From contig JARWKL010000003.1 of assembly GCA_029961685.1 (NCBI GenBank), positions 13,155,782 through 13,219,781 on the forward strand: a DNA stretch of 64,000 bases. The letters run 5' to 3'. A program made the translations under genes and the position numbers. Numbering within the stretch: position 1 is the first letter of the stretch; every line of letters starts with the position of its first letter. The stretch comes from Aristolochia californica (taxonomy: Eukaryota; Streptophyta; Magnoliopsida; Piperales; Aristolochiaceae). Shown here one piece after another: positions 1 to 64,000 of the stretch. The notes under the pieces were generated by a model that worked only from the letters and a program-made list of their open reading frames with translations, searched no databases and had not been told where the DNA came from.

Positions 1-42
1 TTAGGGGGAGAATGTGAAGCTATGTGAAATAATTGCATTTAT

Positions 43-1060
43 GGCTTAAAACAAAGTCTAGGGGCTTGGTTTGATAAATTTAGTACAGTAGTTACAACCT
101 CGATTTTGTACAAAATCACTACAATTATTCCTTATTTGTTTTATATCGATCAACTAGACTTGTGGTACTTGTGATGTATGTAAATGATATTGTATCGTTG
201 GGAAGTGACACTAAGGGAACTGAACTAAAGACATATCTTACAACACATTTTCAGACCGAGGATCTTGGTTCCTTAAAATATTTTTTGGGAATTGAAGTTG
301 CTAAGCATAAGGAAGGTGTGGTATTGTCTCAAGTATGGGTTATAGGAGCTAAACCAGTAGAGACACCTATGGGAAGTGGCCAAAATATGTTTGATGAAGA
401 GAGCCCTTTATTGAGAGACAAGACCATGTACATAAGATGGGTTGGGGAATTGATCTACGCAACAGTGACAAGACCAAACATTTTTTTTCAAATAGTGTTG
501 TGATTCATTCATGGAAAATACTCGCAAGATTCATCTTAAAGCCACTCAGAGAATTATGTTATTTGAAGGGAGCCCTAGAAAAGGACTATTATATACACCC
601 CATGAACACTTAAAGGTTAAAAGGTACGCAAATGCAGACTATGCAAGATCTAAAATGCATAGGAAATCTACTACAGGATTTTGCATATTTGTTGGAAGAA
701 ATCTCAGAAGTTGGAACAGCAAGAAGCAGAATGTTGTAACTCGTTCATGTGTCAAGGCAGAGTATTGTTTTATGACCCACACAGCAAGTGAGCTTATGTG
801 GGTAAACTCAATGTTAAAAAGGTTAATATTAGCCTCTGAAGATCTAATGGTGTAGAAGTGTGATAAAGAAGCAGCCATTTTTTATTGCAAGTAACCCTGC
901 CTTGTATGAAAGTACTCAGCATATAGAGATATATCTTCATTTTGTTAGAAATACAGTGATATGGGGGAAAATAGTTACTCCCTAAGTACCAAAACGCTTG
1001 GAATATAAGATTTCAGTAATTTGTGTACCAAGTTGGGGCTACTTGAAAGATATAGCCCAG
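43..1060 (+). pseudogene. Ty1/copia relic: reverse transcriptase C-half and RNase H
   Basis: Decayed 3' part of a copia pol gene. The frame opens in the RT with YGLKQS...WFDKFS, passes the polymerase motif as YVNDIV (family form YVDDIV, so the first catalytic Asp is now Asn) and FLGIEV, and after a frame change near 500 continues into RNase H with YANADYARSKMHRKSTTGFC and the KAEY motif. Several frames are needed and stops are present, so it cannot make a working enzyme. It ends at a purine tract and probably an LTR. It lies left of the PRMT4 exons and may sit inside a long PRMT4 intron. Confidence 0.85.
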
Positions 1061-1061
1061 A

Positions 1062-1091
1062 TTGAGAGAGGGGGGGGGGGGGGGGGGGGGG
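1062..1091 (+). repeat. Copia polypurine tract expanded into a 22-G run
   Basis: The purine tract that normally primes plus-strand synthesis just before a copia 3' LTR. GAGAGA is followed by 22 uninterrupted G (1070-1091). Other copia tracts in the window have only 4 to 6 G. The long run is either a slippage expansion or an assembly artefact. Confidence 0.6.
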
Positions 1092-1425
1092 TGGATGGGA
1101 GGTTAGAGATTAGGAGTATTTCAATCATTACAGAAGTGCTTAATTAAAACAGAGGAGTTAAGAATGTCCAAAAATAGGGTGTTTAGAAGGGCCGAAGATG
1201 TAACTTTTCTTTTGTTTTCTGCTGTACATGTCCACCTATGAGGGGCATTTTGATCCTTATGTATTTTCCACTTAAATGATATCAATAAAAGAATTAGGTT
1301 TTGATCTTTGACCACTAATGTGAGTGCTGCGCAACGCATATTCTTTCATTCCTCTTCTCTCCCTTATTTCTTCTTTTTGCTTCAATTTCTCTGTAATCAT
1401 CCAACTTTTCAATATGCACATATAT
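1092..1425 (+). repeat. Probable 3' LTR of the 43-1060 copia relic
   Basis: Starts with TG directly after the purine tract and contains an AT-rich centre followed by a pyrimidine-rich part (1345-1400), as in the other copia LTRs here. I found no clear CA end, second copy or target duplication, so the right border is a guess. Confidence 0.35.
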
Positions 1426-1547
1426 GATGTTAAGGTACCATTAAGAAGCTCATCACAAATTAACAAGTAATTTTGTGGATACACATTTGCATGAGTAATT
1501 TGGTGGATACTCGTCCGCAAGAGTAATTTGGTGAATACTCATTTCCT

Positions 1548-2355
1548 GGATACCTTCGACTACAAACTTTTCTACATCTAGTTTCTCTTCTGCTTCACGC
1601 CTTTCGTATCAAAGAACAAACCTAGTGTTAAGTTGTGGAGCCTAATCAACGCTTTATGCTGAGTCTGTACGTGGATCAACCTTAAGGGCAGAGTAATTTC
1701 CACGATATATTGACCGTTGTTTTATTAAGGGCAGTTTGGGAATTTCACTCTTGTAAAGTGGTTGCCCTAGTTTTCTCTTCATAATGGGGGGGAGGGGGGG
1801 CGCTATTAGGGTTTTGTCATCATCACAAAGAAGAACTTTGACTTGCAATCTGAGAGAGGTTACAGAAAAACACATGTAAGTGTGTGCAATTTCTCTTTGT
1901 AAGTTATTTCATCTTCAACAGCGAAAGACAGGAGAAAGTCTCACCTTGAAGCGAACCTATATAAATCTTGTTGTATTTTCATGTTTCCTTTTCCTTTCTT
2001 TCGCAATTATTATTATTGCTCTCGTTAGTTTGGAATTAAGGCGTCTAATTCCTAACACCTAGGTTGGGCTTTTTAGCTCTCACTGACTACACAATACATT
2101 AGGGCTCCACAATCTTAACAAATCATATTTATCTTTTAAGTATTACTTGGTCGTTCCCTGGTTACTTAAGAAGCAAGCAAATCATACATCAGTATCATAA
2201 GAACGGAGTCTTCCGAAAGGATACCTTCGACTACAGAGTTTTCTACATCTGGTTTCTCTTCTGTTTCACAACTTTGTATCAAAGAACAAAACTAGTTTGG
2301 GGTTTTTAGCTCTCACTGGCTACACACTACATTAGGGCTTCACAATATTAACAAA
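1548..2355 (+). repeat. Local direct duplication, first copy split by a solo LTR
   Basis: Copy 1 runs 1548-1625 and resumes at 2058 to about 2123; copy 2 runs 2219-2355. Both begin GGATACCTTCGACTACA and end with CTACACA(C/A)TACATTAGGGCT(T/C)CACAAT. The family A LTR (1626-2057) sits in copy 1 only, so copy 2 shows the unoccupied target site. The duplication is therefore older than the LTR insertion, or regenerated the empty site. Confidence 0.8.
1626..2057 (+). mobile_element. Solo LTR, family A, copy A1
   Basis: 432-bp LTR beginning TGTTAAGTTGTGGAGCC and ending CCTAACA. It is flanked on both sides by the perfect 5-bp duplication CCTAG (1621-1625 and 2058-2062). There is no internal domain, so the element was probably removed by LTR-LTR recombination. 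Further copies are at 18165-18550 (same strand) and 28111-28614 (opposite strand). A G-rich stretch (about 1786-1801) lies inside it. Confidence 0.9.
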
Positions 2356-2822
2356 TATTCTAGTGAGCGCAATAGTATCATGCACAAGCAGACCCGCTAG
2401 CAACAAACTTGGTCAAATTTTTAACGCAAATAGTTATGAGAGGCCTGTAACAGAAGCAAATAATCAACTAGACCATGAACAGGTAGGTCCTCTAGACCTA
2501 TAAATGGGTCTACATTCAATCTATGATGAAATTTCATGACAAAATCATTATTTCTGTACCATGGAGTTCTTATCAAGCTTTGTCTAACTAAAACTGCATT
2601 TATAAAGTTAAAAAGTACAATTTAAAGCGAGAGACACAAACTCCATAAAACAGTGTAAAGACTTCAACTGCCCCAAACCTAAGTAGCCGAGAGAGACCTC
2701 AGGGAAGTTGCCACGTGGATTACATAGAATAGACAAACTTTCCAAGTAATATAGTAACTGGAAGAAGCCACATCCAATTGAGAAAGAAGCAAATAATATT
2801 TACAGTCATCTGCAAAGCTTAC
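2058..2822. other. No gene seen: duplication remnant and 3'-side PRMT4 intron sequence
   Basis: After the duplication copies nothing coding is recognisable. On the minus strand a good donor (GTAAGC) follows PRMT4 exon 12 at 2822, so this stretch would be the start of intron 12. No THW-loop exon of the PRMT family is visible here on the minus strand. Confidence 0.5.
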
Positions 2823-5800
2823 CTCCCATTGAACAAGACATCAAACCAACATGCAAGCCCATGTATCCTAGTCCCAACAGCAGCTTTGAAACTTAAGGGG
2901 ATGTCAAATTCATATAGCTCCTCTTCCTAAAAAGAAAAAGATGATGTGTATATTTAAGAGAGAGAGAGAGAGAGAGAATCTTAGATAGATCAGGTAATAG
3001 TTCATTGTTCTTAATGAAATATAACGCAACAGCCAGATACAGAAACGAAAAACCATTCACATAATCTAGGTTACCATGAACATTAAGGTAGATTATATGT
3101 CATTGTAATTTCAACTAAGTTATAGATGCACTAAAATTGTTTATCAAATGGGATCATTAAGCATATGCCTAATGTCATTGCCTCAAATATGTAAGACATG
3201 TTTCGTGACTTACCTTCAGAGTCATGAAATCTAATGTATGGGTAACTGCTGGAGCCACCAACAATCTTGGATCAAAAGCATCTACTACAGGCTGCATATA
3301 AACCCAACTTCATACATCTCATCCAATTAACAGGTGCAGTAAAAGGCAATTAAATGCAGCATTAGTAAAAACATAAAATACTGTCAAAGTTTTAGATTGT
3401 ATTATCAAAACAGGAAGATCAGCCATTTACAATCAGCGCAAAACATCAGTTCCAAATTATGGTAGGACAATTTATAAAAAGACTCGCCAATTCATGAAAA
3501 TTCTAACAGATATACAAGCAATCAGACAAACCTGAGAAAAATATCCCTGAAATGCAGATCCATGTAAAGGGGTAAGATCAACCCCATAGTAATTATGCTG
3601 CTGCCAAAAGAGGGACTGGAACAATAAAAAGAAAAGAAAAGAATAAAATTTAGTTAAGATGCCTTAAACAAAGCCAGCCAAAAATTCACCACATTTTGCA
3701 TGGTAAAATTGCTGATACATAAAACACTTAATACCATACTATAAACCAGACAGTTGTGAAAGTGTAGTGCGAAAGTCAGCATAGCTTGGTTCCAAAAACA
3801 TGGGAATGATATGAATCTTTTTATTATCATCACATCCGAGAAGCACAAAATGGAAATGATCTCACTGTCAAAGCTAAACTAATAGTTTAGTGCCATAACA
3901 TACAACTCTATGGCATACATCATGAAAAATGCATCATGTTAAGATATCAGAAGAAACAAAATGGACAGACAATCTCCAGAAGGTACCTTGTTTGCTATTT
4001 CAACATACAAGAATTCATCACTGAAGGGAGCCAAGTGTATCCTAGAAGAATGACCAATTTAGGGAGTCAGGCTAGCATCTGTGAGTTGTAGGAACAAAAA
4101 AATAATACAAGCACTATTTTCAAAAAACAACAATAATAATAACAGCATACAATTTAACACCACAAATCCAGGGAAAACACATTTAAAAAACCAGGAAACA
4201 ATCTATGCATAAAGTAACAATGAAGCAGCAGAATAGAATGGATAATAAATCATCAATGAGCACACAGAGATCAAATCCATGTAAAGTTACTAAATTTTTA
4301 ACAATACATTAAATAATACTGAAGACTGAAAAAAATGTTATATTTTAATAAAAGTAACAAGGAACAGAAAAGTAAGAAAATCCAAGATCAAGGAGACCGA
4401 AGCAAAACTTGACAGACCTTCAAGGTTTAAAAAGGTAACACAAGCTTCTCATATAAATAACATAGATGATAACTCAAGCACATTTAATCCTTGATTACAA
4501 CTCATCTCACTTTATCACGGAGGTCGAAGGGAGAATTTATGTGGCCGACTCCAAAAGCACTGAGACCTTCAAGGTTTAAAAAGGTAACACATGCTTCTCA
4601 TATAAATAACATAGATGATAACTCAAGCATACTTAATCCTTGATTACAATGCATTCCATTTTAGCATGGAGGTTAAAGGGGAGAATTCATGTGGCCTACT
4701 CCAAAAGCACTGATAATGAAGAAATAAAGGAGAAATAAAGGAGCAGGTGGGAAGGGGTACAATTTACAAAAATAAAAAGCAGGACTTTGAAACTAAGCAT
4801 GAAAAAAAGGACGCTAATTGATAAGGAGACACAACAAAGTGCTTGTTCATCACCAAAAATTGAAGTGTGCAAATAAAGCTACAAGTGGTTTCTTTTCTAA
4901 TTGATTGGTGACTAACAGTTTATCACACAAGCTGTGGCTATTTGCTTCACATTATCACCACCAACACTTAAATTTTCTAGTAAAGCTTTAAGTAATTTCT
5001 TTTTCTATTTGACTGGTGATTTACCACACAAGATAAGGCCATTGAAGAGTTCCTAGCCAAAAAATATCCACCAGAAGCACCTTTTTCCCTCAAAATGAAT
5101 AAAGATGTAAAATAAGAATATAGAAAGATCAAGTCAAGGTTGCATCACCGCCCAATTGTTGGAAACATTTTCCCATTGGGAACAAGAAACCGATCTCTTG
5201 CAATTACATATGACTCTAGCATTCTTTCATTGACAAGTAAAGTGCCTGAAGAAAACTAAAAAAAGTGAATTAGTTGCACAAGGTAAAAAATCAGCTTTCC
5301 TATTAAGTAAACAAGAAAATGGTATACACAGAATAAAAATGATAAGCCTTGTAGGCACAACAATAATATACATACATTGTTCAAAATACAAAGAAAAGAG
5401 ATTAGATACACAAGGAATAATACAAAGCAAACAAATACTAATAAAATGTGCAGCACAAACTGGTGATAAACTGAGATGTCTCTACCTATAAACATTTCCA
5501 CAAACTTGGGCCACTCACTAGAAATCCAGCAGATCACCAATGGCACAGTCCACATCACATTTTGGAACTATACTATTAATGTTGGGCAGGTTCTTTTCAA
5601 ATTGACTAGGCAAATTTAGGAAGTGTCTTTTCGCAAAAGATCTTTCCAAATGTAGATTAGGCCATGGGCTCGAGGGCCACATTGGGGGTTCCTAATGTCA
5701 GGTCTTGAGTTCAACTCTCACCAGGGGAAAAGGCTGTAGTGTGTATAATAAACATTCAAAAAGAAAAAAAGGAACGATCCTCCCAAGAGCAAAGCAACAC

Positions 5801-8380
5801 TTCAATGTATGGGCAAACGATTTTCCCATAATCAAGTAACTAGCCTAAGATGTGGAATACATGTACTCCCAAAGTACGGTGGGCCTTTGGCCCTCAAACA
5901 TATACAAAACTATATCTTGAAACCAAATGGTTAATTACAAGGATGCCTACGTACTCAAAATGATATTACAGCTTCCTTGATTAGATTGGAAGTCTTCAAA
6001 TTGTATTACAAGTGTTTTTTTTCTATAATATTGGTAATGATTTGTTCACAGTTGAAAATTGATCACACAAGATATAGTTATAGTACAAGGTGTGCACAAC
6101 TTGAGAATATCCACGACAAGCTTTTCTAAGTTTCAGAAAGTTTTTTCGTTTTCAAAACAATCTAAACATATACATATCTAAAACAACAGTATAGGAAGGT
6201 CAATGTCATAATAGTTTCATCTCCTATTTGTTGGAAATATTTTTCCACTGGGAACAAGCAACAAATAACAAGCAAAAGAAACTACATCTGAAGGTCAAAC
6301 TAATAATACAATAAGATGACTCTCCTAGCCAGCGGTTTTCTCCCAAGCATTAATTAGGATAAGAGAAGTTTTCAATAAAAAAAAAAAAAAAACCTTCACC
6401 CAGATAATCACTGGAAGACCCAGCATAAAGTATCAACAATAGAGAAGCTTGTCAAACCAAAGAAGAAAGAGTACAAGAATCAATACATTCCCATTGGTGT
6501 GGATTCAAAACAAATTGAACAAGCCACCCAATTGGAATAACAAAATTCCAATTATAATGGTATGTTTTAAAGGGAACACCAAAATAATGTCAATTCAAAT
6601 TGTGGATCTCTAAAAGCATAGTATTGGTCTCAAGATCCACATTAGGTTAATTTTAATAATAACAAACACTTAGCAAGTGACGGACAAGTTTGATTGAGCT
6701 TAAATGGCAAAAAAAGTTTTAGACAAAAAGTTGGCAGAACATTCATTCAACTAGGCAGGAACTGGCCATAGAAAAAGGCTATCCAAACGCCTACCTTCAG
6801 CCATCTGACCGATAAAGAGAGAGAAAACTCTTTGTTGTGTTCTGTCCACCAAAATGTCTAAACGGCTAACCCAAGGAAGGTTAGAAGAGAAAAGAAGGAA
6901 ACACTGCACTGCCAAGAACACCATTCAAACAAACAAGCATCCTTCCAAACTACCTAGAGAGAGATAAGTCTTTGTAAGAGTTCACTCGCCCAAGCATCTG
7001 AACAACCAATCCAAAGAAGTCAATAGACCAAAAGAAAGAAAAGTCATTGTAAAGAACCTTTCAACCAAGCGTCCGAACAGTATCCCCCCCCATTGAAGTC
7101 AACATTTTTTAATGGCCTAATAGAAGAAAAAGTATATGTTTAAACCTCAAAAAGGCCTTGTATGAGTTAAAACAAGCACCTAGAGTCTGGTATGATAGAC
7201 TGAGTCAAACTATGATTGAAATTGAATTTTCTAGAAGAAAGGTGGATACCACACTGCTTTTTTTTTTTGAAGAAGTGTGTAAATAGATTAAAAGAGAAGA
7301 GTAAGTACAAACAAACCTAGGACGGAGGGTTTTCCTCCACAACAAGGTGTTGGAGTGAAATGCCTGCCTTGGCCTGGGTGTCTGCCAAGTGATTGGCAGA
7401 GCGAGAAATGTGCTTCAAATTACAATTCAAATGAGAAATTAAATTACAAATTTCCGAATGCATCACCCAATGACGCCACGGGGGCCTGATGGATTTTGCA
7501 CACCAGTTGAGGACCACCTTTGAGTCACCTTCAATGCAAAGTGGACCCGAGAGATGATTTGAAAAAAATTTGATTCCGTTTAGCAGTCCTAATAATTCAG
7601 TTGTTGTGGAATCAAAGTTTCCAAGGGGGGCCTGCATAAGAGAAGAGGGGATCGTCGTTTGCATTGTGTACAACTCCTTTGTAGCCCGCAAGATCAGGGC
7701 AACCAAGAGCACTCCCATCAAAGTTACAGCTTGAAGTGTCCCAGTGTTGGTGGGGTCCAAATAGCCATGACCGGTGGGCGAGAGGGCTGAGAGAGACCTG
7801 CAACTAACTGCCAATTTTCCCTGAAGTTGGTGCCGCTAAAAATTTCTGAATTCTTTTCGGATAAGGAGCCAAATAAATACTTGGCCCTATATTGCTCAGT
7901 CAGAACTTCAACTAGGGAATTTCCTCATGTTTCTTTCTTTCCATAGTACCCATAGGATATGACCAATACCACATGATATAATCATTTTTCCTAACTTTGG
8001 GAGTCTGGAATCAATAAGTGAGAGGATAGTAGCTGATAGATTTGTTGCAGCACAGTTTTGGAGCCCAATTTTATTTAAAAGAGAGGTCCAGACCGAATGA
8101 CACAATGGCATGATAGGAGAATGTGGTTGGCTGTTTCTGCAGCAACTTTACAAAAAGAGCAAAGTGGATCTTGGATTTGGGCACCCCTCCAGATTAAAGA
8201 ATCAAATGTAAGGATTTTATTTCTGCAGGCAGTCCAAATGAAAAATTTTGCACATGGCGGGCCAAAGAGGTTCCAGGCTGAGGCCACAGGGTGTTTTGGA
8301 TGGGTTTTGGATGTGTTGTATAGGAAGTTGTAGGCGAGTGTTTATTAAGAAGTTTGGAAAAAACAAAATTTGACAAGTTT

Positions 8381-8443
<63 letters not shown>

Positions 8444-11400
8444 GATTGGAGTAAATGGGAAAAAGAACAAGGGAGCTCAAGAGAAGGAAGTTCAAGAAGA
8501 GGTCACAATCTCTAAGCTAAAGAGGAAGGTAGAGAAAGGAGGACAACCCATATCACTGTAGTAAGAGAGGAAAGGATTCACGAGTACCAATAATGCTTCT
8601 TCCACACCAATGACATTGGCACATTTTGAGATGATCCACATTTAGAGAGGACATAGTCATTGGGCCAAAGCCAACAAACAGCATGGTAATAGGAAAGATG
8701 AAGAAGAAGAAAAATGAAGAAAATGAGAAATCCCAGGAAGAAAAAGAAGAGTAAAATTTAGAAGTAAAGAAGGATGATGAAGATGGGAGATCATCTGGAT
8801 TTGTGCCCCCTATGAGCAGCCTTTAGGTAGATGAGAACTTAGAAAGTGATAAGATAGAGAAAGAAACAGAAAAAGAAGTGGAGCCAAATGTCGAACTACG
8901 AAAGGAAGAGGAGTAGAAAAGAGTGAGAAAGATGGGGCAACAAATGAAGAGAATGAAACAAGAAAGGCACTAAAAGAGGTAGTAGAAATGGACATGGATA
9001 ACAAAGAAATTGGCAAAGAAGAGGATACAAAAGAAGGAAAAGAAAATGAGGAAGGCAAGGCATAAAAGGATATTGGAAAGGGAAGTGAAAAGGAAAAGGA
9101 CAGATGGGAGTAATTGATATAATGAGAGTGACAAACAAACCCAAGTGGAGGTTGAACCAACTAAAGGGAGAATCCTACTAGGGCCATTATACCATATCGA
9201 CCACTAGTTTTTCCATTCTGAAAGCCAGTATTAGATAAGGAGATTCCACCTCAGAGGGGACTCCATCACATAAAAGAGCATCTAGTAAATCCACAATTCA
9301 TTCCCCCTCTTGTAGTTGATTCATCGAAGGGAATGACCTCTGACAGCAAGAAGAGGAGAACAGCAACCGCCACCTTTACCAAGTTCATTGCTGGTCATGT
9401 CGCCCACATGGAGCAAACATGTCGACCAGGCAAGAACTGTCGAAACGCCCCATTAAAGGATAAACGGTAGCTCAAGACCGAAGGTAGACCACTACCTTTA
9501 ACCCTCTAACCGATCAAGAGAGAGAGAAAGCTCCATCTGAAATTCCATCCACTAGAACATCCCAACGACCAGCCTAGGAAATGCTAGAAGAGAAAAGAAG
9601 GAAAAGTTATTGCTAAGAATACCATTCGAATGAACAAGCATATGTCTAAACGACCAAGAGAAACAAAAGTCTCTACACAGGTCCATTCACCCAAGCATTT
9701 GAACGACCAATTCAAAGAACCAACAATTCAAAAGAAAGAAAAGCCACTATGAAGAGCCGTTCGAATTGTCCAAAGAGGCCGAATGACCAAAGCAAAAATA
9801 AAAAAAGGACATGTCCTAAGACTCTTCAGACGAACAAGAAACATTTAGGGGTGTCAACGGATCCAGATTTGATCCATATCTGAATCCGAAATTACGGACA
9901 TTCGAATTTTTTATTTTTTTGGACTGAATTCTGATATACAAAAGACATTCGATTTAAATTTGAAAAGCCACCAAGAAGAACCGTTCGACAAAGTGCTTCT
10001 ATCCAAAGAAGCTGAACAACCAAAGCAAAAAAATAAATAAATAAATGTCCTAAGACTCTTCAAATGGACTAGAAACATTTAGGGGTGTCAACGGATCCGG
10101 ATTTGATCCAGATCTGAATCCGGAATTTCGGATAAATTTGATTTTTTTTTTGGACTGAATTCAGATATACAAAAGACTCGATTTAAATTTGAATCGGAAT
10201 CGGAATGGATGGATCGAATCCGGTAAATATCCAGATCCGAAATATTACATTCATTTCAGAAGAAATTATCCTCTATAAACATGCACAAAGGATCCAACAA
10301 AGTAATTCAAGTAACATAATTGCCTCATAATCAGAAGCCCTGAGTTCTGTCCTGCACAAAATCAATTTTCCTTTACACAACAGCCTGATTTGCTACTTCT
10401 AAATCTACTACAAATGTAGCACAACCTCACACAATAATATGCTTACATAGGCATGTCAGAGTGGTTCCGTCCACTCTTGTTAGAGTTTGTGTTCTGAGTT
10501 AGATACTTGGTTTTCCGCACCTTAAACGATTAGTCTTTTCGGGTTGTATTGGTTAGGTATTTGACTCAGAACTTCGTAGTTAAGCGAGCCTGGGCGAGAG
10601 TAATTCTAGGATGGGTAACCTCCTGGGATGTACTCTTGCCTAGGACTTTGACATGGTATCAGAGCTAGGCACGCCACGGCCCGCGTTCGTATCCCATGAG
10701 AAGCGGCTCCAGAATGGGCGGGGTGGGTGTCAGAGTGGTTCCGTCCACTCTTGTTAGAGTTTGTGGTATGAGTTAGGTACATGGTTTTCCGCACCTTAAA
10801 CGGCTAGTCTTTTCGGGTTGTATTGGCTAAGTATCTGACTCAGAACTTCGTAGTTAAGCGAGCCTAGGCGAGAGTAATTCTAGGATGGGTGACCTCCTAG
10901 GAAGTACTCTTGCCTAGGACTTTGACAAGGCAAAGAAAAGAATTCGGATAGGCTCATTGGACACAAGCACAAATCCTTTAAGAAAGAAATGAGACACTGC
11001 GTACCCATGGGCTCTGAAATGAGTATATCTGCTTTTTCAGGCAGCTCGACATCCTCAACTTTGCCTTTGATAATCTGTGGTTTCAAGAACAAAAGATCTC
11101 AAATGTATAAATATAGAAAAGGTTATGCCTGCACTAAAATCAAGTAGTTAACCATGAAATGAAAGAACAACACAAGACCGTTATTCTTTGTCCCAATGAT
11201 GGATTTCCTGCTATCAGTCTGCGTGCATGTTCAGCCATTTCAGATGCCTCCACAGCATAAACATGTCGTGCACCAGCCTAGATTGACAAGAAGACAACTT
11301 TCCTCAACAGCACTTCAAGATGAAAATGGCCTCCAGAAAATATGAGATAGTATCCTCAGTAAACAGCACGCCCTTACATACCTGAGCTGCAAATAATGAA

Positions 11401-14400
11401 AGAATACCACTACCAGCACCAACGTCAACAACAACACGATCATGGAAATCTGAACGGTTCTCAATTACTGCAGCATAATAGGTTCCTGGAAATTTATAAA
11501 AGAACACAAATAAATTGTTAATTTACGGAAATATTCGAAAATTTTCATATAAATGTCCTTTGGTATAGTAAAATACCATTACTTGATTCTTATCATTGAC
11601 TGCTTAGAGATAGATGAAGTAACAGCCAGATGAACACCCTATTTTAAGAGCTCTACTTAGATGCCCACCAATTAGTGTTTCTTTACTCATTACACATATC
11701 AGGCCCAACAAAACATTTGACACTATCCACTATTTTTTGTTTTTGGTTGTATCTATCTTTGATACCCTATATGAACAAGTTTCAGCTGATGAACCAAGAC
11801 TATAGAAAGGAACAAAAGATTATAATATTAACAGCAGAACATTTACCATGGTCATCTTGTTTTTAACACCAAGGTTAACTTTGGTCCTCAATAGGATTTT
11901 TTTGCATCACTCATTCACCAAGACAACCAAGAGGGAAGTGTCCTAGAACTGAATTGTGATAGAGGTCAATACACATGGTTGGGCCAATAACAATTGGGTT
12001 TAACAAAGAAAAAGAATTAGAGATACCTAGAGGTATACTTCACTACCGGCTAATATGATAAAATATGTCTATTGTTCATAAATAACAGTATGAGTGCAGC
12101 ATTGGCAGGAATTCATGCTAGAGACTTAAGACTGCAGAACACAAATAAATTCTAAACTGAGGCTACTCCACAGTGTTAGTTTATGTGTTAGCACATGATT
12201 CCATGTCGTGATAACATAGACCACTGGTACTTCCAGTTACTCGATGAGATCTGCAGTTATCTCAGAAGCCCAGGCCCAGTTGCATGGCTACGAATGTTTA
12301 ACCCTTGACAAACAGATAATGTAATGGGGATCTCCCTCGTCTATTAGAGCACATCAGATACGACACTACAAAAAGTCTAGAAATGCAGTTTTTGAGCTCT
12401 GTAGAATTCTGCAAGGTGATTGAATGGCATGAGAATCATCTTGCCTTGTCCACTATTAAGCCACCAGACCTTACCCAAACTAGGCCAATATTAAGTCTTA
12501 AAAAATACATAAGTTACTTGTTTAAGGGGCAGACACTTGTCCAAATTTGCACATTCAATCTATATAATAGTAATAATAATAATAATAATAACAATAATAA
12601 TAATAATATCAGAGAATTATGTAATTTTTGCTACACTCAGTTCAAGTATGCTTCCTTAGACAAGTTAGGGCGGTTGCTAACAAGCATAATTCACATTGCC
12701 AGTGCGTGCATTTAACTTCATGGCACAGATTAGATTTAACTTCAGAGAACCGCAATATATTTTAATTATACATTGAGATTAGCATGTCTCAAAACTATGA
12801 CCACTTACTAAACAAAGCTCATTATAAATACCAGCAGTCAGATAATATAACCTGTCCTCACATAATCCTGTAACATATTTTGCTGATGTAGAAGCTGGCC
12901 ATAGTAATGGAAGTACATTTTAGCAGAAGCAGCCTCTATTTTATCATCAAATTTGCTCTTGGAAAGCAGTAGTGATCCATTTTCCAGCTTCGCCCCTGGA
13001 ATAAATGTAAAAAATGCAATGTATTTAATGTGAAAAAATGTTGATTCTGCTAATAACTAGTACTAGAAAATGCAAATGGTCAAACATCAATGAGGAAGAT
13101 GCTAAATCAGTATCTCACACTCAAAACATAAGTAGCATAGTTCATGTCACTAGATGAGGCTAATGCAATGCTAACATACCAGCTCTTGCACCAGTAACTT
13201 CTTTCTTCCAGTATTCAAATGCTTGATGGAAAGCTTTACTTTCATCCTCTGTCCTAAATCTAATAGTGATTGCCCTCGAATAAGATTTCTGGTGCAAAAA
13301 GAAAAATTTTTAAAAAAAAGGAATCGTGAGACTTGAAATTCCTACATACTGATGACCCTTAGAAAGAAAAAAATATCATTGAAATATCTATCAGATAACA
13401 ATCAGTGTAACAATCATTGTTCCTACACTCACCACACAAACTGGAGTATGCAAACCGATTAGCAAGAATTTCAAAATAAGAGCTAGGCAAATATGCATTG
13501 TTGAACCCATGGACACCAATGACCTTGAAAGATATTCATTTTCCATATAACACTAAAAAAGTGTTCATTGACCAAATAAATAAGAAGTGTGAAAACTTAA
13601 AAAATATATCCTTTCAAAAAAATGAAAAAAATAAATAAAAGTACATATAAGCAAAATCTACAATATTGCCCACACACAGAAAATAAACTTTTAAGCAATA
13701 TACCAGCACTAAAAAACCTAATATGCTCCTTAGTAAATCCTTACTTTACTATTTTCACACTACCAAAGGCAGGAAAATTACTAAATATTGAATCACACTG
13801 AAGAAAAGTACAGAGATGTAAACAACCAAATAAAGAGAAAAAGGTAGCAGCAATCTCATAGTTGATCAATCTAATAGGAATCACAGGCACCTCTAAGATT
13901 AAGAGTCTGTTAAACTTCTCAGCCGACTGCTATTCTGCCCCAAATTGGTATATCAGTGCTTTACTTGGCAACTCACCAGGCAAAAGTGGTGGCACAACTA
14001 TTTCTTATGAACGATAAAAGTGGCCAGATTACTTTTTTTATTAATAAAAGTGGCAATACTAGTTACAGTGCTATTCCTAACAACCTATAATATTTCAGTT
14101 CACAACGCCTTTCCACTTTTTGTTAAAGGCTTTCCCTATAGTACTAGGTAGCCCTTTTCATAAGTCTCTCCCTCAAAAATCTAAGCAAGATTTAGAATCT
14201 ATATTATACTAAACATTAAGTACCTACTGAAGATGGTAAAAGCTCCAAACATAAACCTATCCAATACTAGGCAAGCCCAACCGGCATATTATGCCTCATG
14301 GATGAGTCACGTGTTCTCTTTCAGTGTGATATCAGCCCCCCTTTAGTCCTGATCTTTTCAAGATTATGAGTTTAAATGCCACCAGTAGGTACTTCTAGTG

Positions 14401-15551
14401 AGCACTGTGATTTTTATTTTATATAAAAGCAAGAACTGTTTTCCTTTTTCTTTCCATTTTTGACAAAGCTTTCCCTTTCCTGAAAGGAGGCAGCAGCATA
14501 AAACCCAAACGGGTACAGTCAATTACACATACAACCACATGTCGTCACAAAGATAGTAGAAATGGAAATGGTTTGACACAATAACAAAACCCTGGGATCA
14601 ATAACTTACTGGCTCATTTCCATGCTATTGGGACAAAAAAAAAGTGAAACAAATTATTACCTTTCAACCATCATAACCAAACTTATTCATATCAAAAGAC
14701 ATGATCTTAAAATTTATCAACAGCAATCTGGACCAGCTTTACTAGTTTGGGATGACAGGCATTGAATACTATCTTTTTGTTCAAGGACAAATGTTCCTCA
14801 CTGCTGATCATGTCCTAACGGCATTTCCCCCTGAGTTCATATTCCAAATGCAATAAAACCGGATCAAGAAAATAAATAAATATAAATAAAAATGCATACC
14901 TCATCTTTTCTTTTGAGATTTGAATCTTCACAGACGCACAAAGATTCAACTGGGCCTAGCTTAAAAAGCTGAAGAGCCAAGGAAAGAAACAGTCACTGCT
15001 TACTGATGCAGCATCGGGATTCAAGTAATATGTACCAATTAAACATTATACGAGATCGTGAATTCATGAAACTAAGTAGAGAATAATATAACCTAATTTG
15101 GATCGTTAATATATAACATAAGTTTAATAATAAAAGCACAAAATAAAATTTCCTCCAAATTACAAACCCCCAAAAAACAATTTTTAAATTTGAAACAGAG
15201 AATGAGTTGCCATGCATATTGTTCCGGAACACAATGTACGTTATGCCACATAATTCAGACAAACTACTGCAAACGTCACGTCAAAATTAGACGGTCAAAC
15301 TACTTATAAAGAGTACCGGTTCCTAGTAGATGAAAATGTTCGCACACCTGAGAGCTATGAAGATCGACACCAACAGAACCAACTTCGCCGCACTCGTGAA
15401 ACTGCAGCTGAGCGCTCCCAGAGTCAGCGGAGAAACGACCAAAGACTCTTCCTTCTTTTGCTGAAGTGACTGGACCAGAGGAAGAACACGTCGATATGGA
15501 GAGGCAGGGAAAGTCCTGAGGTTCCTGTTGGTCCGCCACAGGATTCTCCAT
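2823..15551 (-). CDS. PRMT4: Protein arginine methyltransferase 4 (CARM1-type), 12 exons, 3' end missing
   Basis: Nuclear type I arginine methyltransferase that uses S-adenosylmethionine to make asymmetric dimethylarginine, known for histone H3 R17. Exons in reading order: 15348-15551, 14900-14968, 13180-13288, 12852-12995, 11382-11485, 11179-11277, 11005-11074, 5149-5245, 3987-4041, 3532-3615, 3214-3291, 2823-2926. All junctions are GT-AG and phases agree, giving 405 codons without a stop. Residues 1 to ~120 match the N-terminal PH-like part; then MYFHYYGQLLHQQNMLQDY, SAM motif I VDVGAGSGILS (196-206), VEASEM with acidic E220, and the double-E loop (E264 in SEPMG, E273 in LLVNERMLESY), then the first beta-barrel exons. 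The family is ~530 residues, so the THW loop and C-terminus are absent: either left of the window or lost. The start is the first ATG and fits exon 1. Confidence 0.93.
2957..2977. repeat. (AG)n microsatellite in PRMT4 intron 11
   Basis: About ten uninterrupted AG units between exons 12 and 11. Confidence 0.9.
4414..4711. repeat. 149-bp tandem duplication in PRMT4 intron 8
   Basis: Unit 1 is 4414-4562 and unit 2 is 4563-4711. Both start AGACCTTCAAGGTTTAAAAA and end CCAAAAGCACTG. They differ at scattered bases, so the duplication is not recent. No coding sense is visible. Confidence 0.9.
5655..5770 (+). repeat. Possible tRNA-derived SINE fragment
   Basis: GGTCTTGAGTTCAACTCTCACC resembles the B box and T-arm of a tRNA-derived SINE, with an A-box-like GGCCATGGGCTCGAGGG about 50 bp upstream and an A-rich end near 5757. 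No target duplication was confirmed. Confidence 0.3.
5771..6750. other. Intronic sequence, nothing recognised
   Basis: AT-rich intron 7 sequence with one A run near 6378. No ORF of note and no repeat shared with the rest of the window was seen. Confidence 0.5.
6755..7090 (+). repeat. Dispersed direct repeat, copy 1
   Basis: Shares a long, diverged stretch with 9410-9790, including AGAAGAGAAAAGAAGGAAA, ACCATTC(A/G)AA and CC(A)AAGCAT(C/T)TGAAC. The copies lie in the same orientation about 2.7 kb apart and bracket the copia scrap and the LINE. They could be the LTRs of a very old element, but no TG/CA ends or target duplication support that. Confidence 0.5.
7147..7256 (+). pseudogene. Copia reverse transcriptase scrap
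   Basis: About 37 codons with ALYELKQAPRVWYDRLSQTM and KVDTTLLF, the classic copia RT stretch ahead of the YVDD motif. It breaks off at the T run where the LINE tail begins, so the LINE inserted into or next to it. Confidence 0.8.
7257..8380 (-). pseudogene. 5'-truncated LINE: zinc-binding RT tail and RNase H
   Basis: Read on the minus strand, the upper part (8287-8075) shows the plant LINE zf-RVT domain: PPCAKFFIWTACRNKILT, RGAQ, then CSFC...HILLSC. A frame change leads to ILWVLWKERN, and 7814-7317 is an open RNase H (RVT_3) frame of 165 codons with TELLGLLNGI, IEGDSKVVLNW and HISRSANHLADTQAKAG. The first catalytic Asp region is not clear. The T run at 7257-7270 is the poly(A) tail seen from the other strand. 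Endonuclease and RT core are missing, as expected from 5' truncation. It is not functional. Confidence 0.85.
8380..8442. repeat. A run followed by (AT)n microsatellite
   Basis: About 17 A then more than 20 AT units. It marks the upper border of the LINE copy. Confidence 0.9.
8443..9175. other. Purine-rich plus strand, function unknown
   Basis: Strongly A/G-biased plus strand; translated it would be Lys/Glu-rich but has many stops. The longest open frame is on the opposite strand (116 codons, 8810-9160) and is only the pyrimidine shadow. Perhaps a decayed low-complexity part of a retroelement gag. I do not recognise it. Confidence 0.4.
9410..9790 (+). repeat. Dispersed direct repeat, copy 2
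   Basis: Partner of 6755-7090, same orientation, heavily diverged. It is preceded by a short open stretch from 9332 (MTSDSKKRRTATATFTKFIA...) that ends inside it and that I cannot assign. Confidence 0.5.
9738..10195 (+). repeat. Tandem duplication carrying a hAT-like end
   Basis: Unit 1 9738-9961, unit 2 from 9962 to about 10195. Each contains TTAGGGGTGTCAACGGATCC followed by nested GATCC/GGATTT motifs, a form common at the ends of plant hAT-type miniature elements. No matching inverted end was found, so the elements are truncated or not hAT. Confidence 0.6.
10545..10648 (+). promoter_or_regulatory. 5S rRNA-like internal Pol III promoter in Cassandra LTR 1
   Basis: CAGAACTTCGTAGTTAAGCG through GATGGGTAACC and TGTACTCTTG follows the 3' two thirds of plant 5S rRNA, including box A (AGTTAAGCG, 10578-10586) and the box C region (10610-10620, with GTAACC for GTGACC). 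Confidence 0.88.
10819..10922 (+). promoter_or_regulatory. 5S rRNA-like internal Pol III promoter in Cassandra LTR 2
   Basis: Same block as in LTR 1, offset by 274 bp. Here box C is the canonical GATGGGTGACC (10884-10894) and box A is AGTTAAGCG (10852-10860), so this copy is closer to true 5S rRNA. Confidence 0.88.
12567..12609. repeat. (TAA)n microsatellite in PRMT4 intron 4
   Basis: About fourteen trinucleotide units with one C substitution. Confidence 0.9.
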
Positions 15552-15710
15552 TAGTTAGGCAGGTGAACAGAACTAGGGTATTGCACAGGGAAGATTTAGG
15601 GTTTTGGGCGCTGTAGGAAGCAAGAGCGGGAAGATTGGAATCTAAGCCGCCAACAAAGGTGCAGAATACTTCGGAAGGTCGCTTTCGAGAAGATGGCAAC
15701 AATTTATAGT
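15552..15710 (-). promoter_or_regulatory. PRMT4 leader and likely core promoter
   Basis: On the minus strand TATAAATT (15701-15708) lies about 150 bp upstream of the first ATG, a normal place for a plant TATA box; transcription would start near 15670. The stretch up to ~15900 is more GC-rich than its surroundings, as expected at a gene start. Confidence 0.45.
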
Positions 15711-15909
15711 GAGGAGCCGAAAGGTGCAGTAGGAAACCATTACGTGCGCGTCTGTATCCATCTCCAGAGTTGAGGCAACTCTACTCGCTTTGCGCCGAGC
15801 AACCCTACTAGCTTCGCGCCGAGCAACTCTAAAGCCGCGAGGGTACTAAGCCGGTCTGGGACATGAGCGAGCCAGCAACCCAGCCAGACTTCTCAACTCG
15901 GCGGCCTGC

Positions 15910-17900
15910 AGCGTGTATGTGGGTGTAAGTTGTATCAGTTTTTTAGTTTTAAAAACTAGGCAAAAGGACACATACTTGACTTATTAAATATAACATAAAA
16001 TATTATTATAAAATTATTATTACTATTTTATTTTTATTATCTGACTCGGATCTTGTATTTAATTTTTTAATTATTTTTATAATAAATTTTCTAGATGGCA
16101 TGTGCAATTATACTGTTGATAATTACTCTATTGGGCCTATTAGGTGATAATTATTTAGATTAACTAATATTTTATTTTATATTTATTGAAAAATTATGGA
16201 CCTAATTCATATTCATCGTTATCATATTATAAAATTCTAATTATAACATGTCCTGTCATAGATGGTAGGATTGTTTGTCGATATAAATAAATTAGATGTC
16301 ATGTAAATAAATTATAATTGTTGATAATAATAAAAAAAATTGAGTAATTTAAATATTTACCTATGTAACACCTTTTGAAAGTTTTCAAGGATTTTTAAGG
16401 ATGAGGGTTGAGTCGGTGCGAGGGATTTTTCTTTGAATTTCACCACATTTGTTTATCTTATAATTCTTAGAGAGTCTGAATAAACCTTGAGCTTGTCAAA
16501 GGATTCTTCTTTGAATAAACCAATTTTTTTTTCTAACTTTTAGAGAGTTTTACTTCCATGTAAGTCTTTATAACATGCTATGTAAACTATGTGACTCACT
16601 TGAGGATAAGAATTTGACCAATTTAAATCTTAATTTTTATTTTTATTATTTTATATTATTCTTAAAAAGTCTCTCTATATAAAATTTTGATTTTTTTAAG
16701 CTTGTAGAGTTGTTAGAGCACAATAAGATTGGTATTTGAAGTCCCAAAAAAGTTTATGTTTTACTAATACTAATTTATGTGTAGTTAAGTTATATTTATT
16801 TATAATATTTAAATAAATATATCTTAAGGCTTGAATTCACTCATGTGGGATTGTAATAATTTTAGATTTTGTTTTTGAGTTAGGTCAAGTCTTGTCTTGA
16901 CAATCACAAGTTGATCTTAAGTGGACCTTGAGTTGGCTTCATATTTCATGTGTTTTGCTTTGTACGAGGAATTAGCTGGAGTTCTTATTCTACAAATTCT
17001 TTTATTCTTCAAATGAGTCAAAAACAATTGATAAAAAATATTTTAGAGAAAAATGCATCAGTCTCGAATCATTCAATAAAACTCCAACGTGAAAATCTAT
17101 AAATTTCATCACTCCAAGTCTCAAAGAGTTCATTATTTATTTTTCTTGGCTACAAAAACCTGTAAGTTTCATTGCTTGATTTGTAACTTTTATTTTAAAT
17201 TTATTTTGTATTCAAGTGGTTGACCAACATTGTGTAACAAAAACAAGTGAAAGTTTTCTTTGGGAGTTTTTTAGAGATAGACTTATTAGAGCTTTATGGT
17301 TTATGAATAGTTGTATTTAAGTCTTGTAAACCCTATAATTGAAAGGGCCTTATAAAAATATCTTGTATATAGTATTTGTTTTTTTATATCATGTCCATGA
17401 ATATGCCAATGTTGCATGGGTAACATGTTCCCCCTAAAAAATAATCTAACTTGAGCACTAAAACTTTAAAATAATCTTTAAAATCATGAGCACTCACTCT
17501 ACCTATCTTGAGACCCCTCTAGGCTGACATATGTCATGGATGACAATCTAGTAACGTGAGTTATTTTTATTGGATACCATTAACTAATGTGACAAACTTA
17601 CTTGACTGACTGAAATAGGAATTTTGAAAGTAAATGTTTTGATCCTGACATACATTAAGAAGTTCCTAAATCAATGGCAATGTGTAGGGAAAGGAATAAC
17701 AAATAAACCAAAAGTGTGGAGGCTCCAAAAGTGTGGAGGCTAATGTTACACTAGAGAAGAAAGGAAGAAAACTATTAGCCTTTCATTCTTTAAAAGATCT
17801 CAAAATCAAATTATTTCCCTTTTGTAGATTATTACATGAGAGTAGAGATCTCTGCTTCATTTTCCAAAACCCCCCATACCTGATTTGGTTTAATATTGTA
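15910..17900. other. AT-rich intergenic DNA, no gene recognised
   Basis: Long A/T runs, no ORF above background and no target duplications or terminal repeats that I could pair. 16980-17380 has a retroelement-like texture but nothing definite. Confidence 0.5.
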
Positions 17901-18625
17901 GATTTGATGTAGTGACCAACATATATCAATTTTATAGTTAATGTCACCACAATGTTTGTATTGTTATTTAAACAGTCTCAACAATCATGCCTTTGTATCC
18001 ATCTATAATAAGAGGCAAATTTTGCCCTTGTTATTGTTCTCATTGCCTCACAAAGCAATTGCATACATTGCCAAATTATCTGCTATTACAACTATAGAGT
18101 TTTTTTAAAATTTATTTAGGCTTTTGATTTAGTGACTAAGATATATCATTTTGGAGGTTTATGTTGTTAAATTGTGGAGCCTAATTAACACCTTATGCCT
18201 TACATGGATATTGATTGTTGCTTCATTAAGGGTAGTTTGGAGATTTTACACTTGTAATTTGGTTGTCTTAATTTTCTCTTTATATTTGGGGGCGCCGATG
18301 TTAGGGTTAATCATCGAGGAGAATCATCAGTTAGGAATGAGAGAGGTTAGAGAAAAACACAAGTGTGTGTGATTTTTCTTGTAAACTATTTTATCTTCAT
18401 AGTGGATTACTGTAGCGACGAAAGACAGGATATAGTCTCACCTTGAGGCGAATCCGTATAAATCTTGTTGTTTTTTCGTGCTTGCTATTTCTTATTTTGT
18501 GATTATTATTGCTCTCGCTAGTTTTGAATTAGGGTAGTTAATACCTAACACATGTCACTACAATGTGTTATTTGAATAGTCTCAACAATCATGCCCTTGT
18601 CTCCATCAATAAGAAGAGTCAATTT
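17901..18625 (+). repeat. Local direct duplication, second copy split by a solo LTR
   Basis: Copy 1 17901-18020; copy 2 18120-18164 continuing at 18551-18625. Shared text includes AGTGACCAACATATATCA (AGTGACTAAG... in copy 2), AGTCTCAACAATCATGCC and CCATC(T)ATAA. Copy 1 keeps the empty site of the LTR in copy 2. Confidence 0.75.
18165..18550 (+). mobile_element. Solo LTR, family A, copy A2
   Basis: 386 bp, TGTTAAATTGTGGAGCC to ACCTAACA, clearly the same LTR as 1626-2057. The flanks TATGT and CATGT match at four of five bases, a slightly decayed target duplication. No internal domain. Confidence 0.85.
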
Positions 18626-18639
18626 TTTAGTTAAATAAA

Positions 18640-18916
18640 CACTAATGGTATATCTTATAATTAAATGGTTGAGTGGTATACCTTATAATTACTAACTTTT
18701 TTTTGGTATTGTTTACCTTTATCATGTATTAGGCTTTCTACCTAATTCTATAAATAAGAACCCTAGAGAAGATGAGCTCATAACTGGAGCTCCTCTCCTT
18801 TGGCCTAAACATCTCCTTCCCACACGGGTTCTTCTCTTCCCTTTCTTCCACTTTTTCTTACCTCTTCTCCTCTTCAACACCTAAAATTCTCAAATATGAA
18901 ACCTTATAATCTAACA
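18640..18916 (+). mobile_element. LTR of copia family B, copy B1, with primer site
   Basis: AT-rich start, a TATA-like CTATAAATAAGAACC (18750-18764), a pyrimidine-rich right half and the end CTAACA at 18916, followed at once by AGGTATCAGAGCA (18917-18929), a primer-binding site with one change from TGGTATCAGAGC. The left border is approximate. Confidence 0.65.
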
Positions 18917-18929
18917 AGGTATCAGAGCA

Positions 18930-19689
18930 AAAGTTCTAGAGTTAAAACAAACTGCTCTAAGTTAAGTTAAGCTTAGAGGACATCCAAATGCAACCTTTTG
19001 TGGAGGACGAAGTTACTAAAAAAAATTCAAGAAACACTCTCAATTGGTTAAGGTCTATTCATCCCCATCCATTGTGTGGCTTTTTCTTTTGTCCTTCAAA
19101 TACCAGCTTTCAGTCTTTTAATTGGGAGTGTTCAAAGGAAGGAAAATTTTTCTCAAAAAATCGTGTTTTTTTCCTGAAATAAAAGGCTATGTGTTGGTCT
19201 AATTTATGGGTTACTGAAATCTCTTTCATCAGGCCCTTAAATGGATGCCAAAAATTCCCTCATGTGAAATAAAAAACTCCTCTAGATGCTGGATTAAGAG
19301 TCCTTGATTTGAAATTTTTAATTGACTCTTACAGTTCAAGAAACCATAAGTTAGGATCTGTAGAAAATTGTTGAAGCAAAGTTACTTGTTTTAAGTTATT
19401 TTTCAACCTTTATTCAAGTTAGTATTTTCATGGGATTTTCTAGAAATATTTACTCCATTCAATTGTTGTGTAGTCCCTTGGTAATCCAATTTAATTCATA
19501 CTTGTTGGGTTATGGAAAAACTACTTGTATCAGTCATTTCTAAGGGTAATTTTTTAGCACTTGATTACTAGCTATTATTCTAGTGTTGATCCTTATTCTT
19601 GACTTCATAAGTTTGTTTGATTCATCACTACCTTGAGTATTAAAAAGTAGTCTCTCTTTGGCTGTTTAAGATCGCTAAAAGTTCAAATA
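18930..19689 (+). other. Leader region of element B1, truncated
   Basis: Untranslated leader downstream of the B1 primer site, without a gag start. It meets a second LTR of the same family (B2), so B1 and B2 form a tandem arrangement, probably from recombination. Confidence 0.45.
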
Positions 19690-22600
19690 TGTTGAAGAAG
19701 TATTAGTAGCATAAGTTGTAATTAAGTATATGAGTGACACAACTTATAATTATGAAGTACTTTAAGTTTTTCCCCCTCATGTACTAGGGTTTCGAACCCT
19801 CAACTATAAATAAGAAGTAAGGGGGAGGATATACTCATATACGAGCTCCCTGTCAACCCATTTTTGTTTTTCTTGTTGGAAGATGGGCCTAAAGCCCGCA
19901 CGACCAAGGATGGCTTACACGTACAAGTGTGTGGAAGATAGACTCAAGCCCATAGACCAAGGAGAAGGTCTACAAGCCCACACAATGGTGGCATAATGGT
20001 AAATAAAGAGTCATCTCATGAAGATAGGGTTTCTTATTTACTCTTACTAGGGTGAATGGTATTCTTATAATATTAGTACTTTTGATATCTATAAATACAA
20101 TTTAAGGGGGAGGGTTTGGACAAGTCCATAACCCTATTTTTCCTCCTCTTTTCTCCAAATTCGTCACTCTTCCTCTTCTCCTCCTAAAACCTTCTCTCCA
20201 TAACTTTTCTTCTTCTTCTCACCTCTTAATCCTCTTCTATTGTGATTATATGTCATGGAATCCTAATTTTCAACATGGTATTAGAGCAGGGAAAGATTTG
20301 AGACAGAAAAGGAGGAATAAGCACAATAAGAATAAAAAAGAAATAAGAGGAGTTTCTTGTTTTTCCTTTAATCTTCTTTCCTAATTTATGTGCTTCATTG
20401 GATATTTAACTCTTTTACCATATGTTTCATATATCAAATTACATATCATTAGAAATATATTTGATTCTATTTTTCAACTAAAAAAGAATTATTAAAATCA
20501 TATTTTTCTAAAAAGGGAAATTAAAATCTGAAGCAGCAAAGGTTAAGCAACAAAAAAGTTTCTGCAACGACAAAAAATTTCAACTTTTGAGCCATTTTAT
20601 GTCATCTAGAATGATACTTTATATGGATAATTCTATATAAAAAAAATCTATAAGTCTAGTTTCTTACCTATTCAACCAATTCCCATTCTAAGTTTTTTAG
20701 ATGGTAATATATATCTCAGGAGAGTTAATGGTCATGCTAGCCAAAGAAGAAAGAGTACTCAGTTCGGCCATATTATAGAGTCCGAAATCTATTAGATTAT
20801 GTATCTCAAAAGATGTATATTTTATGAACATAAGTTATACTTAGTTGAAAGATATGTAAGTCTAGTATCAAAAGGAGAAACTTTTATGTCAATCTGACCG
20901 ATATTTAAGGAGATATTCACATTGGAAAAATCAAAGGTCGTGATGGAATACTATTGCATGCAAAGATTCGGATTTAAGCCCTTTTTTTTGCTTAAATTTT
21001 TTAGTTGTTGTTATTGATCAAGAATATCACGAAAGTATCTCATGATATATCCTTGGAAAGTTTCTACTTGTTAACTAACAATATTTGAAAAGAATCTTTA
21101 GAAGATCATCTTATTCTTAGAAACTTTCTTTGATTTATTTGTCAAAGATTGCCTTGCCTATTATTTCAAGAAAAAAAAGCATGAAAAAATGTCTTCTTTG
21201 ATTACTAAGTTGGCCCCAATTGAAGGAGGAAACTATCTTATTTAGAATATTTTTCTAGCCACAAATTTTGTGAGATTTTGTAGTTATTTGAAAGATTACA
21301 TAGAATTTGATTAGGTATCCTTGCATAAAAAATGAAGGCAAGAAAAGATTGAAATATTTGGCTTGGCATTAGTTACTTGGTTTACAATATTTGAGCTAAT
21401 GAAGTTGTTGATACCAGCCTTCTTTTACATGATCATACAAGAGGTGGACTAACACTTGAGCTTGCAAAATATTTGTTGACTTCAAGCTGGGATCATTGAC
21501 ATTATCTCCCAGCTTAAAGGGGATAATAGAAGGAGAAGTATGAAGGATGATCACATTGGAGATTGTTTGATTTATTAATTATCAACAACACTTGATTCAA
21601 CTAATTATTGGTAGTCTATTACTCGGCTTGACTCACTCACTCACTGTCAAAGCTACTATTTGTTATTTGCTATATACTACCGGCTTGACTTCGGCTTGAT
21701 TATTACTTGGATTATCTTTAGTTTATTACTTGGTGCATATCTTACTTATTCAAGGATGGACTTACTGTAGATTATCTTATGTGTCCTTATTGTTCTTAAG
21801 GACTTTACTACCTACTGGTTATCCGCTGCTATATAGTTGCCTATTTGGTACGTGTTATTTGGGCCCAGGCCCATTTCAGTACTGCTATTGTGTCTCTTTG
21901 GTTGAGACATTATTATTATGATTGTTGTTAGTACATGGTGGCCCCAAAATATTATCTTCCAGTGATTACCTTTTACCCCTTATATAGCAGTTTTACTCCT
22001 ACGATTTGAGAGTCGGTGCCCTGTGGAGGGACACTGTGATGGAGGAGTTTATTACTACACTTCTGAGCAATGCCTATAGACTCACTACCTATAGAGGATA
22101 GGAGTGTGCCCAACATCTAGCATGAGTCAAGTCTATTATTCATCCAAGAGGTATTTTTTGGGCAATCCTGAGAAAGTGGGTAGACTGTATCCCATAGTAG
22201 GGCTACTTTTTCGTCTATGAAATTGAGCGGAAAGTAGTTTTGACTATGACCATTTGATTGGAGTATAGAGCGATGTCTTACAGCAAGGATTGATTTTACT
22301 CTCTCTTATATTATGCCAGTTGAGTCTCTTGAAAAAGAATAAAGAGACCATCAGTTTGAGGGGGAGTGTTTGAAGATACGATGGACTATCATTTTATACG
22401 GGAAAATCCTATACACCATTTCCAATAAGCTAGGTGTTCATGATGTTCTTTCACCCCCAACATGAGGGGAAGTGTTGGAAGATGGGCCCAAACCCACACG
22501 ACCAAGGAAGGCCCACACGTCCAAGTGAGTGAAAGATGGGCTCAAGTCCACAACCTGAGGAGAAGGCCCATAGCCCCACACAGTGGTGGCATGATGGTAA

Positions 22601-23017
22601 ATAAAGAGTCATCTCATAAAGATGACACGGATGTAATTAGTTTATGATTTATGTCTCTTATTCACTCATATTAGGGTGAAGGGTATTCTTATAATATTAG
22701 TACTTTTGATATTAATAAATACAAGCTTAAGGGGGAGGGTTTGGACAAGTCCATAACCCTATTCTTCCTCCTCTTTTCTCCAAATTCGTCGCTCTTCCTC
22801 TTCTCCTCCTAAAACCTTATCTCCACAACTTTTCTTCTTCTTCTCACCCCTTAATCCTCTTTTACTGTGATTATACATCATGAAATCCTAATTTTCAACA
22901 CGCCTCAAACTTGTGCACTCTATACTCCTCTCCTTCTCTTCCTCTTCTCTTATTTTCTTTTCTCCTTCTTCTCTCTTACTCTAAATATTTTAAACCATGA
23001 AACACTAGAATCTAACA
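19690..23017 (+). mobile_element. LTR of copia family B, copy B2, split by element C
   Basis: Left part 19690-19873 carries CTATAAATAAGAAG; right part 22901-23017 carries the pyrimidine-rich half and ends CTAACA. The primer site TGGTATCAAAGTA follows at 23018-23030. Element C occupies 19874-22900. The left border is approximate. Confidence 0.65.
19874..22900 (+). mobile_element. Element C: 3.03-kb LTR retrotransposon without usable pol
   Basis: 5' LTR 19874-20275 and 3' LTR 22473-22900, both TGTTGGAAGATGGGC to CTAATTTTCAACA. Primer site TGGTATTAGAGCA 20276-20288; purine tract ATGAGGGGAAG 22462-22472. The 2.2-kb interior has no long ORF. About 21190-21500 is a stop-ridden gag-like stretch (KLAPIEGGNY...), and the last codons before the 3' LTR read GVHDVLSPPT, like the end of copia RNase H in neighbouring elements. 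A deletion derivative, comparable to LARDs, that would need helper proteins. No matching target duplication (TTTCT against CGCCT). A second GAGGGGGAGTGTTTGAAG at 22356 looks like a vestigial LTR start. Confidence 0.8.
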
Positions 23018-23757
23018 TGGTATCAAAGTAGGGATTCTAGGGTTTTATTTTGTTGCTCTAAAGTTCTACAAGAAACCATTGGAGAAAACAAGTGCTGGAA
23101 AAAAAAATCTAGCAAGTGACCTCGATCAAGTCCAAGTTTTTATGTCCTATTTCTATTGTGTTTCTAGATCACTAAAATCACAATTTTAAGTCCTCTTTCT
23201 AGTCCCTCAATTCAAGTTTGTTTCAGCCCTTAAAAAAATCGTTTTTTGGGCTTATATGAGGGCTAGAAAGTATGTTTTGATCACATGGATATAGTCTTTT
23301 AAAAATTTATTTTTTGGCAGCCATAATCCCTTCCTAAAATGTTGAAAATTCCATGTGTGTTATCAGTTTAACTGGATTGTATTTGAGTTTTTTCTTGTCT
23401 CCTAAAAGTCCTTAAAACCAAACCCTAGATTAGGGTTTAGAGTTAATGGCTAAATGAAAAGCCTTGTGTCTAAAGTGTTTTGATTCCTCTAAGGCACAAA
23501 TTTTTTTTGTGGGAATATACTACCTGAATTGAGGTTTAATCTACTCCATCCATTGCCTATTTCATTGTAAGTCCACGTATGTGTTTGAATCATGCACATT
23601 GGTATATATGTGAGTGTTTTTTTTTGGAGGTTTGTTTCAGCCACTTATTGTTGTTTGTTTGAAAGTGGTTGATTCTTCTACATAAAAATTCAAGTTGTGA
23701 TTAGTATCTTATTCCCTTGAGCACTACAATTATTTGTATTTTGTGGTTGGTTTATAA

Positions 23758-23988
23758 TGGCTGAAAATTCACAAAAGTCCTCTTTCTATATTGAATTTAG
23801 ACAACATGACTTTTTAAGAATTACCATTATTCCTCTAAAGGGCCTAAGTAATTTTTTTTATCATGGTCTCAATTAGTAAAAATATTTCTAATTACAAGAG
23901 ATCTTGCTAGACACTTGACTCAAACATCTCTCAATGAAGATCATCCTTCATATTAAAAGTGGTTGAAGGAAGACACCTTAATCATAAG
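23758..23988 (+). pseudogene. Copia gag N-terminal remnant of element B2
   Basis: From ATGGCTGAAAATTCAC the translation MAENSQKSSF...FLRITIIPLKGLSN matches the gag start seen at 57233 (DILRITTIPLRGLSNYLS). Frameshifts and stops follow, and the gag breaks off where another LTR fragment begins. Confidence 0.75.
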
Positions 23989-24670
23989 TGTTGACTCCCT
24001 TCTTGATTTTGATAATGACAAAACTTAATAGCGCTAACAATTGTAAATCTAGTATTTCCAATACTTTTGCTTCAAGAGACATTAATTTCAAGGTCTAAAA
24101 CATTGAATTGATAAAAGCATTTTAAAGACCTCAAGCATCATGGAAAGTCAAGAATTCCTGAAGAAGTACCCTCTCAAAATGAAGATAAATTGAACACTAA
24201 AGTTTTAGGAATCATTTAGAAATGACAAAATTTCAGTCTATATAAAGAGATCCACTCCTTCTTAAACTTGAGGTCCAATGCAAACTTGGAGCTTGAGGAC
24301 ATATTTTACATCTAAACATGTTTTCACGAATACATAATACACATTTCATACATGTTAGGATTACTTAGGACCATTCATTCCCATGCTTTAAAAGTTTATA
24401 ATGGTTTGGCACTGGAATGATCGATCAACATCTGCTAATGATCGATCAATCAAAAGTACATATGTCAAAAATATAAAGCATGATCGATCAACCAAGGTCA
24501 ACTGCTCAATCATCCAGAACATGGCCAATCTGTGCTATAAAGCATGATTGGTCAACCCATTTAGACTGATTGATCAACATTGTCCAGGTAAAACAAATTC
24601 TTGTTGATTGATTGACCAACCTCTGAGACTGATCAATCATACAAAATTTTGCTAGTTAGGGACAAAGCAT
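23989..24670 (+). repeat. LTR-like fragment E with degenerate GATCGATCAA repeats
   Basis: Starts TGTTGACTCCC right after the gag remnant and runs to the next LTR. The part 24418-24650 holds at least seven degenerate copies of TGATCGATCAAC or its variants in both orientations. Such arrays occur in LTRs of some plant retroelements, but no partner LTR or target duplication is present. Confidence 0.5.
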
Positions 24671-24947
24671 TGTTGGAAGACACCTCGATGTGGCATTAAA
24701 GTAAATACCTTCCCTACATCAAAGAGGTGGCAAAGGATATAAATCTTCTCATAAGGATGACACAAGAGTGTAATTAAAGAAGATGAAGTTTGTCTACTTA
24801 TGTATTTTCTTTTTGAGTGCTTGTAGCCATATGGGCATTGTAGTTATTGTAAACTTTCTTCCTCAAATATAAATAGAGGCTCAAGGCATGGGGTAGATAA
24901 TTATGTCTCCACTCTTCTCTCTCAAATTCGTCTTTAGACTTTTCTCC

Positions 24948-24982
<35 letters not shown>

Positions 24983-25124
24983 CCTTTAGCCGTTCCTCTC
25001 TCTCCTTTATCCTCTCTTCTTTCTTCCTCTCTTCTTTCTTCCTCTCTTTTATTATCCTCTCCCTTTTTCTTTCCTCTCTCACCATCTTGGTTGAGGTCCT
25101 TATCATGGGATCCTAAATCCAACA
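24671..25124 (+). mobile_element. 5' LTR of copia element F2
   Basis: 454 bp, TGTTGGAAGACACC to ATCCTAAATCCAACA, with a TATA-like AAATATAAATAGAGG and a (CT)n tract at about 24953-24978. The primer site TGGTATCAAAGCT follows at 25125-25137. Related to the F, M and C LTRs, all starting TGTTGGAAG or TGTTAGAAG. Confidence 0.85.
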
Positions 25125-25137
25125 TGGTATCAAAGCT

Positions 25138-25638
25138 TTGGATTTAAGATCCCAATGTTAAGGCGGTGATTAAGTTAGTTTATCAAGCTTCATGTGATTT
25201 TGTTGGTAAAGCAAAGACTCGACAAGCAAAGATAAGTTTTGTTTTTGTTTCTCTACATTTCATGAGATTTTTTTATGATGTCAAGATGATTACTGGTTGA
25301 TTCCTCTCATCTGGATAGAAGATAAGTATTACGTCTCGCAAAAGATTTCTTATGCTTGGTTTGGTTTTAATCTTGCAAGATGATAAACAGAACGTTAAAT
25401 GCTCGGTTTAAGCATGGAAGTTCGATTTATCTCCTTGAAAAACGAATGTTGGATGAAGATTTTCTTATCCTTTTGTTGTATATGTGGATTATTATGATCA
25501 AAGGATGATTAAATTCGTTCAAGACTAGTTTATGTTGATGTTTGTATGTTCACTCTCTAAAAAGAGCTCAATGAAGGCTGTTTTGATTACTGAGAGGAGT
25601 TTTTTTTACCTTCCATTAGTTGTGTTATCCTTTGGATT
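25138..25638 (+). other. Untranslated leader of element F2
   Basis: Sequence between primer site and gag, without coding sense. It is interrupted at 25639 by a hAT element and resumes at 28624. Confidence 0.6.
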
Positions 25639-25646
25639 ATCTTACC

Positions 25647-28106
25647 TAGGGGTGGCATCGAATCGAGCCAAGCCCGAACCTACTTATGTTCGAGCCGGGT
25701 TTGATTTAAATATTTCAAACTCAAGCTCAAGCCAAGCCTAGCCTCTAGCCTAAAATTGTAATCGAGATCGAGCCCAATAATTTTAACTGAGTTCGAGCTC
25801 GAGCTTGAGTTCGAGCTCTAACCTACATTTAAAAAATTGCATAAAATACATGTCAAATAAACTCTATAAAATCATGCATAAATTTTACTTAAAATTAGAC
25901 ATAACCTCTACATAAAAACATAAACCCTGCATAAAATTGGGTCTATTGAACGTCAATCATGTTGATTAGTATGAACATGACCACCAAGCAATGCCTTGAC
26001 ACTCCCACAAAGAGAATTGAGAGTCTTACCCCCCCTCCCCCACCCTGAAGACTTAAAAAACCTATTGACCTGCCTAGTATTTACATTTTTGTACAACGAC
26101 CCTCACTACAACAATAATTCAACAATAATTCAACACTTAAAAACTTTCTTGATGCCAAACTAGGAGAAGAGAATGCATTCAACCTCCTCTCCTTATGGTT
26201 TTGTAGTATAGGAATCCTACAAGCAGAATCTCCATCTCTAAAAATTCACAGAGAATCTGTTTTGGCCAACTTGAAAACTATAACAGATTTCAAAATATCC
26301 TAAAAAATAAAAAAATCATACTACCCACAAGAACCGTAATCCATCAATTGTTGTCTTTCCCATAGTCTTCAAACTACATATCACTAAAGTCTAAATCAAA
26401 CAATGGTTGGTCTCCACCCAATTTGTAATTCAACATCGACTCATTCTCCTATTTGGGTTTGAGAAAATCATAACCATAATTAACACATACTGGAGTCCAT
26501 ATGTAGCAGACAACCCAACAAGAGGGTGATTGGTGACACCCATGGCAGCTGACCACTACCTAGATGCAACCAATAACTGCCTATATTGTTGTTGTAGTTA
26601 GTGTCCATGCTCAACCCGAGTTCATTTCCTCTGTTTGCTATATAAAAGTTAAAGATTTCTGTGTATGTATAAACATTTTTAAATAAAGCGACCAATCTGA
26701 ATCAATCTTGATGGACATTGACTTTCCAACAACATGAAGATCACAATTTAATTAACAAATAACCTAATATGTTGCATACACATATTCTACTATACACTTT
26801 ATACGAGAATATAAAATTTATGGCAGTGTTTATACATTGATAAATTTCCAAGAAGACACATCCAATAAACCGCGATGATTAGTGTCCAAAATAGTTTTCA
26901 AAATTATTTCACACTGATACTAAAATTGTTCAGTGAAATGAAACTCTATCATCATTTGACACTTCTAGAGACACCAATTTTGAGAACTCTAAGAAAATAG
27001 CCTACAAGACAAAGAAGTATAACTTTCAAAATTAACTTCAAAATATCAATCACATCATTCAACTTAAGATTAGATCAATTCCACATGAACAAGTACGAAT
27101 TGCTAGAACATTAATAGCAAAGATATTTTCTCACTCAAGGAAGTACAAAAAAAAAAATCTACAAAGCCTAAATTTCTTCGATGATAAAACTTCAGCGAAT
27201 AGAAAGAAAGTACATCACAGGACAACCAAATCCTCAAAAAATATTTAGAGATTTGTAAACAAACAAGAATCGAAAGGCTATGCATCAAATCCTCAAACCC
27301 TTAAATTAAAAAAGAAAAATTAATGACAGACACATGGTTGAGATTCGTTAAAGTGTTTCCAATGCCTTAGATGAGATTGAAAATGCACTTCGATCTTGTC
27401 AACGAAAAGATTTTAACTTAAAAGACAAGTAGACATAGCCAAAAAAAAAGATTATTAAAACAAATACATAAATTTAGAACAAAGAGAAATCTAAACTTTA
27501 CAAAATGAAAAAATCATACCCTCACTATAGGGTCTGAAGCCTAATAAACCTTGCTCATGCATCTAAAATAAGAGTTGTAATGGAAATGATTTTAACGGAA
27601 ACTCCATATAAAGGGTACGCAGAATCGATGACAAAAACCACACAATAGAGCCATCATTTCTTCCCAAAAGATTGAGGATCCCTAATGGAGACAGGAAGAC
27701 GTTGTCCCTGGGAAGTGCTACCAGTTGATTGAAGAGGCTGTTGAAAAAATAGGGCACTGTTGAAATAGGGTATCCCTCCAGGTCTAAGAGTTTTCTTACT
27801 CTCTCGATTTGTTAGAGAAGATGAGAGAAGTGGATAGGAGAGGAGGCGAGAGCGGTGATTTTTTCGTCCTGTCTCTGCAACTCGAAGAGGACTGAAGACT
27901 GAAGACCCCAATAGCCAAAAAATTTAAGTTATGGAGCTAGCTTGAGAACTCGCGAACCGAGCTGAGGCTTGGTGGATCATGTAACTTAACGAACGCAACC
28001 TATAACTCAAATTCGGTTTGAGTATGGGATTGATTGAGCCGAACTGAGCTAGGATTGAGCTGAACTCAAACTGTTCATGAATTGGCACGGTTCAATGCCA
28101 ACCCTA
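25647..28106 (+). mobile_element. Non-autonomous hAT element (hAT1), 2.46 kb
   Basis: Left end TAGGGGTGGCATCGAA and right end, read inverted, TAGGGTTGGCATTGAA; about 21 of 25 bases of the termini agree. The target duplication is ATCTTACC: intact at 25639-25646, and on the right split as 28107-28110 plus 28620-28623 by a later LTR insertion. Both match hAT practice (8-bp duplication, TAGGG-type ends). Subterminal regions are rich in CGAGC/GCTCG motifs. There is no transposase ORF, so it depends on a helper. A related copy in opposite orientation lies at 35164-37381. Confidence 0.85.
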
Positions 28107-28110
28107 ATCT

Positions 28111-28614
28111 TTTTTAGGAATTAAATGCCCTAATTCCAAACTAACGAGAATAATAATAGTAATCGTAGAAGAAAAGAAAATCAAACACGAAAACAAACAA
28201 GAAGATTTATATAGGTTCGCCTCAATGTGAGACTACGTCCTATCTTCCGTCGCTGTTGTAATCCACTATGAAGATGAAATAGTTTACAAGAGAGATCGCA
28301 CACTTACAGGTGTTTCTCTCTAACCTCTCAGGCTGCAACTTGAGATGCTGCTCAGATTAAGATGATTAAACCCTAATAGCGGAGCCCCTCAATTATAAAG
28401 AGAAAATTAGGGCAATCGTGATACAAGAGTAAAATTCCCAAACTGCCCTTAATGAAACAACAATCAATATATTGTGGATCGGATGGGGGCTCCGCCCCCA
28501 CACGACCGTGAGGGGGGCTTTCCATACCCTTCCAACCCCCAAGACGACCTAACCCCGCAGGTTGATCCACAACCAACTCAGCATAGGGCGTTAATTAGGC
28601 TCCACAACTTAACA
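28111..28614 (-). mobile_element. Solo LTR, family A, copy A3
   Basis: Inverted copy of the 1626-2057 LTR: on the plus strand it ends GGCTCCACAACTTAACA at 28614. Target duplication AATCT is perfect (28106-28110, 28615-28619). One LTR tip has decayed (TG now TT). It is ~504 bp, longer than A1, because of a GC-rich insert at about 28470-28575. It landed exactly at the right edge of the hAT element. Confidence 0.88.
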
Positions 28615-29192
28615 AATCTTACCCAAAAAAATCATGTAGAAATGGTAAGATCAAGTTATGATTTAATCACAAAGTTGGCACACTTTGTATAGAAGGAAAA
28701 TTTCTTTCTTCTAGAGCTCACCAAGAGGAAAGTTGGAAAAAAAGAAAGTGTTGTGATTTATCTACTTCAAGGTTTCCTATTTTAGATTATTTTTTGGAAT
28801 TTCTTTCCTAAATTATTTAAGGAACAAAGGAAGTCAAGAATTGTGATCTTATATTGATAGTTGGTGCAAGTGATACAGAAGGAAAGTTTCTTTATTTAGA
28901 AGATCCTCTAAGTTGTTCAAGATCCCTTGAGATTTCACTTAGCTTTATAATTCTTTATTATTTGAGAAAGATATGGAATCAATATTATATGATTTGGATT
29001 AGCAGTTAGAGTAAAAATCTCTTTGATTATGTCCATGAATAAGGCCTTGGTTTGGTTTGGCTTGGTTTGAATTGTTGATTGACTTTACCTCGGTTTGGTT
29101 CAGATTGGCTTGTTTGGTTTCCTCTCTTCTAGTCTTGGTTGGTTGATATAGTACATTGAATATTCATTAGTGATGGTGAAGAATATATGAAT

Positions 29193-29998
29193 ATGAGTGG
29201 TAAAAGTGACATACTTAAGATTACCACTATACCCTTAAGATGTTATCAAATTACTTAAGTTAGGCCCTGTCGGTTAAAAGATTCTTTATCACTAGAGATC
29301 TCTTAGAACATTGGATTATACCAGCTTCACCCATAGATGAAGATGACAATTCCTATATTAAATGGCTCAAGAATGACACACTTGTCATCAGTTGGCTCAT
29401 TAAAAATATGGAGGAACATGTGACCAATAATGTTGTCCACCTTGAGATGGCAAAGCATATATGAGACACTTTTTCCAAGTTGTATTCGAGCACCGAGAAT
29501 TTATAGAAATTATATGATGTGTTTCAGAACATGATAAATACAAAACAAGGAGAGAACTTGCATGAGTACTTTGGTTGGTTTAGAGGGCTGATTCAGACGT
29601 GGAAAATTGTTCAACCCTATTGCACCGATATATTAGTTCAATAAAAGTAATAGGAGACCTTAGCAACTGCTATTTGCTTGCTGAATATCAAGCCATATCT
29701 TAAAGTTACCAAAACCCAACACCTTATCTCCTTTGCACTTCCATCATTCAGTGACATAAGTAAAACATTACTTCGGATACTAGATCCTTCCTCCACCTCT
29801 CATACTAAAGTATCATCTGCTATGTACTCAGGAAATAGTGGTACATCTTTTACCACCTGAGGGCGTGGTAGAGATGATAGAGGATCCCAAACAAAAAGTG
29901 GTAGAATTGGCTCTGGTTCTTCAATATCAGAACACTGGGTGTGTACTCACTGTGGTGAACTGAACCATCTGATGGATACCTACGTTTCTTTTTTTTGG
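29193..29998 (+). pseudogene. Copia gag of element F2, decayed
   Basis: MSGKSDILKITT at the start, then after frame changes IDEDDNSYIKWLKNDTLVIS, VVHLEMAKHI, ATAICLLNIKPYLKVTKTQ and the zinc knuckle CTHCGELNHLMDTY, where the last Cys is replaced by Tyr. Gag would form the particle that packages element RNA. It is broken by at least five stops or shifts, and the rest of F2 is missing after 30000. Confidence 0.85.
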
Positions 29999-29999
29999 T

Positions 30000-30526
30000 T
30001 GACCCATTATCAGGTAGTTTCCCTTAGATGTAGGAATAGTGGGATAATTGTAACTGCTAATCAGTTCCAACTTCTCCTTTTTGATTGGAAAGAAGGTTTG
30101 AGAAGTTGTATGTAAAAAAAAGATGTGGTCTAGCAAAGAAACATGTGTTCTCCATGAATAGGACTTTGGATAGACTAGACAAGCTTTTCTAGAAATTCCT
30201 AGAAATTGTCTGCCATGGCTGGAGGTATGTACCTGAGCTTCCCTTTTTCAGTTTTATAAATTTCATACATGTTTTTTAGAAATCCTGTTTACATTTGGTA
30301 TCAAAGCATAATCTCTAGTCTGGCTTTCCATTACATTAAAATCTCTAGAATCAGTCGTTTTAGTTGGTTTATTTGAGTAATTTACATTGGGCGAATGAGG
30401 GTCTTATGTCTATTCCCTCCATCCCAACGCCAACCTCATTAGATGCCGAGAAGCCTAACGACTTAGACGACCGAGTGGGGCTGTCAAGGAGGCTAGAACT
30501 TCCTGAGGCTGACGCGCTTGAACCAA
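30000..30526 (+). other. Border of a further retroelement with primer-site-like sequence
   Basis: TTTACATTTGGTATCAAAGC (30288-30307) looks like an LTR end followed by a primer-binding site. The DNA downstream has a 63-codon open stretch (30364-30555) with no similarity I recognise. The origin of 30000-30287 is unclear. Confidence 0.4.
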
Positions 30527-30548
30527 GGGGGGGGGGGGGGGGGGGGGG
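30527..30548 (+). repeat. 22-G homopolymer
   Basis: Uninterrupted G run between AACCAA and TTTCTAGAG. It has the same length as the G run at 1070-1091. Confidence 0.9.
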
Positions 30549-31260
30549 TTTCTAGAGAGGCATCACTTTTTCATCGTCTAAGTTTCAGTGACACAATTTA
30601 AGGACTATTGAGGACGATGGGCTACAAGCTCGTAGGAGGTGAATGTCAATTGCCAGCTATCAGCTGTTGTTTTGGTTGGCATACAAGATCATCGAAGAGG
30701 GGAGCCAAATGACGGTGCTCGTTGTGTGCACTAGAGTCGAACTATTGATGCCCTGTGCACATTTTCTACCCAACTCTCTGTTAGTCCCACTCACATCTCG
30801 AAGTCGCTTGCAGACTAGCATTGCGCAACACTGATCCTCGATAGAGAGATGCTGATAGCAACATAGACTAGGAAATTTGTGCTCGAGCCTAGAGCTCTCC
30901 CATTGCACCAAATTGTGGATGGAGAGCATGGAAGAGGTTGTCTTGCTGACGGGTGGTTATGAGCACTAGGTGGTGCGACAAAGCGAAGCTACGACTGGCG
31001 TTGGGTGCATCGGTATCGAGTGCACAATGAACGATGTTGTTTGGACTTCCTTTGTCTGACACATCCTTGGCTCTACAGCAGGTTGGAACACAATGAAAGC
31101 AGACTTTGGGTGCATTGGCATCGATATCACGATGGTGGCCTGCGTCAAAATGTAGCAAGGCCGACACTGGGTGTGCATGCGTCGAGATTACGACGGTGGC
31201 ACAAGTGTTGTGCCCACACATTGTGCATGGCCTGGAGGTTGAAGACAACCTCCAACATGC
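30549..31260. other. GC-richer unidentified block with internal repeats
   Basis: Base composition differs from its surroundings. TTGGGTGCATCGGTATCGA, TTGGGTGCATTGGCATCGA and CTGGGTGTGCATGCGTCGAG recur at about 30998, 31107 and 31169. Overlapping open frames of up to 119 codons occur on both strands, a sign of GC bias rather than genes. I cannot assign a function. Confidence 0.4.
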
Positions 31261-31344
31261 TTAAATTATGTATATATACTTTTACATTGTGTCGCATTTC
31301 TATGATATAGGAGTGTTGTGTCACTTTCCTGCAAAGAAATTTGT

Positions 31345-31440
31345 GATTAAAAAAAATTGGTGTTGAGAGTGGGATTGGAACCCACAACCTCAACTTGAAC
31401 TTGGGCCTTAGACAACTCATGCAAACCAACTCGTGTGTTT
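31345..31440 (-). repeat. Possible tRNA-derived SINE head
   Basis: Read on the minus strand: AGTTGGTTTGCATGAGTTG (A-box-like) and GTGGGTTCCAATCCCAC (B-box and T-arm-like), then a T run. This resembles a tRNA-derived SINE head or tRNA relic. It cannot fold as a full tRNA as far as I can see. Confidence 0.4.
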
Positions 31441-31750
31441 TGAATGAAAAAACATTTATAAATAATGGGAAAATCAATATATTTGTTTTTCTTGCTTTTT
31501 TTATTCACTGCATATGAATTAGAAAGTTATACATGCATATATGAATTTATAATATGCTTATTTTTGCTATATTTCTATTTTTAAAAAAATATTTAGGTTT
31601 TATGCATACTTAATTTTCTATGCATATTTTTTGTTGACCTAAATATAAGGAATTAATAATTGGCATAAATTTTACTCAAATATTTTGATGTCATATTTTG
31701 TTTACATTTGAATAATTAAGTTATAGCCACAACATTCTTAATTATGAAAA

Positions 31751-31929
31751 TGTTAGAAGATGGGCTCAAGCCCACATGAGTATGTTGAAGGCCCACACGT
31801 CCAAGGTGCGTGGCATGATAGTAAATAAGGTGTCATCTTATAAAGGTAGCACAAATGTGTTATTAGTCAAGGAGAACATGTCTGCTTATGTAAAACTTGT
31901 AACCCTAAGGGCATTATAGACATTGTAAC
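31751..31929 (+). repeat. LTR fragment M (family F-like), cut by element L
   Basis: Starts TGTTAGAAGATGGGC and follows the family F LTR to GGGCATTATAGACATTGTAAC, where the minus-strand element L begins. The rest is missing. Confidence 0.7.
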
Positions 31930-32536
31930 TGTTGAATTTAGGATCCCTTTTCCAATATTCCAAGCAAGGGAAGAGAGAAAGAAAAAAAAAGGAGAAAAGG
32001 GGAAGAAGGCTCTCGGGTAGCGAGAAGAAGAGAAGAGGAACAAGGTGTGTGCCAAGAAAAAAGAGAGAAATTTACTCAAGAGAAAATTGTAGAACTTGAT
32101 TAATTCCGAATTACAACATCTCTATTAATAGAAGAGGAAGTGATATAGTCCTTATACAATTAACCTTTAAATCTCCTAATTTCATTCCAACTCTAACTCT
32201 CTAAGATAAGTCTATCTTGGAAGGTTAACACAATCAAATAGAGTTCTATTATTAGTTGAACATAATTCTTTTTCGATAACATGGAAATAAGGGAGGAGGT
32301 GAGTTTGTTGCCTTATCCTTGTGGGTCCACGTGATCTTCCAGCTCATATTGATAAGATTCCAACTCGTGGTATCTTTGTGGGTCCCACTTGATTTTCATG
32401 TCTTCTAACTCATTTAAGCTTGTGCTTCTTATCTTCTTAACTCATGCTAGCTTGGATGAGGACTCTTCTTGGCATCCCTCGTCCTCATGGTGGGTCCCAC
32501 CAGCTTGTGTATCATGGTGGGTCCCACATTGTAACA
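31930..32536 (-). mobile_element. 3' LTR of minus-strand copia element L (family H)
   Basis: 607 bp, on the minus strand TGTTACAATGTGGGACC to GGATCCTAAATTCAACA. It has the same length and borders as the 3' LTR of element H (50295-50901). The purine tract of the element is 32537-32548. Confidence 0.88.
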
Positions 32537-32548
32537 CTCCCCCTCAAG

Positions 32549-35163
32549 TTGATGGTGGAAAAATATCCTAGATGCCTAGCTTGCTGCAGATGGTAGATAT
32601 AATCTTGTGAGTGACCGGCTTGGTGAGAATATCTGCAACTTGACTTTGTGATGTTATATGCTTTAGAGATAAAAGACCCGCTTGGAACTTTTCTTGTATG
32701 AAATGGTAGTCCACTTCAATATGCTTTGTTCTTTCATGGAAGACTGGATTCGATGTAATGTGTATAGCTGCTTGATTATCACAATATAGATCCATTAGAG
32801 CTTCTTTGTAGAATCCCATTTTAGTGAGAAAAGATCTTATCCATAGGGGTTCACTAACAGTGTGTGCCATGGCTTGTATTCTGCTTCTACACAAGACCGT
32901 GCTACTACATTTTGCTTCTTGCTTCTCCATGTAACCAAATTTCCTCCAACCATTGTACAAAATCCCAAAGTAGATTTCCTATCATCTGGGTATTCGGGCC
33001 AGTCTACATCTGCGAATCCTTTGATGTTGAAGTGACCATGATTTTTATAGAGAAGCCCTCTTCCTGGAGCTCCTTTCAGATATCGTAATATCCTTTCAAG
33101 TGCTTGCCAATGACTAAGTTGTGGTTTGCGCATATATTGACTCACCACACTTACTGCATATGATATATCTAGCCTTGTTACACATAGGTAAATAAGTCTT
33201 CCCCCTAGTCTCTGATATTTTTCGATATCTACATCTTCTTCAGTACCTGCACATAATTTTGTATTTGAGTGCACTGGAGTGTTTGCTGGTTTGCATCCCT
33301 GCATTCCAGTCTCCTCAAGAAGATCAAGGGCATACTTCCTTTGGGATAGCACAATCCCATGTTTGGATTGTAATACTTCAATACCCATAAAATATTTGAG
33401 TAGTCCAAAATCCTTTGTCTTAAATTCAGCACATATTTTTTCTTTTGTTTCTTGGATGCCCTCGAAATCACTACTAGTTAAAATGATATCATCAACATAT
33501 ACTGCCATAATTACCTTGCCTCTAGGTGTGTTTTTAATAAAAACTGAGTGATCTCCAGAGCCTCTGTAAAATCCTGCCCGTATGAGGGCTTGACTAAATT
33601 TCTCAAACCATGCACGAGGGGACTGTTTTAGACCATACAAATTTTTTTTAGTTGATATACTGATTCCCTCTCAACCACATACCTAGGTGGTTGTTGCATA
33701 TAAATTTCTTCTTTGATGTCTCCATTCAAAAAAGGCATTTTTCACATAAAGTTGATATAGCTCCAGGAAGAGTTAGCTGCCAGAGATAATAACACATGTA
33801 TCGAGTTCATTTTTGCCACTGGAGAGAAGGTTTCCTCATAATCAATTCCATAACATTGTGTATAGCCCTTAGCCACGAGGAGAGCCTTCAGCTGAGCCAC
33901 ATAACCATCCGAATTGTCTTTCATAGTAAACACCCATTTGCAACCGACAGGTTTCTTATTTAATGGAAGTGGGACTAGAGCCCATGTCTTATTTTCATAA
34001 AGGGCCTGCATTTCTTCATCTATTGCTGGTACTAAAGATAAACCTGGAGGTAGATTATCAGAATAGTATGGAGAGTCTTCAAAAAATATGACATTCCTGG
34101 ACACAAGTAAACATTGAAGAGTGAGATTATAACAAACATAACCCTTTTGTGTATGAGAGTATCTTAGAAAGATACACAATAGATTTAGGATCAAGTTTAG
34201 TGTGTTTTGGGGAGGAAATATGGACAAAACATTGACACTCGAAGATTTTCAAGGGCAGTGAAAATGGATCATCATTCGGTAACAATGTAGAGTAAGGAGA
34301 TTTATTACCAAGAATGGAAGATGGTAGACGATTTTCAAGAAAACATGCAGTCAGGATTGCATGAGGCCAATAAAAGTATGGAACTTGAATGACATATAAT
34401 AAACCTCGGGCCACCTGAAGAATATGACGATTTTTCCATTCGGCTACACCATTTTTTTTGAGGAGTGTAGGCAAATGATGTTTGATGGATAATGCTATTG
34501 TCTTTACAAAAGAGTCAAGTTCTTTGGAAATGTATTCTTTGGCATTATCAAACCGAAGTATTTTTATGTTATCACCAAACTGAGTGAGTACCATAGAATG
34601 AAAAGACTTAAAAATCAATGGTATCTCAAAACACTCCTTAAATAGAAACAACCAAGTGGAACGAGTGAAATCATCAATAAATGTAATAAAATACCTGACT
34701 TGAGCAATATTTGAGATGCTCAAGGGTCCTCATACATCGGTATGAATTAATAAAAACGGAGTAATACTTTTGACTTTTGGACGAGGTGAGTATGTGCTCC
34801 TTTGATGTTTACTCAGTTGACAAACTTCACAATGAAACTCAGACCTGACTTTAAGAGTAGGAAACATATAATGAAGAGATTGTGAAGATGGATGTCCCAA
34901 CCGGTTGTGTCATAGCCTTGTCTCATTTTCACTAGTGGAAATTGTATTTATTTTTGGCACATCTAGGTAGTATAGCCCCCCTTGTTCACGGCCTCCACCT
35001 ATCACCTGCTTCATTATAAGATCCTAAAATACACACGAAGTGGGTGAGAAGGTGATAGAGCAATTAAAATAGTTTGTCAGCTGATTAACAGATAACAGAT
35101 TCAAAGGGAAGGTAGGAACAAATAGAATATCAGTGAGCGGAAGTGATGGTGTAACAAATTCAT
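32549..35163 (-). pseudogene. Copia pol of element L, truncated in the protease region
   Basis: In reading order from high coordinate: protease/pre-integrase linker (PLNLLSVNQLTNYFNC), integrase (FITFIDDFTRSTWLFLFK; RFDNAKEYIS; a Glu in GVAEWKNRH), RT start (KPVGCKWVFTMKDN), RT core (YGLKQSPRAWFEKFSQAL; YVDDIILTSSD intact) and RNase H (ADVDWPEYPDDRKSTLGFC; CVEAEY; CDNQAAIHI). The best open frame is 32837-33640 (267 codons). Stops and shifts separate the parts. The 5' end (gag, protease, 5' LTR) is cut off at the hAT2 junction near 35163. Confidence 0.88.
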
Positions 35164-37381
35164 TATCTATCGAGCTCGAGCCGAGCATGTGTTTTGAAAT
35201 CGGTTTCATTTTACCTTAAAGAGCTGAGCTCGACTGAAGCCAGGTTCGGTTCGTCGGCTCATGAGCCGGCTCGAGGTGAGTCGGGATTGGTATCGGGTTG
35301 GGAGCGGGAGCGTGAGCGTAAGCGAGAGTGAGGGGGGAAAAGTTTTTCCTCACCTCGTCACCATCGAGCCCCTCCCGTCGGCTGTTGTCACCGCCTCTAC
35401 AGCCGTCGACAGTTGCTCTCCGGCTGCCTCTGTGACCATCTGTTCGATTTCTTCCTCTCCTCGCCGTGACCACTTTTTCTGTCGTCACCACTTTCGTCGC
35501 CTTCGTCGCAGCCGTCATCCCCGACGATAGGTCCTCCCTGGCATCGTAACCCCCTTCCCTCCACGTCGTCTCAGCGAAAAACCTGAACCAGTAAGTTCAA
35601 GGGATAAATAATCTCCCCCCTCCCCCGCGCCAAGATGATTTTGCACGTGCGAAAAGTAACAAAAAAAAAAACTTTTCCTTAAACTCTCCTTCCTCATAGC
35701 TCTTGAAAAAATTAAAAATACATTTTATAGAAATAAGTTTCTTTGAACTATTAGTGTCTCATGTTAATTTTAAACATTTTTCTTTCTGAAAATTCTTATT
35801 AAAAATCTTATAATTTTCTTAGTAAGATTTTCCTACCAAGATGGGGTAGAAAACTGTATAGAAATTTTTTGAATAAGTATTTAACATTTAATGTTGTAAT
35901 ACTTTTAGCAAGATGCAATTTTCATTGCAATTTTGTGTTTGACATTTTATTTGATTAAAATTTTATCGATAAGTATAATAATATATTAGATTGATTTTTA
36001 ATTTTTATTTATTTCCCAAGAAGAGGCCATTAAAGGTCCATTTATCTTTCCTAAGAAAATTTTAAAATATTTCCTGTAATTTTCTAATAAGTCACTAATT
36101 GTAAAAGGATTTTATTTAAAGGTTTTTTTGGGAGGCCATAGTAAATTTATGGCCAGATTCAAAAATTAAAAAAAAAGCTAGACAAACGATTGAAGTAAAA
36201 TAGATTAATATTGGTGCATTTTAATCTATTATTGAAATTCAATCCTGAACCTCCCTTATCATTATTTTTTTTAAATGTATGCATAATTTTATATATTATT
36301 TATTCGAAGCCACCCCTACATGCGAGATCATAAAGAAGGAAAAAAAAAAACTCTTTGTCCCTTCCTCATGGCTCTTGAAGAAATTGATAAGATATTTTAG
36401 TAGAAATACTTTTCTAGAGACTAGTAGTGGTTTTTTTCAATAAATGTTGAAAAGACATTTTTAGTAGAAATATAGGGACCATTAGTGCCTCATGTTTTTT
36501 GAAAATATTTTTCTAATTATAAATTCTTGTTAAAAAATCATATAATTTTCTAAGTAAGATTTTCTTGCCAAGATGGGCTAGAAAACCGTATGGAAAATTT
36601 TTGAATAAGTATTTGACAGTTGATGATATAATCCTTTTAGCATGAGGCAATTTTCATAGCAATTTTGTGTTTGTGATTTTATTTGATTAAAAAAATTATC
36701 AATAAGTATAATAATATATTAGATTAATTTTTAATTTTTATTTATTTCCTTAGAAAAAGTAATAAGAGGTCCATTTAACTTTCCTAAGAGAAATTTAAAA
36801 TATTTCTTGTAATTTTCTAGTAAGTCTCTAATAGTAATAGGATTTTATTTAAAGGATTTGTAGTTTTTATTTGGGTGATTATAAATTGATAGTGATATTT
36901 CATTTAATTTTGTTGTGTTTGATTATTATATGGACTTTATTCAAAATGTTATGCATTGTATGAAGTGTATGGAGTATATAAACAATTTCGTGGAGTGTTT
37001 ATGGAATGTATAGACAATTTTATGGAGTGCTTATGGAATGTTTATGCTGGTATTATGTATATAGATTATGCTCAATTTTAAGTAGAGGTCATGATGAATT
37101 TTATATAAGAGTTATATACATAGATTATCCTCAATTTTAAGTAGAGGTCATACCAAATATTATACATGTATTATATATATATAGGGTATGACCAATTTTA
37201 TGTAGAGGTCATACCAAATTTTATGTAAAATATATGCATAATTATATATATATTTTTTGAAAAGTTTTAAATGTATGTTGAAGCTCGAGCTCGGCTCGAA
37301 CTCGGTTAAAATTTTTAGGCTCGAGCTTGATAAAAATTTTAGGCTCGAGACGAGGTTCGGCTCGAAGCTCGGTTCGAAATA
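35164..37381 (-). mobile_element. hAT-like copy hAT2, inverted relative to hAT1, ends eroded
   Basis: 37200-37375 read inverted matches the left subterminal region of hAT1 (GAGCTCGAGCTCGGCTCGAAC, TAAAATT, GTAGAGGTCAT). The terminal ~15 bp on that side are missing and the other end is diverged, so no TSD exists. 35240-35640 is unusually GC-rich. Inside is a ~500-bp direct duplication (about 35650-36125 and 36335-36860) and three copies of CAATTTTA(A/T)GTAGAGGTCAT around 37072, 37131 and 37192. No transposase ORF. Confidence 0.65.
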
Positions 37382-38087
37382 ATGGAGGTCAATGTCAAAT
37401 ACAGGAAAGATGAAGGGACTCTTCTTGATGATCCTACTATCTATCAACGACTAGTTGGGAGTCTCATATACTTGACTACTACTCGCCCAGACATCTCCTT
37501 CGACAGTTTATGTCATCTCCTAGACACCTTCATCTTGCGGCGGTTCAACACATCATCAACTATCTGTGGGTTATTCTTTCCTTTAGGCTCCGTACTACGT
37601 CTGGTTGCCTACAGTGATGCAGATTGGGTTGGATGCCCAGATACTCGTCGATCTACTCTAGGTTGGTGTATGTTTTTAGGGGATGCGTTGATTTCTTGGA
37701 AATGTAAGAAACATGACCGGATGTCCCAATCATCCATCGAGGCTGAGTATCGTTCCATGTCTACTGCCTGTTCTGAAGTTATCTGGCTCTGCGGCCTTCT
37801 TACCGAGCTCCAGTTTCCTTAGACCTCCGCTACACCACTTCATGCGGATAATACGAGTGCAATTCAGATTGCGGCCAACCCTGTTTTCTATGAGCGCACC
37901 AAGCACATTGAGGTGGACTCTCACTCTATCCGTGACACTTTGGAGCGTCGGGTAATATCTTTTCCGTACGTTTCTTCGGATCTTCAAGTGGCTGATATCT
38001 TCACCAAAGCATTGTCTCATCCACGACATAATTTTCTAGTTGGCAAATTGTTGCTGGTTGATTCACCAGTATCAATTTGAGGGGGGA
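37382..38087 (+). pseudogene. Copia RT end and RNase H of element G
   Basis: Open from 37382 with LLDDPTIYQRLVGSLIYLTT and TRPDISF, then RNase H: AYSDADWVGCPDTRRSTLGW, SQSSIEAEYRSMSTA, DNTSAIQIAANPVFYERTKH, DSHSIRDTL and VADIFTKAL. One stop (37820) splits it, and the RT-RNase H linker has a frame problem near 37500. This is a different copia lineage from F and H, judging by the RNase H wording. Ends in the purine tract GAGGGGGGA (38079-38087). Confidence 0.88.
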
Positions 38088-38504
38088 TGTTACGATATTG
38101 TGGAATGTATATTTGGTATAACTTATGCTTGTTGTATGTTGTATTATGTACATAGCTTAATGGGCTGGGTGGGATTATGGTGGGCCCATGGGCTGATATA
38201 TATTATGTGATAAACCTAAGTATAAATAAGAAAGAAAAGAGAGGGAAGGGGCATTGCACTCCCATCCTCAAGCGTTTCACCTTCTCTCCTCACAATCGTC
38301 TATCCAAGAAACGAGAGCGTGAGGCTCTCTATCAGGTCTATTCTGTCAGTCCCCGGAGGTCTTGGTGGTTCCGTCCACCGTCAACAAAGTTTAGTGGTCT
38401 CGGAACGTGAGGAGCTGGAAGCCTTGCAGTGTGGTGTTTCATCCCCGAGAAGACCAATGCGTGGACACTGGTCTCGGCTGATTCGTCGGCCCTCGTTCTT
38501 GAAG
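38088..38504 (+). repeat. 3' LTR of element G, truncated
   Basis: Begins TGTTACGATATTGTGG directly after the purine tract and carries GTATAAATAAGAAAG as a TATA-like site. It ends abruptly against a minus-strand gag near 38505. Confidence 0.7.
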
Positions 38505-39075
38505 AATACATGGGTTAACAGTAGAGGGAGAAGCATTTGGAATACAGAGAATTGTAGCACATACATCATCAAATGTGGGAACCCCGGAAGAGCTAAGAAG
38601 GTGAGTCTTAGCAACTTCAAGATGCAGTGTAATGTTAGCAAGGCATATGACAGTTATCAAAGCCTCTTTCTATTTATCTTGGAAAGAGATATCTATAGAG
38701 GTTGGTTGGATAAGTTTCCATTCTTGAAAAAAACCTCGAAAGCGGGCCAAATATTCATGTATATTGTCTCCACTTTTGGTGGTAAGCATCCATTGTAAAA
38801 TATCATATGGCTTTTGTAAGTTGTCGGAGCTTGAATACAACTTGGAGCATGTCTCCCAAATTTGTTTAGCCGTCTCTAAATGAATGACATTATTGGAGAC
38901 ATTTTCTTCCATACTATTGATAAGTCAACTAATAACCAATGTACCCTCCTTTAACCATTTGGTATAGAATATATCATCTTCATCAATATGTGGTCCACGG
39001 TTGGTGAGATGACCAACTAGGTCATTTGTGATAAGAAATCAATGAACCAATGTGGACTAGTTCATAAAATTTGAT

Positions 39076-39125
<50 letters not shown>

Positions 39126-39187
39126 TGCAAGGGTACAATGGTGATTCTAAATATGTTAGTCTTGTGACTCATATTATCTTCAGCCAT
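38505..39187 (-). pseudogene. Copia gag of element H3 with a 49-C insertion
   Basis: Minus-strand start MAEDNMSHKTNIFRITIVPLQ, then the homopolymer, then a frame-shifted middle, and an open part from 38912: MEENVSNNVIHLETAKQIWE, DILQWMLTTKSGDNIHEYLA and, shifted, ICLANITLHLEVAKTHLLSS. Truncated before the zinc knuckle at the junction with the G LTR. Confidence 0.8.
39077..39125. repeat. 49-C homopolymer inside gag H3
   Basis: In sister elements the same place reads a short purine stretch between the proline-leucine codons and GTATCAAATTTTATGA. Here it is 49 uninterrupted C (G on the coding strand), which destroys the frame unless the length is a multiple of three by chance. Confidence 0.9.
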
Positions 39188-39574
39188 AGTAGGAAAATCA
39201 AGTAAAATAGTTCTCCAATCAAGTAATCAAAATATGACCAAGTTGAAGGCTTTAACCAACTCGTTTAATGGAGATGCTTTGCATAAATGATAAGTAATTA
39301 ATTTTAATGGATAATGACTCACAAACGGCTCAAAATCATCCTTCTTTATCCTGGAATCTTGTTCCCACAAATTTATAAAAAAAATCCAATATCCATTGGT
39401 CTCGGTCAAAGTATTGTGCAAACCGATAAAAACTGCCTTCATAATATCTTCTAATCAAAGATAATCAAATATGCATATATTATCATAATTTCATAAGATG
39501 AAAAAATGCATAAGGACATCTCTAAACCACCTCTTAATACCAAAAACTAGTAGCATAAATTTAATAATATAAAA
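39188..39574 (-). other. Untranslated leader of element H3
   Basis: Matches the leader of element H (for example the stretch ATTTATGCTACT...GGTTTAGAGATG at 46290). The primer site and the LTR right end have been deleted. Confidence 0.6.
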
Positions 39575-40041
39575 AATAAATACTTATCACACTTGCTTGA
39601 TGAATTCCGAGTTACAAACACCTTTATTTATAGTTGAGCAGGTGATAGAGTCCATGTACAAGTAATTTTAGGACTCCTAATTACATTCCAGCTAGAACTC
39701 TCCAAGATAAGCCTATCTTGATAAGATTACATTTTCTATTTAAGAGACTTAATTTAACTCAACTACAAACTCCTTCTTTAAGGAAGTGAATCAAGCTAGA
39801 GAGCCAGCTCTTGGTCTTATCTTGTGGGTCCCACATGATCTTCCAGCTCATGTAGATAGAGATATCAGCTCATGGTATCTTTGTGGGTCACACTTGATCT
39901 TCAAATCTTCTATTTAATTCCAACACATGTTCCTTATCTCTTAGCTAGAGCAACTTTGTATGAGGACTCTTGTTGACACCTCTCGAGCTCCTTGTGGGTC
40001 CCACCAGTTTGTGGGGCCATGGTGGGTCCCACATTGTAACA
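39575..40041 (-). repeat. 5' LTR of element H3, lacking its right end
   Basis: On the minus strand begins TGTTACAATGTGGGACCC at 40041 like all family H LTRs, with repeated GGTGGGTCCCACC-type palindromes, and breaks off before the usual AAATTCAACA end. Confidence 0.75.
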
Positions 40042-41197
40042 TCTTCTCACCCATTTCTTGTGTGTTTCAGGATCTAACAATGAATCAGGTGATTGGTGGA
40101 GGCCATGAATATGGGGGGCTCTACTACTTGGACTTGCTTCAAATAAATGCAATCTCAACCAAGCAAACCGAGGCAATATTATGGCACAATCAGTTGGGAC
40201 ATCCTCAACACCATCTCTTTAACTTCTCTTTCCAACATCTAAAATTTTGTCAAATTTGAATTGTGAAGTGTGTCAAGTGAGTAAACACCAAAGGACCACA
40301 TATTCTCCTCAGACTGAACATAAAGGTGTTATAGCCTTTTCCTTGATCCACATAGACATGTGGGACCATTGAGTGTCTCAAACTTTTCCATATTTAAGTA
40401 CTTTATTACCTTTATTGATGATTTTACTCGTGTCACACGGATATTCTTCTTTAAAGAGACGAAATTTTATGCATTATAAAGTCCTTTTATGCTATGATGG
40501 CCACTCAATTTGGTAAGAAAATAAAAGTACTTTGCTATGATAATGCCAAAGAATATCTCTCTAGTGACCTTGTCTCTTTTTGTCAGGAAAATGGCATTGT
40601 CTATCAGACGTCTTGTGTCTACACCCCTCAACTGAATGGTGTAGTGAAACGAAAGAACCGCCATCTCCTAGAAGTAGCATGTGACTTATTGTACTCCATA
40701 AAAGTACCATACTTCTACTGGCCACATGCCATACTTATTGCATCCTTTCTCAATAATAGGTTACCCTCATCCGTCCTCGGTCACAAATTCCCATACTAGT
40801 TATTATTTCCAAATGATGAACCTTTTTTTATTCCTTTACGAGTCTTCGAGTGTACTTATTTTGTTCATGTTACATCACCTCAACGATGTAAAATATATCC
40901 AAAATCTATCAAGTGTATCTTCTTAGGATACTCTAGCACACATAAGGGTTATGTTTGTTATAATCCTACTCTTCGGAGTTTTCTAGGTATGTGACTGTCT
41001 TTGAAGATACTTCATACTACTCTATCAAAAATGCTCCTCTAGGTCTCTCATATGTGCAAGCCTCTCCTCGACCAGTTGTGCCTCGTGATACGAAAACTTT
41101 TCAACCCCCTGAAGCATTGGTCGATACCACACCTAAGGAGTTCACGGATCTCACTGAGGTAAGTTCTTATCCAACTACTCCTGTTCCTTTTGGATCA
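40042..41197 (+). pseudogene. Copia integrase part of element J (left part)
   Basis: Pre-integrase FQDLTMNQVIGGGHEYGGLY and LWHNQLGHP, then integrase with the second catalytic Asp in CYDNAKEYLSSDL and the Glu in NGVVKRKNRHLLEVA, PHAILIASFLNNRLPSS, and ending TEVSSYPTTPVPFG. Several frames are needed. The 5' side is cut by H3. The text resumes after element F at 62276, so F inserted into J. Confidence 0.85.
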
Positions 41198-41565
41198 TGT
41201 TAGAAAAGTGGGCTCAAGCCCACACGTCCAAGAAAACAAAGCTAACACATCTAAGAGGTGGCATATGGGTAAATAAGAAGACTTCACATAAAGATGGCAT
41301 GAAGTTGTAATTACTTGTCTTTTTTTATGTCTCTTCTATTATAATGTTGTAGCCCTAAAAGGGCATTGTAAAAACTATAAATAGAGGCTTTGGCTAAGAG
41401 GAGAACATTCAAGCTCTCGTCTTCCCCTAAGTTCGTCTCTCTCCCTTGGTAGGCGCTCTCCTTCTTCTCCTCCATGCAAGCTCTCTCCCATGGTGATTGA
41501 TCTCTTCTCTCTCTCTCTTCTCCATCTCCTTCTTAGTTTTGCTGAAGTTGATCCTAAATTCTACA
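41198..41565 (+). mobile_element. 5' LTR of copia element F
   Basis: 368 bp, TGTTAGAAAAGTGGGC to ATCCTAAATTCTACA, with TATA-like ACTATAAATAGAGGC and a pyrimidine-rich right half. The primer site TGGTATCAGAGCA follows at 41566-41578. The partner LTR begins at 61292. The flank GATCA (41193-41197) does not fully match the other side (TACCA). Confidence 0.88.
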
Positions 41566-42479
41566 TGGTATCAGAGCATAGAGTTTAAGATCCCTTTGAT
41601 GAAGTATACGAAAAAATATTTATGAAGATCTTGCCATGACATTACTCATGAAGGAAAGAGTCCAGCCAAGAAGAGATAAGTCATTTCTAGTTATTATTTA
41701 CACATTTTCCATGCTATATGTTGAGGATTTTATATCTGGATTACATCAAGATAAGATGATCTTTGTTACAATGTGGGAACCACTGTGGTTGCATGAGCTG
41801 GTGGGACCCACCATGAGGACGTGAGAAGCCAAGATGAGTCAACACAAGCTGGCATGAGTTCGATTACGAGCTGGAATAAGTTGGTAGAATTGAAGATTTA
41901 GTGGGACCCACAAAGATACCAAAAGTTGACACCTTTATCTTATGAGCTAGAAGATCTAATGGGACCCACAAGAATATAGCATGAGCTTACATCCTCAGCT
42001 GTTATGGACTCCATAACATCTAGATTAACAAGTAGACGTAGAGGGTAGCTTATGTAATTTCCAACTTTTGCAATTAGTTGGTATTGTTGTAATTTCCTTC
42101 AAACTTATGGCCATTTCGTTGGCCTTCGATGGTGTGCGTTCCCTAATCTTTTATAGGGACGTCGGGTGATAAATGAAGGTAAACATTGAATCAAAAATAG
42201 TGTAGACGATCAGATTCTCCCTCTCTGAGGTCCAAGGTGCAAGCTTCCTTCGAAAGCTTGGTTATCTCATCTTCCTCTCCATGTCTCCCTACGGGTTTAG
42301 GTGGTGGCCTGCCAATGAGTCTCTATATCAGATCCGAGATTCCAAGAACTCCAACCCTTCTCTCAAACGTATTTCAATCAGGAACCGAGAGAAGAACGTT
42401 GAGTGAGTCGATCCATCCAAAGGGGGCATACCAACCTGGTATTAGAGCGGACCACCATCGGTGATTCTTCTTCTCTAAA

Positions 42480-43200
42480 CGATTGTCACAAGCAGTTGAG
42501 GAATTTTGGGTTGATATACAGACCCAATACGCTGCAACCCACACTGATCTAAAGGAGATCAGGGAGAGTATTCTTCAAATCCTTCTTCGATTTGAAGCAT
42601 ATATCGCTCGGACTTCTACTATTCTGGGTCAGGGTGGTGCTGCAGAAACGAAATCAGAGAAATTAGAGAAGCTCGAACTCAGAGACCCCCTGTTTCTCCA
42701 GCGACGGTGACATCCACAATTGGGAAATCCGAATGTCCGAAGTTGACAGGGTATTCAGTACCACCTACATCAGCAAAAATGGAAGGGGATTCACCATCCA
42801 AAAATTTCTCACTGGACACTATAGGTCTTCCCGAACAACTGGAAAATCAAATCCGAGAGCTTTCTGTCTCGAAAATGCTCCCCGAACTTCCAAAATTAGA
42901 TGGCGGGGACTCAGATTTTGGGAAATCGGAAGGCTTTTCCACCAAAATCTCGTCGGAATAGCTTGATTTGGATCGACCTCACAAATCCTCTTCTCAAGGC
43001 CAACAGAAAATCTTCCAGCATAGCAGACGGAAGCATTTCAATCTGACTCGGTCACGACGAATCAGTTCGGCCATCCCTCTTCAGTCTCAGAAAATCTACA
43101 AACACCGGCAGACACAAGAGTCTATCGGAAAAAGAAGAAGTGCTGTCGGAACCAACTCCGGTGGACCTTTGCTTCCGGATTCTCACTCTCAGTAGCAATC
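42480..43200 (+). pseudogene. Gag-like N-terminal region of element I
   Basis: A first open part from 42483 reads MSQAVEEFWVDIQTQYAATH with a helical heptad-like stretch and is followed, after a frame change at about 42707, by a second (84 codons) ending near LPELPKLDGGDSDF. An acidic helix followed by LP.L...GG resembles the start of Ty3-type plant gag proteins. No capsid or zinc knuckle is visible. A weak family call. Confidence 0.45.
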
Positions 43201-43624
43201 TCGCTCTTGGATCTCCGGTGGGGAACCCTCATCAACGTAATTGGGGGTATGTTTCTAAAACATCATCTATTTTACTGTCAATTCGTTTGTTCCAGGCAGT
43301 TGATGGGGCTCCAAGGCCCTGAGTAGCAGCAACACTGCCCTCAAATTAAGGACGACGGGTTTCTGTTCCAAAAAGTAGAACAACATAACATTTTAGCTGG
43401 AATTCTAGTTTGCTTATATACAATGCATGATGGACAAATTTTGGGTTTTCTGGCAATAGTAGAGAAAATGCAATGGGTGAAATTTTTTATTAAGGTTGAT
43501 GAGAACAGAACCAGTGCGTTTGTTCTTTTTCATCTTTCCAGCAATACTAGTCCATCTGCACACCTTGGGGGTTTAATTTTTTGGATCCCATGTATGCTGC
43601 TCGGTCACGATTTTTTTTTTTTGG
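43201..43624 (+). other. Element I interior, unassigned
   Basis: No convincing coding signal. One 75-codon open stretch (43423-43650) overlaps the start of the following long frame but in another frame. Confidence 0.4.
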
Positions 43625-44395
43625 ATGTTGTTTTCCTTTTCCACGGCTGAGAACAGCAGCACTGAGCCTCTTCCAATTTCAACTGCACACATGGATGAAA
43701 GACATGTTTCATATTCTTTGCTGAAGGGAGATAGAATTCTTTTTGCTAGTCAAATTGACATCGGGGTGCTGAAATTTTGTTTACGGAGGAATTATATCAA
43801 TTTTTCTGGGACAAACTATCTGGTTGTGGATGCACACTGCACCAGGGTGGCTGTTTCTGGTCAGTGTTCCAGCAGTAACAGTCCGTTTCAACAGGTTGCT
43901 TCATTAGGCAATGGACTTCTACAATGTCCTATTATTTTCTTGCAAACTTTTAAGAAGAGGGGCCCTCCATCCATTCAGAGGACAGGTTTGGAGATAAGGG
44001 ATTCAACCGTGTATATAGCTATGGAAAAGGCTGATGGTACTCATGATAGAATGACGGTGCATTAGTTACTGAGGAACTCCGGAAAGGATCTTGCCATAAT
44101 TTGGGACATTGTCAAAAAGTTCTATCCCAGACAAGATGTCAACCCTGATCACTATGCAGTTCATGCCTGGGCTTTTATTGCCATGTAGATTTCTTATGGT
44201 GTTGTCCGAAAATTAGTGGTTAGCTTGTGTGCTAGAATTCTTTCTGTCTATCATAGTGATGCAATTTCTGGATTTCAGGACCACTTGCAACTTTGGAAGT
44301 TGGGTGCTATTGACCTTTTGACAGCTGTTTACACATCAGTGCTGCCTAAACCAGCAATTCTGGCCGAGTATACTGAACCAACGAATATGGGTTTT
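43625..44395 (+). pseudogene. Unidentified coding stretch in frame with calnexin part
   Basis: Same reading frame as the downstream calnexin part (43625 to 45202 is one frame with five stops and no shift). This part has stops at 44063 and 44186 and reads e.g. NYINFSGTNYLVVDAHCTRV, EKADGTHDRMTVH and WDIVKKFYPRQDVNPDHYAV. I do not recognise it with confidence. Its order and length would suit the calnexin lectin domain, with scattered matching residues (...GT....VH..L), but the resemblance is too weak to claim. It may be another host gene fused in. Confidence 0.45.
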
Positions 44396-45202
44396 GCTGC
44401 TGCTGAATTGGGGCCTCCACTTATCCCACCTAAGACAATACACGATCCAGATGTTGAGAATCCTGAGGATGGGGATGAGAGAGCTAAGATTCCGGATCCT
44501 AGAGCTCTAAAGTCTGACGATTGGGATGAAGTTGCCCCAATTACAATTGAAGATGAGGAGGCCGAGAAGTCGGACGAATGGTTGGTTGGTGAAACCGAGG
44601 AGATTGACGACACCAAACCTAAGAAGCCTGTAGATTAGGCTGCTGATGAGGATGGTGCATGGGAGGCACCACCGATTGATAATCCTACGTGTGACTCTGC
44701 TCATGGCTGTGCTATTGGAATTGAGATAGGGACGCTATAGGCTGGGGTATTTTTTGACAATATATTCCTAGTGGGGGATGAGAAGACTACTGATTTTGTC
44801 AAGGTGACTGCATCGAAGCCTCAGTTTGAATTGGAGACAGAAACGCAGCAGGAAGAGGCAGTTGTCGCATCTGGTGGAATTTCTGGTGTTCATCAGAAGG
44901 TCTTTGATGTGATCTACTGGATTGCAGATATTCCTTTCTTCGCAGCATATCATTTCAAGATCATTGATGTCATTGCGATGGGAGGGCGTCAGCCTAACCT
45001 TCCTATTGGCATTCTGGTCTCCGTAGTGGTTCTCCTGGTCATAGTCATTTTTTGGGTAATCTTTGGTGGAAAGAAACGAGCTCCTGTTTGAGCACTGCTC
45101 AAGGAAAAGAAAAGCTCTGATGCTGGAGGTGACCAACAGGGCACTAGTAGTGGTCAGACAGATGAAAATGAGAAGGAAGATGCTGCTGGCCTTGACCAAT
45201 AA
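44396..45202 (+). pseudogene. CNX: Captured calnexin: P-domain part, membrane anchor and tail
   Basis: Calnexin is the ER membrane lectin chaperone. Visible here: PPLIPPKTIHDPDVENPEDG and DERAKIPDP (P-domain repeats), IEDEEAEKSDEWL, DEDGAWEAPPIDNP, then a jump over ~65 residues of the family (second P-domain arm) to AIGIEI, DNIFL, KVFDVIYWIADIPFFAAY, QPNLPIG, a hydrophobic membrane span (about 45001-45065) and FGGKK, then a charged cytosolic tail ending TAA at 45202. No introns interrupt it, so it came from RNA. Stops at 44636, 44738 and 45089 break it; the first two fit single transitions (Trp to TAG, Gln to TAG). No frameshift occurs. Confidence 0.88.
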
Positions 45203-45436
45203 GATCTAGATGGAACACATAAAACTCCAAGTGGGCGATTTGACATTTTGAGGAGAGTTGGGTAAAAAAAAAAAAGAAAATTGTTTTGCTCCTCTGGTTG
45301 GATGATCTGCCTTTGTAGTCCAGAGGGCTAACACAGATACCGCGGTTGCCACTTGTGCATGGATGGAGACGTCGACACGGGCAAACAGACCTACCTTCCA
45401 GCTTGAGGGCAAGCTCATTCTCCAGGAGGGGAGTGA
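45203..45436 (+). other. Element I 3' untranslated part and purine tract
   Basis: Non-coding link from the calnexin stop to the 3' LTR, ending in the purine tract GGAGGGGAGTGA (45425-45436). It may be calnexin 3' UTR or element sequence; I cannot separate them. Confidence 0.5.
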
Positions 45437-46662
45437 TGTTATGGACTCCATAGCATCTAGATTAACTAGTAGACATAGAGGGTAGCTTATGTAATTTCCA
45501 ACTTTTGCAATTAGTAGGTATTTTTGTAATTTCCTTCAAACTTATGGCCCTTTCGTTGGCTTTTGTTGGTGTGCGTTCCCTAATCTTTTATAGGGACATC
45601 ACATTCTCCCTCTCTGAGGTCCAAGGTGCAAACTTCCTTTGAAAGCTTGGTTATCTCATCTTCCTCTCCATGTCTCCCTACGGGTTCAGGTGGTGGCATG
45701 CCAACAAGTCCCTGTATTAGATCCGGGATTCCAAAAACTCCAACCCTTCTTCTCAAACGTATTTCAATCAGGAACTGAGAGAAGAACATCGGGTGAATCG
45801 ATCCATCTCAAGGGGGCATACCATCAGCCTAGCCATCTCGTGCAGAAGGAATTGGGAAACTTAGAATTTGGGTAAATTAGAATTTGAGTAAGTTCTAAAT
45901 TGAGTTGAATTATAGTTGGAAAGTGTACATTAGATCACTCCTCCACTATAAATAAAGGAGCTTGTATTCAAGAAAAATCAATCAAAGCAAGGAGTTCTCT
46001 CCTCTTTTCTCATTCACATGAAATCTTCTCTTTTCTCTTCTCTTCTCTTTAGTTTTCTTCTTCTCCTCTCTCTACCCGAGAGCTCTATTCCCTCTTATCT
46101 TTTTCTCTTCTCTCTCCTCATGCTCAAGTTATTATTCATGGGATCCTAAATTCAACATGGTATTAAAGCAACCAATTTAGGATCCCCCCATCAAAGGAAT
46201 GCTCTAAGAAGATATGATCATAGAAGACTCTTCCTGAAGCAAGATTGAAGCTCATGAGAGAAGTTTTTCTATTTATGATATTATTGATTTATGCTACTGG
46301 ATTTTAGATATTAAAAGATGGTTTAGAGATGTTTTTATGCATGTCTTCATCTTATGAGATTATGAAAGTATATGCATCTTGGATTAGAAGAAGTTATCAA
46401 GACAATTTTTATTTGGAATTTCTGTTAACCGAGACCAGTCCATGATCAGATTGTTGAAGATTTTTTTTTTTGTGGGAACAAGATTCCCATAATATAGAAG
46501 ATTGATATTGAGTCTATTATGAATGGTTATTTACTTAGAAAAAAAATCAGAATAATGATTGTTTAGCATCAATGCTAAATTTCTCCATGCACCAAGTTGT
46601 TTGAAGAATACTACTTGGATTTTTTTTTTATTGGAGATTCGTTTTTCATTGAAGTTCCTATT

Positions 46663-49600
46663 ATGGTTGACGAAAATTTGAGTAGCAAAGGTGGTATACT
46701 TAGAATAACCACTATACCCTTATGAAGGGTATCAAATTTTATGAGTTGGTCCACATCGGTTTTGAGGTTTCTTATAACAAAGGACCTACTTGGTCATCTC
46801 ATCAACCGTGGACCACCTATTGATGAAGAAGACATTTTTTTTTATAAAAAATGGTTACAAAATGATACCATTGTGATTAGTTGGCTAATCAAAAGTATGG
46901 AAAAATTGTGGAAATCATGCACTCATTGTGGGAGATATGGCCACCCTATCGATACATGCTCTTACAAGGAAGACAGTTACTGTGGAAAAAATGGTCACTA
47001 TGGAGAAATATGTTATAATGCCAATGATAACTCAGACTTGACAATGGATAATCAAGACTTAATAGGTAATACAAAGGATGAACAACCCACCAAATCAACT
47101 GAAAAGAGAAATTTTATTGATGAAGAATATGAGTTGTTTCATAAAATGATGGGTTCTTCTCCAAGTTCCTCATTAAATACCGGTGCCACCACTGCTTCTG
47201 GTATGCTATCTACCTCATCTTCATCCTGGATAATTGACTCAGGAACCTCCAAGCATCTTATAGGTAACAAAAATTTATTACATTCTGTATCTCCGTGTTT
47301 TTCACATAAGTTTGTTACCATAGCTAACGGTTCTCAAACTAAAGTTCAAGGGAAATGACCCACTTCCGTTACACCATCACTTCTGCTCACTGATATTCAA
47401 TTTGTTCCTTTCTTCCCTATGTTAGTTAGCTGAACAAATATTTTAATTGCTCTATCACCTTCTCACCCACATCGTGTATATTTCAGGATCTTATAACGAA
47501 ACAGGGGATTGGTGGAGGCCGAGAATAAAGGGGGCTATTCTACATGGATGTGCCAAAAATAAATACCGTTTCCACCAGTGAAAATGAGACAAGGCTATGG
47601 CACAACCGATTGGGACATCCATCTACACAATCTCTTCATTATATGTTTCCTACTCTTAAAGTTAGGTTAGAGTTTAATTGTGATGTTTGTCAACTGAGTA
47701 AATATCAGAGGAGTACATACTCACCTCGTCCAGAAGTCAAAAGTATTACTCCGTTTTCATTAATTCATACCAATGTATGGGGACCCTTGAGCGTCTTAAA
47801 TATTTCTCAAGTCATGTATTTTATTACATTTATTGATGACTTCACTCGTACTACTTGGTTGTTTCTATTTAAGGAGCGTTCTGAGATACCATGGATTTTT
47901 AAATCTTTTCATGCTATGGTACTCACTCAGTTTGGTCAGAAAATAAAAATACTTCAGTTTGATAATGCCAAAGAATACATTTCACAAGACCTTGATTCTT
48001 TTTGTCAAGAAAATTGCATTATCCATAAAAAATCATGTGCCTACACTCCTCAACAATATGGTGTAGCCGAATGGAAAAATCATCATATGCTTGAGGTAGC
48101 TCGAGGTTTGTTATATGCCTTGAAAGTTCCATACTTTTATTGGCCTCATGTAGTCTTTACCGCATGCTTTCTTATAAAACTTATACCATCTTCTGATCTT
48201 GGTAATAAATCTCCTTACTCTATATTGTTACCAAATGATGATCCATTTTCATTGTCCGTGAAAGTCTTCGGGTATCAATGTTTTGTCCATATTTCCTCCC
48301 CAAAATACAGTAAACTTGATCCTAAATCTCTCAAGTGTATCCTTTTAGGATACTCTAGTACACAAAAGGGCTATGTTTGCTATAATCCCACTCTTCATGG
48401 CATGCCAAATTTTTTGAATACTCTTCATACTAGTCTGACAATGCTCCTCCATGTTTATCTTCAGTACCAGGTTATCCTCGACCATTTGTGCCCCGTGCTG
48501 CAGAAACTACTCAGCCCCCAGAAACACTGGCTGACACCACACCTGCTGAGTTTACGGATCCCACCGAGGTAAGTCCATCTCCTCCAGTTATTTTTTGCCC
48601 ATAATATTATACTCGTCCTAGTGCACAAAGAAAAGAACCTAGATCATCCACCATACCTTCTATGTCTCATCCCATATCAAATTTTGTGTCTCATCATCGT
48701 CTACCCCCTGCATGTTGTCAATTTCTTTCTGCTATTTCATCCATATCTGTACCACAGTCCTATCAGGAGGCTCTCAAACATCCAAGGTGGAAGGTGGAAA
48801 AGGATGAAGAAATGCAGAAAATTTATGAAAATCAGACATGGGCTCTAATCCCACTTCCATCAGATAAGAAACCTGTCGGTTGCAAATGGGTGTTTACTGT
48901 AAAACACAATCTGGATGGGTCTGTGGCTCGACTGAAGGCTTGTCTAGTTGCTAATGGCTATACACAATGTTATGGCATTGATTATGAGGAAACCTTCTCT
49001 CTAGTGGGAAAATTGAACTCGGTACGTGTGTTATTATCTTTGGTGGCTAACTCTTCCATGCAGGTATATCAACTTGATGTAAAAAATGCTTTTCTAAATG
49101 GGGATATCAAAGAGGAAATTTGTATGCAGTAACTACCAAGTTATGTGGTTGAGAGGGAGTCTGTATGTCAACTCAAAAATTATCTTTTATGGGCTCAAAC
49201 AATCTCCTTTTGAATGGTTTGAAAATTTTAGCCAAGCGTTCATACGGGCCGGATTCCACAGATGCTCTGGAGATCACTCCGTATTTATTAAAGACACACC
49301 GAAGGGCAAGATGATTTTGGCAGTATATGTTGATGATATCATTATAACTGGTAGTGATATTGAGGGCATCCAGACAACAAAAGAAAGGATATGTGCTAAA
49401 TTCAAGACAAAGGATCTCAGACTGTGCAAATATTTTCTAGGCATTGAAGTACGACAATCCAGACATGGAATTATATTATCTCAAAAGAAGTATGTCTTTG
49501 ACCTACTGGAGGAGACCAGAATGATGTGATGCAGACCAGTAGGAACTCCTATGGACTCAAATACAAAACTATGTGCCAGTACTGGAGAAGAGTTAGATGT

Positions 49601-50287
49601 CAGAAAATATCAAAGATTGGTAGGAAAACTTATTTACCTCTGCGTAACGAGGCCAGATATTTTATATGCAGTCAGCGTGGTAAGCAAATATATGCACACC
49701 CCATAAGTCAGTCATTGGCAAGTACTAGAAATGATATTGCGATATCTGAAAGGAGAACTAGGAGGAGGGCTCCTCTATAAAAATCATGGTCACTTCAACA
49801 TCGAAGGATTCTCATATGCGGACTGGGCCGGATCCCCGGATGGCAGAATATCTTCTTCAGGATATTATACGATGGTTGGAGGGAACTTGGTTACATGGAG
49901 AAACAAGAACATAAATAGAATGTAGTTGCACGGTCCAATGCAGAAGTAGAATATAGAGCCATGGCACACACGGTCAGTGAACTTTTATGGATCAAATATC
50001 TTCTTACTGAACTGGGATTCTACAACGAAGCTCCTATGGACCTATATTGTGATAATCACGCAGCTATACATATCATATCCAATCCAGTCTTTCATGAGAC
50101 GATAAAGCATATTGAAGTAGATTGCCACTTCATACGAGAAAGTTTCCAATCCGGTATATTATCTCTCAAGTATATATCTACACAGAGCCAAGTTGCAGAC
50201 ATTCTCACCAAATGGGTCACTCAGAAAATTTTGTCCACCATCTATAGGAAGCTGGACATTTATGATATTTTCTCACCCCTAGCTTGA
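46663..50287 (+). pseudogene. Copia gag-pol of element H
   Basis: Gag start MVDENLSSKGGILRITTIPL, stop, then ISWLIKSMEK fused by an internal deletion to an intact zinc knuckle CTHCGRYGHPIDTC; protease WIIDSGTSKHL; pre-integrase LWHNRLGHPS and CDVCQLSKY; integrase with HTNVWGPL (first Asp now Asn), QFDNAKEYIS and VAEWKNHH; RT with [23 protein letters not shown] and YVDDIIITGSD; RNase H with YADWAGSPDGR, AEVEYRAMAH and CDNHAAIHI. The integrase frame (47544-48572, 342 codons) is the longest. Many stops and shifts elsewhere; not functional. Confidence 0.9.
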
Positions 50288-50294
50288 GGGGAAG

Positions 50295-50901
50295 TGTTAC
50301 AATGTGGGACCCACCATGGTTGCGTGAGCTGGTGGGATCCACCATGAGGATGTGAGAAGCCAAGATGAGTCAACATACAAGCTGACATGAGTTGGATGAT
50401 GAGCTGGAATAAGTTGGTGGAATTGAAGATTTAGTGGGACCCACAAAGATACCATGAGCTGGCATCTTTATCCCATGAGCTGGAAGTTCTAATGGGATCC
50501 ACAAGATTATAGCATGAGCTGGCATCCTCAGCCTAGCCATCTCTTGAAGAAGGAATTGGGAAAGTCAATTTTTGGGTAAGTTAGAATTTGGTAAGTTTGA
50601 ATTTGGGTAAGTTAGAATTTGAGTAAGTTCTAAATTGAGTTGAATTATAGTTGGAAAGTGTACATAAATTATATCACTCCTCCATTGTAAACAGAGGAGA
50701 TTGTATTCAAGAAAAATCAATAAAAGAAAGGAGTTCTCTCCTCTTTTCTCATTCACGTGAAATCTTCTCTTCTTTTCTCTTCTCTTCTCTTTAGTTTTCT
50801 TCTTCTCCTCTATCTACCCAAGAGCTCTCTCTTCCCTCTTCTCTTTTTCTCTTCTCTCTTCCCTTTCTCAAGTTATTATTCATGGGTTCCTAAATTCAAC
50901 A
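50295..50901 (+). mobile_element. 3' LTR of element H
   Basis: 607 bp, TGTTACAATGTGGGACC to TTCCTAAATTCAACA. It contains the uninterrupted target of element I (CATCCTCAGCCTAGCC). It faces the inverted 3' LTR of H2 only 135 bp away. Confidence 0.9.
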
Positions 50902-51036
50902 ATCTTCATATGAGAAGTTGCCCTTGTGTTAAGAAGATGTTATCATCTTGCTCTTCTTGTAGCTAAATTACAAGGTTGATCAAGATTGGTTGTTAGAAGT
51001 TGTTTTATGATGATTGATGATTTGAGATTCAGTTAC
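50902..51036 (+). other. Element F leader segment between H and H2
   Basis: 135 bp of F leader. Its left five bases are the H target duplication (ATCTT) and its right five the H2 target duplication (GTTAC). Confidence 0.75.
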
Positions 51037-51708
51037 TATTGAATTTAGGATGCCTTTTCCATGATCACGAATAGGAGAAAGAAGAAAGAAAAACGAGAAA
51101 AGGGAAGGAAAGCTCTTGGTAGAGAAGAGAAAAAAAAAAGGAGAAGAGTGGACTGGGCCAAGTAAGGATAGGGAGAGAGAGAACCAACTCGGGATTGAAT
51201 GTTTGACTTGATTAATTTCGACTTAAAAAACCTCTCTTTATAGTAAAGGAGGAGGTAGAGTCCTTATACAACTTATCATTGAAACCTAATTACATTCCAA
51301 CTCTGACTCTTCAATATAAGTAAGTCTATTTAAACTAAACAACTAGAAGACCAACTTGAGTAGAACTAGGAGTCCTTTATTATTCACGTGAGGGGAATGG
51401 ATAAGCCAGCGCGTAGCCTTATCCTTGTGGGCCCTTCATGATCTCCCAGTGCACCTTGATAAGAGTGCCAACTCATGAGATCTTTGTGGGTCCCACTTGA
51501 TCTTCAAGTCTTCTAAATCAATTCAGCTCGTGCTTCTTGCTTCCTTAACTCGTGCTTGCTTTGGGAGAGGACTCTTCTTGGTGTCCCACATCCTCTAGGA
51601 CTCTTCTGGATGACGTACGTCCTTGTGGTGGGTCCCACCTGCTCGAGCACCATGGTGGGTCCCACCTGCTCGAGCACCATGGTGGGTCCCACATTGTAAC
51701 ACTCCCTC

Positions 51709-52845
51709 TCAAGCTGGGGGTGAGAAGACATCATAAACGCCCAACTTACTGCATATGGTAGACATAATCTTGTGAGTGACTAGTTTGGTGAGGATGTTTG
51801 CAACTTGATTTTGTAATGAGATGTGCTCCAGGGATAAGAGACCAGCTTGGAATTTTTCTTGTATAAAGTGGCAATCTACCTTAATGTGCTTTGTCCTCTC
51901 ATGGAAGACTAGATTAGATACAATATGTATTGCTGCTTGATTATCATAGTATAGAACCATTGGAGTTTCTTTATAAAATCCCAATTCAGTGAGAAAAGAC
52001 CTTATCCATAAGAGTTCACTTACATTGTGTGCCATGGCTCTGTATTCTGCTTTTGCATTTAACCGTGCTACTATATTTTGTTTTTTGCTTTTCCATGTAA
52101 CCAGATTTCCTCCAACCATCGTGCAAAAACCAGAAGTAGATTTTCTATCATCTGGAGATCCAGCCCAGTCTGCATCCGCAAATCCCTCAATGTTAAAGTG
52201 ACCATGTTTTTTATAGAGGAGCCCCCTTCCTGGAGCCTTTTTCAGATAACGTAGTATCCTCTCAAGTGCTTGCCAATGACTAAGTTGTGGCTTGTGCATA
52301 TACTGACTTACTACATTTACTGCATATGAAATGTATGGCCTCATTACACATAGGTAAATAAGTCGTCCCACTAACCTTTGATATTTTCCAATATCGACAT
52401 CTTCTCTAGTGCCTCCACATAATTTTGTATTTGCATCCATAGGAGTGTCTACCGGTTTGCATCCCATCATACCTATTTCTTCTAGTAGATCAATGGCATA
52501 TTTTCTTTGGGATAGAATAATCCCATGTTTGGATTGTAAGACCTCATTACCCAAAAAGTATTTTAGTAATCCAATATCCTTTGTCTTGAATTCAGCACAT
52601 ATTCTCTCTTTTATTTTTTGAATGCCCTCAGAATCACTCCCAGTTAAAATAATGTCATCAACATAAAAAACCAGATTCACCTTAACTCTTGCTGTGTTCT
52701 CAATAAACACAGAGTGGTCTGCAGAGCATCTATAAAAACCTGCCCATATGATGGCTTGGCTAAATTTCTCAAACCATGCCCGTGAGGATTGCTTTAGTCC
52801 ATATAGAGATTTTTTAAGATGACATACTGATTTCCTCAACCACAT
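51709..52845 (-). pseudogene. RT and RNase H frame of element H2, open over 378 codons
   Basis: The best-preserved pol segment in the window. RT: SLYGLKQSSRAWFEKFSQAI, FYVDDIILTGSD with both catalytic Asp, KYFLGNEVLQ. RNase H: DADWAGSPDDRKSTSGFCTM, the Glu in KAEYRAMAH, YYDNQAAIHI, and KVDCHFIQEKFQ, closing KLGVYDVFSPPA. The N-terminal RT half lies upstream in other frames, so no complete RT can be made. It is called pseudogene because gag, protease and the RT start are broken. Confidence 0.85.
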
Positions 52846-55428
52846 ATCCAGGTGGTTTTTTCATATAAATCTCTTATTTGATATCACCATTGAGAAATGC
52901 ATTTTTTACATCCAGTTGATATATTGGCCGTGATGAATTAGCTGCCAAAGATAATAATATACGTACCGGGGTCATTTTTGCCACTGGAGACAATGTCTCA
53001 TCATAATCAATGCCATAGCATTGAGTGTATCCTTTTGCAACCAGTCGAGCCTTCAGTCATGCAATAGTCCCATCTAGATTAGGTTTTCTATATAAACCCA
53101 CTTGCAACCAATGAGTTTTTTATCTGTAGGTAGAGGAACCAGTGACCATGTATGATTATCATTGAGTGCCTTCATTTCTTCATCCATTGGTGCCTTCCAC
53201 CCTAGATGTTGGAGAGCCTCCTAATATGACAGTGGAATATATATGGCGGAAATAGAAGAAAGAAACTGACAACATAAAGGTGAGAGGGGATGATGAGACA
53301 AAAAATTGGAGATAGGATAAGAAGTAGAAGGTTGAGTGCATGAATGAGGTTATTTTCTTATAGCAATAGGACGAGTATCAAATTCATAACCAAAAATGAC
53401 TGGTGATGAAGGACTTACCTCTGGTGGATCCGACAACTCGGCTGGTGTGGTATTGGCCATTGTCTCTGGGGGCTGAACAATATCTGTATCACGAGACACA
53501 ACCGATCAAGGAGAACTTGGTACTGATGACATACTAGGTGGAGCGCTATTAGAATAATATGAGGAGTCTTCAAGGAATGTTACATCCCTGGACACAAATA
53601 AATGTTGCAAAGAGGGACTATAACAAACACAACCCTATTGTGTGCGAGAGTATCCCAAAACGATACTCTTTATAGATTTTGGATCAAGTTTGCTGTGTCT
53701 AGGTAAAGTATTATGAAAAAAACATTGACAACCGAAGACTTTCAATGGTAATGCAAATGGTTCATCATGTGGTAATAGTTTAGAGTAGGGGGATTTATTC
53801 CCAAGAATAGTAGACGGTAGACAATTTATAAGAAAACACGCTGTAAGGACAACATGGGGCCAATAAAAATATGGAACTTTCATGACATATAATAGACCTC
53901 GAGCTACCTGAAGAATATGACAATTTTTCCATTCGGCTACACTGTTTTGTTGAGGATTGTAGGCACCTGATGTCTGATGAATAATACCATTCTCTTGACA
54001 AAAGGAGTCAAGGTCTTTTGAAATATACTCTTTGGCATTATCAGGCCGAAGGATTTTTATCGTATGACCAAATTGTGTGAGTACCATGGCATAAAAATAT
54101 TTAAAAATAGATGGTATCTCAGAACGCTCCTTAAAAATAAACAACCAAGTTGTGCAAGTGAAATCATCAATAAAAGTGATAAAATATTTGGCTTGAGAAA
54201 TATTAGAGACACTCAAAGGCCCCCAAACATCAGTATGATTCAATGAAAAAGGAATGTTACTTTTGACTTCTGGACGAGGAGAGTATGTACTCCTTTGATG
54301 TTTACTTAACTGACACACCTCAAAAATGAATTCTGACCTTATCTTAAGAGATGGAAACTTATGATGAAGTGATTGTATGGAAGGATGTCCCAACCGATTG
54401 TGCCATAATTGTGTTTCATTCTCAATAGTAGACACCATATTGACCTTTGGTACGTCCAAGTAGTACAGCCCCCCTTGTTCATAGCCTCCACCAATCACCT
54501 GCTTTGTTATGAGATCCTGAAAAACACGTGATGTAGGTGAGAAGGTAACCGAGCAATTAAAATATTTTGTAAGCTAACTCACAGAGAGCAAGTTTAAAGG
54601 AAAGGAAAGAACAAAAAGAATATCATTGAGCGGAAGTGTTGGGGTGACAGAAGTGGAACATTTTCCTTGGACTTTGGTTTGATAATTGTCAGCTATGGTA
54701 ACAAACTTTTGTGAAAGACTCGGAGATAAATAATGTAATAAAGTTTTGTTACATGTAAGATGCTCGGAGGCTCTTGAATCAATTATCCAGGATGAAGAGG
54801 AGGCAAATAGCATACCTGAAGCAGTAGTGGTAGAGGGGTTTGGAGAAGACCCTGACATGGTCTTCATTTTCTAAAATAATTCATACACTTCATCAGTAAT
54901 AATTTTCTGTGCAGCTGGTGTTGGGGGATGGTCTGCTTGGGCATCACTTGTGAGGGCTTGATTAGCCCTTGTTGGTTCTCACTTGTCATTAGCCTTATAG
55001 CATATTTCTTTATAGTGGCCATATCTACCACAGTAAGTGCATGCCCTATAACGGCACTGGTATATAGTGTGGCCCTGAAATTTATAATGAGTACATTTAA
55101 TATCATCTGATCTACCAGGTCTATGCAGTGTATCAGGGCATGATTACAGTTTAGTACATGTGTCCCAAATATGTTTAGCAGTGTTGAGATGAATAACCTT
55201 ACTAGAGACATGTTCTTCCATGCTATTTATCAACCAACCAATTACCAAAGTATCAATATTGTCTTTATCAATAGGTGGTCCTTGGGTAGTGAGGTGACCA
55301 AGTAGGTCTTTGGTTATGAGAAACCTCCTAACCGAGGTGAACCAACTCATAAAATTTGATACCCCATGTCAGGGTATGGTGGTGATTTTCAGTATATCAC
55401 TTTTGATATTCATATTCTCATAAGCCAT
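52846..55428 (-). pseudogene. Gag, protease, integrase and RT start of element H2
   Basis: Gag start at 55428 (MAYENMNIKSDILKITTIP), a 68-codon part (55350-55144, SWFTSVRRFLITKDLLGHL), an internal deletion, protease with WIIDSRASEHL where the active-site Gly of DSG is Arg, integrase 54498-53635 (287 codons) with LWHNRLGHPS, NHTDVWGPL, RPDNAKEYIS and VAEWKNCH keeping both Asp and Glu, one zinc Cys lost (FIFEVCQLSKH), and a stop-ridden RT start. Not functional. Confidence 0.87.
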
Positions 55429-55900
55429 GATAGGCTCTTCTTCTTCAAAAAACTTCAAATAATATCACCAAGTAGCACTTCTTCAATCAACTCGGTATAT
55501 GTAAATATAGCATCAATGCTAAATAATTTTTTTTCTTCAGAAAACCACTCATAAGAGGCTCAATAGAAATCTTCTATTATCAGGAAAATCTTATCCCACA
55601 AAAAAAAAATTCAATAATCTGAGTATGGACTGGTCTCGATAAACATAATTTCCAAACCGATAAAACTGTTTTGATAGCTCCTTCTAGATAGAGGGACATG
55701 CATATTGATAGCATAATAAGATTAATGTATTCACATATTCATCCTTGAATCATCATCTAAAAACAATAACCAGTAGCATAAAAAATATTTTTGAACACTT
55801 TCTCTCGACTAGTGTTCTTCCTTTGTACAACAACCTTCTTTGAGTGGTGTTGATCATCACTTCTCTAGAGCATTTCTTTGTCGAGGGATCCTAAACATAT
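55429..55900 (-). other. Untranslated leader of element H2
   Basis: Non-coding DNA between primer site and gag, similar in order to the H leader. Nothing else seen. Confidence 0.6.
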
Positions 55901-56528
55901 TATTTTGATACCATGTTGAATTTAGGATCCCTTTCCATGATCACGAACAAGAGAAAGAAGAAAGAAAAAAGAGAAAGGGGAGGAAAACTCCCGGTAGAGA
56001 AGAGAAAAAAATAAAAGGAGAAGAGTGGGCTGCGCCAAGTTAGGATAGGGAGAGAGAGAACCAACTTGGGATTGAATGTGTGACTTGATTAATTTTGACT
56101 TACAAGACCTTTTTTTATAGTAGAAGAGGAGGTAGAGTCCTTATACAACTTATCATTCAATCGTAATGACATTCCAACTCTAACTTTTCAATATAAGTAA
56201 GTCTATTTAAACTAAACAACTAGAAGACCAACTTGAGTAGAACTAGGAGTCCTTTATTATTCACGTGAGAGGAATGGATAAGCTAGCTCATAGCCTTATC
56301 CTTGTGGGCTCCTCATGATCTCCTAGTGCACCATGTAAGAGTGCCAGCTCGTGAGATCTTTGTGGGTCCCACTTGATCTTCAAGTCTTCTAAATCAATTC
56401 AGCTTGTGCTTCTTGCTTCCTTAACTCGCGATTGCTTTGGGAGAGGACGCTTCTTGGTGTCCCACATCCTCTCGGACTCTTCTTGATGACCTACGTCCTT
56501 ATGGTGGGTCCCACATTATAATAGTTAC

Positions 56529-57232
56529 TTACATGTGACGTGGATGAATTTTCAATGACTTGGAATTCCAACATATGTTGCTGCAAGGCCTCTCACTCTT
56601 GGTGCTGCTTATGTGGTATATTCATTTAGCTGGTGAATCAACATAGATTAAAATCCTAGCATGATGAAATTTCATCTATGTGCCTCTACTATTCTACTGC
56701 ACTCTCTATTCTCTTGAACTCCAACACTTGGTTATTTGAAAGTTGGATTGTCACTATGAGTTGAGATTTATACGAGACCTTATTTGCTACAAAGGATCTC
56801 AAAGAAAGAAATTTGTGGTTCTTAAAGTGTTTAGCCACGATTTTGAAATTTTGGCTTAAGGCTTAAGTTTTCTCTTTATCCTCTAGAAATTTTTTTAAAG
56901 GATATAAGAGGATTTGATTCATTTCCGGATGGTGACTCCACTTGACATAGGCACAAATGTTTTGATAATGTAGTGCCTGATCTAGTGGATAAGATTCTTT
57001 ATCTCAATTTGCAAGTGACTAATTTGGTACTCGGATCCTTCAAGTTTGAATTAGTGGATTTTGTTTTTGAGAAGATCTTCTCTTATTTGGTCTATTTGGG
57101 ACATTCAGATTGACTTATTTGGCAGCCTATACATGATTTAAAGTGTCATCCCATTTTGATTTTACTCATTCTTATACTTGGAGCTTCTATAATTGCTCTT
57201 GACTGTGGTTTAATCATTTGTTTTACTTAAAG
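56529..57232 (+). other. Leader of element F, right part
   Basis: Untranslated sequence between the H2 insertion and the F gag start. No ORF of note. Confidence 0.6.
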
Positions 57233-58160
57233 ATGGATGCTGGAAATACAAGTAGTAAGAGTGACATACTCAGAATTACTACAATTCCCTTAAGGGGCCT
57301 CTCAAATTATCTTAGTTGGTCACAATTCGTACGAAGGGTTCTTATTACTCGTGACCTTCTTGTTCACTTAAACAAACCTTCTCCACTTATTGATGAAGAA
57401 GGTCTATTCTACTTCAAGTGGGTTAAGAATGATAATTTGGTCATTAGTTGGCTTATTAATAGTATGGAAATCAACAATGTTGTCCACTTGGAAATAGCCA
57501 AAGACATTTGGGACACATGTGCTAAGTTATATTCTAGCACGACCTCTTTGCAAAAATTATTTTAAGTCTTGCAAAACATGCTAAATACTAAGTAAGGGGA
57601 TAATATTCACGAGTTTTTGGCTCAGTTTCGGGGTCTCCTTCAAAGGTGGAAGATCGCTCAACCGTACTCTACCGATATTTCAGTTCAAAAGAGGCATCGG
57701 GAAGCTTTAGTGGCTGCAATTTGCTTGGCGAATATCAAACCATACCTTGAAGTTGCTAAGACTCAACTTCTTAGCTCCTCCACACTTCCATCCTTTGATG
57801 AAATAAGTGCCACATTGCTATGAATCTTTGATCCATCTCTTACCTCACATAATGATGCTCCATTAGCTATGTACTTCGCTAATAGAGGTACCTCATCCTC
57901 CAACAGAGGATGCGGAAAACTTTTTAGAGGAGGCTGAACAAGAGGTGGTAGAACCTGTCCTACCCACTCACGCATAGAGCCCCGCAAATGCACCTATTAT
58001 GGTGGTCAAAACCACCTTGTGGAGAGTTGTTGAAAGCTACATGGAAAACCAGGTTCGTCAACGGCTACCCCAACCTCCGTTAAAATTGATAAATGGGAAG
58101 ATAAGGCTGACTCACAATTGATGATGACTCTCACTTCTGAAGATTATAACACATTTTAGA
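57233..58160 (+). pseudogene. Copia gag of element F
   Basis: MDAGNTSSKSDILRITTIPL and LSNYLSWSQFVRRVLITRDL run open for about 110 codons; then stops, a second open part (LLQRWKIAQPYSTDISVQ, ICLANIKPYLEVAKTQLLSS) and the zinc knuckle CTYYGGQNHLVESC with the second Cys changed to Tyr. Related to the F2, B2 and H gags. Confidence 0.88.
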
Positions 58161-58162
58161 AA

Positions 58163-61100
58163 ATGAAGTCAATTATGGAATCTTCCCTTCTACATTTACC
58201 TACAACTGCTACCACTATTGCTTTAGGTATGCTTTCTTCCTCTTTCTCCTCTTTATCTTGGATAATAGACTCCGGGGCCTCCGAACATCTCTCAGGTAAC
58301 AAACACATGCTCAATTCTTTATCTTCGTGTATTCCCAATAAATTTATTACTATTGCTAATGGTACCCAAACCAAAGTACTTGGCAAGGGATCCTCTTCTA
58401 TTACACCCTCTATCCCACTTCAAGATGTCCTATATTTTCCTCAATACCCTTTAAACTTACTCTTGGTAAGCCAACTCACAAAATATCTAAATTGCTCAGT
58501 CATCTTCTCACCCTCTTCTTGTGTATTTCAGGATCTAACTACGAAGTGGGTCATTGGTGGCAGCCATGAAAAAGGTGGCTTGTATTACTTCGACCTGCCT
58601 CCGTTAGCTGCACTTTCATCCTCTACATCAGAGGCACAACTTTGGCACAACCGGTTTGGTCATCCATCTACACCTTCCCTTACTAATTACTTCCTTTGTT
58701 AAAGTATTTATCTACTTTCAATTGTGAGGTTTGTCAATTAAGCAAACACCAAAAGAGTGCATATACACCTCAACCTAAAACTACTAGTGTTGGTCCTTTT
58801 TCTTTAGTACATTATGATGTATGGGAACCCCCGTGTGTCTCTAATATTTTTCATGTTAAATACTTTGTTACTTTTATTGATAATTTTACATGGGTTACTT
58901 GGTTATATCTTTTTAAAGAAAGATCTAAAATAATTACTATATTTAAGGCCTTTCACTCTATGGTGTTAACTTAGTTTGACAAGAAAATTCAAATACTAAG
59001 GTCTATTAATGCTAAAAAATATTTGTCTAGTGAGTTGCAATCCTTATATGAATGTCATGCCTCATCCATCAAACATCTTATCCCTACACCCCTCAATAGA
59101 TTGGTGTTGCTGAAAGAAAGAACCATCATCTCCTTGAGGTTGCTTGGGGCCTCCTCTACTACATGAAGGTACCTTACTTTTATTGGCTTCATGCTCTACT
59201 TACGACCTGTTTTCTTATCAATAGGTTACCTTCATCAGTACTGGGTCATAAGACTCCATATTTTGTATTAATTCCTAGCGAAGACCCATTTTCTCTTCCC
59301 TTAAAGGTTTTTGGATGTGCATGCTTTGTCCATATCACATCTCCTTAGAAAAGTAAACTTGCTCCTCATTCTATGAAGTGCATTTTCTTGGGTTTCTCTC
59401 CCACCCAAAAAGGTTATGTCTATTACAACCCCACCCTTCGAAAGTTACATGTGTCTTGGGATGTAACATTTTTTTAGGACACCTCATTCTATTCCTCGGA
59501 AGATGCTCCTCCAGGTTTTTTTCCCTCCTACTACTCCTTGTCTATTCATTCCTTTGAATACAAATGTTATTCCGCCCCCCAAAGCACCGGCCAACACCTC
59601 ACCTATGGAGTTTTCAAATCTTGCTGAGGTAAGTCCTTCTCCTATTCCATTTGGTCTACAATTTGATACGTGCTCCATTGATCTTAGAAAAGAACATTGT
59701 CTCACCATCATTTGTTTTCCGCTTGTTCTCAGTTCCTTGCATCTCTTTCTTCCACTTCTATTCTGTTATCCTATTAGGAGGCCCTGCAACATCCAGGATG
59801 GCAGGCGGCTACGAATGAGAAAATTCAAGCCTTATATGAGAGTCAAACATGGCAGTTAGTACCACTTTCGAAAGGTAAGAAACCAGTGGGTTGTTAATGG
59901 GTGTTTTCCATCAAACACAATCCGGATGGGTCCATTGTTCGTCTTAAGGCCTGGCTCGTTGCTAAAGGGTACACTCAATGTTATGGAGTGAATTAGGAGG
60001 AGACCTTCTCTCTTGTTGCCAAGTAAAATTTGGTAGTATCTTATTATCACTCACCGCTAACTCTTCATGGACCGTATATGAACTTAATGTCAAAAATTCT
60101 TTCTTAAATGGCGATATGCGTGAGGAAATTTATTTGGTTCAACCACTTGGTTATGTGGTTGAGGGGGAGTCAGTATACCACTTAAAGAAGTCCTTATATG
60201 GCCTTAAACAGTCCCCTCGGAACTAGTTTGATAAATTTAGCCAAACACTACTATTATTTGGATTTCATTGGTGCTCAATAGATCATTTGGTATATTTTAA
60301 AATGGTAAGATATTATTGGCTGTGTATGTTGATGATACTATCTTAACTGGAAATGATGCGCATAGCATACAAGAAGTGAAAAACATGATATGTCATGAAT
60401 TCAAAACTAAAGATCTTGGACTTCTAAATTATTTTCTGGGCATAGAAGTTCTTCTGTCCAAACGTGGGATAGTATTGTCTCAGAGGAAATATGTTTTGGA
60501 CCTCTACAAAAATGGGAATGATGAGGTGTCACCCAGCTGATACACCTATGGATACAAATGTAAAATTATGTACAAGTTCTGGAGACGATTTTGATATTGG
60601 AAAATATCAAAGACTGGTGGGAAAACTAATCTACCTCACATTAACTAGACCAGACATATGATATGCTATAAATGTGGTGAGTCAGTACATGCATAAACTA
60701 GAACTTACCCATTGGCAGACTTTAGTGAGAATATTACGATACTTTAAAAGGAGTCCCAGGAAGAGGATTTCTCTAAAAGAAAAATGGCCACTTTAACATA
60801 GAAGGTTTCTTAGATGCGGATTGGGTTGGATCACATGATGATAGGAAGTCCAATTTTGGATATTGCAATCTTGTTAGATGGCACCAGATTACATGGAGAA
60901 GTAAGAAGCAAAATATGGTTGCAAGATCTAGTACAAAAGGAGAATATAGGGTTATGCCTTACAAAGTCAGTGAACTGCTATGGATCAAATCCCTTCTTAC
61001 CGAATTAGGATTTTAAAATGGAGGTTCTATGGGTCCACATTGCGTTAACCAAACAACCACTTATATTACTTCGAATCTAGTCTTCCATGAAAGGACCAAA

Positions 61101-61250
61101 CGCATTGAGGTGGATTGCCACTTTATACGAAAGAAATTTCAAGCAGGTATAATCTCCCTCAAACATGTCTTATCACAAGAGCAAGTAGCAGATATTCTTT
61201 CTAAACCGATTACGTATAAGATCCTATCTTTTATATGTGGCAAGTAGGGT
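58163..61250 (+). pseudogene. Copia pol of element F
   Basis: Protease SLSWIIDSGASEHLSGN intact in a 179-codon frame; pre-integrase LWHNRFGHPS and CEVCQLSKH; integrase with SLVHYDVWEP and a second site that has lost its Asp (RSINAKKYLS); RT with LNVKNSFLNGDM, LKKSLYGLKQSPRN and YVDDTILTGND; RNase H fragments (DADWVGS, HFIRKKFQAGIISLKHVLS, ILSKPITYKIL). At least ten stops or shifts. 5' LTR 41198, 3' LTR 61292; the distance is due to nested H, I and H2. Confidence 0.88.
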
Positions 61251-61291
61251 ATCTGTGATGTTTTTTTCTCCTCATTCAGCTTGAGGGGGAG

Positions 61292-62275
61292 TGTTGGAAG
61301 AGTGGGCTCAAGCCCACACGTCCAAGAGGTGGCATATGGGTAAATAAGAAGATTTCTCTTAAAGATGGCATGAAGTTGTAAATACTTGTCTTTTTTAGGT
61401 CTCTTCTTTTATATTGTTTTAACCCTAAAAGGGCATTGTAAAAAGCTATAAATAGAGGCCATGGCTAAGAGGTAGAGTGGTGGAAGATAAGCTCAAGCCC
61501 ACACGACCAAGGAAGGCCCGTGAGAAGGGTCCAAGCCCATAAGAAGTAGGACCCACAATGATTACCATGAACTGGCATCCTTATCACATCAGTTGGAAGA
61601 TCAAGAATGACTCACAAAAGTATCTTATCTTATGGTAACGTCAAAGAAGAGTTTTAGTTTGAGTTATGTTTGTCTTTTATCTTTATTGAGTTATTTAATT
61701 ATTTTAGGACTTATCTTTAAGTGTTAGAGTTTGGGTGTAATTGGGACAAGGGTATTTTTATTGTAATTTGACTCTACTACCTTCCTCTATTATAAATAGA
61801 GGTTCATGTACTCTGAGTACAACAAGTTATTGAAGTCAATGAAGTATTTCTCTTTTCCATAAATTCAACATAGAGCATTCAAGCCCTCTCCTCCTTTCCC
61901 CCAAAATTTGTCCAAACTCTCTCCCTTGGTAGGCTCTCTCCCTCTTCTCCTCCGTCCAAGCTCTCTTCCTTGGTGATTGATCTCTTCTCTCTCTCTCTCT
62001 CTTCTCCTTCTTCTTCTTAGTTTGGTTGAAGTTCTTATCGTGGGATCTTAAATTCTACACAAAAGCTATAAATAGAGGCCTTGACTAAGAGGTAGAGCAT
62101 TCAAGTTGTCTCATCTTTTTCCTCAAAGTTCGTCCAAGTTCTCTCCCTTTGTAGGCACTCTCCCTCTTCTCCTCCATCCAAGCGCTCTTCCTTGGTGATT
62201 GATCTCTTCTCTCTTTATTCTCCTTCTCCTTCTTAGTTTGGTTGAAGTTCTTATCATGGGATCCTAAATTCTACA
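61292..62275 (+). mobile_element. 3' LTR of element F with partial tandem duplication
   Basis: Begins TGTTGGAAGAGTGGGC after the tract TTGAGGGGGAG. A first copy ends ATTCTACA at 62059, then the part from AAAAGCTATAAATAGAGGCC (also at 61441) is repeated at 62061-62275 and ends ATCCTAAATTCTACA. A solo LTR (61478-61870) sits in the first copy. The right flank TACCA does not match GATCA on the left. Confidence 0.85.
61478..61870 (+). mobile_element. Solo LTR inside the F 3' LTR
   Basis: 393 bp, TGGTGGAAGATAAGC to AAATTCAACA, flanked by perfect TAGAG duplications (61473-61477, 61871-61875). The first bases are one change from the TGTTGGAAG start of related LTRs. It carries its own TATA-like ATTATAAATAGAGG. 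Confidence 0.9.
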
Positions 62276-63210
62276 TACCATAATATGATACTCAGCCTAT
62301 CACCTTATGGAAAGAATTGAGGACTTGCACTAGGCCCTCTACTTCTCACCCCATATTTAATTTTGTGTCTCACCATTGTTTGTCTTCTTCATGTTGTCAA
62401 TTTATTGCATCTATCTCCTCCACCTCTATACCATAGTCTTATCAGGAGGCTCTGAGGCATCCAGGATGGAAGGCGGCAATGGAAGAAGAAATGCATGCAC
62501 TATATGAGAAGCAAACAAGGGCCTTAGTTCCTCTTTCTTCAAACAAAAAATCCATTGGCTGTAAGTGGGTATATATGGCTAAACATAATCCGGATGGATC
62601 ACATTGCCAAAGGCTATACTCAGTGCTATGGATTGATTATGAGCAAGCATTCTCTCTGGTGGTAAAATTAAACTCAATACATATATTGTTATCGTTTGTT
62701 GCTAATTCGTCCATGCCAATCTATCACCTTGATGTGAAAAATGCTTACCTAAATGGGGATATTAAATAAGAAATTTATATGCAACAACCACCTGGATTTG
62801 TGGTTGACGGGGAGTCGATATGTCAATTGAAAAAATCTCTATACAGTCTACAATAGTTTCCTCATGCATGGTTTGATAAGTTTCGCCAAGCATTGATATG
62901 AGTTGGATTTCATCGATGCTTACCAGATCACTCTATATCTATTAATGACACCCCTAAAGGAAAAGTACTTCGTGCAGTCTATGCTGATGATATTGTCTTA
63001 ACTGGCAGTGAGTTTGATTGCATTCAAGAGGCCAAATAGAAGATATGTGAAGAGTTCAAGACAAAAGACCTTTTGACTAAAATACTTTTTTAGTATTGAT
63101 GTTTTACAATCCAAACATGGGATTATACTATCTTAGAGGAAAATTTTCCTTGATCTACTAGAGGAGACAAGAATGATGGGGTGTAGACCAGTAGATACCC
63201 TCATGGATTA
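62276..63210 (+). pseudogene. Copia RT of element J (right part)
   Basis: Resumes J after element F: EEEMHALYEKQTRALVPLSS, KSIGCKWVYMAKHNPDGS, LDVKNAYLNGDI, YLQ-type linker, HAWFDKFRQAL and YADDIVLTGSE (first Asp of the motif changed to Ala at YA-DD). Stops and shifts throughout. It ends in the RT-RNase H linker, where element K starts. Confidence 0.85.
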
Positions 63211-63571
63211 TGTTACAAGGTGGGACCTACCATGATCACATGAGTTGGTGGGACCCTCCATGATCATGTGAGGTGGCATGATGAGTCATCACAAGAGCTG
63301 GAATCCTTATCACATGAGTTGAAAGATTTGGAAATCTTCCTTGATTAATATAATTGATTTATCTTCCCTTGATTTATGTAGATTGGGATAGTCATAATTG
63401 ATGTAATTAGGTATATTAGGGATTCTATCTTATCTCTAAATATGTAATGAAAATAGTATAAATAGGGGTCTTGGTTGAAGAGTTCATTCAAACTCTCCAC
63501 TTCTCAACTCGTGAAGAATTTCTCTCTAGTCTAAACTTTTTTTTTCTTTTCTCCTGTCTCCTCTCTACTCG

Positions 63572-63615
<44 letters not shown>

Positions 63616-64000
63616 TCTTTTTCTTCTCCCATTCTCATTTTGCTAGAGATTTAAAATATGGGGTCCTAAATTCAACATGGTATCAGAGTATCAAATTTAG
63701 GTTCCCCATGTCAAAAGAATGATCTAAGAAGTTATGATCAATGCTACTGCTAGAAGCCTCTTTGTGAAGCAAGATTGAAGCTTGTGAGATAAATTTTTCA
63801 TTCTTGTTATTATTACTTCATGCTCTTGGTTTTCGGATCTTTAGAAGATGGTTTACAGATGATTTTATTTTTGTCTTCATCTTATGAAATTATTGAGATT
63901 TATGCATCTCGGACTAGAAGAAGTTTACCAAGGCAGTTTGGTTGGTTTGAAAGTTCTTGACTGGAAATCGGTTTGTGTTGAGATTTTCTGCATAAAAGTT
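63211..64000 (+). mobile_element. Element K: 5' LTR, primer site and leader, runs off the window
   Basis: LTR 63211-63677 (467 bp), TGTTACAAGGTGGGACC to GGTCCTAAATTCAACA, with TATA-like AGTATAAATAGGGG and a (CT)n run (63574-63610). The primer site TGGTATCAGAGTA is 63678-63690, and the leader resembles that of H (GATCTAAGAAG(T/A)TATGATCA). The coding part lies beyond 64000. Confidence 0.85.

Follow-up and report, generated by a model that had tools for sequence, protein, structure and literature searches.

An LTR element of Aristolochia californica carrying an intronless, broken calnexin fragment

A 64,000-nucleotide stretch of the Aristolochia californica haplotype 1 genome (the window) contains, at positions 42000-45823, an LTR element that carries an intronless and broken fragment of calnexin. 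In our view this element is very probably a dead copy from a non-autonomous, Ty3/gypsy-type LTR lineage that has acquired host mRNA by repeated template switching. An earlier note on this DNA had proposed that the element captured a calnexin transcript and mobilized it, and this interpretation is supported by the analysis reported here.

Structure of the element

The two LTRs, primer site, purine tract and perfect TCAGC duplication named in the earlier note were all located at exact coordinates (Table 1), and the gag-like start that it described matches the degenerate, N-terminal Gag-like leader of the family. The LTRs are 92.7% identical (28 differences over 386 aligned sites; K2P 0.077), with the 5' LTR longer by about 48 bases. 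Both begin with TG and end with CA (TGTTATGG...ATACCA); together with the target-site duplication, primer-binding site (PBS) and purine tract (PPT), these ends identify the element as an LTR retrotransposon. The PBS-like sequence is one that we take to correspond to tRNA-Met; sister elements have TGGTATCAGAGC.

Table 1. Features of the element and its flanks (window positions)
Feature	Positions	Strand	Basis
Target-site duplication TCAGC, left	41995-41999		Exact copy of 45824-45828
5' LTR	42000-42433	+	Direct repeat
PBS-like TGGTATTAGAGC	42437-42448	+	Read from sequence
Family leader, N-terminal Gag-like, degenerate	42434-42910	+	Similarity to leader protein L007:1903-2451
Interior, partly common to other family members	42911-43891	+	DNA matches to L034, L043, L044, L050
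ABC-A transporter gene fragment	43892-44163	+	DNA match to L043:1622-1892
Module Y, second host-like segment	44156-44379	+ (coding strand uncertain)	Genomic homologues
Calnexin fragment, aa about 204-531 including stop codon position, intronless	44397-45222	+	Protein and DNA alignment
Calnexin 3'UTR, about 41 nt	45223-45263	+	Matches donor gene 3' of its stop codon
A-tract (A12 G A4)	45264-45280	+	Absent at same place in both calnexin genes
Family 3' tail with purine tract	45281-45436	+	Common to L034, L043, L050 and Ty3/gypsy relative L052
Purine tract (PPT) AGGAGGGGAGTGA	45424-45436	+	Read from sequence
3' LTR	45437-45823	+	Direct repeat
Target-site duplication TCAGC, right	45824-45828		Exact copy of 41995-41999

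Matches to the 5' LTR number at least 43 in the genome, its own included (best 40 of 972 candidates scored), and those to the L007 leader protein at least 156, including that of the window (best 150 of 2203 candidates scored). A Pfam scan of nine ORF translations from the element gave no protease, RT, RNase H or integrase; the interior pol that defines an autonomous Ty3/gypsy element is thus absent from them. The description of calnexin as standing in place of pol is too narrow in that calnexin is one of several captured pieces.

The calnexin fragment

The calnexin segment matches the Pfam Calreticulin family (E 2.2e-18) and calnexin in the PDB (E 4.3e-14); with the calnexin of A. californica itself the identity is 54% (E about 2e-99). 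Judged by these alignments, the similarity is far above chance. The segment is intronless, as had been claimed: the three introns that follow aa 422, 446 and 485 in the calnexin gene are missing. When its DNA is aligned with that of the likely donor gene, five blocks extend from 44397 to 45264, which adjoin within two bases at the intron sites of the gene and overlap at one internal deletion.

The copy is degraded. It has nothing upstream of about aa 204, it has an in-frame deletion of about 52 residues (aa 309-361), and its frame is interrupted by stops at 44636, 44738, 45089 and 45200. The donor's stop codon corresponds to the TAA at 45220-45222, so that the stop at 45200, where the stretch given in the earlier note ends, is a further premature one. 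A protein-alignment match at 44276-44379 would have placed the start of calnexin at 44276. This start was rejected and set to 44397 because the DNA shows module Y in that region.

Other host-derived pieces

Host-derived sequence besides calnexin is present in the interior and had been missed by the earlier note. The ABC-A transporter fragment shares 83.8% DNA identity with its L043 counterpart, whose frame aligns there to ABCA3 residues 1378-1465 and then continues into the ATPase domain. Both the calnexin and the ABCA fragment lie in sense orientation; both strands were examined for these two, and sense ORFs were listed for most other elements. Module Y has eight genomic homologues, each split at the same point by a gap of 75-95 bp, a pattern that looks as if they were intron-bearing. 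Of module Y, L042 has two pieces, and neither yielded a Pfam domain. In L032 calnexin was the sole Pfam domain found, and a length-limited search with residues 1-190, the 5' part of its frame, gave no protein matches. The element in the window therefore holds at least two identified captured pieces, or three if module Y is counted.

Calnexin copies in the genome

The A. californica genome has two calnexin genes of six exons each, one of which is the likely donor. Intronless calnexin loci number at least 46 besides, and in every one of them a match spans a position where the genes have an intron, as expected if a captured transcript was subsequently multiplied. The earlier note had anticipated both other copies of the element with calnexin inside and more intact versions. 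The former were found, the order leader, calnexin, tail and LTR being repeated at other loci. The latter expectation holds as well: three loci give a single-block match over aa 115/116-531 with 80-84% protein identity and 2-3 stops. No intact calnexin was found inside any element. None of the 46 loci has a match upstream of aa 115, and they accordingly lack the signal peptide and some of the lectin domain.

An intronless calnexin with its 3'UTR and an A-tract is also what a processed pseudogene made by a LINE would leave, with unrelated LTRs inserted into or around it. The earlier note had named this as the case against its own interpretation. We regard it as extremely improbable: the element in the window has its own perfect target-site duplication outside the LTRs, its arrangement recurs at the other loci just described, and the calnexin 3' junction is common to those copies of groups A, B and C that were compared, with the tail directly after the A-tract.

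For 23 copies out of the at least 46 loci, a tree and substitution counts were obtained. These copies form one group (support 100) apart from both genes; its joining point lies at 0.012 substitutions per site from gene1, and the distance to gene2 is 0.059. Their separation from both genes and their origin very close to one of them make a single calnexin capture likely.

Alternatively, the captured calnexin might serve the element as a functional gene, perhaps as a chaperone of its proteins, or selection might at least keep the frame open. Some copies do have long open frames (468 aa in L032 and 448 aa in L045), and dN/dS is 0.65 within group C and 0.81 within group A. A first count over the 23 copies gave 41 stops against 83.0 expected, but this deficit was inflated by counting shared changes many times and mostly vanished when each was counted once. 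Counting single changes on the gene1 background gave 15 private stops against 24.7 expected (Poisson P 0.025) and 12 shared against 16.7 (Poisson P 0.15), so that a mild deficit of stops is possible. The actual stop codons, by comparison, are close to expectation (private, 23 observed and 24.0 expected; distinct shared, 8 and 11.3, P 0.18). Nonsynonymous and synonymous changes, shared and private alike, are near the neutral expectation (shared nonsynonymous, 306 observed and 297.1 expected), and dN/dS from group to group is 1.03-1.05 compared with 0.14 between gene1 and gene2. No clear purifying selection on the calnexin frame was found in the 23 copies, and the portions missing before aa 115 also argue against a working gene. 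Both a working gene and a frame kept open by selection are in our view very unlikely. From these counts, calnexin looks like cargo that changes near-neutrally.

The element family and a candidate helper

Across the wider element family, about 17 donor families were counted, calnexin among them. Sister elements contain sequences from PABP-like, aspartate carbamoyltransferase (ATCase), LRR, ARM, DUF7798, glutamate synthase, eEF2, helicase, acyl-CoA oxidase, GH3, NAP and PPR donors, some of them fused. Left out of the 17 as weak are calreticulin and enolase in L050 and GOST_TM in L041, the last being below the Pfam cut-off; ARM was counted from L057, the ARM-like matches in L039 being below the cut-off. 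Modules occur in differing company: L034 combines RRM, ATCase and calnexin, and L041 combines GltS, eEF2 and HA2. The RRM region occurs without ATCase at 11 places, RRM and ATCase without listed calnexin at seven, and both together with calnexin in groups B and C. By eye, the junction between ATCase and calnexin in L013 and L015 spans a short shared stretch.

Target-site duplications were inspected by eye in the 17 elements with LTR pairs; they are perfect in ten and have one mismatch in two (L039 and L057), and none was seen in five (L033, L038, L040, L041 and L059). In L050 the LTRs are identical over 353 bases and the duplication is perfect, and identical LTRs in this one copy indicate that the lineage was active recently. 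L050 has an unbroken frame of 863 codons in which the leader is fused to acyl-CoA oxidase, and which probably also holds calreticulin and enolase pieces; these score below the curated Pfam cut-offs (18.1 of 25 and 19.6 of 21.5, respectively) and match PDB entries with E near 1e-3. No relatives of the 863-aa frame were found in the protein collection among 7999 candidates scored.

A systematic sample of nine leader loci was taken at about every tenth rank of the leader-protein match list. An LTR pair was present in four of the nine, L061 having just a 129-base repeat. Donor domains above the cut-off were found in three (L057, L058 and L059) and one below it in L053; the ORFs scanned in L054, L055, L056, L060 and L061 gave no donor domain inside the element. 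That a donor domain was found in only three of the nine counts against the reading of the lineage as one that picks up host mRNA.

The element family is linked to Ty3/gypsy by terminal and leader sequence held in common with L052, which carries Ty3_capsid, RVP_2, RVT_1 and Integrase_H2C2 between its LTRs and so has capsid, protease, RT and integrase domains, the integrase core match being below the cut-off. The window element agrees with L052 at 20 of 21 bases at the LTR start and 29 of 32 in the tail; in the leader, L050 alone showed similarity to L052 (70% over 200 nt). Such likeness makes L052 a likely helper in trans, one that would mobilize the other elements.

Proposed mechanism of capture

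The template-switch interpretation is based on the loss of introns, on a 3'UTR followed by an A-tract that is absent from both genes, and on modules found in differing company. Capsid, RT and integrase would be supplied in trans by a relative, for which L052 is a candidate. While the minus strand is being made inside the particle, the polymerase would quit the element RNA at the A-tract, move onto a packaged calnexin mRNA by way of its poly(A) tail and copy the 3'UTR and coding sequence of that mRNA; at short homologies it would switch into another RNA and, last, back to the element RNA. Once integrated, the chimera would be transcribed from its LTR and multiply as one unit, and modules may later be exchanged when one particle holds two element RNAs.

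The A-tract itself may be what is left of a poly(A) tail, or else an A-rich site of switching. It is found in other calnexin elements and also in L043, which has no calnexin, so that it may predate the calnexin capture. This, and the lack of any A-run of eight or more in L037, L039, L040 and L041, are points against template switching, as are the sub-threshold integrase core match of L052 and the restriction to sense ORFs in most elements other than those with calnexin or ABCA.

The calnexin could also have been brought in by recombination at the DNA level, or by read-through transduction from a retrocopy lying next to an element, and read-through transduction is a known route (excerpts of PMC13317346). 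We nevertheless judge this origin very unlikely, given that the segment lies internally, has been spliced and borders other host or element sequence on either side, and that several unrelated genes are chained within one element.

Comparison with known systems

The maize element Bs1 is not known to carry RT and has a low copy number. Excerpts of PMC13317346 describe it as an LTR element with segments of H+-ATPase, xylan endohydrolase and beta-1,3-glucanase that form a chimeric gene. The A. californica elements resemble it in holding several host gene segments, and the window element shares with it spliced host coding sequence between LTRs (the three calnexin introns being absent) and more than one donor gene (calnexin and ABCA). 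The genes and the plant differ, as do the breadth of the A. californica lineage in donor families, its number of calnexin loci and the reuse of modules in differing combinations.

Three peppers have 105, 123 and 86 NLRs within LTR elements; of the host genes carried in this way about 72% are in non-autonomous elements, and the parental genes have introns (excerpts of PMC5664825). The likeness lies in host genes carried within mostly non-autonomous LTR elements; on these excerpts the pepper cases are NLR genes as such, whereas in A. californica fragments of unrelated genes are chained and calnexin is near-neutral. The 672, 1,343 and 424 LTR-captured genes of rice, sorghum and maize (excerpts of PMC3726574) are, as presented there, genome-wide inventories, while in A. 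californica chimeras of several genes are built within one lineage.

Pack-MULEs and gene-carrying Helitrons similarly shuffle and multiply host gene fragments, but are DNA elements, whereas the calnexin cargo was copied from spliced RNA. Calnexin goes unmentioned in all the literature matches listed for a calnexin-bearing LTR element, which covered open PMC papers. The principle of host-mRNA capture is already known from maize Bs1 and the pepper NLRs; what is unusual is that a single lineage draws on so many kinds of donor.

Biological implications

We suggest tentatively, as a possibility we would not yet favour, that the lineage is prone to capture: its minimal termini and Gag-like leader would recruit host mRNAs, an internal A-tract would allow nascent T-rich cDNA to pair with poly(A) tails, and the cargo would be neutral filler, giving the RNA the length that packaging requires. 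If so, uptake of host mRNA would be a habit of the lineage and not an accident.

Gene capture by plant LTR elements is so far known through individual cases and through inventories. The present lineage, within one genome, provides numerous captures, modules gained step by step, a donor gene that can be recognized and many near-neutral descendants, so that the junctions, the traces of poly(A), and the order and rate of capture become directly measurable. The lineage also yields chimeric frames that could be mistaken for genes in annotation, and it raises the question of why certain retroelement lineages take up host mRNA repeatedly.

Structure of the window element

The window (G000:C221:13155782-13219781) is drawn from a 660-Mb assembly. 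The LTR pair of the element within it has TCAGC on either side and differs at 28 of 386 sites (K2P 0.077); the element also has a primer-site-like stretch and a purine tract. A Pfam scan of nine translated pieces of the element detected no pol. The pieces of the interior are listed in the table. We note that a repeat (82%) between 41550-41594 and 46142-46186 suggests that the element may be nested in another LTR element. A frame just downstream (46726-47358) has a Pol_BBD match above the Pfam cut-off and a weak zinc knuckle.

Pieces of the window element, structural groups of calnexin-bearing copies and host-like pieces at other loci (L-numbers) of the genome
Element or group	Feature	Position	Remark
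Window	Gag-like leader	42434-42910	first in interior, 5' to 3'
Window	stretch between leader and ABCA fragment		origin not assigned to any donor
Window	ABCA transporter fragment	43892-44163	
Window	module Y (host-like)	44156-44379	
Window	calnexin fragment	44397-45222	
Window	calnexin 3'UTR, about 41 nt		directly after calnexin fragment
Window	A-tract	45264-45280	after 3'UTR
Window	family tail		follows A-tract, last piece of interior
Group A	calnexin		layout as in window
Group B	calnexin	residues 116-531	
Group C	calnexin		stops near residue 445, picks up again at 511
Group D	calnexin	residues 340-531	
L038	LRR		LTR pair present
L040	DUF7798		LTR pair present
L041	glutamate synthase, eEF2 and HA2 helicase pieces	L041:8883-9242	one frame, within 120 residues; LTR pair present
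L050	element with acyl-CoA oxidase	L050:696-4211 (C221:21934495-21938010)	LTR pair present
L057	ARM and PPR		LTR pair present
L059	GH3, RRM and NAP		LTR pair present
L046	M20 peptidase piece		no LTR pair visible in fetched stretch
L048	ubiquitin hydrolase piece		no LTR pair visible in fetched stretch
L058	prenyltransferase piece		no LTR pair visible in fetched stretch

Origin and copies of the calnexin fragment

The A. californica calnexins P0001 and P0002 correspond, with no mismatches, to spliced genes on contigs C329 (gene1) and C1 (gene2). The donor gene has six exons, with introns after residues 24, 47, 422, 446 and 485; the last three introns are absent from the window copy, in which the gene blocks meet at 44893/44895, 44966 and 45082/45083 on alignment to the gene. 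The frame of this copy is broken by stops at 44636, 44738, 45089 and 45200, and residues 309-361 are missing through a single in-frame deletion.

Genome-wide, 101 protein-level calnexin matches fall in at least 56 places, namely the two genes, 46 loci of more than 57% identity and eight weaker loci, these place counts being lower bounds drawn from the best-scoring candidates. By eye, a match at each of the 46 loci spans one or more of the intron positions of the calnexin genes. The eight low-identity loci (for example C329:32337568 and C13:11913683) are possibly calreticulin matches, and some may be further captured copies. The 23 loci that were aligned (ten of group A, eight of B, five of C and none of D) form one group with support 100 in a tree with both genes. 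Because its branch point lies 0.012 from gene1 compared with 0.059 from gene2, gene1 or a recent ancestor of it is the likely donor.

Comparison of the 3' junctions of the window copy, L013, L020, L034, L035 and L036 indicates that the 3'UTR ends after about 40-60 nt and is followed by A-rich sequence and then by the element tail. The A-tract is missing at this position from both calnexin genes. Since L043, which carries ABCA and lacks calnexin, likewise has an A-tract and tail, the tract may be a landing place rather than the captured mRNA's own tail. On the 5' side, ATCase meets calnexin across a short common stretch in L013 and L015.

We read the captured calnexin as near-neutral cargo. The dN/dS is 1.03-1.05 between groups and 0.65, 0.81 and 1.12 within C, A and B, respectively; between gene1 and gene2 it is 0.14. 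Private substitutions (n = 449, each counted once) include 23 stop codons compared with 24.0 expected, and 306 of the 405 distinct shared substitutions are nonsynonymous (297.1 expected); eight stop codons are shared where 11.3 would be expected (P = 0.18). By contrast, when the same changes are classed singly on the gene1 background, private stops number 15 compared with 24.7 expected (Poisson P = 0.025) and shared stops 12 compared with 16.7 (P = 0.15). There may be a mild deficit of stops.

Other host cargo

The group B elements L034-L036 (LTR identity 88.8-93.1%, each with its own TSD) carry a PABP-type RRM and an ATCase fragment upstream of calnexin, with Pfam matches above cut-off for RRM in L034 and L035 and for ATCase in L034 and L036. 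Eleven places have the RRM region but no ATCase, and seven have both but no calnexin match among those listed. These combinations fit stepwise gain together with module exchange. Counting families above the Pfam cut-off or with PDB E < 1e-7, we find 17 donor families, including calnexin, RRM, ATCase and ABCA. Fourteen of the 17 lie inside LTR pairs, ABCA being counted via the window fragment; at L043, the site of the ABCA Pfam match, an LTR pair was not seen.

Homologues of module Y at C221:27673987 and seven more places are interrupted at one point by an intron-like gap of 75-95 bp, and L042, which holds pieces of module Y, itself looks chimeric, with an EF-hand piece. One leader-family element has, directly after its 3' LTR, an arginine methyltransferase-like frame (L054:302-664, minus strand; PRMT5 model, 21.6 bits against a cut-off of 22.9).

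Recent activity and a candidate helper

L050 is a very young gene-stitching element, having LTRs identical across 353 bases, a perfect TSD (GCCTC) and an unbroken 863-codon frame in which acyl-CoA oxidase is joined by probable calreticulin and enolase pieces. It is flanked on its two sides by integrase-type and SH3_retrovirus frames, which indicates that L050 is nested in another retroelement. A second insertion, L051, carries this frame too; across 2589 bases the two differ at 15 bases and 11 residues. The LTRs of L051 share 98.7% identity across 313 bases and its TSD is CAATA; comparison of the L050 and L051 flanks gave no match.

Adjoining L051 is L052, a Ty3/gypsy element (LTRs 96% identical, TSD CCCTA). 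Its capsid, protease, RT and integrase zinc-binding domains score above the cut-off, whereas its integrase core falls short of it. The first 21 bases of its LTR match those of the window element at 20 positions, part of the tail is common to both, and its leader resembles that of L050. We infer that L052 supplies proteins in trans.

Relation to known systems

Host-gene capture by LTR elements is of a kind already known, since maize Bs1, according to a review, contains parts of three host genes (PMC13317346), LTR elements, most of them non-autonomous, are reported to have multiplied NLR genes in pepper (PMC5664825) and LTR-captured genes number in the hundreds in rice, sorghum and maize (PMC3726574). 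Compared with the three host genes described for Bs1, the A. californica lineage has about 17 donor families, some of them chained, and reuses modules in different combinations. In our judgement, what is new here is that a single lineage draws on such a range of donors, chains them together and has modules in common.
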